Shown one piece after another: positions 1 through 64,000 of a stretch of 64,000 nucleotides of DNA. Each line of letters starts with the position of its first letter. Position 1 is the first letter of the stretch. Position numbers and translations under genes: made by a program. The notes below the pieces were generated by a model. The model was not told the origin of the DNA, did no database searches, and saw only the letters and a program-made list of their open reading frames with translations. The DNA lies in assembly GCA_040388375.1 (NCBI GenBank), contig JAZKBU010000003.1:496001-560000 (forward strand), written 5' to 3'. This stretch comes from Bacteroidota bacterium. GTDB lineage: Bacteria; Bacteroidota; Bacteroidia; UKL13-3.

Positions 1-2
1 AT

Positions 3-638
3 AAAATGCCCGACATACATATAGTTGACAGGTATTTTGAGCCAGCTTCACAGCTTGGTGTAGTAAACGATAACAAAGGCCTAGATTATTTTTTACCGTC
101 CAATTTTGAATGGGATTACCCCGTTGATGTGAAAGAAAATTATATAGCATGGGCCATCGGTGCACAGCATTTTACCAAACAGTTTCCAGTTAGTAAAATA
201 ATAAATATTTGCAATCAGATAAATAAACCCATTTACCTGCTAGGAGGAAAAGAAGATATAAGTAATGCCGAAAGTATAATTGCTGCAACTGGTAGTCATG
301 TAAAAAGTTTGTGCGGAAAGTTGAGTTTACATCAATCAGCTTATATGGTGAAAGAAAGCAATTTTTTAATTACCAATGATACCGGTTTAATGCATATTGG
401 TGCTGCTTACCAAAAACCAATTATTTCATTGTGGGGAAACACCACACCATTGCTGGGTATGTATCCTTATTATGGCAATAGCAATGTGAAACAAACCATC
501 ATTGAAAACAACAATTTAAACTGCCGTCCATGTAGTAAAATTGGTTATCATCAGTGTCCTAAAAAACATTTTAAATGTATGATAGATTTAGATGAAGCCA
601 CTATTATTAAAACAATAAATGGATATATTGCTAATTGA
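3..638 (+). CDS. Glycosyltransferase family 9 (heptosyltransferase-like), 5' end cut by window
   Basis: This is the C-terminal two thirds of a GT9 (ADP-heptose:LPS heptosyltransferase-like) protein. The frame is open to the left edge and family members are normally 330-350 residues, so the ATG at position 6 is probably an internal Met. Counting from that Met, the nucleotide-sugar binding segment NDTGLMHIGAA lies near residues 124-134, after a strand-turn segment LLGGKED near 78-84. A Cys cluster (NCRPCS, then HQC and FKCM, about 172-192) is near the C-terminus. GT9 enzymes add sugars to lipopolysaccharide core on the cytoplasmic face of the inner membrane. The exact acceptor and sugar cannot be told. 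It reads toward the MFS gene 27 bases downstream. Confidence 0.85.
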   Translation, partial: KMPDIHIVDRYFEPASQLGVVNDNKGLDYFLPSNFEWDYPVDVKENYIAWAIGAQHFTKQFPVSKIINICNQINKPIYLLGGKEDISNAESIIAATGSHVKSLCGKLSLHQSAYMVKESNFLITNDTGLMHIGAAYQKPIISLWGNTTPLLGMYPYYGNSNVKQTIIENNNLNCRPCSKIGYHQCPKKHFKCMIDLDEATIIKTINGYIAN

Positions 639-665
639 ATAAGCCTATAGAAACTTTGATATAAA

Positions 666-1922
666 ATGAATAAAAAACTTACTTTTTTAATTATAGTAGC
701 AGCCCTCGGTTACTTCGTAGATATTTATGATTTGATTGTTTTCAATGTAGTAAAACAAGAAAGTTTATTGGATTTTATTCCGGCCAATCAAATGGATAAA
801 ACAGATACTTTTTTATTCAATTGTCAAATGACAGGTATGTTGTTAGGAGGTTTAATTTGGGGCATTTTAGGCGATAAAAAAGGACGTATATCCGTTCTGT
901 TTGGTTCTATTATTTTGTATTCATTAGCCAATATAGCCAATGCTTTTGTAACAGATGTTCCCTCGTATGCTTTGATGCGTTTTTTAGCAGGTATAGGTTT
1001 AGCAGGTGAGTTAGGTGCGGGTATTACATTGGTAAGCGAGAACATGGAAAAATCGAAAAGAGGAATTGGCACCATGATTATTGTAACCGTTGGTGCTTTG
1101 GGTGCTATTGCAGCAGCAGCAGTGGCTAAAAACGGACATTATATAGTAGATTTTCTATCCAGTAATTTTTCAGTTACTTTAAAAAACTGGCAGGTAACTT
1201 ATTTGGTAGGTGGTGTATTAGGTTTAATGCTCCTATTGTTGCGTGCAGGTACTTACGAAAGTGGTATGTATAAAGAAGTAGCCAATAACCATCATATCAA
1301 AAAAGGTAATTTGTTAAGTTTATTAGCCAATAAAAATAACCTGCTTAAATATTTAGCATGTATTGCCATTGGTTTACCTATTTGGTTTAGCATAGGTGTA
1401 TTGGTTAATAAATCGCATTTGTTTGCCCGTACTTTAGGTATTGAAATTAAAGTAGCTGATAGTGTTATGTTTGCTTATATAGGCTTATCCGTTGGCGATT
1501 TATTCAGTGGCTTATTCAGCCAGTTATTAAAGAGCCGCAAAAAAGTTATCTATGCCTATTTAGGTTTTAGTTTTATACTCTATTTTATTTATTTGTTCAA
1601 TAATCAGGTATCAGTAACGTATTTTAAAACCATGTGTTTTTTATTGGGTGCTGCAACAGGTTATTGGGCTCTTTTTGTAACAGTAGCCTGCGAGCAGTTT
1701 GGCACCAATATACGTTCAACAGTAACCAATACAGTGCCCAATTTTGTTAGAGGTGCAGTTGTGCCTATTACATTAGGATTTGCAGCATTGCAAAATAGCT
1801 TTGGCTTTAACATTACTTATGCGGCCTTATTGGTAGGTGTTATTTGTTTGTTATTGGCATTGGTTTCAACCTTGTATGTAGAAGAAAGCTTTCATAAAGA
1901 TTTAGATTATTTAGAAAAATAA
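666..1922 (+). CDS. MFS transporter
   Basis: A 418-residue, strongly hydrophobic protein with the spacing of about 12 membrane helices. The loop between helices 2 and 3 carries the major facilitator signature GDKKGR (residues 69-74), and helix 4 has the Gly-rich stretch RFLAGIGLAGELGAG. It is probably a proton-coupled symporter for a small organic solute. The substrate cannot be inferred, though the architecture is closest to the metabolite:H+ symporter branch. It converges with the UbiA gene, leaving only 5 bases between stop codons and no terminator hairpin, so read-through or mutual antisense is possible. The ATG at 666 is well placed, 27 bases after the preceding stop. Confidence 0.87.
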   Translation: MNKKLTFLIIVAALGYFVDIYDLIVFNVVKQESLLDFIPANQMDKTDTFLFNCQMTGMLLGGLIWGILGDKKGRISVLFGSIILYSLANIANAFVTDVPSYALMRFLAGIGLAGELGAGITLVSENMEKSKRGIGTMIIVTVGALGAIAAAAVAKNGHYIVDFLSSNFSVTLKNWQVTYLVGGVLGLMLLLLRAGTYESGMYKEVANNHHIKKGNLLSLLANKNNLLKYLACIAIGLPIWFSIGVLVNKSHLFARTLGIEIKVADSVMFAYIGLSVGDLFSGLFSQLLKSRKKVIYAYLGFSFILYFIYLFNNQVSVTYFKTMCFLLGAATGYWALFVTVACEQFGTNIRSTVTNTVPNFVRGAVVPITLGFAALQNSFGFNITYAALLVGVICLLLALVSTLYVEESFHKDLDYLEK

Positions 1923-1927
1923 GCTGA

Positions 1928-2809
1928 CTAAATTTTCCAAAAAACCATACTGATAATGCCCAATACCATAATTAGTTTTGAAATAAAACTCAATTTGGTA
2001 AAGTCCTTTTTTACATCCGATTTCCACATTAAATAAAGGCTGTATATGGATGGCAACTCAATAAAGAAAGCAAAGTAAATAAAGAAGAGAACAAAGTTTA
2101 CCGGGCCCGTTTGGCTAAAATGGGGGAATAAAAATATAAACCCTAATGAGCTCAACATAAAAGTAATTTGTAGTGTAAGTAGTATGTTTTTCGTCTTGCG
2201 AACACCTAGTTGTATAGGCAGCGTTTTAGCATTAAATTTTGAGTCGCCTCTTATGTCTTCAGTATCCTTTATTATTTCTCTGATTAAATTGCTAAAAAAG
2301 GCAAATAAGCTATAGGCAATACAAGCTATTTTATTGGTATTTTCATCAAAGGGAATCAATATAAAAATGGTTGAAGCTGTCATGGTGGCTACCAATAAAT
2401 TACCCAATAGATAGCTTTTTTTAAAATACTGCGAGTACATCCATAATAACAGCGAACAGGTAAATACCAAACCAGCAACTCTGTAAGATATAATCCAGGC
2501 AAATACAAAGGCAAGTATATTGAATAAAGAGTGGAGTAAAATAGCCCAACGCCTGCTGATTGTTTTGCCTATTATAACATCGTTTGGTTTGTTAATCATA
2601 TCGAGTTTTACATCCATATAATCATTAATAATATAACCAGCCGCTGCCGATAAGAAAGTAGCGCTTACCAAAAGTAAAAACCGTTGAGAAAGTATATCGT
2701 CAGCGCCAATATTGGGCGATAAGAAATAGTAAGCAAATACCTGTGTTATTGATATAATAAGTATATTCTTATACCGAATAAGCTTAAAGAAATCAACCAG
2801 CCTTTTCAT
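1928..2809 (-). CDS. UbiA-family prenyltransferase
   Basis: A polytopic membrane protein of 293 residues with both Asp-rich motifs of the UbiA superfamily. The first, NDYMDVKLDMINKPND, is at residues 62-77 from the chosen start; the second, REIIKDTEDIRGD, is about 177-189. These bind the Mg-prenyl-diphosphate. The superfamily includes MenA, UbiA, heme O synthase and geranylgeranylglyceryl-phosphate synthases. In Bacteroidota such proteins are often labelled as the last of these, but a quinone or other lipid role cannot be excluded. A TTG at 2824 would add five residues and overlap the upstream gene. I prefer the ATG at 2809, 4 bases after the DUF502 stop. It is the last gene of the leftward DUF502-ubiA pair. 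Confidence 0.85.
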   Translation of the reverse strand: MKRLVDFFKLIRYKNILIISITQVFAYYFLSPNIGADDILSQRFLLLVSATFLSAAAGYIINDYMDVKLDMINKPNDVIIGKTISRRWAILLHSLFNILAFVFAWIISYRVAGLVFTCSLLLWMYSQYFKKSYLLGNLLVATMTASTIFILIPFDENTNKIACIAYSLFAFFSNLIREIIKDTEDIRGDSKFNAKTLPIQLGVRKTKNILLTLQITFMLSSLGFIFLFPHFSQTGPVNFVLFFIYFAFFIELPSIYSLYLMWKSDVKKDFTKLSFISKLIMVLGIISMVFWKI

Positions 2810-2813
2810 TAGT

Positions 2814-3395
2814 TTATTGTTCAATTTCAGTTACACCACCACTCACTATAAATTTCATAAAATCAGTTGGATTGCCCTCGTACAACTTAATTTTTGATTT
2901 TTCTACAAAAAATAAATTACCACTAAAAGCATAGGAGTGGGGAAAGTAAACACCAATTAAAGTTGGTTCATTTATCTCCGTTAAATCGTCTTGGGTAATA
3001 AATCCGGGTTTGTAAATTCCAGGCGATAATTCAACAACAACAGGTTTTGAGAATTTTTTCTTTTCACCAACAAAAGCTTCCATTAAATCCTTTACCGAAG
3101 TATAAATTACCTTAATAAATGGTAAGCTCGATAAAAAATCATCGATTAAGCTAAACAATGGTTTTGAAATAATACTTGAGCCAACCCAACCTAAAAAAGT
3201 AACACCAACTATAACAATAACAAACCCTAAACCGGGTATTTCAAAAGGTATAATGGTATCAACAGAAATAACAATATTTGATACTACATAATAAGTTAAT
3301 ACCAGTGGTAAACACACCAACAATCCTTTTAAAAAGTAGTTAATTAGTTTTTTTACCCGGGATTTAAAACTTCGTTTTATGTTTACAGTTGTCAT
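2814..3395 (-). CDS. DUF502 family membrane protein
   Basis: A 193-residue protein with a basic N-terminus and two membrane helices (about 22-44 and 56-78), the second in the family pattern IPGLGFVIVIVGVTFLGW. A segment LPFIKVIYTSVKDLMEAF follows (91-108), then a soluble C-terminal domain containing GVYFPHSYAF. This matches DUF502, a widely conserved family of unknown biochemical role. The gene sits 4 bases upstream of the UbiA gene and is probably co-transcribed with it. It lies downstream of parB but is separated from it by a strong hairpin terminator, so it should have its own promoter in the 100 bases before its ATG. None fits the consensus clearly. Confidence 0.82.
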   Translation of the reverse strand: MTTVNIKRSFKSRVKKLINYFLKGLLVCLPLVLTYYVVSNIVISVDTIIPFEIPGLGFVIVIVGVTFLGWVGSSIISKPLFSLIDDFLSSLPFIKVIYTSVKDLMEAFVGEKKKFSKPVVVELSPGIYKPGFITQDDLTEINEPTLIGVYFPHSYAFSGNLFFVEKSKIKLYEGNPTDFMKFIVSGGVTEIEQ

Positions 3396-3498
3396 AATAA
3401 TTTAGCGAAGTGCAAGATTAGAGGATTTGTCAATTACAAATCAATTTAATTTTCAATATTTAGTTGACAATACTTGCTGTATAGAAACAGCTATAAAT

Positions 3499-3536
3499 AA
3501 AAAACTCGCCTGAATTTTATTCAGGCGAGTTTTTTA
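3499..3536 (-). terminator. Rho-independent terminator of parAB
   Basis: A perfect 13-base stem (AAACTCGCCTGAA with TTCAGGCGAGTTT) is flanked by A and T runs and lies 13 bases past the parB stop. It can act in both directions but is placed for leftward transcription. Confidence 0.85.
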
Positions 3537-3549
3537 AATGACGTTTTAT

Positions 3550-4458
3550 TTAAGAAAGCATTTCAAATATTTTGCTCAATTCTGCTTCCGACTTAAAAGG
3601 AATGGTAATATTACCTTTACCTTTTTCATCGTTTACTATTTTTATTTTGTTACCAAATTTAGTACTTAGCTGTTTTTGGTAATTAGCTACAACGCCACTT
3701 AAAGCATTGGCTTTTTTAACTTTTGCAGTAGGTTTTTCTTCAATGTCTTTTCCATCTTGTTTCAACCTTTCAGCGGCTTCCCTTACCAGTGCTTCAACCT
3801 GACGTACAGAAAGATCTTTTAAAATCATTTCATTGAATAAGTATTGTTGTTCATCAGCATTGTCAATATTAATAATGGCACGTGCATGACCCATCGATAT
3901 TTTTTCGTCACGTAAAGCCGCCTGTATATTATCAGGTAGTTTAAGTAAACGCATGTAGTTATTTACCGTACTACGGTTTTTACCTACTCTGTCACCTAAT
4001 TCTTCCTGGTTTAATTTGCACTCATCCATTAAACGTTTGTAACTTAAAGCTACTTCCATAGCATTTAAATTTTCACGTTGAATATTTTCAATTAATGCCA
4101 TTTCCAGCATTCCCTGATCATCTGCCACTCTTATGTAAGCAGGAATTTTTTCTAAACCGGCTATTCTCGAAGCACGTGTTCTCCTTTCACCACTTATTAG
4201 CTGGTACCTGTCAAAACCAATTTTACGAACAGTAATAGGTTGTATTACGCCATGTATTTTTATACTTTCAGCAAGTTCGTTTAATTCTTCCTCTTTAAAA
4301 TCTGTTCTTGGTTGAAAAGGGTTTGCTTCTACCTGGGCTATAGGAACTTCACTTATTGAATTAACGGGTTTTGATTCCGTACTGGTTATGTCGGTTGCTG
4401 CATTTTCTAATAAAGCACTTAATCCTCTGCCTAATGCATTTCTTCGTTGATTACTCAT
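3550..4458 (-). CDS. parB: Chromosome partitioning protein ParB
   Basis: A 302-residue ParB/Spo0J protein. It has the N-terminal start RRNALGRGLSALL, box I NPFQPR (46-51), box II SGERRTRAS (about 89-98, the CTP/DNA-clamp motif), ENIQRENLNA (124-133), a central helix-turn-helix for parS recognition (about 150-200), a Lys/Glu linker (about 225-250) and a short C-terminal dimerisation domain. ParB loads on parS, spreads as a CTP-dependent clamp and is moved by ParA. The gene follows parA by 23 bases, and a terminator closes the unit. In many Bacteroidota parAB lies next to dapB and lepB, but here those genes are 22 kb away. A degenerate parS-like sequence lies about 1.7 kb upstream, beyond parA and the next gene. 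Confidence 0.95.
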   Translation of the reverse strand: MSNQRRNALGRGLSALLENAATDITSTESKPVNSISEVPIAQVEANPFQPRTDFKEEELNELAESIKIHGVIQPITVRKIGFDRYQLISGERRTRASRIAGLEKIPAYIRVADDQGMLEMALIENIQRENLNAMEVALSYKRLMDECKLNQEELGDRVGKNRSTVNNYMRLLKLPDNIQAALRDEKISMGHARAIINIDNADEQQYLFNEMILKDLSVRQVEALVREAAERLKQDGKDIEEKPTAKVKKANALSGVVANYQKQLSTKFGNKIKIVNDEKGKGNITIPFKSEAELSKIFEMLS

Positions 4459-4481
4459 ACTCTTTTTCTCTTATTTCTTTT

Positions 4482-5294
4482 TTAATTTAACGATTGTCCA
4501 TCAAAACCTAAAGCATTATTGCCGTCAATCATTCCATTTTTTGCCAATAACTCTTTTGCTAAGTTCATATAATTTACAGCTCCTCTGCTTTCCGCATCGT
4601 GTAAAATAACAGGTTTGCCAAAGCTAGGTGCTTCACTTAGTTTAGTATTACGTTGAATAATGGTATCAAACACCAATTGTTGAAAATGCATTTTTACCTC
4701 TTCAACAACTTGATTGCTTAAGCGTAAACGCATATCGTACATGGTCAATAAAATACCTTCAATTTGTAAGTTAGTATTAAGGCTTTGCTGAACTATTTTG
4801 ATAGTGTTTAATAATTTACCCAATCCTTCTAATGCAAAATATTCACATTGAACAGGCACAATTACACTATCACTGGCTACTAAAGCATTGGTAGTTATTA
4901 AACCTAAACTTGGAGAGCAGTCAATAATGATAAAATCATAATCTTTTCTAATGCTATCCAAGGCAAATTTCAATAATCTTTCTCTGTTGGGTAAGTTAAC
5001 CAATTCTATTTCAGCACCCACTAAATCAATATTAGAAGGCAATAAATCCATAAACTGAAGCTCAGTTTTTACAATTGCTTTGCTGCATTCAGTTTCATTT
5101 ACCATTACTTCATATAAACCGGTTTTTACTTCGCGCGGGTCAAAACCAGTACCCGAGGCTGAGTTTGCCTGAGGGTCAGCATCAACCAGTAATGTTTTGT
5201 ACTCTAAAGCAGCTAAGCTTGCCGATAAATTGATAGCAGTAGTTGTTTTACCAACGCCTCCTTTTTGATTTGCTATAGATATTATTTTTGCCAT
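4482..5294 (-). CDS. parA: Chromosome partitioning ATPase ParA
   Basis: A 270-residue ParA/Soj P-loop ATPase. It shows the deviant Walker [10 protein letters not shown] (residues 11-19, both Lys present), Walker A' LVDADPQ (about 36-42) and Walker [12 protein letters not shown] (about 115-125). ATP-bound dimers bind DNA non-specifically and are released by ParB. The length is typical of chromosomal Soj proteins, without the extra N-terminal domain of plasmid ParA. An upstream in-frame TTG at 5309 would add five residues, but the ATG at 5294 gives the family-typical start MAKIIS and is preferred. The gene follows the metallo-hydrolase by 18 bases and precedes parB, so the three may share a transcript. 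Confidence 0.95.
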
Positions 5295-5312
5295 GTTTTT
5301 TATGTCCAATAT

Positions 5313-5999
5313 TTATATAGTAATGCTTTCACCGATGTTCATCAGCATTAAGTTTTTTTGTTTCTGTTTAAAATAATCAATTGCTTTCTGGTGGTTAACT
5401 TTAATGAAACCGAATGTGTCGTAGTGCATACCGATAATATTATCACATTGAATAAAATCAGCAGCAATAGCTGCATCTTCATAATTCATCGTAAAATTAT
5501 CACCAATACATAAAAGAGCAATATCAGGTTTCCAATAATCACCAATCAGCTTCATATCAAAAGTAAGTGCAGTGTCGCCACTGTAGTATATTCTTTTGTT
5601 TTCTGCTTCAATAATCCATCCTGCCGAAATTCCACCATAGGTGCCATCGGGTAAACTACTGCTGTGTGCAGCATAAACCATTTTTATGGAACCCCATTCA
5701 AACTTTTTGGTTCCTCCAATATTCAGGGGATGGGTATTGATATAGTTTTGTTTAAGCAACCAAGTAGTTATTTCCCAGCTACTCAAAATAAGCGCATCGT
5801 TGTTTTTTGCAATTTCTATTAAATCATATAAATGGTCTTCGTGTCCATGAGATTGTAAAATGTAGTCACATTTTATAGTCTCAATATTTATATGTTTAGC
5901 TAGCTCATTGTTACTTATAAAGGGGTCAAATAAAATTATTTTATTTTCTAGTTCTAAAGTAAAGCAAGAATGGCCTAAATAGGTTAACAGCATTTGCAT
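5313..5999 (-). CDS. Metal-dependent hydrolase, UPF0173 / metallo-beta-lactamase fold
   Basis: A 228-residue protein with the metallo-beta-lactamase motif HGHEDH (residues 51-56: His51, His53, Asp55, His56), preceded by LLTYLGHSCF and LFDPF typical of UPF0173. Further metal ligands are probably the His in AAHSSSLPDG, the Asp in YYSGDTA and the His in GMHYDTFG. The substrate is unknown. UPF0173 proteins are cytosolic and are sometimes linked to lactonase or phosphodiesterase-like folds. A TTG at 6002 would add one residue, and an ATG at 5993 is a shorter alternative. It is the first gene of the leftward group ahead of parAB and abuts the intergenic region with the parS-like half site. Confidence 0.87.
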   Translation of the reverse strand: MQMLLTYLGHSCFTLELENKIILFDPFISNNELAKHINIETIKCDYILQSHGHEDHLYDLIEIAKNNDALILSSWEITTWLLKQNYINTHPLNIGGTKKFEWGSIKMVYAAHSSSLPDGTYGGISAGWIIEAENKRIYYSGDTALTFDMKLIGDYWKPDIALLCIGDNFTMNYEDAAIAADFIQCDNIIGMHYDTFGFIKVNHQKAIDYFKQKQKNLMLMNIGESITI

Positions 6000-6124
6000 C
6001 AAATAAACTCAATGTGTAAAGCAATTAATTAACGCCTTGTCAACATAGGTGTTGATAACTGGCAAGTAGTTTTGCAGTTAGCTAGTAAATAGGAAAATAA
6101 TTGTGGAACAATTTAATTTTTGAT

Positions 6125-6140
6125 TGTTTCACGTTTTATA
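6125..6140 (+). promoter_or_regulatory. parS-like half site
   Basis: The first ten bases, TGTTTCACGT, match the widespread parS palindrome TGTTTCACGTGAAACA exactly. The last six bases match at only two positions (12 of 16 overall). An imperfect partner, GTGGAACAAT (6103-6112), forms an inverted repeat with ATTGTTTCAC (6123-6132), 9 of 10 paired. The position close to parAB supports a centromere role, but ParB normally needs a near-perfect 16-mer, so this may be a decayed or chance site. Confidence 0.35.
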
Positions 6141-6149
6141 ATACCAAAG

Positions 6150-6187
6150 AAAAAGCCCCTTGATTAGCTATAAACAAGGGGCTTTTA
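6150..6187 (-). terminator. Hairpin terminator downstream of ppa
   Basis: The stem AAAAGCCCCTTG pairs with CAAGGGGCTTTT around a 12-base loop. On the minus strand it ends in a T run and lies 200 bases after ppa. No rightward gene ends here, so it serves the leftward GT2-ppa transcript. Confidence 0.7.
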
Positions 6188-6331
6188 TATGAATTTAGAA
6201 AAAAGTATTATTGATAAATACTTAGCAAGGACTGTGCCATAATATTCTAAATCGACTTTTGAATTTATAATATGCTGTTTTACAGGTATTTTCTGTTTTG
6301 TTGTTTGTTGGTCTGCTCTAGCGTGTATCGG

Positions 6332-6365
6332 AAAGTGTACTAAATTTTAAAAATAAATACACTTT
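6332..6365 (-). other. Weak inverted repeat just past the ppa stop
   Basis: AAAGTGTA and TACACTTT form a perfect 8-base stem with an 18-base loop, about 20 bases beyond the ppa stop codon. It has no T run, so it is more likely an mRNA 3'-end stabiliser or chance than a full terminator. Confidence 0.35.
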
Positions 6366-6386
6366 TCTTGTTCAGTTTGAAGTTTT

Positions 6387-6932
6387 CTAAACTTGGTTAC
6401 CGAAAGTCTTTTTATATAAAACAATACTTTCATCTATAATTTTTAAGGCCTCTTCTCTGCCAAGAAATTCTTCCACTTTAACTTCTTTATGCTCTAATTT
6501 TTTATAATCTTCAAAAAACCTGCGCATTTCAATAATAGTGTGTGGAGGTAATTCACTAATATCATTTAAATAGTTGACAGACATATCATTTTGCGCTACC
6601 GCAATTATTTTATCGTCAGCTTCGCCTTGGTCAACCATACGCATTACGCCAATAACTTTTGCATCAATTAAACACAGTTGAGGCAATTCAATAGATGTAA
6701 AGACTAAAATATCAAGCGGATCTTTATCATCGCAATAGGTTTGAGGAATAAAGCCGTAATTGGCCGGATAATGAACAGCTGAGAATAAAACCCTGTCCAG
6801 CTTTAACATACCACTTTCCTTATCTAATTCAAATTTGCCTTTACTGCCTTTAGGTATCTCTATAATAGCAGTTACGTGATTGGGGGCATCAGTTCCAAAA
6901 CTTACATCATGCCATGGATTAAAATTCGACAT
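6387..6932 (-). CDS. ppa: Inorganic pyrophosphatase
   Basis: A 181-residue family I (soluble) inorganic pyrophosphatase, which hydrolyses PPi to two phosphates in the cytosol and pulls biosynthetic reactions forward. The family signature DKDPLD lies at residues 69-74, preceded by the conserved [11 protein letters not shown] segment (53-63), with further metal-binding acids in [11 protein letters not shown] (about 99-109). The length matches bacterial hexameric enzymes. It begins 6 bases after the stop of the GT2 gene upstream, so the two are almost certainly one transcript, which ends at the hairpins near 6150-6365. Confidence 0.96.
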
Positions 6933-6938
6933 ATTGAG

Positions 6939-7697
6939 TTAATTAGAAATAGTATTTAGTTTAAACAGGTCCAGATTTATGATTCCCCATTTTTGAAAAC
7001 GGTATTGGAGCGAAGTGGCTAAAACACCTAAACCGTATTTAACACTTCTGCTAAAATTAATAGAAGATGCTTCGTCAAAATATTTAGTAGGGCAGGTAAC
7101 CTCACCAATTTCAAATCCTGCATAAAAGATTTGCGCGCACATTTGGTTGTCAAAAACAAAATCATCGCTACAAGTATTGTAATTTACTTTTTTCAATATT
7201 TCAGCATTAAAAGCCCTGTATCCGGTGTGGTACTCCGATAGTTTTTGGCCCATTAAAATATTTTGAAACAATGTAAGACATCTGTTAAAGAAATATTTGT
7301 ACAAAGGCATTCCCCCTTTTAAGGCACCTTTGCCTAAAATACGCGATGCAAATACCGCAGGGTAAACATCGTAAGCTATTATTGAAGCTATGCTGTGAAT
7401 AAGTGTGGGTGTATACTGATAATCCGGATGCAACATAATTACAATATCAGCACCAATTTCTTGCGCTTTGTTATAACACGTTTTTTGATTGCCTCCGTAT
7501 CCTTTGTTTTTCTCGTGGCGAATAACGTGTTGAATACCTATTTGTTTAGCCAATTGACTGGTTAAATCCTTACTGGTATCATCTACTAATATAACTTCGT
7601 CCACTATATCAAACGGAATTTCGTTGTATGTTTTTTCAAGTGTTAATTCAGCATTATAAGCCGGCATAACAACCACTATTTTTTTATTATTTAGCAT
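6939..7697 (-). CDS. Glycosyltransferase family 2, dolichol/polyprenyl-phosphate-mannose-synthase-like
   Basis: A 252-residue GT-A fold enzyme beginning with VVVMPAYNAELTLEKTYNEI (residues 8-27). It has the nucleotide-binding acids VDD (38-40), the loop EKNKGYGGNQKT (62-73) and a DxD-like segment HPDYQ (90-94). The order is typical of DPM1-like GT2 proteins, which transfer a sugar from a nucleotide donor to a polyprenyl phosphate at the inner membrane. No C-terminal membrane helices are present, which fits the soluble DPM1 type. Donor and acceptor are not known. It is co-transcribed with ppa and divergent from the coiled-coil protein gene. Confidence 0.87.
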   Translation of the reverse strand: MLNNKKIVVVMPAYNAELTLEKTYNEIPFDIVDEVILVDDTSKDLTSQLAKQIGIQHVIRHEKNKGYGGNQKTCYNKAQEIGADIVIMLHPDYQYTPTLIHSIASIIAYDVYPAVFASRILGKGALKGGMPLYKYFFNRCLTLFQNILMGQKLSEYHTGYRAFNAEILKKVNYNTCSDDFVFDNQMCAQIFYAGFEIGEVTCPTKYFDEASSINFSRSVKYGLGVLATSLQYRFQKWGIINLDLFKLNTISN

Positions 7698-7831
7698 AAA
7701 TAAGTTACAATAATAGCATTGTTAAGTAATTTTATCAAAATAATGGTTTTTAAATTTAAAGGTTAATTGACATAACTATGTACTTTGTATAGGAAAAATG
7801 TTATACATTGCATAAAAAAATACCTATTATT

Positions 7832-8734
7832 ATGAATAAGCAAGAAGAAGAAAAAAACAACAATCGGACAGCATTGATTTTGCTGTTATTATTGTTATTA
7901 GGTTCAATTGGTTTTAATGTATACCAATATAAAAACCATACCACTACTATTATTAGTCATGGAACCGAAGTTGATAGCCTTATTAATATTCGTGTTGAAG
8001 TGGAACGCGAATTAGTTTCAACCTCTATGGAATTAGATAAGTACAGAGGAATAGCTGGTAATTTAGATAGTTTACTTTCTGATGCGAATGGCAAAATATA
8101 TGATCAAGAAAGAAAAATAAGATCAATATTGAAAAATGAAAAAGATGCTAATCAATTAAGTAAAAAATTAAAAGTTGAATTGGCTAAATTACAAGCATTA
8201 CGCGATGAGTATTTAGAAAAAATAGATGTTTTAATGACTGAAAATGGTCAGTTAAAAGCACAAAACCAGGAATTGACTAATGCTGTTAGCGGCTTAAGCC
8301 AAGAAAAAAGCAAGTTAGAAAAAACAGTTGAAACAGCCAGTGTTTTAAAGGTTGAGTATATTAAAGTAGCCTCGTTTAAGAAGAAAAGTAGCGGTAAATT
8401 AGTGGAAAGCACATTGGCTAAAAGAACCAATAAAATAGAAACTTGTTTGACTATTATGGATAACAAAGTAGCTCCTAAAGGCGAGAGAACTGTTTATTTA
8501 AGAATATTGGCACCTAACGGAAAACCTTTATCAGGTGTAAACAAAGGTAATGTGGTTGTAAACGGAGAAACGTTAGAGTGTACATCAAATATTAAAATTG
8601 ATTACCAAAGCGAAAAACAAAGTATTTGCTTAGCCTACGAAGGGGAAGAGCGAAATTTAGAAAGCGGTACCTATACCGTTGAGTTGTATATAGACAATAA
8701 TATGGTTCATTCAAGCAATTATGTTTTGAAATAA
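7832..8734 (+). CDS. Membrane-anchored coiled-coil protein of unknown function
   Basis: I do not recognise this 300-residue protein. It has a short charged N-terminus (NKQEEEKNNNR), one membrane helix of about 20 residues rich in Leu (about 11-30) and a long heptad-bearing, Lys/Glu/Leu-rich coiled coil (about 50-175). A C-terminal beta-rich domain (about 185-300) contains YLRILAPNGKPLSG and ends LESGTYTVELYIDN. The topology suggests an inner-membrane anchor with a periplasmic rod and sandwich domain. A TTG at 7808 would add eight residues; the ATG at 7832 directly precedes the charged N-terminus and is preferred. It stands alone between a divergent GT2 gene and a terminator. Confidence 0.75.
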   Translation: MNKQEEEKNNNRTALILLLLLLLGSIGFNVYQYKNHTTTIISHGTEVDSLINIRVEVERELVSTSMELDKYRGIAGNLDSLLSDANGKIYDQERKIRSILKNEKDANQLSKKLKVELAKLQALRDEYLEKIDVLMTENGQLKAQNQELTNAVSGLSQEKSKLEKTVETASVLKVEYIKVASFKKKSSGKLVESTLAKRTNKIETCLTIMDNKVAPKGERTVYLRILAPNGKPLSGVNKGNVVVNGETLECTSNIKIDYQSEKQSICLAYEGEERNLESGTYTVELYIDNNMVHSSNYVLK

Positions 8735-8737
8735 AAT

Positions 8738-8770
8738 AAAAAAGGAGGAATTTTAAATTCCTCCTTTTTT
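8738..8770. terminator. Bidirectional terminator between convergent genes
   Basis: A perfect 16-base stem (6 A, GGAGGAATTT and its complement) with an A run on the left and a T run on the right. It lies 4 bases after the coiled-coil gene stop and 42 bases from the stop of the convergent FkbM gene, so it can serve both. Confidence 0.85.
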
Positions 8771-8811
8771 ATTTTCTGTTAGTATTAAACTCTTTTATAA
8801 TAATATAAATC

Positions 8812-9510
8812 TTAGATTTTATTATCCTCAAAAAAGCAAGTATTAATGGTTTTAGCTATAAAGCTATAGCCCTGCTCAATCATATATTTATATACATCCT
8901 CTTGCATTACCTCCAATACATTTTTACTAAGGCATTCAGCCAAAACAATCTTAGGTCGGTATTTTGCCCAGTTGTTTGATTTTAAAATTTGTAAGTCAAT
9001 TCCTTCTACATCTACACTCATAAAATCAATTGCTTGTTGAGCAGGTAAATGTTTTTCAAATATTTCCTGTAGTGTAAGCGTTTTAATTTCTTTGGTAAAT
9101 AAAAGTTGTTCCCCGGCTTCTACTCTTTGTTTGCTTAAAACAGGGTCAAAGCCATTAATAGCAGGTTCAACAAATGCATAGTAAGTAAGTGTTTGCGATA
9201 TATCAGAAATAGCTACTTCTAAATTGGTATCACGTTTTCTGTATTTGTTAAACAAATCCATGCTGCCGGGCATAGCATCTATATTGATACCGCTCCAACC
9301 TTTTTTGTAAAAAAGATGGGTGTTGGAAAACCGGTGTGGGTGATGGGCTCCAATATCAATATAAAAGCCTTTTTTCTGGCTATGAAACTTTCTTTGCAAT
9401 ACCATATCTTCTCCTTCCTGAGCATAAGATTTTTGGGAGAATCCTATTAAGCTTTTTTTGAAGAGATAGATGCTTCTATGGAATTTTTCGGGTATAAATT
9501 TTTCTAGCAT
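8812..9510 (-). CDS. FkbM family methyltransferase
   Basis: A 232-residue SAM-dependent methyltransferase of the FkbM type. Motif I, FYIDIGAHHPHRFSNT, is at about residues 49-64, the acid after strand 2 is in INIDAMPG (about 76-82) and the motif FMSVDVEGID is at 163-172. Family members O-methylate sugars or other hydroxyls in glycans and secondary metabolites. The N-terminal 45 residues are basic and may contact membrane or glycan substrate. The gene is monocistronic with its own short leader. The substrate is unknown, but the nearby GT2 and GT9 genes make a surface polysaccharide plausible. Confidence 0.87.
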   Translation of the reverse strand: MLEKFIPEKFHRSIYLFKKSLIGFSQKSYAQEGEDMVLQRKFHSQKKGFYIDIGAHHPHRFSNTHLFYKKGWSGINIDAMPGSMDLFNKYRKRDTNLEVAISDISQTLTYYAFVEPAINGFDPVLSKQRVEAGEQLLFTKEIKTLTLQEIFEKHLPAQQAIDFMSVDVEGIDLQILKSNNWAKYRPKIVLAECLSKNVLEVMQEDVYKYMIEQGYSFIAKTINTCFFEDNKI

Positions 9511-9620
9511 AACAAATTATCGACTGCTTTATTCCAATAAATAAGCGCAGTTTTTATATTTTTTTTGAGTTTAAAATGGACTCCAATAATACTATTTGAA
9601 ACTGACTTGGGAAATTTTAA

Positions 9621-10619
9621 TTAAGCATCTACTTTAATAGACTGTTCCAGCTTATCAATTTTTTGATGGATTTTATTGAAAAACTGATTGCGTTGTTTTT
9701 CACTGATTCCACTTATTAATATTGATTTTTTCATTAAGTTTTTTAACCATTCTTCCGCTTCGTTTACAAACGAGACATTAGCTGTAATCATCATGTTAAA
9801 AGTATTGTAACTTACGTATGATAATTTTGTAGAGCCTATTTGTGCTACAATGCTGTTATTCCCAACCATTACTTCGCTGCAATACATGGTAAAGTTCTCT
9901 TTCCCATTTTCCAGCTTGCTACTCTTTTCGCACATTTTCTGCAGTAAGGTAATTTCATTTTTAATAGAGCTACAAACATCAAATGCATCCTTCTGTGTAT
10001 TGAAAAATCCACTGTCCCAAAAGTATTCTACCTGTTTAAGCGTAGAGTTAAAGGTGTCTTCGGTCCATATTTCAGTAGAGGTAGTTTGATTGTAGTAATG
10101 AGAAACCTCTTTGGCTATTGTTACTAATTCTTCAGGGATTAATTGCGTATCAAATTTTTTGTCAATAAAGTCTGCATCGCACAAAATAGTTTTTAACCAA
10201 TAAAACAGCTTAAACCTGATTAATAAATCATCGTTAAAATGGTGCCAGATAGGAACATCGTCTGCCGAGTAAATAATACTGTTTTCCGGCCGGGCACTAA
10301 TTTGTTTCAAGTTATCCAAAATGGCATTTAACCAGTTTTTAAATTTTGTTTTATCGCGTTCTAAATTATTAAAGTTAAAGTAGGCTTGGTTTGAATTGGC
10401 ATTGATGTTTGAATCAAAGTTTATTTTAAGCGTAGAACATAACAAGGCTACCTCATTTATATTAAACAATTTTTCACCTCTAATTCTTCTATAAGCACTA
10501 TCAACACTAATATTTAAAACATCGGCAATGCTTTGAACAAGGTTTTCATTTTGAGGAATGGCGGCTTTTATTTTTTCAATGAAAGAATTTTGAATGTTTT
10601 TTGTCTGTTCTGAGCTCAT
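9621..10619 (-). CDS. Putative HTH transcriptional regulator (BetR/XRE-like N-terminus)
   Basis: A 332-residue soluble protein. Residues about 24-75 (LVQSIADVLNISVDSAYRRI, then RGEKLFNINEVALLC) have the helix pattern of a lambda-repressor-like HTH: a helix, the turn NISVDSAYRRIRGE as recognition helix, then closing helices. The remaining 250 residues are helical with no enzymatic motif and no membrane helix. Such regulators are common but little characterised in Bacteroidota, and the ligand or target is unknown. The 220-base region upstream, shared with a divergent envelope gene, holds three TGCAAA repeats that could be its operator. Confidence 0.65.
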   Translation of the reverse strand: MSSEQTKNIQNSFIEKIKAAIPQNENLVQSIADVLNISVDSAYRRIRGEKLFNINEVALLCSTLKINFDSNINANSNQAYFNFNNLERDKTKFKNWLNAILDNLKQISARPENSIIYSADDVPIWHHFNDDLLIRFKLFYWLKTILCDADFIDKKFDTQLIPEELVTIAKEVSHYYNQTTSTEIWTEDTFNSTLKQVEYFWDSGFFNTQKDAFDVCSSIKNEITLLQKMCEKSSKLENGKENFTMYCSEVMVGNNSIVAQIGSTKLSYVSYNTFNMMITANVSFVNEAEEWLKNLMKKSILISGISEKQRNQFFNKIHQKIDKLEQSIKVDA

Positions 10620-10654
10620 TATTTAATTACTTAGCAATATTTCAAAATGGTATT

Positions 10655-10694
10655 TTTTGCAAAATATGCAAATTATAGAAAATTCATTTGCAAA
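10655..10694. promoter_or_regulatory. Cluster of TGCAAA repeats, possible operator of the HTH gene
   Basis: The palindrome TTTTGCAAAA (10655-10664), the direct copy ATGCAAAT (10666-10673) and the palindrome TTTGCAAA (10687-10694) lie 36-75 bases before the HTH start. The spacing places them over its probable promoter, but no experiment or second copy supports function. Confidence 0.35.
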
Positions 10695-10840
10695 AAGCGT
10701 AAAACCAGTGTTACCGATAGTATTGTAAAGAACTATTCAAAGAAAAAACACTTCAATTGTTATAAAAGACGCTTGTTTTCAATTTTAACAGGCTATGAAT
10801 AAGTGGTTTGTTTGTACCATAAATTTTAAACACAAACATT

Positions 10841-11950
10841 ATGAAAACTATTTCACACACTATTAAAATGGCCTTTGTTGGAGCCTTCGTTTTTGCCATA
10901 ACAAGTTTAACAGCGCAAATAACCAAACCAACAGTTACTATATTAAACGTTGATAGCAAAGGACTGACTCTGGATGCACAACAATTAGGTAATGTTTTAA
11001 GAACAGAGGTAGAAAAGCTGGACACTTTTGATGTAACGGACAGGTATGATGTAAGCTATTTAATAGAAAAGAATAATTTAAACATTGGTAATTGTTATGG
11101 TAAAATGTGTTTGCTGGAAGTAGCTAAAGTAATTCAAACAGAATACATGATAACGGGAAGCGTTGAATTAATAAGCCAAAATATAGTAGTTACTTTACGA
11201 TTGATTAATGTAAAGAAACAGGTTATAGAAAAAACTACGATTGAAGAGTTTAACAATTTACCCAATGAAGTACAGTCAATGATTAAAATTACCGTACGAA
11301 AAATGTTTAATTTAGGCAATAACGAAGATTTGTTGGTGAAACTAACCAAGCGTTTTGATTATGACAACAGCATCAACAACCCCAATAAGAATAGAATAAA
11401 TTTAGAAGGCCCCCGTTTTGGTTATACCTATTTATTTGGTAAAGAAAATGACATTATAAAAAAGAGTGAGAAAGATGGAGGTTACAATGCTGCTCCGGCT
11501 ATGTTTCAGTTTGGTTACCAATTTGAAAAACAATATTTGAATGAAGGAAATTACCAGGCATTGTTTGAGTTTTTACCCATGATTACAGGTTTGGACCAAC
11601 AATTGCTTATTCCTAGTTTAACGTTTTTAAATGGTTTTAGAAATAACAAAAATGGTTGGGAAATAGCTTTTGGACCTACTGTTAGTATTGTGCAAAGAAT
11701 GGAGGGAGCTGATTATAACGGAAAGTTTTACAGTAAAAAGGACTTAGATATAATGGGTGCAAAAGGTTATAGTTTGGAGAAAAGAATAGACAGCCGTGGT
11801 GATGTAGAATTAACTGGAGCAATTGTGGTGGCTTGTGGTAAAACAATAAAAAGCGGACGATTGAATATACCTATCAATGTGTGGAGTACAATACCCAATA
11901 ATGATGGTTTCAGGATAGGTATATCGTTTGGGTATAATTCAAAACTTTAG
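10841..11950 (+). CDS. Exported CsgG/TolB-N-like protein of unknown function
   Basis: A 369-residue protein with a signal peptide cleaved after SLTAQ (about residue 26). Residues about 30-140 resemble the nucleotide-binding-like fold of CsgG and TolB N-terminal domains: a strand with the pattern PTVTILNVD, helix LGNVLRTEVEKL, then VTDRYDVSYLIEK, and the turn NCYGKMCLLEVAKVIQTEYMITGSV with a Cys pair (near 88 and 92). The C-terminal 170 residues are beta-rich with a FGYTYLFG segment and end in FGYNSKL, like an outer-membrane barrel. It probably sits in the periplasm or outer membrane. It is followed after 71 bases by another envelope gene on the same strand. Confidence 0.68.
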   Translation: MKTISHTIKMAFVGAFVFAITSLTAQITKPTVTILNVDSKGLTLDAQQLGNVLRTEVEKLDTFDVTDRYDVSYLIEKNNLNIGNCYGKMCLLEVAKVIQTEYMITGSVELISQNIVVTLRLINVKKQVIEKTTIEEFNNLPNEVQSMIKITVRKMFNLGNNEDLLVKLTKRFDYDNSINNPNKNRINLEGPRFGYTYLFGKENDIIKKSEKDGGYNAAPAMFQFGYQFEKQYLNEGNYQALFEFLPMITGLDQQLLIPSLTFLNGFRNNKNGWEIAFGPTVSIVQRMEGADYNGKFYSKKDLDIMGAKGYSLEKRIDSRGDVELTGAIVVACGKTIKSGRLNIPINVWSTIPNNDGFRIGISFGYNSKL

Positions 11951-12021
11951 TTAGATTTGATAGGAAAATTTATAACAGAGCAAAGTTTAACGAAACATTT
12001 TATAGCATATAGAACAAAATT

Positions 12022-13056
12022 ATGAAAGAAAGAATAAGAATTTTAATAGCAATAAGTTTTTTACTGATTGGCTTTACACGGGTAAAAGCGCAGCAGCAAG
12101 ACACAACAATAAATTCAGAAAAAAGAAAAGATAGTTTACAGGAAGTAAACGTAACTTTAAAAGATGGAACAGTGTTAAAAGGAAGTATCATAGCTATCAG
12201 TTTGCAAGAGTTAACGCTTAGAACCACGTTTGCCGGAACCGTAGTTTTAAAACAAGAAGATATAGCGAGTATAGTAAATGTTAAAAATAGTGGGGTAAGT
12301 CAGCCAGTAACAACTAACCCCAATGCCGTAAACGATAAAAACCCTAATAATCTGCCTATCGTTTCATTTGGTGGATCAAAGTCAAATGGTAATTATGTTC
12401 CTTATTTAGCCCAGCATAAATATTTAGTCAGCAATAATTATATGGGCTTAAAAAAGAAAGAATTTATTTACCAAAACATTTGGGTATTATATAATGGCGT
12501 AGATTATGGCCTTAGCGATAATTTTTCTATTGGAGGAGGAGGTTTCTTTTTGGGTGTGATTGTTTTTACCAATATACATTTAAGAACACAGTTTCAAATT
12601 TCAGAAATGGTAAAAATAGGAGCAGCTTATAATGTTTTTTTTACACCTAATAATGGGTTTAATACAAACAGGAGTTCATCAACAGGTGTTTTAAGTGGAG
12701 GTATTACTATTGGAACTAAAGATTTAAACATAACAACCAGCATAGGACAGGCCAAGAGACTGGGTGGTTCCAGTGCGGATCCGATTAACGGCTTTTCAGT
12801 AAGCGGTTATGTAAAGGTAGGTAATACACTTGCCTTAATAACTGATAATTTATTTATTAATAACAGTGATCATAATAATTTTTTGAGTGTAGCATTTAGA
12901 TTGTCGGGCAGAAATACAGTATTTGATTTTGGTTTAATGGGGAACACATACCAGCAAACCGTGTATGAGTATTATGGAAGCCCAACACCTAATGAAAGAA
13001 CACAAGAAGAATTTGTAGCTTATCCTTATTTATCATTAACCTATAAAATAAAGTAA
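12022..13056 (+). CDS. Predicted outer-membrane beta-barrel protein with small N-terminal barrel domain
   Basis: This 344-residue protein has a signal peptide ending in VKAQ (about residue 24). A short domain at about 40-90 has strands VNVTLKDGTVLKG, GSIIAISLQELTLRT and TVVLKQEDIASIV, the pattern of a small Sm/SH3-like barrel. A linker rich in Asn and Pro follows, then about 220 residues of alternating amphipathic strands (SDNFSIGGGGFFLGV, LRTQFQISEMVKIGAAYNVFF and similar) ending YLSLTYKIK, like an outer-membrane barrel. No specific function is recognised. It may be co-transcribed with the preceding exported protein gene. Confidence 0.65.
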   Translation: MKERIRILIAISFLLIGFTRVKAQQQDTTINSEKRKDSLQEVNVTLKDGTVLKGSIIAISLQELTLRTTFAGTVVLKQEDIASIVNVKNSGVSQPVTTNPNAVNDKNPNNLPIVSFGGSKSNGNYVPYLAQHKYLVSNNYMGLKKKEFIYQNIWVLYNGVDYGLSDNFSIGGGGFFLGVIVFTNIHLRTQFQISEMVKIGAAYNVFFTPNNGFNTNRSSSTGVLSGGITIGTKDLNITTSIGQAKRLGGSSADPINGFSVSGYVKVGNTLALITDNLFINNSDHNNFLSVAFRLSGRNTVFDFGLMGNTYQQTVYEYYGSPTPNERTQEEFVAYPYLSLTYKIK

Positions 13057-13267
13057 TATGTAATTAGCTAAATGAAGTATGTATTGAAAAGACTTTTTGA
13101 CTGTTTTTAAATGTTATTTCTTTGCATTTAATTCATACTTAAGTCAACTATTCTTATTTGCTTCATTCCGGCATGTCAATAGTACAGATAATTGCTAGTG
13201 GAGCAGATATTGACGATTTGAGAAAGATTCTAATTACGATATTTCTTATTTAGAATTTATAATTATT

Positions 13268-15871
13268 ATGAACTTAAATAATTTTACAATTAAATCGCAA
13301 GATGCCGTACAGGAAGCAGTTCAGATTGCTTTACAAAATGGCCAACAAGCTATTGAACCAGCACATTTATTAAAGGCGTTGATTCAAACAGATGAAAATG
13401 TTATTTCCTATTTACTAAAAAAATTAAATGCTAATCAAAATCGTATAGAATCAACACTAGATGCGATGATAAAAGGCTTTCCCAAAGTGGAAGGACAAAA
13501 TCAATACCTTTCGAACGATGCCAACCAAACATTAATGAAGGCACAATCATACCTGAAAGAGTTTGGCGATGAGTTTGTATCAGTAGAACATTTGTTTTTA
13601 GCCATGTTAGATGGTAAAAATGCAGTGGCTACCTTGTTAAAAGATGCAGGTATAAATGAAAGAGATTTAAAGGCAGCTATTAACGAATTAAGAGGTGGGC
13701 AAAAAGTAACATCGCAAACAGCCGAAAACCAATACAATGCTCTAAATAAGTATGCTAAAAATTTAAATGAATTAGCACAAAAAGGAAAACTCGATCCGGT
13801 AATTGGCCGCGATGAGGAAATACGCAGGGTATTACAAATACTAAGTAGAAGAACAAAAAATAATCCCGTATTAATTGGAGAGCCGGGTGTTGGTAAAACA
13901 GCTATTGCCGAAGGTTTAGCACATAGAATTGTAAATGGTGATGTGCCTGAAAACTTAAAAACAAAAAAAATATTTTCTTTAGACATGGGCTCTTTAATTG
14001 CTGGTGCAAAATTTAAAGGAGAGTTTGAAGAACGATTAAAATCAGTAGTGAAAGAAGTAATAGGTGCCGATGGCGAGATTATTTTATTTATTGATGAAAT
14101 ACATACATTAGTAGGAGCAGGCGGAGGTGGTGAAGGAGCAATGGATGCCGCCAATATTTTAAAACCGGCTTTAGCGCGTGGAGAGTTACGCAGTATTGGT
14201 GCTACTACTTTAGCAGAGTACCAGCGTTATATTGAAAAAGACAAAGCTTTAGAAAGACGTTTTCAAAAAGTATATGTAGAAGAACCGGATACAGAAGATG
14301 CAATTTCTATTTTACGTGGCTTAAAAGAACGTTACGAAGTGCATCACAAAGTACGTATAAAAGACGATGCAATTATTGCAGCGGTAGAACTTTCGCAACG
14401 TTATATTTCAGACAGGTTTTTACCTGATAAGGCTATTGATTTAATGGATGAAGCTGCATCGAAATTACGTTTAGAAATTGATTCAGTTCCTGAAGAGTTA
14501 GATCAATTGGACAGACGCATTATGCAGTTGGAAATAGAACGAGAAGCTATAAAGCGTGAGGGTGATGATGATAAAGTGAAAAATTTAGGGGAAGAGATTG
14601 CCAATTTGCAAGCCGATAGAAATGATTTAAAAGCCAAATGGCAAAGTGAAAAAGTAGTAGTAGAAGGAATACAAGCTACTAAAAAAGAAATTGAAAACTT
14701 ACGATACGAAGCAGAGCAAGCGGAACGCAATGGCGATTTTGCAAGAGTGGCCGAAATACGTTACGGTAAAATAAAAGAAGCCGAAAAACAATTAGATGAG
14801 TTTAAAGCCAAGCTGGATGAAGCACAAAACCATTCACCAATGGTTAAAGAAGAAGTTACTGCTGATGATATAGCCGATGTAGTAGCACGCTGGACGGGAA
14901 TACCTGTAACTAGAATGCTGCAAAGCGAACGCGAAAAATTACTGAACCTAGAAGAAGAATTACACAAACGTGTAGTTGGACAAGAAGAAGCCATTGCTGC
15001 CATAAGCGATTCCATCAGGAGAAGCAGAGCAGGTTTAAGCGACCCTAAAAAACCAATTGGCTCATTTATATTTTTAGGCACTACGGGTGTTGGGAAAACA
15101 GAATTAGCCAAGGCTTTAGCAGAGTTTTTGTTTAACCAGGAAAGTGCTTTGGTGCGTATTGATATGAGTGAGTATCAGGAAAAGCATACCGTGAGTCGTT
15201 TAATTGGTGCCCCTCCGGGATACGTTGGATATGAAGAAGGCGGACAGTTAACAGAAGCTATTCGTAGAAGGCCTTATTCGGTTGTATTGCTTGATGAAAT
15301 TGAAAAAGCACATCCGGATGTATTTAATATTTTATTGCAAGTATTGGACGATGGCCGGTTAACTGATAACAAGGGTAGAATGGCCAATTTTAAAAATACC
15401 ATTGTTATTATGACCTCGAATATTGGTTCGCATATTATACAGGAAAGCTTTGAACAAATGGACGAAGTGGATGCTGATATAGAATCAATAACAGCTAAAG
15501 CTAAAAACAATGTAATGGAGTTATTGCGTAGACAAATTAAGCCTGAGTTTTTAAACAGAATTGATGATATTATAATGTTTACTCCGCTTAACCGTGAGCA
15601 TGTAAAAGAAATAGTAGCACTACAATTTGAAGGCTTAAAAGCAAATTTATTGCATCAGCAAATAGAATTGAATATTACTGACGAAGCACTGGATTGGTTA
15701 GCGCAATTGGGTTACGACCCACAGTATGGGGCAAGACCACTAAAACGGGTAATGCAACGTAGAATATTGAATGAGCTCTCTAAAGAAATACTGGCAGGAA
15801 AAATCAAAAAAGATTCCAGTATAATGATCAGTTTAGACAGCAGCCAACAGTTTGTATTCGATAACAAATAA
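13268..15871 (+). CDS. clpB: ATP-dependent disaggregase ClpB
   Basis: A full-length 867-residue ClpB. It has the N-terminal Clp repeat domain (1-145), first AAA+ domain with Walker A GEPGVGKT (204-211) and Walker B LFIDEIHTL (about 275), a long middle coiled coil (about 400-525) that distinguishes ClpB from ClpA/ClpC, second AAA+ with Walker A GTTGVGKT (about 606-613), and a C-terminal domain ending in the small-domain motif YGARPLKRVMQR. There is no ClpP-binding loop motif that I can see. It works with DnaK to rescue aggregated proteins in the cytosol. It is a single gene with its own terminator. No CIRCE-like repeat was seen upstream. Confidence 0.97.
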   Translation: MNLNNFTIKSQDAVQEAVQIALQNGQQAIEPAHLLKALIQTDENVISYLLKKLNANQNRIESTLDAMIKGFPKVEGQNQYLSNDANQTLMKAQSYLKEFGDEFVSVEHLFLAMLDGKNAVATLLKDAGINERDLKAAINELRGGQKVTSQTAENQYNALNKYAKNLNELAQKGKLDPVIGRDEEIRRVLQILSRRTKNNPVLIGEPGVGKTAIAEGLAHRIVNGDVPENLKTKKIFSLDMGSLIAGAKFKGEFEERLKSVVKEVIGADGEIILFIDEIHTLVGAGGGGEGAMDAANILKPALARGELRSIGATTLAEYQRYIEKDKALERRFQKVYVEEPDTEDAISILRGLKERYEVHHKVRIKDDAIIAAVELSQRYISDRFLPDKAIDLMDEAASKLRLEIDSVPEELDQLDRRIMQLEIEREAIKREGDDDKVKNLGEEIANLQADRNDLKAKWQSEKVVVEGIQATKKEIENLRYEAEQAERNGDFARVAEIRYGKIKEAEKQLDEFKAKLDEAQNHSPMVKEEVTADDIADVVARWTGIPVTRMLQSEREKLLNLEEELHKRVVGQEEAIAAISDSIRRSRAGLSDPKKPIGSFIFLGTTGVGKTELAKALAEFLFNQESALVRIDMSEYQEKHTVSRLIGAPPGYVGYEEGGQLTEAIRRRPYSVVLLDEIEKAHPDVFNILLQVLDDGRLTDNKGRMANFKNTIVIMTSNIGSHIIQESFEQMDEVDADIESITAKAKNNVMELLRRQIKPEFLNRIDDIIMFTPLNREHVKEIVALQFEGLKANLLHQQIELNITDEALDWLAQLGYDPQYGARPLKRVMQRRILNELSKEILAGKIKKDSSIMISLDSSQQFVFDNK

Positions 15872-15874
15872 TAT

Positions 15875-15905
15875 AAAAAAGGAACACAGTAAGTGTTCCT
15901 TTTTT
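15875..15905 (+). terminator. clpB terminator
   Basis: The stem AAAAAAGGAACAC pairs with GTGTTCCTTTTTT around a short loop, starting 4 bases after the clpB stop and ending in a T run. Confidence 0.87.
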
Positions 15906-16291
15906 ATTTCGTACACTTCCTTCGATAGTATTTTTCTCCTCTTTTCTAACCATCTTTTAAAGCCTGTACCATAAGTTTTTATTTCTTGGGTTATGAATGA
16001 AACTAAATTCATTTACACACGCACCTAAAAATTTTATAAACAGCTTAAAAGTGAAGTGTAAATTTTTTTCATAATTAATATCGGGTTAAGTACTCAAACA
16101 TATAGAATAGTTTTTTGCTTAATAGCGAAGCAGTTAGATGGGGTGTTTTTGTGGCGAAAAAGAACATGGATTCCTGTTTTGGGAATCTTTTCAGTTATAA
16201 GGAAAAAATAATTGACTGATAACCATATATTTGGTTTGGTGGCATGCTTTGTGTTTTTATATTTGTAACTAAAACAGACAAACACCCGAAA
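15906..16291. other. 386-base intergenic region upstream of the LruC gene
   Basis: No supported gene is present. Short open frames exist on both strands but show no family features. The only recognisable element is the promoter-like sequence at 16235-16265. The remainder is AT-rich with no repeat, hairpin or tRNA-like fold that I could see. Confidence 0.5.
16235..16265 (+). promoter_or_regulatory. Bacteroidota-type promoter of the LruC lipoprotein gene
   Basis: TTTG (-33 box, 16235-16238) and TATATTTG (-7 box, TAnnTTTG, 16258-16265) are separated by 19 bases, which is the spacing described for the Bacteroidota primary sigma factor. The predicted leader to the ATG at 16292 is about 20 bases. 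Confidence 0.7.
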
Positions 16292-18307
16292 ATGAAAAAA
16301 TTAATTATCCCTGTATTACTAGCAGTATCTATATTAAGTTCTTGTACTAAAGATGTATCAAGTGCTAAAGAAAATGGAACTACTGTAAACCCAAATCCAA
16401 CTACTATGGATGAAATGGTTGTTCCTCCCGGATTTGCTTATAAAACAACTAGTAATACTAATTTTCAAATTACTTTATTATCAAATAACGACCAAGGTTT
16501 AGGTGGAGTTAGAATTGATATAATGGATGATAGTCCTGCTAATGGTGGAAAAATTTTAGCAACGGGAATAACCAATGCTGCAGGTTCTTTAAATATGGAT
16601 TATACTATTCCAACCGCTTTAAAAGAAGTAGTCATTAATACCGATTACGTTGGTGTAGTAAATGATGTAATAGTTCCGGTAAGCCAAAATGGTACTGTTC
16701 AACTTACCTTAGGTGGTAAACACCCACAAACGGTTAGAACTGTAATTGAAAAATATTCACTAAAAAGTACAAAAGCTTTAGGTAAATCTTTTAGTCGTTT
16801 ATCTTATAAATTAGGAACTTTTTCTACAGGAACAAACAGTGGAGTACCCACTTATTTATTACAACCACGCGATGTTGTTACCAGCCAGTTTTTAGCTGAC
16901 GTAAATGCTACTTTACCTGAACAAAGACCAGTTCCAACTTATAACCCACAATATTTAAATACTTCGTTAGAAAGAAATTTAGTATTAACAGCACAGTGTG
17001 ATGTTTGGATTACTTTTGTACACGAAGGAGCAGGTTACAAAAACTCTTTATTTTACTTTACTTATAACAAAAACAACAAGCCAACAAGTGCCAACCAAAT
17101 TGATTCTTTAATTGCTATTATGCCTAATACTTCATACAGTGGAAGTGGAGGAGGTATGACTACCGGTGATAAAGTATATATAGGTCGTTTTGGTGCAGAT
17201 ACTGCTATCGGATTTGCAATTGCTCAAGATGCTTGGAATGGTACCACTGTAGCTTCTAGCCATACTTTCTTTTATACACTTCGCGATTTAAATCCTGAAA
17301 CAAGTGCAAGCAATAGAGAACACGTTGCTATGCTTTACGATAATCCTACACAACGTTTTTTAATTGGTTTTGAAGATATAAACCGTGAACAAGGTAGTGA
17401 TCAGGATTTTAACGATTGTATCGTTTACGCTACTGCAAATCCGGTAACCGCAGTTGATCAAACAAATATTATACATACTACACCTGCAGCAGGAACTGAT
17501 ACCGATGGCGATGGTGTATTAAACCCTTACGATGAATACCCAACAGACCCTGCAAGAGCTTACAATGTTTATTATCCAAGTGCTACCACTTTTGCCAGTG
17601 TTGCTTTTGAAGACTTATGGCCAAGTAAAGGTGATTACGATATGAACGATGTAGTTGTAAACTACCAATACAAAGGTATTTTAAATGCCAGCAATAAAAT
17701 GGTTGATATGTCAGCTAAATATAAATTAAGAGCAGCCGGTGGAATTTTCAAAAATGCATTCTCCGTTGAGTTGCCTGTAAACAGAACGGATGTATCAACT
17801 ATAACCGGTGGATTAGGATTGGAAGCAGCAGCTACCAAAGCTATTTTAAGAGTATTTGCAAGTTCAATTGCTATTATTCCTAACTACAATACAGTAAAAG
17901 GACAAACAGCACAGGTAACAGATACAATATCGGTAGCAATGAGTTTTACAACACCACAAAGCTTTAGTTTAAGTTCGTTTAATCCGTTTATCTATGTGGA
18001 TGAAATAGGTAAAGGACGTGGACATGAAGTACATTTACCGGACTACAAGCCTACTGAATTAGCTAATACAGCTATATTTGGAACAAGTGCTGATAATTCA
18101 AGTGTATTGAATAACACTTATTATAAAACTAAAAACAATTTGCCTTTTGCAATCAATATTCCTGAAAGCTTTGATTACCCAGCAGAAAGAGAAGCTATTA
18201 TTTTAGCTCATTTAAAATTTGCAACATGGGCACAATCAGGAGGAGTTCAATTCCAGGATTGGTATAAAAACACTTCAGGTTACCGTAACAGCGCTAAAAT
18301 TTACTAG
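16292..18307 (+). CDS. LruC domain-containing lipoprotein
   Basis: A 671-residue secreted lipoprotein. The signal peptide has a lipobox (VSILSSC, Cys about 18). A carboxypeptidase-regulatory-like beta domain follows (about 35-130). A DUF4114-like segment carries FEDINREQGSDQDFNDCIVY (about 360-380), then an acidic Ca-binding-like loop DTDGDGVLNPYDEYP (about 403-417) as in thrombospondin type 3 repeats. The LruC C-terminal domain (DUF4842) begins near the motif DLWPSKGDYDMNDVVVNY (about 440-457). Such proteins sit on the Bacteroidota cell surface, and their role is not established. An upstream in-frame ATG at 16244 is rejected because it precedes the promoter's -7 box and would bury the signal peptide. 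Confidence 0.85.
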   Translation: MKKLIIPVLLAVSILSSCTKDVSSAKENGTTVNPNPTTMDEMVVPPGFAYKTTSNTNFQITLLSNNDQGLGGVRIDIMDDSPANGGKILATGITNAAGSLNMDYTIPTALKEVVINTDYVGVVNDVIVPVSQNGTVQLTLGGKHPQTVRTVIEKYSLKSTKALGKSFSRLSYKLGTFSTGTNSGVPTYLLQPRDVVTSQFLADVNATLPEQRPVPTYNPQYLNTSLERNLVLTAQCDVWITFVHEGAGYKNSLFYFTYNKNNKPTSANQIDSLIAIMPNTSYSGSGGGMTTGDKVYIGRFGADTAIGFAIAQDAWNGTTVASSHTFFYTLRDLNPETSASNREHVAMLYDNPTQRFLIGFEDINREQGSDQDFNDCIVYATANPVTAVDQTNIIHTTPAAGTDTDGDGVLNPYDEYPTDPARAYNVYYPSATTFASVAFEDLWPSKGDYDMNDVVVNYQYKGILNASNKMVDMSAKYKLRAAGGIFKNAFSVELPVNRTDVSTITGGLGLEAAATKAILRVFASSIAIIPNYNTVKGQTAQVTDTISVAMSFTTPQSFSLSSFNPFIYVDEIGKGRGHEVHLPDYKPTELANTAIFGTSADNSSVLNNTYYKTKNNLPFAINIPESFDYPAEREAIILAHLKFATWAQSGGVQFQDWYKNTSGYRNSAKIY

Positions 18308-18330
18308 TAGTAATATCTTTAATAAATAAT

Positions 18331-18366
18331 AAAAGCCATTCAATCTTTAGGTTGAATGGCTTTTTA
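18331..18366. terminator. Bidirectional terminator between LruC and hemoglobin genes
   Basis: The 13-base stem AAAAGCCATTCAA pairs with TTGAATGGCTTTT with A and T runs on its two sides. It lies 23 bases past the LruC stop and 19 bases from the stop of the convergent gene. Confidence 0.85.
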
Positions 18367-18384
18367 ATTGCATATAACTATTAC

Positions 18385-18960
18385 TTATTGTTGAACTATA
18401 TCTGATTGGGTAGTGTAAAGTAAAGCTACTAAGTCATCAACTAACTGTTTTGAATTGCTTGCGGTAACGCCATTTTTTGCTAAACCTTCGCCTATATCTC
18501 CAACAAATTTATCAAAGTCAGCGTTGTTAATTTTTACTGCTATGCGGCTGTTCTTCGCAGGGTCATGTGCATCTTTCATGTTTTTACCGGAGTATGCATA
18601 ATTCGTATTGGTTGAGCCTGTGGCTGCACACATAAAGTCAGTAAAGTTTTCACTTAATGCAGTTAATCCCGTAGTGTTACCATTGCCTAATTCAGCAAAA
18701 AGAACCGGAAAGTATTTTGCCAGTTGTGCATCTGCTGCAATTACATTGATAGAACTGTCAACTACGGCTCTCAGTGTTAAACGTCCTTTTTCAATCATAA
18801 TCCCTGAATTTTTAGGGTCTGTAACCAATTCAGTACCTCCAACTCTGGTGTATAAAGTAACGGCAGGAGTGGTGGTAGTTTTGTTATCATCTTTTGAGCA
18901 CGATTGAAATGTGCCTAGGGCTGCCACTAAAGCAGCTGTCAGCATAAATTGTTTTTTCAT
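18385..18960 (-). CDS. Lipoprotein group 1 truncated hemoglobin
   Basis: A 191-residue protein with a lipobox signal (TFQSC, Cys21), then the truncated globin fold: LYTRVGG (36-42), LRAVVDSSINVIAADAQLAKYF (split 63-84), NFTDFMCAATG (105-115) and GKNMKDAH (125-132), with His132 in the position of the proximal heme ligand (F8). Compared with mycobacterial trHbN, the distal Tyr B10 position reads Ile71, and about 15 extra residues lie between the A and B helices. The lipid anchor puts this heme protein in the periplasm or outer membrane, unlike cytosolic trHbs. It follows a small membrane protein gene by 15 bases. The function (NO, O2 or redox) is unknown. Confidence 0.82.
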   Translation of the reverse strand: MKKQFMLTAALVAALGTFQSCSKDDNKTTTTPAVTLYTRVGGTELVTDPKNSGIMIEKGRLTLRAVVDSSINVIAADAQLAKYFPVLFAELGNGNTTGLTALSENFTDFMCAATGSTNTNYAYSGKNMKDAHDPAKNSRIAVKINNADFDKFVGDIGEGLAKNGVTASNSKQLVDDLVALLYTTQSDIVQQ

Positions 18961-18975
18961 AATAATGTTTTGGGT

Positions 18976-19404
18976 TTATAATTTTGATAGATAAGCAATA
19001 ATTTTTCCGCTGATTGATTTGTTGTCATTCATAACAGGGCAGCCTGTTTTTAAATCATTTTCATTAACGGTATATTTTTTTGCCTGATAGTTTCCTAACT
19101 GTGTCACCTGTGTAAAAACACCATCAGTGGTTTGTGTACCTACTAAGTAAGTGTAAACTAAAATTTTGTCTTTATGGTTAAAGTAAGCGCTTTCCACTCC
19201 ATTTAAACCGGCTACAAAATTTCTTATTTTTATAGCTTCTGATGAGTCGATAGGTTGAATAAAATCTATTCTGCTTAACTGTCGTATGCGGGAGTCATTA
19301 TTTTTTTTATGAGTTACCTGGTATATGTGTACGCCAAGTACAATGAGTAAAATAAAAATACCTGAAAAGGTAAAAGCTGCAATTTTTAGTAAAGTCTTTT
19401 TCAT
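18976..19404 (-). CDS. Small membrane-anchored protein paired with the hemoglobin
   Basis: I do not recognise this 142-residue protein. It has one N-terminal membrane helix (about 10-30) and a basic stretch, then a domain of about 95 residues. This domain reads IDSSEAIKIRNFVAGLNGVESAYFNHKDKILVYTY, a helix followed by strands as in ferredoxin-like or heavy-metal-associated folds but without a CxxC motif. A single Cys lies in KTGCPVM (about 120), near the C-terminus. It is the first gene of a two-gene unit with the truncated hemoglobin (15-base gap), so a joint role in the periplasm, such as an anchor or electron partner, is a reasonable guess. Confidence 0.65.
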   Translation of the reverse strand: MKKTLLKIAAFTFSGIFILLIVLGVHIYQVTHKKNNDSRIRQLSRIDFIQPIDSSEAIKIRNFVAGLNGVESAYFNHKDKILVYTYLVGTQTTDGVFTQVTQLGNYQAKKYTVNENDLKTGCPVMNDNKSISGKIIAYLSKL

Positions 19405-19706
19405 ACGTGTAATTTTTCAGTTTGTTTGATTTACGTAAAAAATTAGCGGATGGATTTAAAAGGTGTTTTTTCAATTTTTTTTCCTTATTGATTTTAGGTG
19501 CAATTTGCCGGTTCATGCTTTTAAAAGACCAAACCACTCTTGTTTACTAAAACAGATTTAAATTTATTTTATTCAAATATTTGTTTTTCAAAATGTTATA
19601 GTGCTATTTAAACTCTTTCTAAATATACCTTTTGATTTTAATCAGCTACACTCTTCTTTACGCAAGGTTTACATTCGCAGTCAACAAAATATTTATTAAT
19701 TAAAAA
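19405..19706. other. 302-base divergent region between the hemoglobin pair and sdhCAB
   Basis: No gene is supported. On the plus strand it carries the TACATTCG box of the sdh promoter. The minus-strand side must hold the promoter of the hemoglobin pair, but I found no clear consensus. No hairpin or riboswitch-like fold was seen. Confidence 0.5.
19670..19677 (+). promoter_or_regulatory. Probable -7 box of the sdhCAB promoter
   Basis: TACATTCG, followed by CAG, fits the -7 consensus TAnnTTTG with one change and is identical to the box before the T9SS gene at 45980. No TTTG was found at the expected -33 distance, so the promoter may be activator-dependent. Confidence 0.4.
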
Positions 19707-20486
19707 ATGAATTGGATAGTTAAAATGTTTGGCTCCTCGTTAGGGCAAAAATTAATCATGGCACTTACTGGACTGTTTTTGTGCTCGTTTTTAGTCATTC
19801 ACATGATTGGGAATTTACAATTGTTTAAAAACGATATGGGTTTAGCATTTAACAAATATGCCGTTTTTATGACCACCAATCCTTTAATTAAAACAGTCTC
19901 ATATTTGTTGTATGCTGCTATTTTATTCCATGCTTTTAAAGGCTTATGGTTAGCCTATAAAAATCAAAAAGCCAGACCGGTAAAATACCAGGCATTTGAT
20001 GGGAAAGCCAACAGCCATTGGTCCAGCAGAAATATGGGTGTTTTAGGTACTATTGTTTTAGTATTTATTGTTATTCATATGAGTAACTTTTGGTTTCAGT
20101 ACAAGTTTGGGCATGTGCCTTATACACGCTATACAGAGAATATACAAACAGGAGAATTGTTTGCTGATAATTTACCAAAAGACTTTACCATGCATTCAAA
20201 AATGGAAGAGGTAATGGAAGGTACAATGAAGGTAACCATCGTTAAAGATTTGTACCGCGAAGTAGCTTTTGAATTTAAAACTGAGTGGTGGTTAGTGGCA
20301 TTATACGTATTATCTATGGGTGCTATCGCATTCCATTTATACCACGGTTTTAAATCGGCTTTCCAAACTTTGGGTTTAAACCATAAAAAATACAATGGCT
20401 TAATTGAAGCAGTAAGCACTTGGGTATTTGCTATTATTCTTCCTCTGGGTTTTGCAGCTATGCCTATTTATTTTTTCGTTAAGTAA
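19707..20486 (+). CDS. sdhC: Succinate dehydrogenase/fumarate reductase cytochrome b subunit
   Basis: A 259-residue membrane subunit with about five helices, starting with SSLGQKLIMALTGLFLCSFLVIHMIGN (split over residues 9-35), which is typical of single-subunit (type B) SdhC. His residues at the helix ends (HMIGN, FHAFKGLW, VIHMSNFW, AFHLYHGFK) are candidate ligands for the two hemes b. Type B enzymes use menaquinone, which fits the menB and menD genes in this window. The insert between helices 3 and 4 is long (about 130-190) and charged. It opens the sdhCAB operon and is followed by sdhA after 35 bases. Confidence 0.93.
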   Translation: MNWIVKMFGSSLGQKLIMALTGLFLCSFLVIHMIGNLQLFKNDMGLAFNKYAVFMTTNPLIKTVSYLLYAAILFHAFKGLWLAYKNQKARPVKYQAFDGKANSHWSSRNMGVLGTIVLVFIVIHMSNFWFQYKFGHVPYTRYTENIQTGELFADNLPKDFTMHSKMEEVMEGTMKVTIVKDLYREVAFEFKTEWWLVALYVLSMGAIAFHLYHGFKSAFQTLGLNHKKYNGLIEAVSTWVFAIILPLGFAAMPIYFFVK

Positions 20487-20521
20487 ATTATTAAAAATTC
20501 ATCATTAATCAATTATATACG

Positions 20522-22519
20522 ATGTTAGATTCAAAAATTCCTCAAGGCCCACTAGAACAAAAATGGACAAAGTACCGTTCAACAGTTCCTTTGGTAAATC
20601 CTGCAAATAAACGTAGTTTAGAAATAATTGTTGTTGGATCTGGATTAGCTGGAGCTTCGGCTGCTGCTACTTTAGCTGAGTTAGGTTATAAAGTAAAAGT
20701 ATTTTGTTTTCAAGATTCACCTCGTAGAGCGCATTCAATTGCAGCGCAAGGTGGAATAAATGCTGCTAAAAATTATCAAAACGATGGTGATTCAGTTTAC
20801 CGTTTATTTTATGATACTATTAAAGGTGGTGATTATCGTGCACGCGAGGCAAACGTTCATCGTTTGTCTGAAGTAAGTGGTAATATTATTGACCAATCAG
20901 TAGCAAGCGGTGTGCCTTTTGCACGCGAATACGGAGGGTTATTAAGTAACCGTTCGTTTGGTGGAACACAGGTACAACGTACTTTTTATGCTGCAGGCCA
21001 AACAGGCCAACAATTATTATTAGGTGCTTATTCTGGTTTACAACGCCAGGTAGGTTTAGGTAATGTTCAATTGCTTGCCCGTCATGAAATGTTAGACGTA
21101 GTAAACATTGACGGAAAATGCCGTGGTATTATTGCCCGTGATTTAATTTCGGGTAAATTAGAGCGTCACTTTGGTCATGCAGTATTGTTATGTACCGGTG
21201 GTTACGGAAATGTATTTTTCCTTTCAACCAATGCAATGGGAAGTAACGTAACTGCTGCTTGGAAAGCACATAAAAAAGGTGCATTCTTTGGTAATCCTTG
21301 TTATACACAAATTCATCCTACTTGTATTCCTGTTTCTGGTGATCACCAGTCAAAATTAACTTTGATGAGTGAGTCGTTACGTAACGATGGACGTATTTGG
21401 GTTCCAAAACGCAAAGAAGATGCAGTTGCTATTCGCGAAGGAAAATTAAATCCAAGCGATTTAAAAGAAGAAGACAGAGATTACTATTTAGAAAGACGTT
21501 ACCCTGCTTTTGGTAATTTAGTTCCGCGCGATGTGGCTTCACGTGCTGCAAAAGAGCGTTGCGATGCCGGATTTGGTGTAAACAAAACAGGTGAAGCTGT
21601 TTATTTGGATTTTGCTTTTAACATGAAGTATAAATACGGTAAACAAGTAGCTACTTTAAAACATATTGCAAATCCTACCGAAGAGCAATTAACTGCATTT
21701 GGATATGAAGTAGTGAAAGAAAAATACGGAAACTTGTTTGATATGTACAAACAAATTACTGGTGTTGATCCATATAAAAACCCAATGATGATTTATCCAG
21801 CGGTACATTATACTATGGGTGGTCTTTGGGTTGATTATAATTTAATGACAACTGTTCCCGGTTTATATGCTTTAGGTGAAGCTAATTTCTCTGACCACGG
21901 TGCTAACCGTTTAGGAGCATCAGCTTTAATGCAAGGTTTAGCTGATGGTTATTTTGTAATTCCTTACACTATTGGTTCTTATTTATCGAACGAAATTAGT
22001 GTTAAAGCCATCTCAACCGACCACGAAGCGTTTGTAACTGCCGAAAAAGAAGTGAGCGACAGATTGAATAAATTATTAACCATTAAAGGAACCAAGCCGG
22101 TTGATTATTTCCATAGACGTTTAGGTAAAATTATGTGGGATAAATGCGGTATGGCTCGTAATATAGAAGGTTTAACCTGGGCTATAGCTGAAATTCAAAA
22201 AATAAGGGAAGAGTTTTGGAAAGATGTTCGCGTTCCGGGCGAAGCCAATGAGTTTAATCCTGAACTAGAAAAAGCAGGGCGTGTAGCCGACTTTATAGAG
22301 TTAGGAGAATTAATGTGTAAAGATGCTTTAGAGCGTAACGAAAGTTGTGGAGGCCATTTCCGTGAAGATCACCAGACAGACGAAGGTGAAGCGATGCGTG
22401 ATGATGACAACTACAAACACGTTGCTGCATGGCAGTTTAACGAAACAGGAAACTGGACATTGCACAAAGAAGATTTAGTTTACGAAAACATTAAAATTGC
22501 ACAACGTAGCTATAAATAA
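20522..22519 (+). CDS. sdhA: Succinate dehydrogenase/fumarate reductase flavoprotein subunit
   Basis: A 665-residue flavoprotein that oxidises succinate (or reduces fumarate) on the cytoplasmic side of the membrane. It has the dinucleotide motif [12 protein letters not shown] (37-48) and [15 protein letters not shown] (68-82), with His71 the likely covalent FAD site. The substrate-binding block is PRDVASRA (about 335-342), followed by the FAD-contacting C-terminal block [24 protein letters not shown] (split about 446-469). Its length and the extended N-terminus match the Bacteroidota/epsilonproteobacterial type B enzymes. It stands between sdhC and sdhB in the usual CAB order. Confidence 0.96.
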
Positions 22520-22595
22520 TATAATCAGTTAATAAAAGTTGATAGGTATTATAAAACCATCAGCAATAATCACCATTAACCAAAAACTTAAAAAA

Positions 22596-23357
22596 ATGAG
22601 CGGAAATATGAAAATCAACTTGAAAGTTTGGCGTCAAAAAAATGGCAACAGTCAAGGTAAGTTAGTTGATTACAAAGTAGAAGATGTATCGCCTGATATG
22701 TCTTTTCTTGAAATGTTTGACGTTTTAAACGACAAATTAGTAAGCGAAGGTAAAGATGAGCCAATAGCTTTTGATCACGATTGTAGAGAAGGTATTTGCG
22801 GTATGTGTAGCATGTATATCAATGGTCGTCCGCATGGGCCAAACCAAGGTGTTACTACCTGCCAGTTACATATGCGTAGTTTTAAAGATGGCGATACCAT
22901 AGTAGTGGAACCATGGAGAGCTTCTGCATTCCCGGTTATAAAAGATTTAGCGGTAGACCGTTCCGCATTTGACAGGATTATAGCTTCAGGTGGATTTATT
23001 TCGGTAAATACCGGAAACGCGCAGGATGCAAATAATTTGCCAATTCCAAAAGATGATGCAGATGAAGCATTTGCAGCAGCAGCTTGTATTGGTTGTGGTG
23101 CTTGTGTAGCAGCCTGTAAAAATTCATCAGCTATGTTATTTGTTTCAGCTAAAGTTTCGCAATTGGCATTATTACCACAAGGAGCTCCTGAACGTAGCTC
23201 ACGTGTGTTGAACATGGTTGCCCAAATGGATAACGAAGGTTTTGGTGCTTGTACCAACACAGGTGCTTGCTCAGCTGAGTGCCCTAAAGAAATATCATTA
23301 ACCAATATTGCCCGTTTAAACAGAGAGTATTTAGTAGCCCAGTTGACTTCTAAATAA
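22596..23357 (+). CDS. sdhB: Succinate dehydrogenase/fumarate reductase iron-sulfur subunit
   Basis: A 253-residue subunit that carries electrons from FAD to quinone. It has a [2Fe-2S] site with Cys63, Cys68, Cys71 and Cys89 ([10 protein letters not shown] and TTCQ), then CIGCGAC-(x)3-C (Cys164, 167, 170, 174) and CTNTGAC-(x)3-CP for the [4Fe-4S] and [3Fe-4S] clusters. A TTG at 22539 would add 19 residues with no family similarity; the ATG at 22596 gives the expected N-terminus [10 protein letters not shown] shortly after. It ends the operon, followed by a strong hairpin terminator. Confidence 0.96.
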
Positions 23358-23382
23358 ATAAAACCTAAACCACATTTTTCTG

Positions 23383-23425
23383 AAATCCATTAACAATAAT
23401 TTTACTGTTAATGGATTTTTTATTT
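23383..23425 (+). terminator. sdhCAB terminator
   Basis: A perfect 13-base stem (AAATCCATTAACA with TGTTAATGGATTT, 23383-23395 and 23406-23418) is followed by a T-rich run. Confidence 0.85.
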
Positions 23426-23484
23426 ATATAAAGTGCAACAAAAAGTGCTAATTTGCTGACAAATATTTTATCAAATCTATTCAA

Positions 23485-26163
23485 GTGATTAAATTTACTA
23501 ATAAGTGTAAATTACTATTATTCATATTACTGTTGTTTTCAACAAGTAATTTATTAGCTACTCATTATAGGGCAGGTGAAATTGTTTTTAGAAATATATC
23601 GGGTTTAAATTACGAAATAATTGTTTACACCTATACCGATCAATTTGGTGCGGGTGATCCGAGCACAGATGGTATAAATGTTGATTTTGGCGATAATACA
23701 TCATTGAGAGTTGAACGTACCTCGTTTGATATTTTAAACCCAAGTACCAGTTATGGTGTAAAGCGTAATGCTTATAAAACCAACCATACTTACAAAGGTG
23801 CAGGTGTTTTTGTGGTAAGTATTTCTGATCCAAACAGGGTTGATGCCATCCGGAATATAAATGATGGTAATTCAGTTAACATTCCATTCAGCGTACAGTC
23901 ACAAATTATTATTGATGCAGGTTATACCAATCAGTCGCCCATTTTACTTTCGGTACCTATTGACAGGGGATGTGTTGGAAAAGTATTTGTACATAATCCA
24001 AGTGCTTACGACCCCGATGGCGATAGTTTAGTATACGAAATAAGAGCCCCAAACATTGGTCCCAATATGCCGGTACCGGGTTTTACTATACCCGAAACAT
24101 CCGACTCATTTACCATTAACCAGCTTACCGGGCAATTAACTTGGGGAACCCCTAAATATTCTGGTTTTTACAATATAGTTATTCGTATAAAAGAATACAG
24201 ACGAAATGGTGTTATACAGCCCATATTAGTTGGTTATGTAGATAGAGATATTCAAATAAGAATATTGCTTTGTACTAATAATCCTCCAATTATAGCATCT
24301 ATGAGTAATGCTTGCGTAATAGCAGGTGATTTATTAGAAAAAAATATTTCAGCAAAAGACAATGATGCTGGTAACCAAATAAGTTTAACCGGTTTTGGTG
24401 GGCCATTTGCCCAAAAAACCAGTCCCGCTTTTACCCTGCCGTCAACTGCAGTGGGTAATCCCGCAGGCTTTTTGTTTAGATGGCGCCCTGCTTGTACTTC
24501 TATAAGAGCTGATTCTTTTCAAGCTGTTTTTAGAGCCATTGACAATGGAGACCCTGTTCCTTTAACAGATGTACAATCATTTAAAATAAAAGTAAATGGT
24601 CCCGCTCCACGTAACCTAACTCCTGTTATACAAGATAACGGCTTTAAATTAAACTGGACTGTTGATACCTGTGGTTATGCTTTTGGTTATAGAATTTACA
24701 GACGCATTGATTCTTCGTTTTGGAACCCTGCTTATTGCCAGATTGGAGTGCCCGCATCAACAGGTTTTGTTTTGTTAGATACCGTTGAGGGAGTAAATAA
24801 CAATACTTATTTTGACAATGATTTTGGCAAAGGAATTTCTCCTTTGATTAATTACTGTTATAGAGTTACTGCATTTTATTTAGCCCGTAACGATGTAGGT
24901 GGCATTGTTAATTTAGCCGAACCTTCAGAAAGCAAAGCAAGTATTGAAGTATGTGCACTTATACAAAGAACCAAACCCATTATAACCAATGTAAGTGTTT
25001 TAAAAACCAATGCTGCTACGGGTGCTATTTTGGTTAAATGGTTAAAGCCACTTCTTTTAGATTCCAATCAAAATCCGCCACCTTATACCGTACAGGTAAA
25101 AAGAGCTGTTGTTGGAACCACTAATTTTACAAATGTAGGAACAGCAAAAAACTACAGCACCTTTGCAGATATTATAAACGACAGCTTAATCGATTCAAAT
25201 ATCAATACACAATCAGCACAATACTATTATAAGGTTTCGTTTGTAAGCGGTACCACTTTGGTAGATGAAAGTATTATTGCCAGTTCACCATTTTTAGAGC
25301 CATACAATACCAATCAGGCTGTAGTGTTAAACCTGCAATATGATGTGCCTTGGAAAAATACTTCGTTTGTAGTGTATAGGCAAAATGGATTAAATTTTGA
25401 TTCCATTGCTACTACTTCATCCAGTTCATACATTGATACCGGTTTAATAAATGGCCAAACCTATTGTTACTATGTAAAAACCGTTGGTAACTATAATCAG
25501 CAGTTTTGGCCAGATACTTTATACAATAATTCGCAAGTTGTATGTGGTACTCCCGTTGATACCATACCACCTTGTCCGCCCGTATTAAGTTATACAACAC
25601 CATGTAATAAATTTAATATCAACGATATTATTTTGAACTGGACTTATCCGGCCAATTGCAAGCAGGATATTCAGTCGTATAAAGTATTGTACAGGAAACA
25701 AGTAACCGATACCTGGATAGAATTAGCCACATTGAGTGGAGGAGCCAATTCATATATTGATACCAGACCACAGTTAACTTATGGAATAGCAGGTTGCTAT
25801 GCCGTAATTGCTATTGATACAGTTGGCAATGTGAGCAGTCCGGATGGAAATAGTTTTTGTATTGACAATTGCCCGTATTATGTATTGCCAAACACTTTTA
25901 CACCTAATACTGATAACTCTAACGATATTTTCAAACCATTTCCATATAGGTTTATTGAGAAAATAGAATTGCAGGTATACAATAGATGGGGAACTCCCGT
26001 GTTTGAAACTACTGATATAGATATTAACTGGGATGGTAAAGACCAAACTTCAGGAAAAGAATTAGTAGCAGGCACGTATTTCTATATAATAAAAATATAC
26101 GAAAATTATTTAGATGGTACCAAAGAACGAAAAGTAAGAGGTACGGTTGAAATAATAAGATAA
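23485..26163 (+). CDS. T9SS type B sorting (gliding-motility-associated C-terminal) surface protein
   Basis: An 892-residue exported protein starting at GTG. The signal peptide ends near LLATHYRAGE (about 26), and the first mature domain ATHYRAGEIVFRN is the common N-terminus of such Bacteroidota proteins. Ig/cadherin-like beta domains (about 150-380) and fibronectin-like repeats (about 380-790) follow. The C-terminal 90 residues hold the type B sorting domain with VLPNTFTPNTDNSNDIF, QVYNRWGTPVFE, INWDGKD and LVAGTYFYIIKI. This targets it through the type IX secretion system to the cell surface, where it may be an adhesin. A TTG or ATG alternative in the first 40 codons was not better. The FAD oxidoreductase gene starts 5 bases after its stop. 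Confidence 0.88.
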   Translation: MIKFTNKCKLLLFILLLFSTSNLLATHYRAGEIVFRNISGLNYEIIVYTYTDQFGAGDPSTDGINVDFGDNTSLRVERTSFDILNPSTSYGVKRNAYKTNHTYKGAGVFVVSISDPNRVDAIRNINDGNSVNIPFSVQSQIIIDAGYTNQSPILLSVPIDRGCVGKVFVHNPSAYDPDGDSLVYEIRAPNIGPNMPVPGFTIPETSDSFTINQLTGQLTWGTPKYSGFYNIVIRIKEYRRNGVIQPILVGYVDRDIQIRILLCTNNPPIIASMSNACVIAGDLLEKNISAKDNDAGNQISLTGFGGPFAQKTSPAFTLPSTAVGNPAGFLFRWRPACTSIRADSFQAVFRAIDNGDPVPLTDVQSFKIKVNGPAPRNLTPVIQDNGFKLNWTVDTCGYAFGYRIYRRIDSSFWNPAYCQIGVPASTGFVLLDTVEGVNNNTYFDNDFGKGISPLINYCYRVTAFYLARNDVGGIVNLAEPSESKASIEVCALIQRTKPIITNVSVLKTNAATGAILVKWLKPLLLDSNQNPPPYTVQVKRAVVGTTNFTNVGTAKNYSTFADIINDSLIDSNINTQSAQYYYKVSFVSGTTLVDESIIASSPFLEPYNTNQAVVLNLQYDVPWKNTSFVVYRQNGLNFDSIATTSSSSYIDTGLINGQTYCYYVKTVGNYNQQFWPDTLYNNSQVVCGTPVDTIPPCPPVLSYTTPCNKFNINDIILNWTYPANCKQDIQSYKVLYRKQVTDTWIELATLSGGANSYIDTRPQLTYGIAGCYAVIAIDTVGNVSSPDGNSFCIDNCPYYVLPNTFTPNTDNSNDIFKPFPYRFIEKIELQVYNRWGTPVFETTDIDINWDGKDQTSGKELVAGTYFYIIKIYENYLDGTKERKVRGTVEIIR

Positions 26164-26168
26164 AGCCA

Positions 26169-27299
26169 ATGCAATATTTTCAATGTGCAATAATTGGAGG
26201 TGGGCTGGGCGGATTAACACTGGCTATCCAATTGGCACAAAAGGGCTATCAGGTTGTACTTTTCGAAAAAGAAAATTATCCTTATCACAAAGTATGTGGC
26301 GAATATGTCTCTATGGAGTCGTGGAATTACTTAGAACGATGTGGTGTTCCACTAACTGCATTCAATCTTCCTACATTAACACAATTAAAAATATCAGCAC
26401 CCAACGGGCAGTATTTAACACATACGTTAAAGCCGGGGGGCTTTGGTATATCGCGTTACAAGTTAGATTATTCGTTAGCACAACTAGCCATTGGAAGTGG
26501 CGTAAAAGTAATAGAAAACTGCAAAGTAAATGAGGTAACATTTACTGATAATGCTTACCAGATAGAAACGAGCAATGGTTCCTTTATATCAGAAGTACTA
26601 ATAGGTGCTTATGGCAAACGAAGTAATATAGATATAAAACTACAGCGTAATTTTATAAATAATAAACTACAGGGGTTAAACAATTATGTCGGGGTAAAGT
26701 ACCATGTAAAGGCCGATTTACCTGCCAATATAATTGAGCTGCATAATTTTGAAAATGGCTATTGTGGTATTTCAAAAATTGAAGACGACAGATATTGTCT
26801 GTGTTATTTAACCAATGCCGCAAACCTTAAAAAATACAATGGAAGTATAGCAGAAATGGAGAAAGGAATACTGATGAAAAATCCTTTTTTACACAGATAC
26901 TTAACCGAGTTTAAATCATTTTACGATAAGCCTCTGGTTATATCGCAAATTAGTTTTGCTGCTAAAACCCAATCAGAGAATGGAGTGCTTATGCTTGGAG
27001 ATGCTGCCGGGTTAATTACGCCATTGTGCGGAAATGGCATGAGTATGGCCATGCATGCTTCCTATATGTTAAGTAAATTGTTGCCGTTGTATTTTGAAAA
27101 AAAAATAACCAAGCACGCTTTAACCAATGAATATACAAAACAATGGAATCAGCAATTTAAGAGCAGGTTATGGTTTGGCAGACAGTTTCAACTATTGTTT
27201 GGAAATAAAATAATGACAAATATGGTTATAAGTGCACTTAAACCTATGCCATTTGTAGTTAATAAATTAGTAAGCCTTACGCATGGAAAACCTTATTAA
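26169..27299 (+). CDS. FAD-dependent oxidoreductase, geranylgeranyl-reductase/halogenase-like
   Basis: A 376-residue group A flavoprotein. The N-terminal Rossmann motif IIGGGLGGLTLAIQLAQKG lies at about 8-26 and ends in the FAD-ribose acid VVLFEKE; YPYHKVCGEYVS (about 38-49) follows. The second FAD motif, LMLGDAAGLITPLCGNGM, is at about 276-293. This pattern (KxCGE plus GDAAG) is that of geranylgeranyl reductases and related tailoring oxidases. The substrate could be a polyprenyl lipid or polyketide pigment. It lies 5 bases after the T9SS type B gene and is probably transcribed with it, with no obvious functional link. There is no N-terminal signal peptide. Confidence 0.85.
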   Translation: MQYFQCAIIGGGLGGLTLAIQLAQKGYQVVLFEKENYPYHKVCGEYVSMESWNYLERCGVPLTAFNLPTLTQLKISAPNGQYLTHTLKPGGFGISRYKLDYSLAQLAIGSGVKVIENCKVNEVTFTDNAYQIETSNGSFISEVLIGAYGKRSNIDIKLQRNFINNKLQGLNNYVGVKYHVKADLPANIIELHNFENGYCGISKIEDDRYCLCYLTNAANLKKYNGSIAEMEKGILMKNPFLHRYLTEFKSFYDKPLVISQISFAAKTQSENGVLMLGDAAGLITPLCGNGMSMAMHASYMLSKLLPLYFEKKITKHALTNEYTKQWNQQFKSRLWFGRQFQLLFGNKIMTNMVISALKPMPFVVNKLVSLTHGKPY

Positions 27300-27406
27300 A
27301 ACTAGTTTTTTGGTCAAAATAGTCAACAATTAATTTGTCCTTTTATAATTTAGTTTTATATTGTGCAATCAATTAAAAATTAAAAGTCAACTAACAGAAT
27401 ACGCTT

Positions 27407-28150
27407 ATGAAAATAGCATTGCTCGGATATGGCAAAATGGGAAAAGCAATTGAAAAAATTGCAGAGGAAAGAGGTCACGAAATAGTATATAGAGTTGATT
27501 TAAATAACGCGTTTGATTTTTTACCGCTTAGTTTACAAAACGTTGATGTGGCTATTGATTTTAGTATGCCTACAGCAGCAGTTGAAAACATTTTAAAATG
27601 TTTTGAAGCCAAAGTACCTATTGTAATTGGTACTACCGGTTGGTACGATCAGTTTGATTTTATTAAAGACAAGTGTTTGACCGAAGGTCAAAGCATGTTA
27701 TACAGCAGTAATTTTAGCATTGGTGTTAATATATTTTATAAAATAAATAAACTATTAGCACAAATAATGCAAAAACACGATAACTATGATGTAATGATAA
27801 GCGAAGTGCATCATACGGCTAAAAAAGACCACCCAAGCGGAACGGCTTTAAGTTTAGCCAAACAAATAATGAGTGAAATAGATACGAAAGAAAAAATAAA
27901 AGACCGCTTAATGTTTGATACCGAAACACCAGCACAAAGTACCAAACCAAACGAACTGCTTATTGAAAGCCACCGCGAAGGCGATGTAATGGGCGACCAT
28001 ACCGTTAGGTACGAAAGTGTTATTGATGCCATAGAAATTACACACAGTGCAAAAAGCCGTAATGGTTTTGCCAGAGGAGCTGTTATGGCGGCTGAATGGA
28101 TAGTAGGTAAAAAAGGTATTTACACCTTAGATGATATATTACAATTTTAA
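27407..28150 (+). CDS. dapB: 4-hydroxy-tetrahydrodipicolinate reductase
   Basis: A 247-residue enzyme of the lysine/meso-diaminopimelate pathway. It has NAD(P)-binding GYGKMGKA (7-14), the conserved GTTGW (about 75-79), SSNFSIGVN (100-108) and the catalytic block EVHHTAKKDHPSGTA (133-147), with His135/His136 and Lys139. C-terminal blocks ESHREGDVMGDHTVRYES and ITHSAKSRNGFARGA are typical. The enzyme feeds peptidoglycan cross-link synthesis. It is followed by lepB after 93 bases, the same pair found near parAB in many Bacteroidota. Confidence 0.96.
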   Translation: MKIALLGYGKMGKAIEKIAEERGHEIVYRVDLNNAFDFLPLSLQNVDVAIDFSMPTAAVENILKCFEAKVPIVIGTTGWYDQFDFIKDKCLTEGQSMLYSSNFSIGVNIFYKINKLLAQIMQKHDNYDVMISEVHHTAKKDHPSGTALSLAKQIMSEIDTKEKIKDRLMFDTETPAQSTKPNELLIESHREGDVMGDHTVRYESVIDAIEITHSAKSRNGFARGAVMAAEWIVGKKGIYTLDDILQF

Positions 28151-28189
28151 ATTTTACCGTTTAAATATTTTTAAAACAACTTAACAAAA

Positions 28190-28228
28190 CCTACTGGCGG
28201 TAAGTAAAAATAGCTTTACCTATGTAGG
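28190..28228 (+). other. Imperfect hairpin between dapB and lepB
   Basis: CCTAC (28190-28194) pairs with GTAGG (28224-28228), and GGTAA (28199-28203) pairs with TTACC (28216-28220), with a small internal bulge and an 11-12-base loop. It ends 15 bases before the lepB ATG and lacks a T run, so it may affect lepB translation or simply be a processed spacer. Confidence 0.4.
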
Positions 28229-28243
28229 ATTAATAAATTTTTC

Positions 28244-29584
28244 ATGAGCACCAACAACCAAACAAGCAAAGCGGTAAAGAGCAATTATTTTAGTGACTTG
28301 TTTAATTATTTTTATAAAAGCCCCAAACTATTTTCTAAAAAACAGTGGATTATTATTACTGTTTGGATACTGGTTAATTTAATATGCATGGTTTTGTATA
28401 TGGCGGCAGGAGCTTCTTTTGGCTTAGCGCTTCTTAACTGTATTTATGGTATAGCTATCATATTCGGATATTTTACCCGGTTAATAGCCTTGGTCATTTC
28501 TCCATTGTTTTTCTTTTCATTCCGCATTTTTATGCCTTCGTCAAAAACGAATGTGCAAAGAGCGTATGAGTGGGCCGATGCTTTAATTTTTGCCACCATA
28601 GCCGCCACTATTATCAGAGGTTATTTTATGGAGGCATATACCATTCCTACCTCATCAATGGAAAAATCATTATTGGTAGGTGACTTTTTATTTGTAAGTA
28701 AATACAGCTATGGAAACAGGTTACCACAAACGCCATTAAGCTTTCCATTCGTACATAACAAATTGCCATTTTCCGATACTAAAAAATCGTATTTAGAGTG
28801 GATGCAAATGCCATATAAACGATTGTTTGCCGTATCAAGTATTAAAAATAACGATGTAGTCGTTTTCAATTATCCATTTGAAATAGATAAGCCAACAGAT
28901 AAAAAAGAAAACTATATTAAACGTTGCGTTGGTATTGCAGGCGATAGTTTAAAAGTAGTGAATCAGCAATTGTTTGTAAATAACAAACCGGCCGATAATC
29001 CTGATTTGATGCAGCACTTTTATAAAGTTACCAGCACCGAAGGCATTAGCAAAAAATTTGTTGACGATAATGATATAACAGAAGGTGGATCTACAGATAA
29101 AGGATATTTATTGATTAACTTAACCAATAAAGCCAAAGAACAATTAAAAGGTTATAAAGGCATTGTTTCTGTTGAACGTAACGATACCAGTTATATTAGC
29201 GGTTATACAGCCTTTCAGGAAAAGTTTAAATGGAGCATAGATGATTTTGGCCCTATTTATATTCCTAAAGAAGGCGATGTAATAGAAATGAATGAACACA
29301 ATTACGATGTGTATGAATTTGCTATTAAACATTACGAAAACAATCCGAGTTTAACATGGCAAAATGGACAAGCTTTATTAAACGGACAACCCATAAAAAC
29401 ATACACGTTTAAGTATAACTATTACTTTATGATGGGTGATAACAGGGACAACTCAGCCGACAGCCGTTTCTGGGGTTTTGTACCGGAAACACATATAGTA
29501 GGTAAAGCATTATTTGTGTGGATGAGTTGGGATGCCGGCCATAAAACAGTGCGCTGGAGCAGGTTGTTTAAGTCGATTCATTAA
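28244..29584 (+). CDS. lepB: Signal peptidase I
   Basis: A 446-residue membrane peptidase of family S26. Hydrophobic segments at about 35-55 and 62-95 precede the catalytic region. The nucleophile is Ser138 in YTIPTSSMEKSLLVGD; the general base is Lys226 in NYIKRCVGIAGDS; and the C-terminal box MMGDNRDNSADSRFWG is near 398-413. It cleaves Sec signal peptides at the outer face of the inner membrane. The size is far above the ~320 residues of E. coli LepB because of a long insert between the Lys box and the C-terminal box (about 240-390), which is common in Bacteroidota. Confidence 0.95.
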   Translation: MSTNNQTSKAVKSNYFSDLFNYFYKSPKLFSKKQWIIITVWILVNLICMVLYMAAGASFGLALLNCIYGIAIIFGYFTRLIALVISPLFFFSFRIFMPSSKTNVQRAYEWADALIFATIAATIIRGYFMEAYTIPTSSMEKSLLVGDFLFVSKYSYGNRLPQTPLSFPFVHNKLPFSDTKKSYLEWMQMPYKRLFAVSSIKNNDVVVFNYPFEIDKPTDKKENYIKRCVGIAGDSLKVVNQQLFVNNKPADNPDLMQHFYKVTSTEGISKKFVDDNDITEGGSTDKGYLLINLTNKAKEQLKGYKGIVSVERNDTSYISGYTAFQEKFKWSIDDFGPIYIPKEGDVIEMNEHNYDVYEFAIKHYENNPSLTWQNGQALLNGQPIKTYTFKYNYYFMMGDNRDNSADSRFWGFVPETHIVGKALFVWMSWDAGHKTVRWSRLFKSIH

Positions 29585-29619
29585 TACCGGTTTTGTAATA
29601 GTTATTTGTTTATTGAGCT

Positions 29620-30462
29620 ATGACCAAAATTCCAACATACAATTTTCAAAAAATTGGCCGTAAAGAAAAACTGGTTGATTTAATTGTATGGGACGATCCT
29701 AATTTTTACCAGGTTGAAAAACCACATTGTCATGAATACCACGAAATATTTGTTATTTTAGAAGGCAATGGTTTACACCAGATAGATGGAACTATTTATC
29801 CATTACAAAACAAGTCTTTTCAAATAGTACCTCATTTTTTCTCACATCAGTTTACACGCGATGCAGAAAGCAAGGGATTTACCGTTGCTATTACCAATGT
29901 TTTTATTGAGCAATTAAGTCGTTTTGATAGTGATTCAAATTATAGAGCCTTGTTTGAAAAAGAACACATGATTCATTTATCAGCCAGCGAGTTTGAATCA
30001 TTTGATTTTTTCTTAAATGAAATTCAGAAACTGGAAATAAACGATGCATACAGACAAAATATATGTGCAGCCATTTTGCTTAAATTAATTCCTTTTATAG
30101 ACCATAACTTGGGTGTTGAAAACAACTTTTCTCGCTTGGTAAGAAAGGCATTGGAAAATAATTTCATGAAACGGCTATCAACCGAACAGTATGCTGCCAT
30201 GTTTAATTTAACAGCACTTAATTTAAACACAAAAGTTAAAAAAATTGCAGGTAAAACCATTATGCAAATGCAGGATGATTTACTGATAACAAATGTAAAA
30301 AGGTTATTATATAATACGGATATTGACTTAAAGGATATTGCTTTTGAGCATGGCTTTAATGACTACACCCACTTCTCCCATTTTTTCAAAAAACACACAG
30401 GTATATCGCCAATTGGTTATAGGAAAGGCATAAAAAATATACAAGAAATGAATAGGAATTGA
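29620..30462 (+). CDS. AraC family transcriptional regulator
   Basis: This 280-residue protein has an N-terminal cupin-like sensor domain (about 20-130, with HCHEYHEIFVILEGNG as the strand-loop-strand region) and a C-terminal pair of HTH motifs (about 180-272). The second reads DLKDIAFEHGFNDYTHFSHFFKKHTGISPIGYR in two parts, the AraC signature. It probably senses a small metabolite. The target cannot be read, but the heme-protein gene unit starts 52 bases downstream on the same strand, so neighbouring control is possible. It is 35 bases from lepB. Confidence 0.9.
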   Translation: MTKIPTYNFQKIGRKEKLVDLIVWDDPNFYQVEKPHCHEYHEIFVILEGNGLHQIDGTIYPLQNKSFQIVPHFFSHQFTRDAESKGFTVAITNVFIEQLSRFDSDSNYRALFEKEHMIHLSASEFESFDFFLNEIQKLEINDAYRQNICAAILLKLIPFIDHNLGVENNFSRLVRKALENNFMKRLSTEQYAAMFNLTALNLNTKVKKIAGKTIMQMQDDLLITNVKRLLYNTDIDLKDIAFEHGFNDYTHFSHFFKKHTGISPIGYRKGIKNIQEMNRN

Positions 30463-30514
30463 CAATTTCTTCTTAGTGCATACCGTTAGTTTTGCTTATT
30501 AAAACTTTATTAAT

Positions 30515-31342
30515 ATGAGCATGAGAAAAACTATAACCATTAGTATACTACTATTTTTTATAAGCGTTTGGAGTATTGAAATTCATTCTATGTCGTCAGG
30601 GGCATTAGCATTAACAGGTGCACCGCAAGAAAATAATTGCACCGGATGCCACCCCGGAGTGGCTAATAGCGATTCAAAAGGTGCTATTGTTATTACCATT
30701 GCAGGCAACCCAACTCATTATACCCCTGGACAAACTTACGATGTAAATGTAACGGTTAATTATCCGGGTAGAAATAGATTTGGTTTTGCACTTAACGTAA
30801 GAAAAAAAGGTGTTTTGTTTTTACCCGTTGGAGAGTTATTGGCAGAAAGCGGTTCTGGCGTTAGTGCAAATAGCTACGCTACCCATGAGTCAACCAGTAT
30901 AGATGCAAGCAATAATAAAACATGGACTTTCAAATGGACTGCTCCACAAACAATGGATACCGTTGTGTTTTATGCAGGTGGAATAGCCTCCAATAATAAT
31001 AAGCAAAATACAGGTGACCTGACTTATACATCATCTAAAACCTTATTACCGGGGGCAAAAACAACAGTTAATTCGTTAGATGTAATTAACTGGAAAAGTA
31101 TTTTTCCTAATCCGGTCCATAATGATGTTACATTGCAGTTTGATGTACAAACAAAAGATAACTACCAAATAACATTGTTAGACTTAAAAGGCGAACTAAA
31201 AGAAACCTTACTGCAACAAACATTATCGGTTGGTCAACAACAATTAAACTTAACATTTGCTAATGAATACCCGGCAGGTATTTACATCATCAGCGTATCA
31301 TCTTCAAATTGTAATACGTATAAAAAAATTATTATTTTATAA
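30515..31342 (+). CDS. Choice-of-anchor V (Reelin-like) heme-binding protein with T9SS type A domain
   Basis: A 275-residue exported protein. The signal peptide spans about 1-27. A single c-type heme site CTGCH (Cys42, Cys45, His46) starts the mature chain, followed by a Reelin/choice-of-anchor V beta-sandwich (about 50-185, with YPGRNRFGFALNV and FYAGGIASN). A T9SS type A sorting domain forms the C-terminus (IFPNPVHNDVTLQF, then YPAGIYIISVSS, about 195-275). The combination predicts a heme carried on a cell-surface protein. It opens a rightward seven-gene unit. A TAGTTTTG box at 30487-30494 may be its -7 element, but no -33 TTTG is seen. Confidence 0.85.
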   Translation: MSMRKTITISILLFFISVWSIEIHSMSSGALALTGAPQENNCTGCHPGVANSDSKGAIVITIAGNPTHYTPGQTYDVNVTVNYPGRNRFGFALNVRKKGVLFLPVGELLAESGSGVSANSYATHESTSIDASNNKTWTFKWTAPQTMDTVVFYAGGIASNNNKQNTGDLTYTSSKTLLPGAKTTVNSLDVINWKSIFPNPVHNDVTLQFDVQTKDNYQITLLDLKGELKETLLQQTLSVGQQQLNLTFANEYPAGIYIISVSSSNCNTYKKIIIL

Positions 31343-31404
31343 GGATTATTGATAAGTTTTATGTTATTCAATCAATAAAATAATATTTTTGAACATATTG
31401 CGGT

Positions 31405-31878
31405 GTGTTTAAAAAAGTGAATAGAACTATAAAAATTGTATTACCTGTTTTAATCCTGTTATTTATTGCTTGCTCCCATTATGATAGTTTGCAAAAAAAT
31501 GGGGTAGAAAGCAGTGCAAATAAAAGTAGCCACAATAGTGGTCAGGATTGTATGCGTTGCCATAACGATGACAAGCATGAAGCTTCATTTTATGCTTGGT
31601 GGAATGTAGCAGGAACAATTTTTAAAGGTTCAGGAGCATTGAACACAGAAGCACGCATTGAGCTTTGGAGTGAACCAAATGGTAAAGGATTTCGTATTTT
31701 AAGTTTAGCAACAGATAAAGAGGCTAATTTTTACAGCGAAAAAATTATAAAATTTAATGGCGGTTGTTACCCCATAGCTATCAGCGGAGTTGACACAGTA
31801 GCAATGAGTCAATCTTTTAATGGCGGTGGATGTAATAGTTGCCATGGAGTATCAACCGATAAAATAATAGTGAATTAG
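31405..31878 (+). CDS. Diheme c-type lipoprotein
   Basis: A 157-residue protein starting at GTG. It has a lipobox signal (LLFIAC, Cys23) and two CxxCH heme sites, CMRCH (Cys49, Cys52, His53) and CNSCH (Cys143, Cys146, His147). Between them is a beta domain like carboxypeptidase-regulatory domains (WWNVAGTIFKGSG, RIELWSEPNGKG, SLATDKEANFYSE). It would sit in the periplasm or outer membrane as an electron carrier. The family is not named that I know. It is second in the rightward unit and is followed by two smaller heme lipoproteins after 6 bases. No Met ligands are obvious, so heme coordination may be His/His or pentacoordinate. Confidence 0.8.
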   Translation: MFKKVNRTIKIVLPVLILLFIACSHYDSLQKNGVESSANKSSHNSGQDCMRCHNDDKHEASFYAWWNVAGTIFKGSGALNTEARIELWSEPNGKGFRILSLATDKEANFYSEKIIKFNGGCYPIAISGVDTVAMSQSFNGGGCNSCHGVSTDKIIVN

Positions 31879-31884
31879 ATATAT

Positions 31885-32235
31885 ATGAAAAAAATAATAC
31901 TATCAGGCGTCCTGCTCAGTTTTGTAGTTATATCAGGGTGTTATTTTGATAACAAAGAAGAGTTATACCCGAACCTTAATTCCGATTGTAACGCATCCTT
32001 AACATACAATACCGGAATTAAAACCATAATTGATAATAATTGCAGTACTTCAAATTGTCATGTTGCAGGAGGAACGGCTATTGATTTGTCGACCTATACA
32101 TTGGTGAAAAATAATGCATCAAAAATTACCGACAGGGCTATTACACAAAAAAATATGCCGGCACCGTCAGGCATGTCAAGTTGTAATATTACAAAACTTG
32201 ATAACTGGATAAAAGCAGGAATGCCCGAAAATTAG
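31885..32235 (+). CDS. Small c-type cytochrome-like lipoprotein with CX4CH site (copy 1)
   Basis: A 116-residue lipoprotein (lipobox VISGC, Cys19). It shows the pattern IIDNNCSTSNCHVAGG, a CX4CH heme site (Cys53, Cys58, His59) in place of the usual CX2CH, and NMPAPSGM (Met91, Met97) as a likely axial Met. The C-terminal helix LDNWIKAGMPE is typical of planctomycete-type cytochrome c domains. Two extra Cys (Cys35 and Cys100) may form a disulfide. It is clearly related to the next gene, from which it is 4 bases away, so the pair arose by tandem duplication. Heme attachment is inferred from the motif only. Confidence 0.8.
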   Translation: MKKIILSGVLLSFVVISGCYFDNKEELYPNLNSDCNASLTYNTGIKTIIDNNCSTSNCHVAGGTAIDLSTYTLVKNNASKITDRAITQKNMPAPSGMSSCNITKLDNWIKAGMPEN

Positions 32236-32239
32236 TGCT

Positions 32240-32584
32240 ATGAAAAGAGTATTTGCTTTAATGCTTATATGCAGTATAGTTGTTGCCGTTAGCTGCCAAC
32301 ATAAAAAGGAAGAACAGCAAATAGTAAACGCAACAGATAGTTGCAATGCCGCTTTAACCTATACAGGGGGTATAAAAACATTGGTTGATGCCAATTGTGC
32401 ATACAGTGGTTGCCATGTAGTAGGAACGGGGGCTGGCGATTTAACTACCTATGAGTTGTTATCGTCAAAAGCAAGTGAAATAAATACTAGGGTTGTTCTC
32501 GTTAAAAATATGCCGCCATCAAGCATGTCGGATTGTAATATATCAAAATTAGATAATTGGATAAAGGCAGGAATGCCGGAATAA
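32240..32584 (+). CDS. Small c-type cytochrome-like lipoprotein with CX4CH site (copy 2)
   Basis: A 114-residue paralogue of the preceding gene. It has a lipobox (AVSC, Cys19), the CX4CH site DANCAYSGCH (Cys53, Cys58, His59), KNMPPSSM (Met91, Met96) and the closing helix LDNWIKAGMPE. The Cys pair outside the heme site (Cys35, Cys99) is kept. The mature parts of the two proteins align without large gaps, while the signal peptides and the linker differ. It is followed after 12 bases by the DUF5777 barrel gene, suggesting that the heme lipoproteins and the barrel act together. Confidence 0.8.
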   Translation: MKRVFALMLICSIVVAVSCQHKKEEQQIVNATDSCNAALTYTGGIKTLVDANCAYSGCHVVGTGAGDLTTYELLSSKASEINTRVVLVKNMPPSSMSDCNISKLDNWIKAGMPE

Positions 32585-32596
32585 AATAGAAATAAA

Positions 32597-33502
32597 ATGA
32601 AAAAAAACATACTTCTTGTAACGCTGTTGTTAGCTGTAAATTTTGTTTGGGCTCAAGATGATTTATTGGATTTGTTAAAAGATGAAAATACAAAAGCTAC
32701 ACCAGTATTAGCTACTTTTAAAGGCACCAGGATTATCACAGGCCAAAGCAATGAGAATATTTCAAAAAAGCATTTAAACTTTTTGATTTTACATCGTTTT
32801 GGTGAATTAAAAGATGATGCCTGGTATTATAGTTTTTTAGGTTTAGACGGTGCTTCTGTTCGTTTAGCTTTTGACTATGGTATTACCGATAAATTAATGA
32901 TAGGAGCAGGACGCAGTACAGTTGGAAAGGTGTATGATGGCAGTGTTAAATACAAATTGGCACAGCAAACTTCGGGTGGCAAAAAAAACTTTCCATTAGC
33001 TATTTCATATTATGGTAATATGGCTATTAAAACAGAAACGTTTACAAACACAGCAATCAACAATTATTTCTCTTCCCGTTTAACTTTCAGTAACCAGTTA
33101 ATCATTGCACGCAAAGTAAATAATGCTGTTTCATTGCAATTAACACCCACTATGGTACATAGAAATTTAGTAGAGAAAAAGGCATACCCGAATACAGTTT
33201 TTGCGCTAGGTTTAGGCGGCTCGTTTAAATTAACACGCAGTACCCGTTTTAATATAGAATATTATCCCCGTTTAAACGGAAGAGACGAAAAATCAGAATC
33301 AGGACAAGACTATACTGATTATTTGGCTGTTGGTTTTGATATAGAAACAGGTGGGCACGTTTTTCAATTAATGCTAAGTAACTCCACTTACATGTACGAG
33401 CAGGGTTTTGTTACACAAACCACAGGCAAATGGGGCGATTTTGGGGTAAGAATAGGCTTTAACCTATCCCGTACCTTTTCGTTTGATAAAGAGCACAGGT
33501 AG
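32597..33502 (+). CDS. DUF5777 family beta-barrel protein
   Basis: A 301-residue outer-membrane protein. The signal peptide ends in NFVWAQ (about 20). The mature N-terminus holds the family block VLATFKGTRIITGQSNENISKKHLNFLILHRFG (split over about 36-68), followed by YYSFLGLDGASVRLAFDYGITDKLMIGAGRS (about 78-108), both typical of DUF5777. The remainder is amphipathic strands ending FGVRIGFNLSRTFSF. DUF5777 barrels often lie beside cytochrome c and YceI genes in Bacteroidota, which fits here. The transported or docked partner is unknown. A porin for electron transfer or small ions is a guess. Confidence 0.85.
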   Translation: MKKNILLVTLLLAVNFVWAQDDLLDLLKDENTKATPVLATFKGTRIITGQSNENISKKHLNFLILHRFGELKDDAWYYSFLGLDGASVRLAFDYGITDKLMIGAGRSTVGKVYDGSVKYKLAQQTSGGKKNFPLAISYYGNMAIKTETFTNTAINNYFSSRLTFSNQLIIARKVNNAVSLQLTPTMVHRNLVEKKAYPNTVFALGLGGSFKLTRSTRFNIEYYPRLNGRDEKSESGQDYTDYLAVGFDIETGGHVFQLMLSNSTYMYEQGFVTQTTGKWGDFGVRIGFNLSRTFSFDKEHR

Positions 33503-33523
33503 CACGTATAAATGTTATAGCTA

Positions 33524-34036
33524 GTGAAACGCTTACTATTATATGGATTAGGCTTATTAGTACTACTAAGTTTTTTATTAGTAAAAAATAATAAAACGAT
33601 ACCTCAAGGTATAGTCATTGATAAAATAGTAGTAATTAAATCGCAACATAAGATGTACGTTTATAGTAATAACGAATTACTAAAAACATATAAAATTGCT
33701 TTTGGCAGGGGAGGAGACGGAGCCAAAGAATATGAAGGTGATAAAAAAACACCCGAAGGCGTTTATTTTATCAATGCCAAAAATAAAGACAGTGGCTACC
33801 ATAACAATTTAGGTATATCGTATCCAAACAAAGCAGATGTAGAGCGTTGCCAAAAATTGAATAAACCAACGGGTGGAGATATAAAAATACACGGTTTAAA
33901 AAATGGTTTTGGCTTTATAGGAAGTGTGCATCACTTGTTTGACTGGACATTAGGTTGTATAGCCTTAACCAATGATGAAGTAGATGAACTAAGCCTACAT
34001 ACACCCATTGGCACTATTATTGAAATAAAACATTAA
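33524..34036 (+). CDS. L,D-transpeptidase family protein
   Basis: A 170-residue protein starting at GTG. It has one N-terminal membrane helix (about 5-22) and a YkuD domain (about 33-168). The catalytic motif is HGLKNGFGFIGSVHHLFDWTLGC in two parts: His123, His136/137 and Cys145, followed by IALTNDEVDEL. This places it in the ErfK/YnhG branch, which makes 3-3 peptidoglycan cross-links or attaches proteins to peptidoglycan in the periplasm. Its place inside the heme-protein unit suggests a wall-anchoring job, but that is inference. It starts 21 bases after the DUF5777 stop. Confidence 0.87.
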   Translation: MKRLLLYGLGLLVLLSFLLVKNNKTIPQGIVIDKIVVIKSQHKMYVYSNNELLKTYKIAFGRGGDGAKEYEGDKKTPEGVYFINAKNKDSGYHNNLGISYPNKADVERCQKLNKPTGGDIKIHGLKNGFGFIGSVHHLFDWTLGCIALTNDEVDELSLHTPIGTIIEIKH

Positions 34037-34048
34037 AATATAAAACGT

Positions 34049-34600
34049 ATGAAAAAAATAATTTTAACCATTACCGCTACAGCCGCTATTGCTTTAGCCA
34101 ATTTAACGGCACAACCACTTTACAAAGCCAGTAATGCAGAGGTAAGTTTCTTCTCAAGCACCCCGGCTGAGAATATAGATGCTAAAACAGTAAGCGCTAC
34201 TACTTTGATTAATGTAAAAACAAAAGATATCGCATTTGTTATTCAAAACATATCATTTCAGTTTCCTAATAAACTAATGCAGGAACACTTTAACGAAAAG
34301 TATATGGAAAGCGAAAAATTTCCATTAAGCCAGTTTAGAGGAACCGTGCAGGAGAATATAGATTTAACCAAACCCGGAACTTACCATGTAACCGTAAAAG
34401 GAAAACTAAATATACATGGGGTAGAGCAGGAGAGAATCATAACAGGTACCATAACAGTACATGAGGGTAAAATAGAACTGGTAAGTAACTTTAAAGTTAA
34501 AGTAGCCGACCATAAAATAGAAATTCCTAAATTAGTATTGGCTAAAATAGCTGAAGAGCTAGATGTAAAAGTAATGGCCATATTGGTACCTAAACAGTAA
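34049..34600 (+). CDS. YceI family protein
   Basis: A 183-residue periplasmic protein with a signal peptide ending ANLTAQ (about 22). The lipocalin-like YceI fold follows: VSFFSSTPAENIDAKT (about 33-48), FVIQNISFQFPNKLMQEHFNEKYMESEKFP in two parts (about 67-96), then YHVTVKGKLNIHGVEQERIITGTI (about 112-135). YceI proteins bind polyisoprenoid or other hydrophobic molecules and are often linked to cytochrome b561 or respiration. It closes the heme-protein unit, 12 bases after the L,D-transpeptidase gene and before a terminator. Confidence 0.9.
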   Translation: MKKIILTITATAAIALANLTAQPLYKASNAEVSFFSSTPAENIDAKTVSATTLINVKTKDIAFVIQNISFQFPNKLMQEHFNEKYMESEKFPLSQFRGTVQENIDLTKPGTYHVTVKGKLNIHGVEQERIITGTITVHEGKIELVSNFKVKVADHKIEIPKLVLAKIAEELDVKVMAILVPKQ

Positions 34601-34616
34601 TTAATTTAATCTCAAT

Positions 34617-34652
34617 AAAAAATGCAGCTTGTTGAACAATAAGCTGCATTTT
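34617..34652 (+). terminator. Terminator of the heme-protein unit
   Basis: The 13-14-base stem AAAAAATGCAGCTT pairs with AAGCTGCATTTTTT around a 10-base loop, 16 bases after the YceI stop. Confidence 0.85.
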
Positions 34653-34710
34653 TTATTTAGTAATTTTTAAATTTTAGTTTCCATTAAAACACATATTCTT
34701 GTTTTAAATT

Positions 34711-36042
34711 ATGTCACTAACAAAAATATTTATAATTGTTTTAACCCTGTTCAATTGTTTTGTAGCCCAAGCCCAAAACTCAAAAGAAGAGTTTGTGCAA
34801 AAAGGCAAGCACGTATTGGATTTATTTATAGCCAACCAGTTTGATTCCATTGCCGCAGAGTTTAATGCAGATCAGCAAGCATATAATAGTGCTGCTGCCA
34901 TTGCCTCTAACTATACACCCACCACAACTACTTATGGCAATATACAATCTTATCGTTTAGGAGGTTTTACCGATAATAAATCGCAGGTATTAGTGGAGTT
35001 TGTATGTAAAACAGTTTATAGTATGGAGCTATTATTTCAGCTTACTTTTATGAGTTCAAGCAAAAAGCTCGTTATGTTTACCGTAAGAGAAGCATTTAAA
35101 GTATATGCTATTCCTGCTTATGCCGATGCCAGTTTATACAATGAACAGAATATAACATTTGCTGCCGATTCAACTATGCCATTAAGAGGTATTTTAACAT
35201 CACCGGCTACCATAGCAAAAGCACCTTTAGTTATTATTATTCCAGCAGCGGGTCCAACCGATATGGACGGTATTTTTGCATCAAAGCCTTACAAAGATAT
35301 TTCAGTCGGTTTAGCCTCCAATGGAATAGCCGTATTCAGATATAATAAACGGAGCTTAAATTATGGTTTTAATATAATGCAATATAAATTGAATGGCACC
35401 CAATATACACCGGAATTAGATGTGCTTTTTGACCTGTACGCAGCCATTGACTTATTGAAACAAAATCCACACGTTGACAGCAGTAAAATTTATTTATTAG
35501 GACATGGAGAAGGTGCTTATTTAGCTCCTTACGTAGCCAGTCAGAAATCAATTATAAAAGGAATTGTTATGTTAGGTGCCAATGCCAATCATCCGTTGGA
35601 AATGATGAATGATCAGAATGATTATTTAATTAAAATACTTCCACATAAAAAACACGATTTTGATGAAATAAAAGAGCGTTCAAAAATAGTATTGAAACAT
35701 AAAGTAAAAGAAAATACTTCCTATACTATTTTACCTTACGATTTACAGGCAAGTTATTGGCTTTGGATTAATGAGTATGACCAAATAAAAGTGGCAAAAA
35801 AATTAAGTATTCCCGTTTTTATTATGCAAGGAGGAAGAGATTACCAGGTGGACGAAAAGAATTTTTTTGTATGGCAAAAAAAACTGCGCAAAAAGAAAAA
35901 TGCCAGCTTTAAACTATACCCTAAAATGAACCACATTATGCACGAAGGAGAAGGCGAGTCAACCTATAGCGAATATAGCATTATGCGCCATATACCTTTT
36001 GAAGTAATTAATGATATACAAAACTGGCTGCATCAGAATTAG
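34711..36042 (+). CDS. DUF3887 + alpha/beta-hydrolase protein with Ser-to-Gly change at the nucleophile
   Basis: A 443-residue exported protein: signal peptide to about 22 (VAQAQ), DUF3887-like NTF2 fold (about 24-130), and an alpha/beta hydrolase domain (about 145-440). The nucleophile elbow reads GHGEG (264-268), so the usual Ser of GxSxG is Gly266 (codon GGA at 35506-35508). The other triad members look present: Asp377 in MQGGRDYQV and His408 in PKMNHIMHEG. The oxyanion region IIIPAAGPTDMDG (176-188) is intact. The protein could be an inactive relative, a binding protein, or the result of a sequence error. It is monocistronic, with a terminator on its 3' side. Confidence 0.85.
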   Translation: MSLTKIFIIVLTLFNCFVAQAQNSKEEFVQKGKHVLDLFIANQFDSIAAEFNADQQAYNSAAAIASNYTPTTTTYGNIQSYRLGGFTDNKSQVLVEFVCKTVYSMELLFQLTFMSSSKKLVMFTVREAFKVYAIPAYADASLYNEQNITFAADSTMPLRGILTSPATIAKAPLVIIIPAAGPTDMDGIFASKPYKDISVGLASNGIAVFRYNKRSLNYGFNIMQYKLNGTQYTPELDVLFDLYAAIDLLKQNPHVDSSKIYLLGHGEGAYLAPYVASQKSIIKGIVMLGANANHPLEMMNDQNDYLIKILPHKKHDFDEIKERSKIVLKHKVKENTSYTILPYDLQASYWLWINEYDQIKVAKKLSIPVFIMQGGRDYQVDEKNFFVWQKKLRKKKNASFKLYPKMNHIMHEGEGESTYSEYSIMRHIPFEVINDIQNWLHQN

Positions 36043-36054
36043 GGCAGCTATGAA

Positions 36055-36090
36055 TAAAAAAAGCCTTCAAGTTTTCTTGAAGGCTTTTTT
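36055..36090. terminator. Bidirectional terminator between convergent genes
   Basis: The 15-16-base stem AAAAAAGCCTTCAAG pairs with CTTGAAGGCTTTTTT around a TTTT loop. It lies 13 bases past the hydrolase stop and about 40 bases from the acyl-CoA dehydrogenase stop. Confidence 0.87.
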
Positions 36091-36127
36091 ATAAGTTATT
36101 ATTACCAATTGGTAAAAGAATAGTAGT

Positions 36128-37273
36128 TTAGTCTTTCAATACACTTCTGGCTATTACCAGTTTTTGTATTTCACTGGTGCCTTCACCTATGGTACATAAT
36201 TTCGAATCACGGTAAAACTTCTCTACAGGGAAATCTTTAGTATAACCATAACCACCAAATATTTGAATAGCTTCAGTAGCAGCCCACACACATACTTCCG
36301 ATGCATAGTATTTAGCCATTGCACTTTCTTTGGTCATTGGCAAACCACGCATTTTTAAATCAGCTGCTTGTAAAGTCAACAATTCAGCTGCTTCAATTTT
36401 AGTAGCCATATCAGCTAGTTTAAAAGCAATAGCTTGAAAATTAGAAATAGGTTGGCCAAACTGATGGCGTTCTTTAGAGTATTTTAACGCAGCTTCATAA
36501 CTTCCTTTGGCAATACCTAATGAAAGAGATGCAATAGAAATTCTTCCGCCATCCAATACCTTCATGGCTTGTTTAAAACCATCGCCAACATTGCCTAAAA
36601 TATTATCTTTATGTATACGGCAATCTTCAAAAATCATTTCAGCAGTTTCGCTCGCACGCATACCTAATTTGTTTTCTTTTTTGCCACCTTTAAAACCGGG
36701 TGCGCCACGTTCTACTACAAAAGCAGTAATACCGTGCGAATCCAATAACTCACCGGTACGGGCTAAAACTACAGCTACATCACCAGTAATACCATGCGTA
36801 ATCCAGTTTTTCGAACCATTTAATACCCAATAATCACCATCTTGTTTTGCTACACATTGCATACGCATGGCATCGCTACCCGTGTTAGCTTCAGTTAATC
36901 CCCAAGCACCAATCCACTCAGCAGTAGCTAATTTAGGTAACCATCTTTTCTTTTGCTCTTCGTTACCAAACTGTAAAATATGGCCTGTACATAAACTATT
37001 ATGTGCAGCCATACTAAGGCCCACAGAACTACAAACTTTAGTTATTTCTATAATAGCAGTGATATATTCAAAGTATCCAAGTCCGGCTCCTCCATATTCT
37101 TCAGGAACTAAAACACCTAACAGGCCTAATTTGCCCATTTCTTTCATGGTTTCTACCGGGAAATGTTGTGCTTCATCCCACTCCATTACGTAAGGACGAA
37201 TATGTTTTTCTGCAAAGTCATGCGCCATTTGCGCTACCATTTTTTGGTTTTCTGTTTGCTCAAAATTAAGCAT
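36128..37273 (-). CDS. Acyl-CoA dehydrogenase
   Basis: A 381-residue short/medium-chain acyl-CoA dehydrogenase, which transfers electrons from acyl-CoA to ETF in the cytosol. It has the ACAD signature 1 region [13 protein letters not shown] (about 134-146), FAD-contacting blocks SKNWITHG and RHQFGQPIS, and signature 2 [22 protein letters not shown] (in two parts near 338-359). The putative catalytic Glu is in IGEGTSEIQ (about 362-370). The pattern is closest to butyryl-CoA dehydrogenase-type enzymes. The gene is monocistronic. The substrate (fatty acid or branched-chain) cannot be fixed from sequence alone. Confidence 0.94.
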
Positions 37274-37406
37274 AGTAATTTATTGGTTTTTAAAAGTTCG
37301 GCAATAATAAAGGTTTAATGCTAAACACAGATAATTTTAAAAATTAAAATAATAAATTTTATCCTTTGAGTTTTTCTGTGTTGTTGGTTTTAATGTTTCA
37401 AGTAGT

Positions 37407-38294
37407 TTATTTAATTTCTCCGTAAATTTTTATTCTCGTTAAAATAGAATCATTTACAATTTTAATATTTAATAAGTCAGTATAACTTTTGTAGTTGCCG
37501 TGTTGTAGGCGGTAATTAATAATAATGCGAGCCAACTTGTATTTAAAATAAGGATGTTGCTTTAGCTCCTCTTCACTTACAGTATTCAAATTTATCTTCT
37601 TGGCTTTACTTGCATCAACATATATTTTACCATGCAAATCATATAAAATGTCTTCGTCAAAACCATAAATTTCCATTAGTTGGTTAAGGTCTAAAAAGCC
37701 ACCTAACTTATTTCTGTATTCAATAATCCTGCCCGCCATTATTGGGCCAATTCTATACAGCTTTACCAATGTTGCAGAATCAGTTGTATTTAACTCAATA
37801 GCTTTAAAAGGTGTTTTCTTTTTTATTGTACTATCAGCATAAGTATCAAGCGTATAATTAGTGTCATTGGTAAATACAATAAATGGTGTTAGTTGTTCCA
37901 TTACATCAGGTTTAATACCATATAATTTTTTCAAATCATCAATCGATTTGAGTTTACCGCCTTTACTTAAGTAATTATGAACAGTAGCAATGTTTTTTTC
38001 GCTTAAACCAAGTTGTTTAAGTTCATCATCACTGGCAGTATTAATGTTAATGGGGTTTGTTAAAATACTTTCCTGATCGTTAGCAGTATTTGTAACATTA
38101 ATACTATCCAATTTGTTTAATTTACTAATACTTACATAAGTGTTGTTTAATGGCTTTAAAAGCCGGTAAACACTTGGTATAAATACAACCAAAATAGTAA
38201 GTAACAATAAAATAATAATGCCTTTTCGTTCGCTGGGCGAAAAGTAGAAATACATTTTTATAAATTTTTCTAGTCTAAGCTTTAGTATCTTCAT
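37407..38294 (-). CDS. Membrane-anchored helix-hairpin-helix protein
   Basis: A 295-residue protein with a membrane helix at about 24-45 (after a basic start with YFYFSPSERKG) and three ComEA-like helix-hairpin-helix repeats. The first starts ININTASDDELKQLGLS (about 83-99), the second IELNTTDSATLVKLYRIGPIMAGRII (about 168-193) and the third INLNTVSEEELKQHPYFKYKLARII (about 234-258). ComEA-like HhH domains bind double-stranded DNA in the periplasm during natural uptake, but Bacteroidota versions of this type are uncharacterised. Its first 20 bases overlap the end of the small membrane protein gene upstream, so translation is probably coupled. Confidence 0.8.
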   Translation of the reverse strand: MKILKLRLEKFIKMYFYFSPSERKGIIILLLLTILVVFIPSVYRLLKPLNNTYVSISKLNKLDSINVTNTANDQESILTNPININTASDDELKQLGLSEKNIATVHNYLSKGGKLKSIDDLKKLYGIKPDVMEQLTPFIVFTNDTNYTLDTYADSTIKKKTPFKAIELNTTDSATLVKLYRIGPIMAGRIIEYRNKLGGFLDLNQLMEIYGFDEDILYDLHGKIYVDASKAKKINLNTVSEEELKQHPYFKYKLARIIINYRLQHGNYKSYTDLLNIKIVNDSILTRIKIYGEIK

Positions 38295-38472
38295 CTCTTC
38301 TTTTTTGTCGAGGAGGATTAATTTTAGGATTTTTTATAAAGAAGACATAAAGCAGAATAAAAACAAAAGCAGCACCAACCAATTCAGTAATAAACCAAAA
38401 AGTAAAACTGGCTTGTTCTTGTTCCGGTTGCACTGGTACTGCGGTTTGCAATAAAGTAAGTAAATTTAGCAT
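38275..38472 (-). CDS. Small single-helix membrane protein
   Basis: A 65-residue protein with a short polar N-terminus (VPVQPEQEQASF), one membrane helix at about 24-47 and a basic, Pro-rich tail (NPPRQKRRDEDTKA). No family is recognised. Its 3' end overlaps the HhH gene by 20 bases in another frame, and its start lies 9 bases after the RmlD-like gene stop, so the three form one leftward unit. The overlap and the helix/positive-inside pattern support a real gene. It could assist or anchor the HhH protein. Confidence 0.68.
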   Translation of the reverse strand: MLNLLTLLQTAVPVQPEQEQASFTFWFITELVGAAFVFILLYVFFIKNPKINPPRQKRRDEDTKA

Positions 38473-38481
38473 GCTGCAATA

Positions 38482-39399
38482 TTAACCTTTGTTTTTAGTA
38501 ATTGCTTGCAATTGTTCATTCAACAGTGCCAATCCTTCCGAAAAACTATGTGGGTTATAACCTAATTCATATACAGCTTTATTAATATTAAAACCCGTAA
38601 CAGGAGGACGTTTAGCAGGTTGATTAATTCCTTCACTAGTTGAAATAGATAATAATGATTTATCCAGTTTCCAAAAATCGGCAACCCTATAAACCAAATC
38701 AAATACACTCATAAAATCCCTGCCACTTATATTGTAAATACCCTGAGCTTTCTTATCGGCAGCTAATTTGCAACCCATAGCCAAATCTTCTGCCAATGTT
38801 GGTGTTCTGAATTGGTCAGAAACTACATTGATGTTTTTGCCGCCTTCCAAAGCTCCTTTAGCCCAAAGTACTATATTACTTCTGCTCATATCATTTATTA
38901 CTCCGTAAACCAATACCGTTCTTAAAATAGACCAACTATTAGACTGACCAATAACAATTTGTTCGCCTTTTAATTTCGATAAGCCATAATAACTTAAGGG
39001 GTTTGGCCTTTCATCTTCCGTTACAGGTCCGTGCGTACCATCAAAAATAAAATCAGTTGAAACCTGAACCAAATGAACTTGGTTCGCATTACAAGCATCA
39101 ACCAGGTATTTTACTGCAGCTACGTTTAACTGGTCGCAACCTTCTTTGTCCGTTTCACAAGCGTCTACATTGGTCATAGCAGCCGTATTTATAACTACAT
39201 CAGGTTTATGCTTTTCAATTATTTCCGATACTTCATTACTGTTTGTTATATCTAGACTTTCATATAAAAATCCTGTTTTGTCAGCATACCTGTTTTCACC
39301 ACGTGCAGTAGCAATTAACTCATGTTCGCTGTGTTTTTTGTATAAATCTATCAGCTTTTGGCCAAGTAAGCCATTGCTACCAGTAATTAATATTTTCAT
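38482..39399 (-). CDS. RmlD-like NAD(P)-dependent sugar-nucleotide reductase
   Basis: A 305-residue extended short-chain dehydrogenase. The N-terminal GSNGLLGQK (7-15) is the Rossmann motif; the segment STDFIFDG (about 113-120) and the catalytic YYGLSKLKGEQ (about 131-141, YxxxK) follow the dTDP-4-dehydrorhamnose reductase (RmlD) pattern, as does the C-terminal RPPVTGFNINKA. RmlD makes dTDP-L-rhamnose for surface glycans, but this branch in Bacteroidota also includes other sugar-nucleotide reductases. No other rml genes are nearby. It begins a leftward unit and is divergent from thrS. Confidence 0.83.
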   Translation of the reverse strand: MKILITGSNGLLGQKLIDLYKKHSEHELIATARGENRYADKTGFLYESLDITNSNEVSEIIEKHKPDVVINTAAMTNVDACETDKEGCDQLNVAAVKYLVDACNANQVHLVQVSTDFIFDGTHGPVTEDERPNPLSYYGLSKLKGEQIVIGQSNSWSILRTVLVYGVINDMSRSNIVLWAKGALEGGKNINVVSDQFRTPTLAEDLAMGCKLAADKKAQGIYNISGRDFMSVFDLVYRVADFWKLDKSLLSISTSEGINQPAKRPPVTGFNINKAVYELGYNPHSFSEGLALLNEQLQAITKNKG

Positions 39400-39568
39400 A
39401 AATTAAATTGAGTGCTTATCTATTACAACAATAGTAAGGAGTTGTCCATTCTTTAGCAAACCAAAAGTCATTAATTTTTATGAAGTTCAGCCGCTTATTT
39501 TAGCAGCAAAAAAGATTTTAATTTTTCTTAGCTATTTGAAAAGCAAAAATAGTATTTTGCAGGCCTTT

Positions 39569-41500
39569 ATGATAAATATAACTTTACCAGACGGTTCCGT
39601 TCGTACGTTTGAACGGGGTGCAACCGCCTTAGATGTAGCCAAATCAATTAGTGAAGGTTTGGCCCGAAACGTACTCGCAGCAAAAGTAAATGACCAGATT
39701 GTTGATGCCTCTCGTGCTATCAATGAAGACTCAACGTTAAAATTACTGACGTGGAATGATTTAGAAGGCAAACAAACCATGTGGCATTCATCAGCGCATT
39801 TAATGGCTGAAGCTTTGGAAGTAATTTATCCCGGTGTAAAATTTGGAATAGGGCCTGCTTTAGAAAATGGCTTTTATTACGATGTTGATTTCAATGGTCA
39901 ATCATTTTCTACCGATGACTTAAAGAAAGTAGAAGAAAAAATGGCTGAGTTGGCTAAGCAAGCCAATGCATACAACCGTAAAGAAGTTTCTAAAACAGAT
40001 GCTATTGCATACTTTACCGAAAAAGGCGATGAGTATAAACTTGATTTATTAAAAGATTTAGAAGACGGAACTATTACGTTCTACTCACAAGGTAACTTTA
40101 CCGATTTGTGTCGTGGTCCGCATATTCCCAATACTGGTTTTATAAAAGCATTAAAACTAACATCAGTAGCAGGTGCTTATTGGCGTGGCGATGAAAACAA
40201 TAAACAACTAACACGTATTTATGGAATTACTTTTCCTAAAAAATCAGAATTGGATGAGTACTTACACATGCTTGAAGAAGCAAAAAAACGCGACCATAGA
40301 AAGTTAGGTAAAGAGTTAGAATTATTTACTTTTTCAGAAAAAGTAGGAATGGGTTTACCATTATGGTTACCTAAAGGAGCCATGTTGCGTGAGCGTTTGA
40401 TTCAGTTTTTACAGAAAGCACAAGTAGAAGCTGGTTATCAGCAAGTAGTTACGCCACATATTGGTAATAAAAACTTGTACATCACTTCTGGTCATTACGA
40501 GAAGTATGGAGCTGATTCATTTCAACCAATTTCAACACCAAGAGAAGGAGAGCAGTTCTTTTTAAAACCAATGAATTGCCCGCATCATTGCGAAATATAT
40601 AAAGCGTCACCAAAATCGTACAAAGACTTACCGGTAAGATATGCTGAGTTTGGTACCGTATACCGTTATGAGCAAGCAGGCGAATTACATGGATTAACCC
40701 GTGTACGTGGTTTTACTCAGGACGATGCGCATTTATTCTGTCGCCCTGACCAGGTAAAAGAAGAGTTTTGCAAAGTAATAGATTTAGTACTTTATGTTTT
40801 TAAAGCATTGGACTTTAAAGACTATACAGCCCAAATTTCGTTACGAGATCCAAACAATAAAACCAAATATATTGGCAGTGATGAAAATTGGGTTTTAGCC
40901 GAAAATGCTATCATTGAATCTGCAGCCGAAAAAGGATTAACCACTGTTATTGAATTAGGCGAAGCAGCATTTTATGGACCTAAATTAGATTTTATGGTGA
41001 AAGATGCTATTGGCCGTAAATGGCAATTAGGTACTATTCAGGTTGATTATAACTTACCGGAAAGGTTTGAATTGGAGTATACAGGAAGCGATAATCAAAA
41101 ACATCGCCCCGTAATGATTCATAGAGCCCCGTTCGGTTCACTAGAGCGTTTTGTGGCAGTATTGATAGAGCATTGCGCAGGCAATTTTCCATTATGGCTT
41201 ACCCCTGAGCCAATTACAATATTACCAATTAGCGAAAAGTATCATGAGTATGCGCAAAAAGTTGTAAATGTGCTAAATAAAGCAGATATTCGCGGCCCCT
41301 TAGATGAAAGAAACGAAAAAGTAGGTAAGAAAATAAGGGATGCTGAAGTGAAAAAAATACCATTTATGTTGGTAGTTGGCGAGCAGGAAATGTTGGAAAA
41401 CACCGTTTCTGTCCGTAAACACGGAGGCGAAGAAGTAGGTAAACTAACAATAGAAGAGTTTATCAAATATTTTAAAGAAGAACAAACAGTAAAAATATAA
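39569..41500 (+). CDS. thrS: Threonyl-tRNA synthetase
   Basis: A 643-residue class II synthetase charging tRNA-Thr. It has a TGS domain (1-62), an editing domain with [11 protein letters not shown] (73-83), and catalytic motif 2 [13 protein letters not shown] plus [13 protein letters not shown]. The zinc Cys is in [11 protein letters not shown], the His in DDAHLFC and the second His in [13 protein letters not shown], which is also motif 3. An anticodon-binding domain forms the C-terminus. The TTG at 39536 would add 11 residues; the ATG at 39569 fits the normal length and start [10 protein letters not shown]. It opens the thrS-infC-rpmI-rplT cluster. Confidence 0.96.
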
Positions 41501-41506
41501 TAAGAA

Positions 41507-42085
41507 TTGGCATTACCACCTAAAAAGAAACCAGCGTACATTCCTGGACAAAGACGTCTTCCTACAAAACCAGGAGAAGGCGAGTTTAACATCAATATGC
41601 AAATACGTGCTAAAGAAGTGCGTTTAATTGCAGAAGGAGTTGAACCAGGAGTTTTTTCAATTACAAGAGCACTTGAGATTGCTGATGAACAAGGACTTGA
41701 TTTGGTTGAGATTTCACCCAATGCAGAACCCCCGGTTTGTAAAGTAATTGACTACAAAAAGTTTTTATTTGAACGCAAAAAGAAAGCTAAAGAAGCAAAA
41801 GCAAATCAAATAAAACAAGACATCAAAGAAATCCGTTTCGGACCTAATACCGATGACCATGACTTTGATTTTAAATTAAAACATGCAGAAGGTTTTTTAC
41901 AAGAAGGACATAAAGTAAAAGCTTATGTTTTCTTTAAAGGACGTTCAATTGTTTACAAAGAAAGAGGAGAAGTTCTTTTATTACAGTTTGCTCAAAAATT
42001 GGCAGAACTGGGTAAAGTTGATATGTTACCGAAGTTAGAGGGCAAAAAAATGACTTTAATAATGAGTCCTAAACCTAAAAAATAA
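41507..42085 (+). CDS. infC: Translation initiation factor IF-3
   Basis: A 192-residue IF-3: basic Pro/Lys-rich start, N-terminal domain with [12 protein letters not shown] (about 30-41) and [23 protein letters not shown] (split about 64-86), a Lys-rich linker helix, and C-terminal domain [24 protein letters not shown] and [10 protein letters not shown]. The only start that keeps the whole N-domain is TTG at 41507, because an in-frame TAA lies at 41501-41503 and the first ATG is at residue 31. infC genes in other phyla also use rare starts (AUU in E. coli), which let IF-3 repress its own synthesis. The gene begins 6 bases after the thrS stop. Confidence 0.95.
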
Positions 42086-42127
42086 AAAATCGTTAATTGT
42101 AAAGTATAAAAAGAATCGGAGATTAAA

Positions 42128-42328
42128 ATGCCAAAAGTAAAAACAAACAGTGCGGCCAAGAAACGCTTTAAAGCCACTCCTAGTGGAAAAATTAAGAGAG
42201 GTTCAGCATACAAAAGCCACATTTTAACAAAAAAATCAACCAAACAAAAACGTAACCTTACAGGGGTTGCATATATCAGTAAACCTGATATGGGATTGGT
42301 TAAAAATTTATTAGGAATAGGTAAATAG
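42128..42328 (+). CDS. rpmI: Large ribosomal subunit protein bL35
   Basis: A 66-residue bL35, with the family features [20 protein letters not shown] (2-21) and [17 protein letters not shown] (about 36-52). It is basic throughout, as expected for this rRNA-binding protein of the 50S subunit. It lies 42 bases after infC. Its mRNA region is followed by a palindrome and a possible short ORF before rplT. Confidence 0.96.
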
Positions 42329-42337
42329 TTTTCGTAG

Positions 42338-42357
42338 AGACATTGCATGCAATGTCT
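42338..42357. repeat. Perfect 20-base palindrome AGACATTGCATGCAATGTCT
   Basis: Both 10-base arms (42338-42347 and 42348-42357) match exactly, so it folds back on itself with no loop. It lies 10 bases after the rpmI stop and overlaps the start of the short ORF. It resembles GTAGAGAC-type dispersed palindromes known from several phyla, but no second copy was seen in this window. Alternatives are a protein-binding site or an mRNA hairpin that tunes rplT expression. Confidence 0.6.
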
Positions 42358-42468
42358 TCAAATAAATTATTACCCAAACTAAAATCGGTTTCAAAACAAG
42401 TATTAACCCGAACAAAAGCCCCAAAGAATCATGCTAACCGAAATGATCGCTTAGGTTCAAAAAACTAA
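42352..42468 (+). CDS. Possible 38-residue basic small protein between rpmI and rplT
   Basis: An ATG inside the palindrome opens a frame of 38 codons ending at TAA (42466-42468), 12 bases before rplT. The product would be basic, starting MSSNKLLPKLKSVSKQVLTR and ending with Asn, Arg, Gly and Lys residues. No family is recognised. An uninterrupted frame of this length is not rare by chance in AT-rich DNA, so this is a candidate only. Its position inside a conserved ribosomal-protein cluster is the main argument for looking again. Confidence 0.3.
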   Translation: MSSNKLLPKLKSVSKQVLTRTKAPKNHANRNDRLGSKN

Positions 42469-42478
42469 AAATTAAATT

Positions 42479-42823
42479 ATGCCACGTTCAGTCAATTCAG
42501 TAGCCTCAAGAAGGCGCAGAAAAAAACTCCTTAAATTAGCTAAAGGCTATTGGGGAGCTCGTAAAAATGTATTAACAGTTGCCAAGCATACCATAGACAA
42601 AGGTTTAAACTATGCTTACCGCGACCGTAAAACCAAAAAACGTAATTTCCGTTCACTTTGGATAGTGCGTATTAACGCAGGTGTTAGGACTCATGGATTA
42701 AGCTATAGCCAATTTATTGGTTTAGCAGCTAAAAAAGGTTTAGGTTTAAACCGTAAAGTATTAGCAGATTTAGCTATGAACCATCCTGATGCTTTCAAAG
42801 CCATTGTTGAAAAAGTAAAATAA
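42479..42823 (+). CDS. rplT: Large ribosomal subunit protein bL20
   Basis: A 114-residue bL20 with the conserved start [20 protein letters not shown] (2-21), KGYWGARKN (about 22-30), and the C-terminal globular half with [21 protein letters not shown]. It organises 23S rRNA during 50S assembly and represses its own operon in E. coli. It is the last gene of the thrS cluster, followed by a hairpin terminator. Confidence 0.97.
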
Positions 42824-42855
42824 ATTTTTAAACAACACTTTACAATATTCGATTC

Positions 42856-42886
42856 AAAAGCCTTTCCTCGTGAAAGGCTTTTTTTA
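42856..42886 (+). terminator. thrS-rplT cluster terminator
   Basis: AAAAGCCTTTC pairs with GAAAGGCTTTT around a 4-5-base loop and ends in a run of T. It is about 33 bases past the rplT stop. Confidence 0.85.
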
Positions 42887-42930
42887 TTTATAATAGGTTA
42901 GAGAAAATCAATGAAGAAAAATTGATGTTG

Positions 42931-43947
42931 TTAGATAATATTTACTTCAGGAACTATGGTTACACCAAATTTATCCAATACCGATTTTTGAATAGCAAGG
43001 GCTAAGTTCCATATTTCATTGCCGGTAGCTTCGCCATAATTAACCAAAACCAAAGCTTGGTTTTTATGCGAGCCCGTATTGCCAACTACTTTCCCTTTCC
43101 AGCCACATTGTTCAATTAACCAACCTGCAGCAAGTTTAGTAGTGCTATCTCCAGTTTTATAACCAACCATATCAGTAAACTGTTCTTTCAGCTGTAAATA
43201 CTTTTCAGTTTGTATTTCAGGGTTTTTGAAAAAACTACCCGCATTGCCCAAAATAGTAGGGTTTGGTAGTTTTGATTGCCTTATTTCAATTACAGCATCA
43301 CTCACATCCTTAATAGACGGTTGAATGATGTTCTTATTTTTTAGTACCTCCTCAATGGCTCCATAAGAAATGTTAAGGTTGGCTTTTTTATTCAACTTAA
43401 AAGTTACCGAGGTAATAATATATAATCCTTTTGCTTCGTGTTTAAAAATACTTTCCCTATATCCAAACTTACATTCAGCATTCGTAAATACCTTACGTTC
43501 GTTCGTATCAGTATGGTAAGCTTCTACCTCAAAACAAACATCTTTAATTTCAGCACCATAAGCGCCAATATTTTGCATTGGAGCAGCTCCCACACAACCA
43601 GGTATAAGCGATAAGTTTTCTACTCCCGCATACCCATTGCTTACACAATATAAAACAAAGTTGTGCCATTTTTCTCCGGCCATGGCCTTCACAAAAACAG
43701 CATTATCATCCTCAGCTATTTTTTCAATGCCAAGTATATCCATTTTTAAAACCAGGCCATCGTAATCCTTAGTGAGTAAAATATTACTTCCACCCCCAAG
43801 AATCATCATTTTTCTATGCGCTAAATTAAAGTTATCAATAATAAAATTTAAACCTTCAATAGAGTTTATCTCAATAAAATCAGCGGCTTTGGCTTCTATT
43901 CCAAATGTGTTATATGGTTTTAACGATATATTTTGTTTTATAATCAT
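42931..43947 (-). CDS. murB: UDP-N-acetylenolpyruvoylglucosamine reductase
   Basis: A 338-residue FAD enzyme making UDP-MurNAc for peptidoglycan. It shows NTFGIEAKA (about 13-21), the FAD pyrophosphate loop ILGGGSNIL (about 50-58), IGAYGAEIKDV (about 129-139), YRESIFK (about 165-171), the catalytic-Ser block GNAGSFFKNPE (about 237-247) and the C-terminal Glu in VPEV. The YREs loop fits type I MurB as in E. coli. A TTG at 43959 would add four residues; the ATG at 43947 is preferred. It is divergent from the LTA-synthase-like gene, with 17 bases between starts. Confidence 0.95.
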   Translation of the reverse strand: MIIKQNISLKPYNTFGIEAKAADFIEINSIEGLNFIIDNFNLAHRKMMILGGGSNILLTKDYDGLVLKMDILGIEKIAEDDNAVFVKAMAGEKWHNFVLYCVSNGYAGVENLSLIPGCVGAAPMQNIGAYGAEIKDVCFEVEAYHTDTNERKVFTNAECKFGYRESIFKHEAKGLYIITSVTFKLNKKANLNISYGAIEEVLKNKNIIQPSIKDVSDAVIEIRQSKLPNPTILGNAGSFFKNPEIQTEKYLQLKEQFTDMVGYKTGDSTTKLAAGWLIEQCGWKGKVVGNTGSHKNQALVLVNYGEATGNEIWNLALAIQKSVLDKFGVTIVPEVNII

Positions 43948-43964
43948 GCAATACTTCAAATAAA

Positions 43965-45890
43965 ATGAAAGAAAAATTATATCCTAAACATAATTTAAAA
44001 ATTATTTTTGCTTTTATGTTTAATAACATTCCGCACTTAAAAGCATTGTTACAAAGGCTTGCCATTATATATATATTTTATGCTTTATGTAGACTGATTT
44101 TTTTATTGTTTAATACATCAATGTATGAATTAGGGTTTGTAAAAATAATAAGCACGTTTTATTACGGGTTGTTATTTGACACATCAGCCATTATATATAC
44201 CAACGCTATTTTTATTTTACTACATATAATACCTATAGCTTTAAGGCAAAAAGAATGGTACCAACAAGTGTTAAAAATTTATTTTTTAACCGTGAACGGA
44301 ATTGCCCTATTACTTAATTTAATTGATACCAGTTATTATTCATTCAGTGGTAAACGCTCAGGAATTGAATTAATGGGTATGAAGAGCGAAATAAAAGGAT
44401 TGGTTATATTTAATTACTTAATAGATTACTGGTATGCGTTCCTGCTGTTTTTTGTTTTACTTTTTTTACTAAACAAATGTTATAACTATACAAAGCTTAC
44501 GTTAACCCAAAAAGAATGGTCATGGTATTGTCAAGCCGCATTAATACCAGTTATCGCAGCATTATCATTTATAGGTGCACGTGGAGGTTTTGCATTAATT
44601 CCATTAAACACTTTTGATGCAGCTAGGCTGGTAGGAGTGAATGCCGCAAACTTGGCTACCAATACCCCCTTTCATGTAATTATGAGTGTGCAGCAAGTAG
44701 GGCTTGAAAAACAAAATTATTTTACACAGAATATTGCAGACCAATATTACCAATTAGTGAAGCAAAATACCAATATAACAGATACTACAAAGCCAAACGT
44801 AGTACTTATTATTGTAGAAAGCCTCGGCAAAGAATATGTTGGTTTTTACAACAATGGTGAGGGTTTTACACCCTTTATTGATAGCCTTGCTTCACATGCT
44901 ACCGTTTATACCCAATGTTATGCTAATTGCAAAAGAAGCATTGAAGGAGTTTCTTGTATTATGGCTTCTATGCCAAGTTGGATGGAAACTGATTACATAA
45001 GCAGTTATTACCAGACCAATCAATTAAAAAGCATTGGTGCTTACCTGAGCGAGGAGGGATATAAAACATCATTCTATCATGGCGGCATAAACGGAACCAT
45101 GAGTTTCGATAATTTTATAGCCAATACCAATGGCGGAGATTATTATGGCAAAAATGAATACCCAAATCAAAACGATTATGATGGCAATTGGGGAATTTAC
45201 GATGATAAATATTTAAGTTATTGGGCTGACGAGTTAAATGCAAAAAAGAAACCCTTCTTCTCAACTTGTTTTACCCTTTCTTCACATCACCCGTACAATA
45301 TACCCAAAGAGTTACAGGCAAAATTCCCAAAAGAAAAACAAGAAATGTATCGTTCCGTTCGTTATGTTGATTACAGTTTACAGCAGTTTTTTGCAAAAAT
45401 TAAATATATGCCTTGGTATAAAAATACCGTTTTTATTATTACAGCCGATCACTCCTCTTTAAATAGTAAAGCCAAATACAATACAGATGCCGGGAAATAC
45501 GAAATTCCTTTATTGGTGTATGATGCCCGAAAACCTTATTTTGAAAAAAATGATACAATCACCCAGCAGTTATCCATTTTACCCATGGTTTTAAAATTAA
45601 CCAATTACAAAAAACCATATTTTAGTTTTGATGGAAATGATACCAATCGATTTTCACTCACTTACCAAAATGGATATTATCAAATCATTAAAGATTCATT
45701 TACATACCATTTTACTGGAAAGTCAGGACTGGGTTTTTATGAAATAAAAACAGACAGTTTAATGGCTAATAATTTGATTAATAAAGCAGTGTTTCAACAA
45801 CAAAAATCCTATCTCGATACATTAATAAAAATAGTCATACAGCAATACAATAATGCTTTGATTGACAACAAAATGACTGACAAGAAATAG
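43965..45890 (+). CDS. LTA synthase family sulfatase-like membrane protein
   Basis: A 641-residue protein. The N-terminal part has about five membrane helices (between 30 and 205), followed by an extracytoplasmic sulfatase/phosphatase-fold domain. It has VVLIIVESLGKEYVGFY with metal ligand Glu285, the nucleophile loop KRSIEGVSC with Ser325 where Gram-positive LtaS has Thr, SSHHPYNIP, and TVFIITADHSS with the Asp-His metal ligands (about 494-495). Relatives in Gram-negative bacteria add phosphoglycerol or phosphoethanolamine to glycans or lipids. A start at Met18 is also possible. It diverges from murB, and the intervening 17 bases leave almost no room for two separate promoters. Confidence 0.87.
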   Translation: MKEKLYPKHNLKIIFAFMFNNIPHLKALLQRLAIIYIFYALCRLIFLLFNTSMYELGFVKIISTFYYGLLFDTSAIIYTNAIFILLHIIPIALRQKEWYQQVLKIYFLTVNGIALLLNLIDTSYYSFSGKRSGIELMGMKSEIKGLVIFNYLIDYWYAFLLFFVLLFLLNKCYNYTKLTLTQKEWSWYCQAALIPVIAALSFIGARGGFALIPLNTFDAARLVGVNAANLATNTPFHVIMSVQQVGLEKQNYFTQNIADQYYQLVKQNTNITDTTKPNVVLIIVESLGKEYVGFYNNGEGFTPFIDSLASHATVYTQCYANCKRSIEGVSCIMASMPSWMETDYISSYYQTNQLKSIGAYLSEEGYKTSFYHGGINGTMSFDNFIANTNGGDYYGKNEYPNQNDYDGNWGIYDDKYLSYWADELNAKKKPFFSTCFTLSSHHPYNIPKELQAKFPKEKQEMYRSVRYVDYSLQQFFAKIKYMPWYKNTVFIITADHSSLNSKAKYNTDAGKYEIPLLVYDARKPYFEKNDTITQQLSILPMVLKLTNYKKPYFSFDGNDTNRFSLTYQNGYYQIIKDSFTYHFTGKSGLGFYEIKTDSLMANNLINKAVFQQQKSYLDTLIKIVIQQYNNALIDNKMTDKK

Positions 45891-45925
45891 CACATTAAAA
45901 TTTTATTATAAAACCGTTTGTCTGC

Positions 45926-45955
45926 TTGTTTTACGGGTAAAAAAAATTACATTCG
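45926..45955 (+). promoter_or_regulatory. Bacteroidota-type promoter of the T9SS adhesin gene
   Basis: TTG (45926-45928) and TACATTCG (45948-45955) are separated by 19 bases, a one-change match to TAnnTTTG. The predicted start of transcription leaves a leader of about 18 bases before the ATG at 45980. Confidence 0.6.
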
Positions 45956-45979
45956 CAAACTAAACTAAAAGTGAAAACT

Positions 45980-48658
45980 ATGAAATCATTTATACGTAAA
46001 ATTACAATGTTATTTTTTGTGCTAGCCTTGGTTATACCGGCTATTGCACAAACAAATACATGGACCAATGCAAACGGAACGGGCGTTTGGAGCGATGACG
46101 GGAATTGGTCGAGTGGTGCTGCTCCTGATGGGTCAGAATCTATTAGATTCGATGGTACCAGTACTGATGATTGCTATGTTGATGCAGGTGCTAATGCTAC
46201 CCTTACCGGAGTTGGTTTAACGCTTGCAGCTGGCTATACTGGTACAATAACTATAGATGATGCTATTGCATTTGAAATTGGTGTTATCAATTTAAACGCT
46301 GGTCGTATAGTTGTCGGTGTAAATACATTTGCCTGTACGTCACTTTTCTTTGGTAATAATATTACAACAACAAGAGAGTTTGATGGAACAAACGCTACAC
46401 AAATTACTATTGCAGGTACTTTAAGTTTTGGAACAGGTACCAGTAACAATGCTACTTTCAGAGCATCAAGCAATACAACAAATGGAACTTCACTAGGAGG
46501 TACTTTAACCTATACTGCAGGCACATTTGTTCATAATTCAGGTAAATTTCGTTTTACTGCTGGAGGAGCCAGGACGGTTCCTAATTTTACTTTCTTTGAT
46601 TTAGAATTATACAATTCAACAAATGCAGCGGTTACCATTACTTTAGGTTCAACAATTACAGTTAATAATACGCTTTACTTATCAGGTAATTCAAGTTCAT
46701 CAATTTTGAACTTTGCAACGGGTACTATTAACCTAAAAGGAGGATTAGATGTTAGTGGGCATAATGCAACAACCGTGGGAACTACTTTAACAGGTACAAT
46801 CAATATGAACGGTACTTCGGCTCAAAGTATTGTGGGTAATGTTTCAAGTTCAACCGGAGCTATTCCTAACTTGACTATAGGAAATACAACAGCAGCGGTT
46901 ACCCTTTCTTCAGGTTCATTATATGTTGGAGGTACTTTTACTATTAATAGTTCAGCTTCATTTGTAACTGGTGGAAACACCATTAGTTTTGGCGGTAACG
47001 TAGCCAATTCAGGTACTTTTACACCAAGTACCAGTACTATATTTTTAAGACATACCGCTGCACAATCAATTAATTTTGGAGCAGGTGCAAGTATTAATAC
47101 ATTAACTTGTAGCAAAAGTTCAAACACAGCCACTGTAAATGCAGCAACAACAATAACTGACCTGTTAACTTGTACTAGTGGAACTTTAAATTTAAATGGC
47201 AACGTTACAATTGCCTCAACCGCAAGCAAAACAGCAAATGTTGGTACTAGCACAGGTACTATATCAGGTAATGCAAATGTTCAACGATTTATTACTGCTG
47301 CCGGCAGAAGATATAGATTTTTAGCCTCTCCTGTTTCAGGTGCAACCATGAGTGCTTGGAAAAACACCATTCATATTTCAGGACCGGGTGGAGCTACCAA
47401 TAATTTTGATGCAACCGTAGGTGATCAACCTTCAGTTTATACTTACGATGAAACTTTAATAACTGGCGATTTAAATACAGGATGGGTATCAGCTACTAAT
47501 GGTTCAACCGATCCGTTAACAATAGGAAAAGGTTTTAGAGTTTTTGTCAGAGGTTCTAGAAGCGGTGCTAAATTAGTACCACCATACGATCCGCAGGATG
47601 CAGTTACATTGTCAGTAACTGGACCTTTAAACAATGGAAATTTTGTTTTTAGTCCAACGTTTACTTCATCGGGTAATGCTGCCAACGATGGTTGGAATAT
47701 GTTGGGAAATCCATACGCTAGCGGATACGATTGGAATTCTTTTTACGATGGAGGTTCAAACAGAACCAATATGGATCCGACAGTTTATATTTTTGATGGT
47801 ACAACCAATGCATATTTAAGTTACAATGCAAGCTCAAATACAGGAGGTTTAACAAGTGGAATTATTCCATCAGGCTCAGCTTTTTATATTAAAGCTACCG
47901 GAGCAAGCCCAGCATTAACATTTACTGAAACATTTAAATCAACCATTACGCCTTCATCAACTTTTAAAATGAAAGAGCCTGAATTGGAAATTAGAATGGA
48001 AACTGCTGCCAGCAATGAAATAGATAAGTATTTCTTTAAAGTAATGCCGGGTTCAACTAATAACTATGATGGTTTCGATATTATAAAATTAAGTAATGCC
48101 AATGTAAACGTATCATCATACGGTCAGGATGGACAACAATTAACAGCCAGCGTAATTCCTGAGTTAGCTGATTTAACAGTAGTTCCATTAAAAGTTATTG
48201 CAGCAAAGGCAAGCACCTTTAAATTTACTTTTTATGGGGTAAATGGTTTTACCGGTAGTGATTTTGTTTTAATTGATAAATTTACAAATACAACAACACC
48301 TTTAATGGATAGCACTACTTATTCTTTTGTGATGGATTCAGTTACCGGAAGCTATGGAGACAAACGTTTCGAAATTGCCATTGCTAAAAACAGAACAAGC
48401 ATTGATAAATATTTTGAAACAATCAATAATATTTTAACAGCTACAGTTTATCCAAATCCTGCCGTTAACGAATTAAATATTGAAGTAAATAAAAATGCTA
48501 AAATAGAGCAAGTATCAGTATTTGATATTACAGGAAAACAAATAAACAATTACACAAGTACAGGTAGCAAATTAGATATTTCCAACTTGAGTAATGGTAC
48601 TTACTTAATAGAAGTGATGACCAATCAAGGTCGTTTAACAACTAAGTTTGTTAAATAG
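45980..48658 (+). CDS. T9SS type A sorting domain surface protein with repeated beta domain
   Basis: An 892-residue secreted protein. The signal peptide ends in IPAIAQ (about 24). WTNANGTGVWSDDGNW and the following Thr/Gly/Ser-rich strands (about 30-410) resemble a right-handed beta-helix or autotransporter-like passenger with repeated ITIAGTL/TLSSGSL elements. A domain with RRYRFLASPVSG and WNMLGNPYASGYDW (about 445-600) follows, and the last 75 residues are the T9SS type A sorting domain (VYPNPAVNELNIEV, GTYLIEVMT). A GTG three codons upstream is an alternative start. It is probably a surface adhesin. Confidence 0.87.
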   Translation: MKSFIRKITMLFFVLALVIPAIAQTNTWTNANGTGVWSDDGNWSSGAAPDGSESIRFDGTSTDDCYVDAGANATLTGVGLTLAAGYTGTITIDDAIAFEIGVINLNAGRIVVGVNTFACTSLFFGNNITTTREFDGTNATQITIAGTLSFGTGTSNNATFRASSNTTNGTSLGGTLTYTAGTFVHNSGKFRFTAGGARTVPNFTFFDLELYNSTNAAVTITLGSTITVNNTLYLSGNSSSSILNFATGTINLKGGLDVSGHNATTVGTTLTGTINMNGTSAQSIVGNVSSSTGAIPNLTIGNTTAAVTLSSGSLYVGGTFTINSSASFVTGGNTISFGGNVANSGTFTPSTSTIFLRHTAAQSINFGAGASINTLTCSKSSNTATVNAATTITDLLTCTSGTLNLNGNVTIASTASKTANVGTSTGTISGNANVQRFITAAGRRYRFLASPVSGATMSAWKNTIHISGPGGATNNFDATVGDQPSVYTYDETLITGDLNTGWVSATNGSTDPLTIGKGFRVFVRGSRSGAKLVPPYDPQDAVTLSVTGPLNNGNFVFSPTFTSSGNAANDGWNMLGNPYASGYDWNSFYDGGSNRTNMDPTVYIFDGTTNAYLSYNASSNTGGLTSGIIPSGSAFYIKATGASPALTFTETFKSTITPSSTFKMKEPELEIRMETAASNEIDKYFFKVMPGSTNNYDGFDIIKLSNANVNVSSYGQDGQQLTASVIPELADLTVVPLKVIAAKASTFKFTFYGVNGFTGSDFVLIDKFTNTTTPLMDSTTYSFVMDSVTGSYGDKRFEIAIAKNRTSIDKYFETINNILTATVYPNPAVNELNIEVNKNAKIEQVSVFDITGKQINNYTSTGSKLDISNLSNGTYLIEVMTNQGRLTTKFVK

Positions 48659-48669
48659 TATTATAAGCT

Positions 48670-48717
48670 TAAGGCATAAAAAAAGCAGACAATTTTGTCT
48701 GCTTTTTTTATGCCTTA
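48670..48717. terminator. Long bidirectional terminator between convergent genes
   Basis: A 23-base perfect inverted repeat (48670-48692 and 48695-48717) with core GCAGACAA-TT-TTGTCTGC flanked by A and T runs. It lies between the T9SS gene stop and the menB stop. Confidence 0.87.
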
Positions 48718-48730
48718 TTATTTTTAACCA

Positions 48731-49555
48731 TTATGGAAATTTAGGAAATTTACTAAAGTCAGGTTTACGCTTTTCTAAAAATGAATTTTTACCCTCTTTG
48801 GCTTCATCACTCAGGTAATATAATAAAGTAGCATTTCCTGCTAACTCCTGAATACCTGCTTGTCCATCCAGTTCAGCATTGAAACTAGCCTTGATCATAC
48901 GCAATGCAACGGGGCTTTTTTCAATCATTTTCTGGCACCATTTAATGGTTTCATCTTCCAATAATTCCAATGGAACTACTTTGTTCACTAAACCCATATC
49001 CAATGCTTCCTGTGCATTGTATTGGTCGCATAAAAACCAAATTTCGCGTGCTTTCTTTTGTCCAACTACACGTGCTAAGTAGCCCGCGCCAAAACCACCA
49101 TCAAAGCTACCCACTTTCGGTCCTGTTTGACCAAATTTAGCATTTTCGGCAGCTATTGAAATGTCGCAAATTACATGTAATACATGCCCACCACCAATAG
49201 CGTAACCCGCCACCATAGCAATAACCGGTTTAGGTATTCTGCGGATTTGCATTTGTAAATCCAACACATTTAAACGTGGAATTCCATCGTCACCCACATA
49301 ACCGCCATGTCCACGTACACTTTGATCGCCACCACTGCAAAAAGCTTTACCACCTTCTCCGGTTAAAATTACTACTCTTACATCTTGGTTTTGACGTGCG
49401 AGTTCCATGGCCTCACTCATTTCCTGTACCGTTAATGGTGTAAATGCATTGTGCACATGAGGTCGGTTAATACTAATTTTTGCAATACCTTCATAGTATT
49501 GAAATAAAATTTCCTTGTACTCCTTCAGAGTAGTCCAATTATATTTGCTTGTCAT
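48731..49555 (-). CDS. menB: 1,4-dihydroxy-2-naphthoyl-CoA synthase
   Basis: A 274-residue crotonase-fold enzyme that closes the naphthoate ring in menaquinone synthesis. It has [11 protein letters not shown] (about 72-82), the oxyanion-hole glycines in [12 protein letters not shown] (about 115-126) and the MenB signature [18 protein letters not shown] (about 144-161). The GGGHVLH and SFDGG blocks separate MenB from other crotonases. It is followed leftward only by the terminator. menD lies 66 bases upstream on the same strand. Confidence 0.95.
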
Positions 49556-49569
49556 ATTTTATTTAGTTA

Positions 49570-49629
49570 ATAGTTGATAGCTAATAGATCATAGTTAAAA
49601 TTCTCTATGGTCTGTCGTCTATCAACTAT
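49570..49629. repeat. Imperfect inverted repeat between menB and menD
   Basis: ATAGTTGATAG (49570-49580) pairs exactly with CTATCAACTAT (49619-49629), and the inner bases GATCATAG and CTATGGTC continue the stem with mismatches. The right arm overlaps the last codons and the stop of menD. It contains the short word TATGGTC/ATAGTTG several times, like small dispersed palindromes of Bacteroidota. No other copy was seen in this window. Confidence 0.6.
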
Positions 49630-51307
49630 GGTCAATATTCATTTTTCTAAACACTTTATATACCTCCGCACTTGCTTCCATGTCAAAACTAAGTTCTATT
49701 ATTTTAGCTGTGTCCGATGGTTCGAAAAATGTTTTTAACGCATTATTCAATTCATCTTGCGAAGTGCAATTTTCGTAAATTAATCCAAAATCTGTAGCTA
49801 AATTTTTAGCTTTTAAATGATGTTTCGTTAAGAAAAATTGCTCCAATTCGGGTGTGCCGCTGGGTCCATCAATTAAATTGAAAATACCGCCACCGCTATT
49901 GTTTAATAAAATTATACGTAAATTCTTTGGTACATAATTATTCCAAAATGCATTTCTATCATAGAAAAGAGCCAAATCACCTGTAACTAATGTAGTAATA
50001 TTATTGTTAGCCAAAGCAGCCCCAATTGTTGTGGAGCTACAGCCATCAATACCACTGGTTCCTCTGTTGCAAAATACGGTTAATTGTTTTTGGGGTACAC
50101 CTAAATAGCTTACATAACGAATAGATGTACTATTGGCAATATGTAACTGGCTGTTGGAAGGCAAATTATCCAATACTGTATCTACAGCAACTAATTCGTT
50201 AAAAACAGCAGTATTACTTATGGTAAAGTGTTTGGTTAATGCATTGCTTTTTTGTTCAATTTTATACCAGAGTTCACTATAAGAACTATCCGTTGCTAAA
50301 GACAGATTATTTATTGAATTCAATACCAAAATATTGCTTGAAAAAATATAATCAGTTACATTATTGTAAGTGTTAACTAATGTTTCGTCTTGCTGAATTC
50401 TGAAATGAAAGCTTGGTTGTTGTTGCTTTAACCACAACTTTAATGCTTTTGATAAAACGGGGCCACCCAAACTTATTATTAAATCAGGTTCCAGTTCTTG
50501 TAAAGTATCTTTAGTAGCTTGTGCTATAATAAGATCAAACTGTTTTAACCAAATGTTTTCATGTTGATTGGAAACTACATCAGCTAAAATTATAAACCCC
50601 TTTTCTTGTAATGCAATAAGCACTTTATTCAATGCCCTGTTAGGTAAAAGTTGCCCTACTAAAATTATTTTTTTCTTACTCTTGACAACAGCATCGCTCA
50701 GTTTTGTAGTATCAAATTCAACCGATTTTTCTTTGTTAGTCTCAAGTTGTATTAATTCTATTTCGGGAATTAAATTTTCGTATAAAGGCTCTATCAGCGG
50801 CACATTTATATGTACAGGGCCCAAAACAGGATTAGTTGATTTTTCTAAAACATTTTGCACCTCAAGTTGCGAACTTTGAACTGAAAACTGCATGCTAGCC
50901 CTAACATGAGAGCCAAACAAATTAATTTGATTAATCATTTGTCCGTCCTGTTGATTAATCATTTCCAAAGGCCTATCCGCAGTTAAAACCACCAAAGGAA
51001 TTTTTTGATAAAAAGCTTCCGCAATAGCAGGATAAAAATTAACCGCAGCAGTTCCACTGGTACAAATTAATGCTACAGGTTTTTGTAATTGCTGCGCTAT
51101 ACCTAAAGCAATATAAGCTGCACTGCGCTCATCAATTATAGTATAAGTTTTAAAGTTTTTATTGCGGTTAAAAGCAAATACCAAAGGGGCTGAACGAGAG
51201 CCAGGGCAAATTACAGCATGTGTAATTCCAAACTCGCTGCAAAGTTTTGATAATATAGTAACTTGGTTATTCAAAAGCGTTGCAAAGTAAAGCGTATTTG
51301 TAAGCAT
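49622..51307 (-). CDS. menD: 2-succinyl-5-enolpyruvyl-6-hydroxy-3-cyclohexene-1-carboxylate synthase
   Basis: A 561-residue ThDP-dependent enzyme of menaquinone synthesis. The N-terminal block has VICPGSRSAPLVFAF (about 32-46) and the Glu region DERSAAYIALGIA (about 59-71). It also has GPVHINVPLIEP (about 156-167), the ThDP-binding block TTLVTGDLALFYDRNAFWNN (in two parts near 434-455) and NNSGGGIFNLIDG (about 468-480). It acts before MenB in the pathway. The stop codon lies inside the inverted repeat toward menB. Other men genes are not in the window. Confidence 0.95.
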   Translation of the reverse strand: MLTNTLYFATLLNNQVTILSKLCSEFGITHAVICPGSRSAPLVFAFNRNKNFKTYTIIDERSAAYIALGIAQQLQKPVALICTSGTAAVNFYPAIAEAFYQKIPLVVLTADRPLEMINQQDGQMINQINLFGSHVRASMQFSVQSSQLEVQNVLEKSTNPVLGPVHINVPLIEPLYENLIPEIELIQLETNKEKSVEFDTTKLSDAVVKSKKKIILVGQLLPNRALNKVLIALQEKGFIILADVVSNQHENIWLKQFDLIIAQATKDTLQELEPDLIISLGGPVLSKALKLWLKQQQPSFHFRIQQDETLVNTYNNVTDYIFSSNILVLNSINNLSLATDSSYSELWYKIEQKSNALTKHFTISNTAVFNELVAVDTVLDNLPSNSQLHIANSTSIRYVSYLGVPQKQLTVFCNRGTSGIDGCSSTTIGAALANNNITTLVTGDLALFYDRNAFWNNYVPKNLRIILLNNSGGGIFNLIDGPSGTPELEQFFLTKHHLKAKNLATDFGLIYENCTSQDELNNALKTFFEPSDTAKIIELSFDMEASAEVYKVFRKMNIDHS

Positions 51308-51395
51308 AATGAATGATTTTTGATAATTATTTTACCAATAATTTTATTCAATATAAAAATATATTCGCAGTAGAAATTAGTTTTAAAATTATTCC

Positions 51396-52004
51396 ATGAA
51401 AATACTTTGTGTAGGGCGAAATTATAGTGAACATGCTAAAGAGTTAGGTAATGCAGTTCCTGAAAACCCAGTTATATTTAGTAAGCCCGATACTGCCCTG
51501 CTTAAAAACAATGAACCTTTTTACTTACCGGATTTTAGCAATGATGTGCATCATGAAGTAGAATTAGTTATTAAAATTAATAAAGTAGGAAAAAAAATCC
51601 AAGAGAAATTTGCACACAATTATTTTTCCGAAATTGGTTTAGGTATTGATTTTACTGCTCGCGATAAACAAAGTGAGCTAAAAAGCAAAGGTTTACCATG
51701 GGAATTAGCCAAAGCATTTGATGGTTCAGCGCCTATCGGAAATTTTATCAATATAGAAAATATAGATTTAAAGAACATAGATTTTAGTTTACAAAAAAAT
51801 GGAGCATTAGTGCAAAAAGGGAATACTTCACAAATGATTTTTTCATTTGAAGAAATAGTAAGTTTTGTATCGCAATATTTTACATTAAAGGTAGGAGATT
51901 TAATTTATACAGGTACCCCGGCAGGTGTTGGCCAGGTTAATATTGGAGATAAATTAGAAGGATTTATTGGTACTGATTTAATGTTAACCTGTGAGGTAAA
52001 ATAA
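51396..52004 (+). CDS. Fumarylacetoacetate hydrolase family protein
   Basis: A 202-residue protein of the FAH superfamily. It starts KILCVGRNYSEHAKELGN (2-19) and has metal ligands Glu54 and Glu56 (HHEVELV) and Asp85 (GLGIDFTARD). It also has the loop KSKGLPWELAKAFDGSAPIG (about 94-113) and C-terminal LIYTGTPAGVGQV. The short form without the FAH N-terminal domain is the YcgM/acylpyruvase-like type, which cleaves C-C bonds in small diketo acids such as acetylpyruvate. A TATATTCG box (51360-51367) is a possible promoter. The M23 peptidase gene starts 4 bases later. Confidence 0.88.
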   Translation: MKILCVGRNYSEHAKELGNAVPENPVIFSKPDTALLKNNEPFYLPDFSNDVHHEVELVIKINKVGKKIQEKFAHNYFSEIGLGIDFTARDKQSELKSKGLPWELAKAFDGSAPIGNFINIENIDLKNIDFSLQKNGALVQKGNTSQMIFSFEEIVSFVSQYFTLKVGDLIYTGTPAGVGQVNIGDKLEGFIGTDLMLTCEVK

Positions 52005-52008
52005 TAGG

Positions 52009-53805
52009 ATGAAGTGGGGTAAATTAGTAATCATACTTTTGAGTGTTGTAGTTAATTTGAAGAGAACAGTTAATGCTCAAAACTACCCGCAAAATTACTT
52101 TCGTTATCCATTAGATTCATTACCTAATTTAGTTTCGCCTTTTGGTGGCCTGCGTGATAACCATTTCCATAGTGGTATGGACTTACGCACTAATCAGCGC
52201 GAAGGTTTACCAGTATATGCCAGTGCCGATGGTTATGTATCCCGCATAAAAATTCAAAGTATAGGTTATGGAAAAGCCATTTATATTGACCATCCAAATG
52301 GTTATACAACGGTTTATGGACATTTACAAAAGTATTCAGGTAAAATAGCCGAATGGATTCATAACCATCAGTACAAAAACCAAACCTTTGAATTTGATTA
52401 TGTTTTTGAGAAGCCCGTATTATTGGTAAAAAAAGGAGATTTAATAGGTTTAAGTGGTAATAGTGGAGGCAGTTCAGGTCCACATGTTCATTATGAAATA
52501 AGAAATACAAAATCTGAAAAGATTTTAAACCCGGCACTATTTGGCATTATACCTATTGATACCCTAACACCATTTATAAAAAATGTATTTATTTATAAAT
52601 TCACTACCGATGGGTTACTACTTAAACAACGTTTAAAAATAAATAATGCACAATTAATAACTACCGAAAAACCATATTATTTTATTTATAAAAATTCAAT
52701 AGAATTAGATGCTGATGTATATGGTTTTGGAATAGAAACCTACGATTATATTCACAACCAGGAAGAAGAAAAAGGCATTTATAGTTATCAGCTTAGTTGG
52801 CAATCAAAACAGGTATTTAAGCATACCTTAGATCAGTTTGCTTTTGATGAGAGCAAGTATATAAATGCACATATCGATTATCCATTTTATAAAACAAACA
52901 AAATACGTTTTCAAAAATGTTTTGTTGATGATGGAAATGAATTTAGCACCTATGAAACCAATACACAAAAAGGAAAAGTAACCATTGCAAAAAATAGTTT
53001 AGATACACTTGTTTTTGAGGTAAGTGACTTTAATGAAAATAAATATTTTTTAGCCATTCCGATAAAGGGATTGCCTAAAAAAATGGATAAAGAAAAATTA
53101 GTGAATGCGAATTCTTTAAAAGGTAAAAAAGTTTTTTATCCATTAAAGCAAAACAATATAAAAAGCAAAGAATTTTTATTTGAGATGGTTCCAAAATCAT
53201 TGTATGATACAACTTATTATGAGTACACCATTTTACCCAAAACGAAAAGTACTTTAAGCAAAGTTTATTGCATATCAAATTTAACAGCATCCATTCACAA
53301 AGCGGCCGATATAAGCATTAAACCGATAAAGGTAAAAAAAGAGTATGAAAGTAAATTGATGCTGGCTTATTACTTAACCGATGGAAAAAATTATAGGAGT
53401 GCTGGCGGTAGTTTTGAGAACGGATTTGTAAAAGCTAAAGCCAGTAATTTTGGACATTATTTTGTAACCTTAGATACTACTGCACCTGTTATAAAACAAG
53501 TTTTTATAAATACAGAAGAAGCAGTTAACGATTCACTACATTATTACTTTGAGATAAAAGATAATTTTAGTGGAATTGGAAAATACAAAGGTTATTTAAA
53601 CGGTCAGTGGATTTTATTAGATTATGATGCTAAAAGCAACCTGCTAACTTATCATTTTGATGAGGTATGGAATAATTTAGTGCTTCAAAATAAAGATAGT
53701 AAGCAAAAAGACATGGCTACTATAAAACCAGAAATACTAATCCGTGTTACAGATAAAAAAGGAAACGTGGCAGAGAAACTTTTTATCATGCCTATCATAT
53801 TCTAA
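52009..53805 (+). CDS. M23 family metallopeptidase (LytM-like)
   Basis: A 598-residue exported protein with a signal peptide to about 24 (VNAQ). The LytM domain is at the N-terminal side: PFGGLRDNHFHSGMD gives metal ligands His54 and Asp58, YGHLQKYS (about 103-110) follows, and GPHVHYEIRN holds His159 and His161. The zinc site is complete, so it is likely an active peptidoglycan endopeptidase or amidase activator. The remaining 430 residues are beta-rich with no named domain and may bind the envelope. It is 4 bases from the FAH-family gene. Confidence 0.9.
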   Translation: MKWGKLVIILLSVVVNLKRTVNAQNYPQNYFRYPLDSLPNLVSPFGGLRDNHFHSGMDLRTNQREGLPVYASADGYVSRIKIQSIGYGKAIYIDHPNGYTTVYGHLQKYSGKIAEWIHNHQYKNQTFEFDYVFEKPVLLVKKGDLIGLSGNSGGSSGPHVHYEIRNTKSEKILNPALFGIIPIDTLTPFIKNVFIYKFTTDGLLLKQRLKINNAQLITTEKPYYFIYKNSIELDADVYGFGIETYDYIHNQEEEKGIYSYQLSWQSKQVFKHTLDQFAFDESKYINAHIDYPFYKTNKIRFQKCFVDDGNEFSTYETNTQKGKVTIAKNSLDTLVFEVSDFNENKYFLAIPIKGLPKKMDKEKLVNANSLKGKKVFYPLKQNNIKSKEFLFEMVPKSLYDTTYYEYTILPKTKSTLSKVYCISNLTASIHKAADISIKPIKVKKEYESKLMLAYYLTDGKNYRSAGGSFENGFVKAKASNFGHYFVTLDTTAPVIKQVFINTEEAVNDSLHYYFEIKDNFSGIGKYKGYLNGQWILLDYDAKSNLLTYHFDEVWNNLVLQNKDSKQKDMATIKPEILIRVTDKKGNVAEKLFIMPIIF

Positions 53806-53836
53806 TCAATCACGACAATTTATAACGAACTAAATT

Positions 53837-54286
53837 ATGACAATATTAAAAGAAGGCGATAAAGCACCAATATTTAAAAGCACTAATGAAAATGGAGAAA
53901 CCGTTTCCTTAGCCGATTATAAAGGCAAGAAGTTAGTTCTATACTTTTACCCAAAAGATTCAACTCCTGGCTGCACAACCGAAGCTTGCGATTTAAGAGA
54001 TAACTACCATACCTTTCAAGCCCAGGGTTACGAAATATTAGGAGTGAGCCCTGATAGTGCAAAATCGCACATTAAGTTTATTACAAAGTACCAATTACCT
54101 TTTAGCCTATTGTCAGACATGGACCATTCAGTAGCTGATACATATGGAGTTTGGGGTGAAAAAATGATGTTTGGAAGAAAGTATATGGGGGTATTACGTA
54201 CTACATTTGTCATAAATGAAAAAGGTATTTTGGAAAAAGTAATAGAAAAAGTAGACACAAAAGCGCATACCCAGCAATTAATATAA
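53837..54286 (+). CDS. bcp: Thioredoxin-dependent thiol peroxidase (Bcp/PrxQ)
   Basis: A 149-residue peroxiredoxin of the BCP/PrxQ class. It has FYPKDSTPGCTTEAC with peroxidatic Cys46 and resolving Cys51, followed by the DLRDNY helix. Later it has GVSPDSAKSHIKFITKY (about 74-90), LLSDMDHSVADTYGVW (about 96-111) and the C-terminal RTTFVINEKGIL. It reduces hydrogen peroxide and organic peroxides in the cytosol using thioredoxin. The gap of 31 bases from the M23 gene suggests a shared transcript. Confidence 0.95.
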   Translation: MTILKEGDKAPIFKSTNENGETVSLADYKGKKLVLYFYPKDSTPGCTTEACDLRDNYHTFQAQGYEILGVSPDSAKSHIKFITKYQLPFSLLSDMDHSVADTYGVWGEKMMFGRKYMGVLRTTFVINEKGILEKVIEKVDTKAHTQQLI

Positions 54287-54391
54287 TTCCTATTTTATTG
54301 CTAGTCAATTATGTGACGGCAATAAAATTTCATAAATTTCTTGCATATAAAAAATAATTTAATATCTTTCCTAATAAATATAAGAAGTCCC

Positions 54392-54757
54392 ATGGCTACC
54401 CAGTTTATAAATAAAATGAATAAAACCGAGGCAGGTTTTCATTTGTTGATGATCATATCAAAAGTAGATGGTAAAATTGAAAAAGCTGAATCAAATGTAT
54501 TGTTAGATTTTTTAGAGAAAAGCTTTAGACAACCTATTGATTTAATTAAGGAGCAAGCTTTTTTGATGGCTTATCCTATGGATGATATGATGGATCATTT
54601 TATTGAAACTGCTGAGCAGTTTTTTAAAATTAGTACAAGTAATGAACGTAATAAAATACTACAGTTTGCCATGAAAATCTGTATGGCCGACAATAAAATG
54701 GAAAATGGTGAAAATAAATTTATCAATGCCTTGTACGATGCTTGGGGCTTGGATTAG
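54392..54757 (+). CDS. TerB-like (tellurite resistance/DjlA family) small protein
   Basis: A 121-residue helical protein. KTEAGFHLLMIISKVDGKIEKAES (about 9-32), with the Asp-Gly-(x)-Ile turn of TerB/DjlA N-terminal domains, is followed by further helices. A second acidic turn, KICMADNKMENGENKFI (about 94-110), repeats the pattern as two EF-hand-like DGxI/DNxM turns. TerB-like domains bind metal and occur in stress proteins. The TTG at 54341 would add 17 residues; the ATG at 54392 is preferred. It is followed by a terminator before the ribosomal operon. Confidence 0.8.
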   Translation: MATQFINKMNKTEAGFHLLMIISKVDGKIEKAESNVLLDFLEKSFRQPIDLIKEQAFLMAYPMDDMMDHFIETAEQFFKISTSNERNKILQFAMKICMADNKMENGENKFINALYDAWGLD

Positions 54758-54784
54758 ATTAAAAGAAATAGCTTAAAAGTGAAT

Positions 54785-54806
54785 TGCCCGAAAGGGCATT
54801 TTTTTT
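54785..54806 (+). terminator. Terminator after the TerB-like gene
   Basis: TGCCC pairs with GGGCA around a stable GAAA tetraloop and is followed by eight T, about 27 bases past the stop. Confidence 0.85.
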
Positions 54807-54856
54807 GTTTTCTCATTGGTTTTCAAAAATAAAAATAAAAAAAATAGCAAAATAAC

Positions 54857-54886
54857 TTGCATAACCCATTAACTAAATTATATTTG
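54857..54886 (+). promoter_or_regulatory. Upstream promoter (P1) of the str/S10/spc operon
   Basis: TTG (54857-54859) and TATATTTG (54879-54886) are separated by 19 bases, a full TAnnTTTG match. The sequence after it is CAGCCCTTTTAACG, shared with the second promoter. Confidence 0.7.
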
Positions 54887-55001
54887 CAGCCCTTTTAACG
54901 GGAAAAGTCCCAAGCGGCACTGTCTGATGGTTAGTTTTAAATTCAACCCGCTCAGCAAATGGTATTTTATTAGTCTTATTAAAATATTTTTTGTCAAGCA
55001 C

Positions 55002-55032
55002 TTGTATTGCTAAACTATTCTGTCTACTTTTG
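55002..55032 (+). promoter_or_regulatory. Downstream promoter (P2) of the str/S10/spc operon
   Basis: TTG (55002-55004) and TACTTTTG (55025-55032) are separated by 20 bases. It is followed by CAGCCCTTTAAAAA, almost the same as after P1, and leaves a leader of about 30 bases to the rpsL ATG at 55071. Confidence 0.7.
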
Positions 55033-55070
55033 CAGCCCTTTAAAAAAAGGATATTTAGTATTTAATTAAT

Positions 55071-55487
55071 ATGCCAACTATACAACAGCTAATTAGAAAA
55101 GGTCGTACTGATGTGCTTTTTAAGAGCAAATCACCAGCACTTGACAATTGTCCTCAACGTAGAGGAGTTTGTACCCGTGTTTATACAACTACACCTAAAA
55201 AACCAAACTCGGCCATGCGTAAAGTGGCTCGTGTGCGTTTAACTAACGGAAATGAGGTTAATGCTTACATCCCAGGAGAAGGTCACAACTTACAAGAACA
55301 CTCTATCGTGTTAGTTCGTGGTGGTCGTGTGAAAGATTTACCGGGTGTACGTTACCATATTGTACGTGGTGCTTTAGATACCGCAGGTGTTGAAGGAAGA
55401 ACACAACAACGTTCTAAATACGGAACAAAACGTCCTAAACCAGGAGCTGCTCCTGCAGCAGACGCAAAAGGTAAAAAGAAAAAATAA
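55071..55487 (+). CDS. rpsL: Small ribosomal subunit protein uS12
   Basis: A 138-residue uS12. It starts [11 protein letters not shown] (2-12), has the decoding-centre loop [18 protein letters not shown] (about 41-58) with the Lys residues associated with streptomycin sensitivity, the second loop [17 protein letters not shown] (about 91-107) and the block [10 protein letters not shown]. The C-terminal tail, Ala/Pro-rich then KGKKKK, is longer than in E. coli. It opens the operon and is followed by rpsG after 33 bases. Confidence 0.97.
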
Positions 55488-55520
55488 TTTAGTAGCTAAG
55501 AAAAGAAGCGATAGATTACA

Positions 55521-55991
55521 ATGAGAAAATCAAAACCAAAAAAACGCATTTTAACTCCTGATCCAAAGTTCAACGATACTTTGGTTACAAGGTTTGTAAA
55601 TAATATGATGTGGAGTGGAAAGAAAAATACTTCTTTCGCTATATTTTATGAAGCATTAGATAAAGTAGAAGCTAAATTACAAGAGCGCGGAATCGATGTT
55701 TGGAAAAAAGCATTAAATAATGTAATGCCTTCAGTAGAAGTAAAAGCTCGTAGAGTGGGTGGTTCTACTTTTCAAATTCCAATTGAAGTTCCTGCTGACA
55801 GAAAAGTAGCAGTAGGTATGAAATGGATGATTTTATACAGCCGCAGACGTAGTGAAAAATCTATGTCAGATAAATTGGCTGCTGAAATTATAGCTGCTTC
55901 TAAAAATGAAGGTGCTTCAGTAAAGAAAAGAGAAGATACACATAAAATGGCTGATGCCAATAAAGCGTTCTCTCATTTTAAAATATCATAA
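55521..55991 (+). CDS. rpsG: Small ribosomal subunit protein uS7
   Basis: A 156-residue uS7, which nucleates folding of the 3' domain of 16S rRNA. It carries the family start MRKSKPKKRILTPDPKFND (1-19), NNVMPSVEVKARRVGGSTFQIPIEV (split near 67-91) and the end region KREDTHKMADANKAFSHF. It lies between rpsL and fusA, as in all bacterial str operons. Confidence 0.97.
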   Translation: MRKSKPKKRILTPDPKFNDTLVTRFVNNMMWSGKKNTSFAIFYEALDKVEAKLQERGIDVWKKALNNVMPSVEVKARRVGGSTFQIPIEVPADRKVAVGMKWMILYSRRRSEKSMSDKLAAEIIAASKNEGASVKKREDTHKMADANKAFSHFKIS

Positions 55992-56013
55992 TAAATAAAT
56001 AAGGGTAAACAAA

Positions 56014-58116
56014 ATGTCTCGCGACTTAAAACTAACAAGAAATATAGGAATTGCAGCTCACATTGATGCAGGTAAAACTACTACAACTGAGCGTATATTA
56101 TACTATTCTGGTGTTAACCATAAAATTGGTGAAGTACATGATGGTGCTTCTACAATGGACTGGATGGTACAGGAAGCTGAACGTGGTATAACAATCACTT
56201 CTGCTGCCACTACTGTGCCTTGGGCATACAGAGGTAACAAATACCAAATTAATATTATTGATACTCCTGGTCACGTTGATTTTACTGTAGAAGTAAATCG
56301 TTCATTACGTGTATTAGATGGTTTAGTTTTCTTATTTAGTGCTGTTGATGGTGTTGAGCCTCAATCAGAAACTAACTGGAGATTAGCCAATAACTATAAC
56401 GTAGCTCGTTTAGGCTTCGTTAATAAAATGGACCGCTCTGGTGCCGATTTCTTAAACGTGGTAAAACAGGTTAAAGAAATGTTAGGTAGCAATGCAGTTC
56501 CTTTACAATTACCAATCGGTGCTGAAGATGGTTTCAAAGGAGTTGTTGATTTAATCAACTTCCGTGGAATGGTTTGGAATGAGCACGATAAAGGTATGAC
56601 TTTCCAAGAAATTCCTATTCCTGAAGATATGATGGAAGAATCTCTTATGTGGAGAGAGAAATTGTTAGAAGCAGTTTCTGAGTATGATGATAAGTTGATG
56701 GAGAAATTCTTTGAAGATCCAACCAGCATATCAGAAAGAGAAATATTAGATGCATTAAGAGCTGCTGTTATTGATATGAAAATTGTTCCAATGTTATGTG
56801 GTTCATCTTTCAAAAATAAAGGCGTTCAAACCATGTTAGACTTAGTAATGGAATTATTACCAAGTCCAATGGATAAACAAAGTGTAACAGGTATTAATCC
56901 TGATACTAATGAAGAAGTAACACGTAAACCTTCTTATGATGAACCTTTTGCAGCGTTAGCTTTTAAAATTGCAACAGATCCATTTGTAGGCCGCTTAGCT
57001 TTCATGCGTGCATATTCAGGTAAATTAGATGCAGGTTCATACGTATTAAATACACGTAGTGGAAATAAAGAACGTATTTCTCGTATTTTCCAAATGCATG
57101 CTAACAAGCAAAATCCTATTGATAGTTTGGGTGCTGGAGATATTGGAGCAGCTGTAGGATTTAAAGATATAAAAACTGGAGATACTTTGTGTGATGAGAA
57201 ATTCCCTATCGTATTAGAGTCGATGGATTTCCCTGAACCGGTTATTGGATTAGCTGTTGAGCCTAAAACCCAAGCAGATTCAGATAAATTAGGTATGGCT
57301 TTAGCGAAATTAGCTGAAGAGGATCCTACATTTAAAGTAAAAACAGATGAAGAAACAGGTCAAACTGTAATTTCAGGAATGGGTGAATTACACTTAGAAA
57401 TTATTGTTGATCGTTTAAGAAGAGAATTTAAAGTTGAAGTTAACCAAGGAGCACCACAGGTTTCTTACAAAGAAACAATTACTGTTCCGGTTACTCACAG
57501 AGAGTCATATAAAAAACAATCAGGTGGTAGAGGTAAGTTTGCTGATATTCAATTTGAATTAATCCCAGGCGATCCAGAAAAACCAGGATTGGAATTTGTA
57601 AACCAAATTGTTGGTGGAGCTATTCCTAAAGAATTTATACCTTCTGTAGAAAAAGGTTTCAAAGGTGCAATGGCCAATGGTGTTTTAGCCGGCTATGCAG
57701 TTGAAAGTTTAAAAGTTCGTTTATTTGATGGTTCGTTCCACGCAGTGGATTCAGATTCATTATCTTTCGAATTAGCTGCAAGGATGGGTTTTAAAGAAGC
57801 ATCAAGAAAAGCTAAACCAGTACTACTAGAGCCAATTATGAAATTAGAGGTGTTAACCCCTGAAGAAAATATGGGTGATGTAATAGGTGACTTGAACAGA
57901 AGACGTGGACAATTAGAGGGAATGGATAGCAGAGCAGGTTCACAAGTTGTGAAAGCAAAAGTACCTTTAGCAGAAATGTTTGGTTATGTTACTCAATTGA
58001 GAACTTTATCTTCAGGAAGAGCAACTTCTACAATGGAATTCAGCCATTACACTGAAGCTCCTAAGAATGTTCAAGATGAAATATTAGCAAAAATTAACGG
58101 AAAAGCAAAAGCTTAA
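56014..58116 (+). CDS. fusA: Elongation factor G
   Basis: A 700-residue translational GTPase that drives translocation. The G1 motif [12 protein letters not shown] is at 15-26, switch I/G2 is in [10 protein letters not shown] (about 60-69), G3 is DTPGHVDF (about 89-96) and G4 is NKMDRSGAD (about 143-151). Domains II-V follow in normal order, with domain [27 protein letters not shown] and the C-terminal domain ending with [17 protein letters not shown]. The length is normal. tuf does not follow it here, a common Bacteroidota feature. rpsJ begins 11 bases later. Confidence 0.97.
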
Positions 58117-58127
58117 TAATAAATATT

Positions 58128-58433
58128 GTGAGCCAAAAAATAAGAATTAAGTTAAAAAGTTTCGATTATAATTTAGTTGACAAATCAGCTGAAAAAATCG
58201 TTAGAACTGTAAAAAGCACTGGAGCTGTAGTTAGTGGTCCAATTCCACTTCCAACCCAAAAGAAAATTTATACAGTTTTACGTTCGCCACACGTAAATAA
58301 AAAGGCACGTGAACAATTTCAATTGTGTTCATACAAACGCATACTTGATATTTATAGCAGTACAGCAAAAACTGTTGATGCATTAATGAAATTAGAGTTG
58401 CCAAGTGGGGTAGACGTAGAAATTAAAGTTTGA
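58128..58433 (+). CDS. rpsJ: Small ribosomal subunit protein uS10
   Basis: A 101-residue uS10 starting at GTG. It has [20 protein letters not shown] (4-23), [28 protein letters not shown] (split near 38-65) and a C-terminal strand ending GVDVEIKV. It serves in the 30S subunit and, with NusB, in antitermination. This gene links the str and S10 operons without a terminator. Confidence 0.97.
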
Positions 58434-58468
58434 TCAATTAATTAAAGAAATTTAGACAGCGTATAATT

Positions 58469-59086
58469 ATGTCAGGATTGATAGGAAGAAAAATAGGAAT
58501 GACCAGTGTTTTCAATAAAGACGGTAAGCAAATGGCTTGTACGGTTATTGAAGTTGGACCTTGTGTTGTTACTCAGGTTAAAACTGAGCAAACAGACGGT
58601 TACAATGCTGTTCAGTTAGCGTATGGTGAAGCAAGAGAAAAAAACACACCCGCTGCGCGTAAAGGTATTTTCAAAAAAGCTAATACTACACCAAAACAAA
58701 AATTGGTTGAGTTCAAAGGTTTTGAAAATGCATTACAATTAGGTGAAGTTATTACTGCAGACTTATTTGCTGAAGGCGAATTTGTGGATGTAGTTGGTAC
58801 TTCAAAAGGAAAAGGTTTTCAAGGTGTTGTAAAACGCCACGGTTTTGGTGGAGTTGGTATGGCTACACACGGACAACACGATAGACAAAGAGCTCCTGGT
58901 TCAATAGGTGCTTCTTCTGACCCTTCAAAAGTTATAAAAGGCATGAGAATGGCTGGTAGAATGGGTGGTGTTAGAGTTAAGAAAACCAATCTTGAAATTT
59001 TAAAAGTTATAAAAGATCAGAATCTTTTGGTTATAAAGGGGTCTATTCCTGGTGCTAAAGGTTCATTTATATTATTGGAGAAATAG
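58469..59086 (+). CDS. rplC: Large ribosomal subunit protein uL3
   Basis: A 205-residue uL3. It has [18 protein letters not shown] (about 5-22), [41 protein letters not shown] in two parts (about 114-154), and [10 protein letters not shown] and [13 protein letters not shown] at the end. It contacts the peptidyl transferase centre through the central extension. It is followed by rplD after 5 bases. Confidence 0.97.
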
Positions 59087-59091
59087 GACAG

Positions 59092-59727
59092 ATGGAATTA
59101 GCAGTATTTAACACAACAGGAACAGAAACAGGTCGTAAAGTTACTCTAAGTCAAGATGTATTTGGAATTGAGCCTAACGATCATGCAATATATTTAGATG
59201 TAAAACAGTTTTTAGCTAACCAACGTCAAGGTACACACTCTTCATTAGAGCGTAGCATGGTAAGTGGTTCAACTAAAAAATTACATCGCCAAAAAGGAAC
59301 AGGTGGATCTCGTAAAGGTAGTATCAAATCAGGTACTCGTGTTGGTGGAGCCAGAATATTTGGACCACAACCAAGAGATTACAGTTTCAAATTGAACAAA
59401 AAATTAAAGCAATTGGCTCGTAAGTCAGCTTTAGCTTATAAAGCAAAAGAAAATAACATTACCGTGTTAGAGAACTTTAGTTTTGATGCTCCAAAAACAA
59501 AGAATTTTGTAAATATTTTAAATAGCTTAAAATTAAACAATACAAAAACTTTAATTGTAATTGGTGACTATAACGAGTTTATCTATCGCTCTAGCCGTAA
59601 CTTACCAAAATCAAAAGTGGTAACTGCGGGCGATGTTAATACCTACGAAATTTTAAATGCTCAAAAGGTAATTTTACTTGAAAATTCTCTTGGAGTAATT
59701 GATAACCTATTTAATAAAGTTAAGTAA
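59092..59727 (+). CDS. rplD: Large ribosomal subunit protein uL4
   Basis: A 211-residue uL4. The long tunnel-lining loop STKKLHRQKGTGGSRKGSIKSGTRVGGARIFGPQPRDYSFKLNKKLK (in several parts, about 61-107) is intact, followed by the globular domain with ITVLENFSFD and LIVIGDYN. In other bacteria uL4 represses the S10 operon. No leader is seen here because rplD sits deep inside the transcript. Its stop overlaps the start of rplW (TAATG). Confidence 0.96.
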   Translation: MELAVFNTTGTETGRKVTLSQDVFGIEPNDHAIYLDVKQFLANQRQGTHSSLERSMVSGSTKKLHRQKGTGGSRKGSIKSGTRVGGARIFGPQPRDYSFKLNKKLKQLARKSALAYKAKENNITVLENFSFDAPKTKNFVNILNSLKLNNTKTLIVIGDYNEFIYRSSRNLPKSKVVTAGDVNTYEILNAQKVILLENSLGVIDNLFNKVK

Positions 59728-60017
59728 TGAGTATCTTAAAAAAGCCATTAATAACGGAAAAATATAGCCGCATCAGTGAAAAGTTAAATCAATTCGCTTT
59801 TGTAGTTGAAAAGAAGGCCACTAAGCCTGAGATAACCCAAGAGATTGAAAAACTATACGGTGTAAATGTTACAGGCATTAGCACTATGGTTTACGCTGGT
59901 AAAACTAAATCTAGATTTACTAAACGTGGTCAATTCAATGGAAGAAAACCTGCTTTTAAGAAAGCTATTGTTACACTACAAGAAGGTCAAAAAATTGACT
60001 TCTTCCAAAACGTATAA
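59727..60017 (+). CDS. rplW: Large ribosomal subunit protein uL23
   Basis: A 96-residue uL23. It has [34 protein letters not shown] (split near 3-36) and INPVNTM-like [18 protein letters not shown] (about 46-63), then the extended end with [14 protein letters not shown]-like residues. It sits at the tunnel exit and docks trigger factor and SRP. Its start overlaps the rplD stop by one base, which implies coupled translation. Confidence 0.95.
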
Positions 60018-60025
60018 AGGACAAA

Positions 60026-60847
60026 ATGGGAATTAGAAAATTTAATCCAATAACTCCAGGAACACGCTTTAAGTCGGCTAATACTTTTGAAGAAATTACA
60101 GCTTCAAAACCTGAGAAGTCACTAACCGTTTCTATAATGAAATCGGGTGGTAGAAATAATAGTGGTAAAATGACTATGCGCTATATAGGTGGTGGTCATA
60201 AAAGAAAATATAGGTTAGTAGATTTCAAACGTAGCAAACAAGGCGAAGCCAATGTAGTTACAATTGAGTACGATCCAAATCGCTCAGCTCGTATTGCTTT
60301 AATTCAATACGCAGATGGAGAGAAAAGTTATATTTTAGCTCCTAAAGGTTTACAAGTTGGACAAACAGTACAAAGTGGTGCTGGTGCCCCTCCTGAAATA
60401 GGTAATACTTTACCTTTACAAGAAATTCCTTTAGGTTCTTTAATTCATAATATTGAAATGTTACCAGGAAAAGGCGGTAAGTTAGTTCGCTCTGCTGGTT
60501 CATTTGCACAATTGTTGAATCGTGACGGCCGTTATGCTATTGTAAAATTAGCTTCTGGTGAAACTAGGATGATATTAGTTGCATGTAGCGCTACTGTTGG
60601 TCAAGTTTCAAATCCTGATCACAATTTAGAGAGAAAAGGTAAAGCAGGTGCAAACAGATGGAGAGGTGTTCGTCCTCGTACACGTCCGGTAGCAATGAAT
60701 CCGGTTGATCATCCAATGGGTGGTGGTGAAGGAAGAGCTTCAGGAGGTCACCCACGTTCACGTAACGGTATCAAATCAAAAGGATACAAAACACGTACTC
60801 CTAAAAAATATTCAAATAGATTTATCATAGAAAAGCGTAAGAAGTAA
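60026..60847 (+). CDS. rplB: Large ribosomal subunit protein uL2
   Basis: A 273-residue uL2. It shows the start [18 protein letters not shown] (3-20), [27 protein letters not shown] (split near 43-69), [14 protein letters not shown]-like [24 protein letters not shown], and the C-terminal [30 protein letters not shown] in two parts, which contacts the peptidyl transferase centre with the conserved His. It is followed by rpsS after 6 bases. Confidence 0.97.
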
Positions 60848-60853
60848 TAAAGT

Positions 60854-61120
60854 ATGGCTCGTTCACTAAAAAAAGGACCGTTTGTTGATATTAAACTTGA
60901 GAAAAAAGTTGATACGATGAATGAGTCGAAAAAGAAATCTGTAATTAAAACTTGGAGTCGCAGATCAATGATAACTCCAGAATTTGTAGGACATACATTT
61001 GCTGTTCACAATGGCAATAAATTTATACCTGTTTATGTTACTGAAAATATGGTTGGTCATAAATTAGGTGAGTTCGCTCCTACACGTACATTTAAATCAC
61101 ACCCAGTTAAGAAAGATTAA
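60854..61120 (+). CDS. rpsS: Small ribosomal subunit protein uS19
   Basis: An 88-residue uS19. It begins [18 protein letters not shown] (2-19), and has [32 protein letters not shown] in two parts (about 35-66) and the end [19 protein letters not shown]. It binds 16S rRNA helix 42 with uS13. rplV starts 2 bases later. Confidence 0.97.
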
Positions 61121-61122
61121 TA

Positions 61123-61521
61123 ATGGAAGCAGTAGCAAAATTAAATAATTGTCCAACCTCTCCTCGTAAGATGAGACTTGTTGTAGACCTTATACGTGGC
61201 AAAAGAGTAGAAGAAGCATTTAATACTTTACGCTTTAATAATAAAAAAGAAAGCGCCCACAGAGTTGAAAAGTTATTGCGTAGTGCAATAGCAAATTGGG
61301 AGCAAAAAAATACAGGAGCACGTGCTGAAAGCAGCGAATTGTATGTAAAAACAATTTTTGTTGATGGTGGTGCCATGTTAAAACGTGTTTTGCCTGCACC
61401 ACAAGGACGTGCACACAGAATACGCAAACGCTCAAATCATGTTACACTTATTGTAGATAGCATGACTACAGCTAATAGTTCAGTAGAAATTAATAACGAA
61501 AAAGAAAATACTAAAGCATAA
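61123..61521 (+). CDS. rplV: Large ribosomal subunit protein uL22
   Basis: A 132-residue uL22. It has [24 protein letters not shown] (about 8-31), [13 protein letters not shown], and the tunnel hairpin with [30 protein letters not shown] in two parts (about 84-113). The C-terminal tail rich in Asn, Glu and Thr is longer than in E. coli. Its TAA overlaps the rpsC ATG by one base. Confidence 0.96.
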
Positions 61522-62321
61522 TGGGACAAAAGGTAAATCCGATAGCATTACGTTTAGGCATTATCCGTGGCTGGGAAAGTAATTGGTTTGGTGGCAAAAA
61601 CTTTGCTGAAAAACTTATCGAAGATGAAAACATAAGAAAATATCTTCGTGCCCGTATTATAAAAGGCGGAGTGTCAAAAATTATTATTGAGCGTACGATA
61701 AAACGTATTATCATTACAATTCACACTTCTCGTCCGGGAATAATAATTGGTAAGGGTGGTTCTGAGGTTGATAAAATCAAAGAAGAAATTAAAAAACTTA
61801 CTAAAAAAGACGTAGCTATTAATATATTTGAAATAAAACGTCCTGAGTTAGATGCGGTTTTAGTGGGTGAGCAAATTGCTAGCCAAATTGAAGCCCGTGT
61901 ATCTTACAAACGTGCTTTAAAAGGAGCTATTTCAAATACCATGAAAATGGGTGCTGATGGTATTAAAGTTACAATAAGCGGCCGTTTAGGTGGAGCAGAG
62001 ATGGCTCGTTCAGAATCATATAAAGAAGGGCGTACTCCGTTACATACTTTAAGGTCTGATATAGATTATGCAATATCTGAAGCGTTAACAGTATATGGTA
62101 AAATAGGTATTAAAGTGTGGATCTGTAAAGGTGAAATTTATGGAAAACGCGATTTATCTCCTAACCAAGGTGCAGCTGATAATAAAGGTAATGGCGGTCG
62201 CCCTGATAGAAGAGGTGATGACAGAAGAGGCGGTTCAGACAGAAGAGGTGGAGATAGAAGAGGTGGTGCTGGAGCTAATGCTGGTGGTGGCGATAGAAAG
62301 CCAAGAAGAGAAAAAAAATAA
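61521..62321 (+). CDS. rpsC: Small ribosomal subunit protein uS3 with Arg/Gly-rich tail
   Basis: A 266-residue uS3. The KH domain carries [20 protein letters not shown] (about 73-92), followed by the C-domain with [31 protein letters not shown] (split about 134-164) and [10 protein letters not shown]-like [11 protein letters not shown] (about 195-205). Residues about 215-266 add a disordered tail of repeated DRRGG/RRGDD units. Similar tails occur in some Bacteroidota S3, but the repeat here is notably regular. In the complementary strand this region reads as a Pro-rich open frame, which is a shadow. rplP follows after 37 bases. Confidence 0.96.
62205..62270 (+). repeat. Short tandem repeat coding the S3 DRRGG tail
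   Basis: Four units of the form GAYAGAAGAGGYGRT (15-18 bases each) run in frame inside rpsC. Each codes for Asp-Arg-Arg-Gly followed by Gly or Asp. Slippage at such a repeat could change tail length between strains. Confidence 0.75.
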
Positions 62322-62358
62322 TTCAAGATTTTATCATTAAAATAAAATAACTGTAAAT

Positions 62359-62781
62359 ATGTTACAGCCGAAAAAAACAAAATTTAGGAAACAACAAAAA
62401 GGTAGAGTTAAAGGTAATGCCTCTAGAGGTTTTACGGTTGCCTTTGGATCGTTTGGTTTAAAAGCCCTTGACACATGCTTTTTAACATCAAAACAATTAG
62501 AAGCTGCTCGTGTTGCTTTGAATCGTTTTATGAAAAGAGAAGGTCAAGTTTGGATCAGAGTGTTTCCAGACAAACCAATGACAAGAAAACCCGCAGAAGT
62601 GCGTATGGGTAAAGGTAAAGGAGCTCCAGAATTTTGGGTAGCTGTTTGCAAACCTGGAACAATTATTTTTGAAGCAGAAGGTGTTTCTTTGGAAACTGCT
62701 AAAGAAGCTATGCGTTTAGCTGCACAAAAGCTTCCTGTTATTACCAAATTTGTTGTTAAACCTGATTATAACGGAAACTAG
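62359..62781 (+). CDS. rplP: Large ribosomal subunit protein uL16
   Basis: A 140-residue uL16. It begins [24 protein letters not shown] in two parts (1-24) and has [12 protein letters not shown] (about 29-40), the arginine-rich [41 protein letters not shown] in parts (about 55-95), and the closing [20 protein letters not shown]. It binds near the A site of the 50S subunit. rpmC follows after 2 bases. Confidence 0.97.
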
Positions 62782-62783
62782 TA

Positions 62784-62981
62784 ATGAATAATAAAGAAAT
62801 CAGAGAATTGTCGGATAAAGAATTGAGAGTTGCTATTGCTGACGAAAAGTTAAATTTAACAAAAATGACTTTACAAAATGCAGTATCTCCAATTGAAAAT
62901 CCAAAATTAATTAAAGAAAGTAAATTGACTATTGCTCGTATGCTTACTGAGAAAAAAGCACGCCAATTGTCAAACGCATAA
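62784..62981 (+). CDS. rpmC: Large ribosomal subunit protein uL29
   Basis: A 65-residue uL29 of two antiparallel helices: [21 protein letters not shown] (2-22) and [22 protein letters not shown] (about 38-59), joined by a short turn. Its position between rplP and rpsQ is universal. It lies near the tunnel exit next to uL23. Confidence 0.95.
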
Positions 62982-62994
62982 AAACTATAACAAA

Positions 62995-63264
62995 ATGGAA
63001 ACAACAGCAGTTAATAGAAATTCGCGTAAGGTTATAATTGGGAAAGTAATAAGCAACAAAATGCAGAAAACTATTGTAGTTTCTGTAGAGCGTAAGGTTA
63101 TGCACCCAAAATACGGGAAATTTATAAAAATGACTTCAACATTTAAAGCTCATGATGAGAAAAACGAAAGCGCTATGAATGATATCGTTAAGTTAATGGA
63201 AACTCGTCCGTTAAGCAAAGATAAACGTTGGAGATTAGTAGAAATTGTAGAAAAAGCTAAATAA
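62995..63264 (+). CDS. rpsQ: Small ribosomal subunit protein uS17
   Basis: An 89-residue uS17. It has [35 protein letters not shown] in two parts (about 8-42) and ending [39 protein letters not shown] in parts. An upstream in-frame start at 62932 would overlap rpmC and add residues unlike the family; the ATG at 62995 is preferred. It is followed by rplN after 4 bases. Confidence 0.96.
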
Positions 63265-63268
63265 TAAA

Positions 63269-63637
63269 ATGATACAACAGGAATCAAGACTTAAAGTAGC
63301 TGATAATAGTGGAGCGCGCGAAGTATTATGTATTCGCGTTCTGGGAGGCACCGGAAGACGCTATGCATCTGTAGGCGATAAAATAGTAGTTACAGTTAAA
63401 TCAGCGTTACCATCAGGTGGCGTTAAAAAAGGTGCAGTTTCTAAGGCTGTTGTTGTTAGAACTAAAAAAGAAGTTCGTAGAGCTGATGGTTCATACATTC
63501 GTTTTGACGATAACTCTTGTGTTTTATTAAATGCACAAGATGAGCCACGCGCTACTCGTATATTTGGGCCAGTTGCCCGTGAGTTAAGGGAAAAACAATT
63601 CATGAAGATTGTTTCATTAGCACCGGAGGTATTATAA
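63269..63637 (+). CDS. rplN: Large ribosomal subunit protein uL14
   Basis: A 122-residue uL14 with the signature start [20 protein letters not shown] (2-21) and [26 protein letters not shown] (split about 23-48). It also has [31 protein letters not shown] (split about 51-81) and the end [25 protein letters not shown]. It is a 50S intersubunit bridge protein. rplX starts 2 bases later. Confidence 0.97.
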
Positions 63638-63639
63638 TA

Positions 63640-63978
63640 ATGGAAAAGAAAATGAACAACAAAGCTAAGTTGCGTATCAAAAAAGACGATCGCGTAACTG
63701 TAATAGCAGGAGATGATAAAGGTAAAACGGGAAGAGTAATTGAAATTATTACTGCTACTAACCGTGCAGTAGTTGAAGGTGTTAACATTGTTAGCCGTCA
63801 TACAAAACCTAATGCTCAAAATCAACAAGGTGGCATTATTAAAAAAGAAGCCCCTGTTCATATTAGTAATCTTAAAGTGATGGATAAAAGCAATAATGCT
63901 ACCAAAGTTGGTCGTAAGAAAAACGAGGAAGGCAAAACTGTAAGATATTCAAAAAAATCAGGAGAAATAATCGACTAA
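63640..63978 (+). CDS. rplX: Large ribosomal subunit protein uL24
   Basis: A 112-residue uL24. The KOW motif region KDDRVTVIAGDDKGKTGRVIEI lies at about 15-36, followed by VEGVNIVSRHTKPNAQNQQGGIIKKEAPVHISNLKV in parts (about 44-80). The basic C-terminal tail with VGRKKNEEGKTVRYSKKSGE is typical. It starts 50S assembly by binding 23S rRNA domain I. rplE follows after 4 bases. Confidence 0.96.
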   Translation: MEKKMNNKAKLRIKKDDRVTVIAGDDKGKTGRVIEIITATNRAVVEGVNIVSRHTKPNAQNQQGGIIKKEAPVHISNLKVMDKSNNATKVGRKKNEEGKTVRYSKKSGEIID

Positions 63979-63982
63979 GAAT

Positions 63983-64000
63983 ATGACAACAACGTACGTC
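63983..64000 (+). CDS. rplE: Start of large ribosomal subunit protein uL5, cut by window
   Basis: Only six codons are visible (Met, three Thr, Tyr, Val). The position 4 bases after rplX and the Bacteroidota-typical Thr/Tyr-rich start identify it as rplE by gene order. The rest of the gene is outside the window. Confidence 0.75.

Follow-up and report, generated by a model that had tools for sequence, protein, structure and literature searches.

The window, a stretch of 64,000 nucleotides of contig JAZKBU010000003.1 from a Bacteroidota bacterium, holds seven open reading frames between positions 30515 and 34600. All of them lie on the + strand, closely spaced with gaps of 62, 6, 4, 12, 21 and 12 bases in order, as the original prediction had described, and the five haem-type motifs it named were recovered as well, with two at most in any single haem protein of the window. 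The first frame (30515..31342) was placed by Pfam and NCBIfam (8.6e-32) in the choice-of-anchor V/Reeler type, T9SS-exported and with the motif CTGCH. The second (31405..31878) is a lineage-specific diheme lipoprotein-like protein with CMRCH and CNSCH, which matched no family above cut-off. These two were considered accessory. They are followed by two small, putatively monohaem c-type lipoproteins (31885..32235 and 32240..32584), each with CX4CH and neither with any Pfam match; their 51% identity over 115 aa marks them as tandem paralogues. The DUF5777 outer-membrane beta-barrel (PF19089; 32597..33502) matched its family along profile positions 1-247 of 247, with 298.1 bits against a cut-off of 23.1 (5.5e-89). 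Next come a YkuD L,D-transpeptidase (33524..34036; 71.8 bits against a cut-off of 23.4, 1.2e-19) and a YceI lipocalin-like protein (PF04264; 34049..34600; 43.1 bits against 23.7, 7e-11). A terminator-like hairpin, recognised by consensus match only, was found 3' of the cluster on the same strand (34614..34657; 20 stem pairs, four of them GC, a loop of 4 and a T run). The scan gave 4 such sites against 3.0 expected from shuffling, so only the 20-pair stem is worthy of note.

Linkage was counted mainly in 95 loci of the window's class, where a gene was considered near within 2.5 kb of DUF5777 and in the outer flank beyond 3.5 kb. Loci with short flanks were dropped, 2 of 97 and 18 of 79 from the linkage counts and 26 of 213 rows from the pooled count. 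The resulting 187 pooled rows are redundant, since several genomes have two or three loci (e.g., G014 and G110) and some are present in both locus sets (L094/L123, L049/L126 and L043/L113). Loci with no called DUF5777 gene were left out of the class linkage count (L098, L137 and L168) and of the outside-class count (L221), and L209, a duplicate stretch of 2 kb, was excluded. In addition, 180 loci were labelled with profiles built up from the proteins encoded in the window. Lipoboxes were called by pattern, and signal regions by eye.

DUF5777 was found in 134 of 149 sampled genomes of the window's class. Members of the cytochrome family were near it in 73 of the 95 class loci and in the outer flank in one; the small members were near in 67. 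A Rieske protein was near in two further loci and in no outer flank. YceI was near in 66 and in the outer flank in four, counts which are probably low, as L201 was scored without YceI, yet has a YceI-like protein by eye. The same-strand gene adjoining DUF5777 was a cytochrome or YceI in 90 of the 95 loci. Of 19 readable loci from beyond the class, 9 have the three genes side by side in the order cytochrome, YceI, DUF5777. Linkage in related genomes exceeded chance for cytochrome, YceI and DUF5777, but not for the L,D-transpeptidase, which was found in none of the 95 class loci. The content of the loci was variable. Neither cytochrome nor Rieske was nearby in 20 of the 95, only 51 had YceI together with one of the two, and among the pooled rows 18 of 187 were without a recognised redox partner, 15 of these still with YceI. 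On a quick DUF5777 tree of 184 rows, made after removal of 3 identical domains, the presence of YceI needed 17 changes. The variable content, the many changes of YceI and the 20 loci without a recognised carrier could be taken as loose clustering of envelope genes with no joint function. We regard this as very unlikely, however, in view of the sharp drop with distance from DUF5777, of the fusion and the Rieske replacement described below, and of the persistence outside the window's class.

The co-occurrence of all seven genes was not observed. Among the 180 profile-labelled loci, the transpeptidase turned up in three (the window, L032 and L033), diheme homologues in 19 and Reeler-type proteins in 15, the last counted with the N-terminal part only because the T9SS tail inflates the full-protein count (59 matches). 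The transpeptidase is absent even from the close relative L034 and is probably a recent bystander. In the pooled set, 15 of the 187 rows had a haem-bearing Reeler relative near DUF5777, by the same limit of 2.5 kb, and 14 of these rows also had a core-family cytochrome. In L200, DUF5777 has a diheme homologue and no other recognised redox partner. Comparison with related genomes divides the cluster into a core (cytochrome c-type lipoprotein, YceI and DUF5777) and passengers, the haem proteins of diheme and Reeler type being optional partners. The seven genes as one unit were rejected, the transpeptidase being missing from nearly all loci. What stands of the envelope redox module first proposed is a unit linked to the barrel, by gene linkage and by cytochrome-barrel fusions. 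The full initial reading, of a haem chain at the cell surface that takes in all seven genes together with a barrel and a wall cross-linker, draws on the gene order and spacing in the window, the T9SS tail of the Reeler protein and, in the small cytochromes, an acidic segment that looks like an export signal. With the transpeptidase so rare, most loci lacking diheme and Reeler proteins, and a barrel of small size, we give it hardly any credence.

All 129 distinct small relatives of the cytochromes carry C-x(2-5)-C-H, and 127 of them a Met-Pro. The forms CX4CH, CX2CH, CX3CH and CX5CH alternate at one aligned site, and for this reason, together with the retained Met-Pro, CX4CH was taken as a predicted haem site, a reading which is supported indirectly. 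Among the 73 class loci with the cytochrome family, 42 had one haem motif in it and 31 had two to six; one haem is thus the lower limit and not the norm. Against curated cytochrome models, a large relative in L045 scored 44.6 with PSCyt1, above the cut-off of 22, and a small one in L069 scored 22.8 with Cytochrome_CBB3, below the cut-off of 27. A search of solved structures by sequence gave no convincing relative for one small cytochrome. The acidic segment following the lipid cysteine, similar to published surface-export signals, was found in 51 of 80 small cytochromes against 9 of 110 control lipoproteins. It speaks for the cell-surface placement of the lipoproteins claimed at first, and conflicts with a periplasmic position of the small cytochrome.

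Two observations tie an electron carrier to the barrel. Firstly, a Rieske lipoprotein (PF00355) occupies the cytochrome slot in a clade of 13 rows, with SH-aLRT 99 and nested among cytochrome rows, and does so again in L227 from another class. Scores against the cut-off of 20.3 were 38.9 (L078), 32.4 (L084) and 27.1 bits (L125), while the L227 protein was called with its own profile and the cluster motif by eye. The Rieske changes numbered 4 on the fast 184-row tree and 2 on a 66-row tree with a richer model; from the latter at least two replacements are derived, the second of which rests on the long branch of L227. Secondly, one distant order includes genomes (7 of 60) in which the cytochrome is fused N-terminally to DUF5777, each time with CX4CH, Met-Pro and DUF5777 within one frame. 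The fusion in L249 scored 21.5 with Cytochrom_C, where the Pfam cut-off is 21.3, and adjoins genes for MbnP, CCP_MauG and a molybdopterin oxidoreductase. Unfused forms are L250, a second copy in one fusion genome within the same clade, and the related L240 and L251. The long DUF5777 frames of L137 and L168 were considered as fusions and rejected, having no haem motif. The haem domain of the fusions comes ahead of strand 1 and would sit, given the usual porin topology, at the periplasmic mouth. YceI was not found within 2.5 kb of DUF5777 in any of the seven fusion rows, three of which have short flanks; as far as these rows go, the module can dispense with YceI.

The AF2 model of the window's DUF5777 has 12 predicted strands (pLDDT 90.2), and no solved structure was found related to the family by sequence. 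The most conserved turn, with GG at 252-253 within DIETGGH, is short, and would by the usual rule be periplasmic. Among the VIA-align matches listed for this model, FapF reached Z 18.0 and KdgM 17.7, and COG4313, FadL and TodX came at Z of about 12-16; none of the 50 matches listed was a large porin-cytochrome barrel. The YceI model (pLDDT 92.1) was matched by Foldseek to YceI structures including 2x32/2x34 and BcnA, with a best E of 4.6e-11. Relatives among these matches are titled polyisoprenoid-binding. Binding of an isoprenoid or quinone is reported for relatives, and the window protein may have a ligand of this kind. These likenesses also suit a transporter of hydrophobic compounds of quinone, carotenoid or flexirubin type, with the barrel as pore, YceI as periplasmic carrier, and a cargo that the cytochrome or Rieske protein would modify or gate. 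However, FapF and sugar porins score equal or higher Z than the COG4313, FadL and TodX barrels, and hence the fold indicates no cargo. Fusion of an electron carrier to a pore is unusual in transporters and counts against such a role, which we judge improbable.

The reading we favour, at a little short of an even chance, is that the core works as a redox module in the outer membrane of Bacteroidota, made up of DUF5777 barrel, exchangeable electron carrier and YceI lipid carrier. A small membrane-anchored carrier would dock at or into the periplasmic mouth of the barrel. It would be a His-Met cytochrome c, often accompanied by a relative that is larger and has two haems. Some lineages would use a Rieske [2Fe-2S] protein instead, and a single distant clade has the carrier as a domain of the barrel protein itself. 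Periplasmic YceI would bear a quinone-like or other isoprenoid lipid. Electrons, in whichever direction, may move singly between this lipid and the carrier, which would reduce or oxidise a small substrate arriving through the barrel. The simplest form would have one haem and resemble Cyc2, not a decahaem wire. Such a module is apparently widespread and undescribed, and full-text search of the open PMC library gave no paper with the name DUF5777. Such a combination of barrel, replaceable electron carrier and lipid carrier would represent a common, unstudied outer-membrane redox route in a major phylum, one that can be tested through the fusion proteins and the exchange of cytochrome for Rieske.

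The closest architecture is that of the iron oxidase Cyc2, where one c-type haem domain stands N-terminal to an outer-membrane barrel and the haem is expected at the periplasmic mouth, in the part of the source available to us; 16 strands are predicted there, with CXXCH and an upstream AXPXFAR[QK][TY] motif (PMC8406198). The fusions have the same order of domains. In contrast, cytochrome and barrel are separate genes in the window and are fused only in the seven relatives named above; the model of the window's barrel has 12 strands instead of 16; and the haem motif is CX2-5CH and not CXXCH. The core form P.FAR[QK][TY] of the Cyc2 motif was found in none of the 7 fusions and in one of 8,965 sequences scanned. 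Moreover, the DUF5777 module usually comprises two genes, commonly with YceI, and its carrier can be replaced by Rieske. That DUF5777 and a small haem lipoprotein form a two-piece, phylum-wide Cyc2 analogue, a minimal conduit with quinol on YceI and Rieske able to replace the haem, we hold to be possible though doubtful; if true, outer-membrane electron exchange would be ordinary in most oxygen-respiring Bacteroidia, beyond specialist metal bacteria. MtrCAB and MtoAB likewise have an outer-membrane barrel encoded with cytochromes, but in them, according to the same portion of the source, a 26-strand barrel takes in a decahaem cytochrome (PMC8406198), whereas here there are one to a few haem motifs. 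With 12 predicted strands the DUF5777 barrel is small for a haem wire of MtrAB type. Its size, the one motif in 42 of 73 loci (two to six in the other 31) and the haem domain before strand 1 in the fusions lend the originally proposed cell-surface haem chain no clear support.

A role as membrane antioxidant was weighed as well. Here YceI would collect oxidised quinone or lipid peroxyl radicals from the envelope, the carrier, be it cytochrome or Rieske protein, would reduce it again, and the barrel would expose the oxidised lipid or remove it. The model is the gene pair of the YceI lipocalin BcnA and the cytochrome b561 LcoA, for which the accessible part of the report gives a lipid-peroxidation phenotype and a proposed antioxidant role (PMC9113575). 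The YceI fold is shared, BcnA being among the Foldseek matches, and in both cases YceI is genetically linked to a redox protein. DUF5777 also goes with COX1, present in 133 of 144 genomes with a COX1 match and 1 of 5 without (Fisher p 3e-4), though this hangs on five genomes, three from one family and the fifth 69% complete. However, the fusion links the carrier to the barrel and not to YceI, and the BcnA-LcoA system, as far as that part of the report goes, has no barrel described and a membrane b-type cytochrome in place of a c-type or Rieske lipoprotein. We find the antioxidant role unlikely, though not negligible. A YceI-like domain (X158) is also joined with a c-type domain (X183) in a single protein, Cbp2D of Cellvibrio, which the portion of the source at hand presents as multidomain, cellulose-binding and linked to LPMO (PMC12542752), in difference to the module described here.

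Seven open reading frames, all on the + strand, were found at 30515-34600 in the window, with intergenic gaps of 62, 6, 4, 12, 21 and 12 bases, bearing out the predicted run of closely spaced rightward genes. They encode a choice-of-anchor V/Reeler protein with a T9SS tail, a diheme protein and two CX4CH lipoproteins (all three without family assignment), a DUF5777 barrel, a YkuD L,D-transpeptidase and a YceI protein. A terminator-like hairpin lies downstream of the cluster at 34614-34657. Maturation of c-type haem is plausible in this genome, given two matches each to COX1 and Cytochrom_C_asm. An AraC-type regulator gene is located directly upstream of the cluster (29620-30462), and also upstream of it in the three closest relatives, L032-L034.

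DUF5777 was present in 134 of 149 genomes sampled from the window's class, presumably Bacteroidia, and in 82 of 198 from the phylum, presumably Bacteroidota, while none of the 14 control genomes had it. Profiles built from the window's proteins and three neighbours were searched against the ORFs of 180 loci. For the class sample 100 stretches were fetched among the matches listed, mostly top-ranked, and the 95 with at least 2.5 kb of flank on either side were used for linkage counts. Genes on the same strand within 2.5 kb of DUF5777 were considered near, and those more than 3.5 kb away far. Cytochromes of the window's family were near in 73 of the 95 loci and far in one; a Rieske protein was near in two further loci, and 20 had neither of these carriers. 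YceI was near in 66 loci, together with a carrier in 51, and far in 4; 29 loci were without it. The direct same-strand neighbour of DUF5777 was a cytochrome or YceI gene in 90 of the 95. A second set was the best 80 of 586 named relatives; in the 61 with full flanks, a biased sample chosen for likeness to the window's barrel, the cytochrome was near in 48, Rieske in 12 (one locus with both) and YceI in 51, with far-flank counts of 4, 3 and 5, respectively. Outside the class, 20 loci were selected and fetched and DUF5777 was called in 19, with the cytochrome present in 13 of these, a Rieske protein in one and a fusion in one; YceI was present in 16, and in nine the three genes lay side by side strictly in the order cytochrome, YceI, DUF5777.

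We consider carrier, barrel and YceI to be the core of a real, conserved redox module, the mechanism of which we infer. The original prediction had joined all seven genes in one cell-surface haem chain with a barrel and a wall cross-linker. Co-occurrence across relatives held for these three components but not for the Reeler-type protein, the diheme protein and the L,D-transpeptidase, which were near DUF5777 in 9, 5 and, by profile search, none of the 95 class-sample loci. The transpeptidase, near in 2 of the 61 named loci, was rejected as a module member. An OB-fold (tRNA_anti-like) protein, e.g., L069:6932-7327, often joins the module (near in 15 of 95 class-sample and 21 of 61 named loci, far in none of either). 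In some loci, as in L097, L100 and L107, response regulators of the LytTR type are encoded close to the module, probably by chance, since near counts do not exceed far counts (1 versus 5 of 95; 7 versus 7 of 61).

The small cytochromes comprised 129 distinct sequences, all with C-x(n)-C-H at one aligned site, n being 2 in 76, 3 in 7, 4 in 42 and 5 in 4. In 127 of them the haem motif was followed by Met-Pro, and a Trp column was 99% conserved. The spacing differed even between sequences 61-63% identical, and this swapping at one aligned site supports CX4CH as a haem site, as judged from the alignment. The variation from CX2CH to CX5CH within one family (e.g., L038:9660-9995 and L151:7878-8279) offers a natural test of haem-attachment tolerance in these bacteria. 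Larger members (>165 aa), many of which have two motifs and a PSCyt1 domain, accompany or replace the small one: 45 class-sample loci had small cytochromes only, 22 small and large, and 6 large only. In total the family contributed one haem motif in 42 of these loci and between two and six in 31. A Rieske lipoprotein occupies the cytochrome slot in several relatives, Dyadobacter and Runella among them. In a 66-row tree of 14 Rieske, 4 fusion, 2 other-haem and 45 randomly drawn cytochrome rows plus the window, 13 Rieske rows formed one clade among the cytochrome rows, and the remaining one, L227, was placed separately on a long branch.

The AF2 model of DUF5777 (pLDDT 90.2) has 12 strands and ranked FapF first in VIA-align (Z 18.0, 209 residues, 3.7 A), followed by KdgM (Z 17.7), NanC (16.9) and COG4313 (16.3). 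The YceI model (AF2, pLDDT 92.1) matched YceI structures in Foldseek, including a Saccharophagus polyisoprenoid-binding domain and BcnA. Two lines of evidence point to different positions of the carrier. A lipobox-like site was present in 105 small cytochromes, continuing as C[YF][YF]D in 51, often with an acidic run after it. With a stricter lipobox, at least three acidic residues at +2 to +8 were found in 51 of 80 small cytochromes and in 9 of 110 other lipoproteins from the same loci. Of the window's two CX4CH lipoproteins, one reads CYFD, the acidic type, and the other CQHK. Published surface-export signals, in the excerpts seen of PMC5080379, are acidic at about the same position, which favours a cell-surface carrier by analogy. 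This placement is opposed by the fusion of cytochrome and barrel. L231 encodes a single protein of 411 aa in which a CX4CH domain at the N-terminus is joined to a DUF5777 barrel, and such fusions occurred in 7 of 60 genomes of its order, the six others being 52-57% identical to it. All seven kept CX4CH, with Met-Pro 65 residues further on; none had YceI within 2.5 kb, and the unfused copy L250 sits inside the fusion clade. Standard porin topology, as described in part of PMC8406198, places a haem domain fused before strand 1 at the periplasmic mouth, and the same position is favoured here if the barrel follows that topology. The fusion at L249:1470-7137 belongs to a cluster together with MbnP, a dihaem peroxidase (CCP_MauG), a molybdopterin oxidoreductase and one more CX4CH lipoprotein.

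The present system may function with a layout like that of Cyc2, in which, according to the same excerpts of PMC8406198, one c-type haem is joined to a predicted 16-strand barrel; Cyc2 also has a diagnostic motif. The present system is nevertheless not Cyc2: the fusions lack that motif, and the barrel encoded in the window, with 12 predicted strands, is smaller. YceI is also combined with a redox partner, as here, in BcnA-LcoA (PMC9113575) and Cbp2D (PMC12542752), as far as the consulted portions of these papers describe them. A freshwater survey reported putative porin-cytochrome genes in Bacteroidetes, the present families not being named in the portion consulted (PMC6344600). Full-text search of the open PMC literature found no paper with DUF5777 by name, and nothing related, judged by title, for YceI with Rieske.

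Other proteins with haem-type motifs were also observed around DUF5777. One, at L151:8696-10324, adjoins two cytochromes and DUF5777; it combines a T9SS tail with a CX4CH domain at its N-terminus and has a copper monooxygenase C-terminal match below the cut-off. Another, about 336-368 aa long and carrying two CXXCH motifs, recurs near DUF5777 (L128:6608-7615, L148:9146-10249, L155:5964-6983, L189:7756-8799 and L197:7848-8879); the L197 copy, the one run against Pfam, contains a cbb3-type domain.
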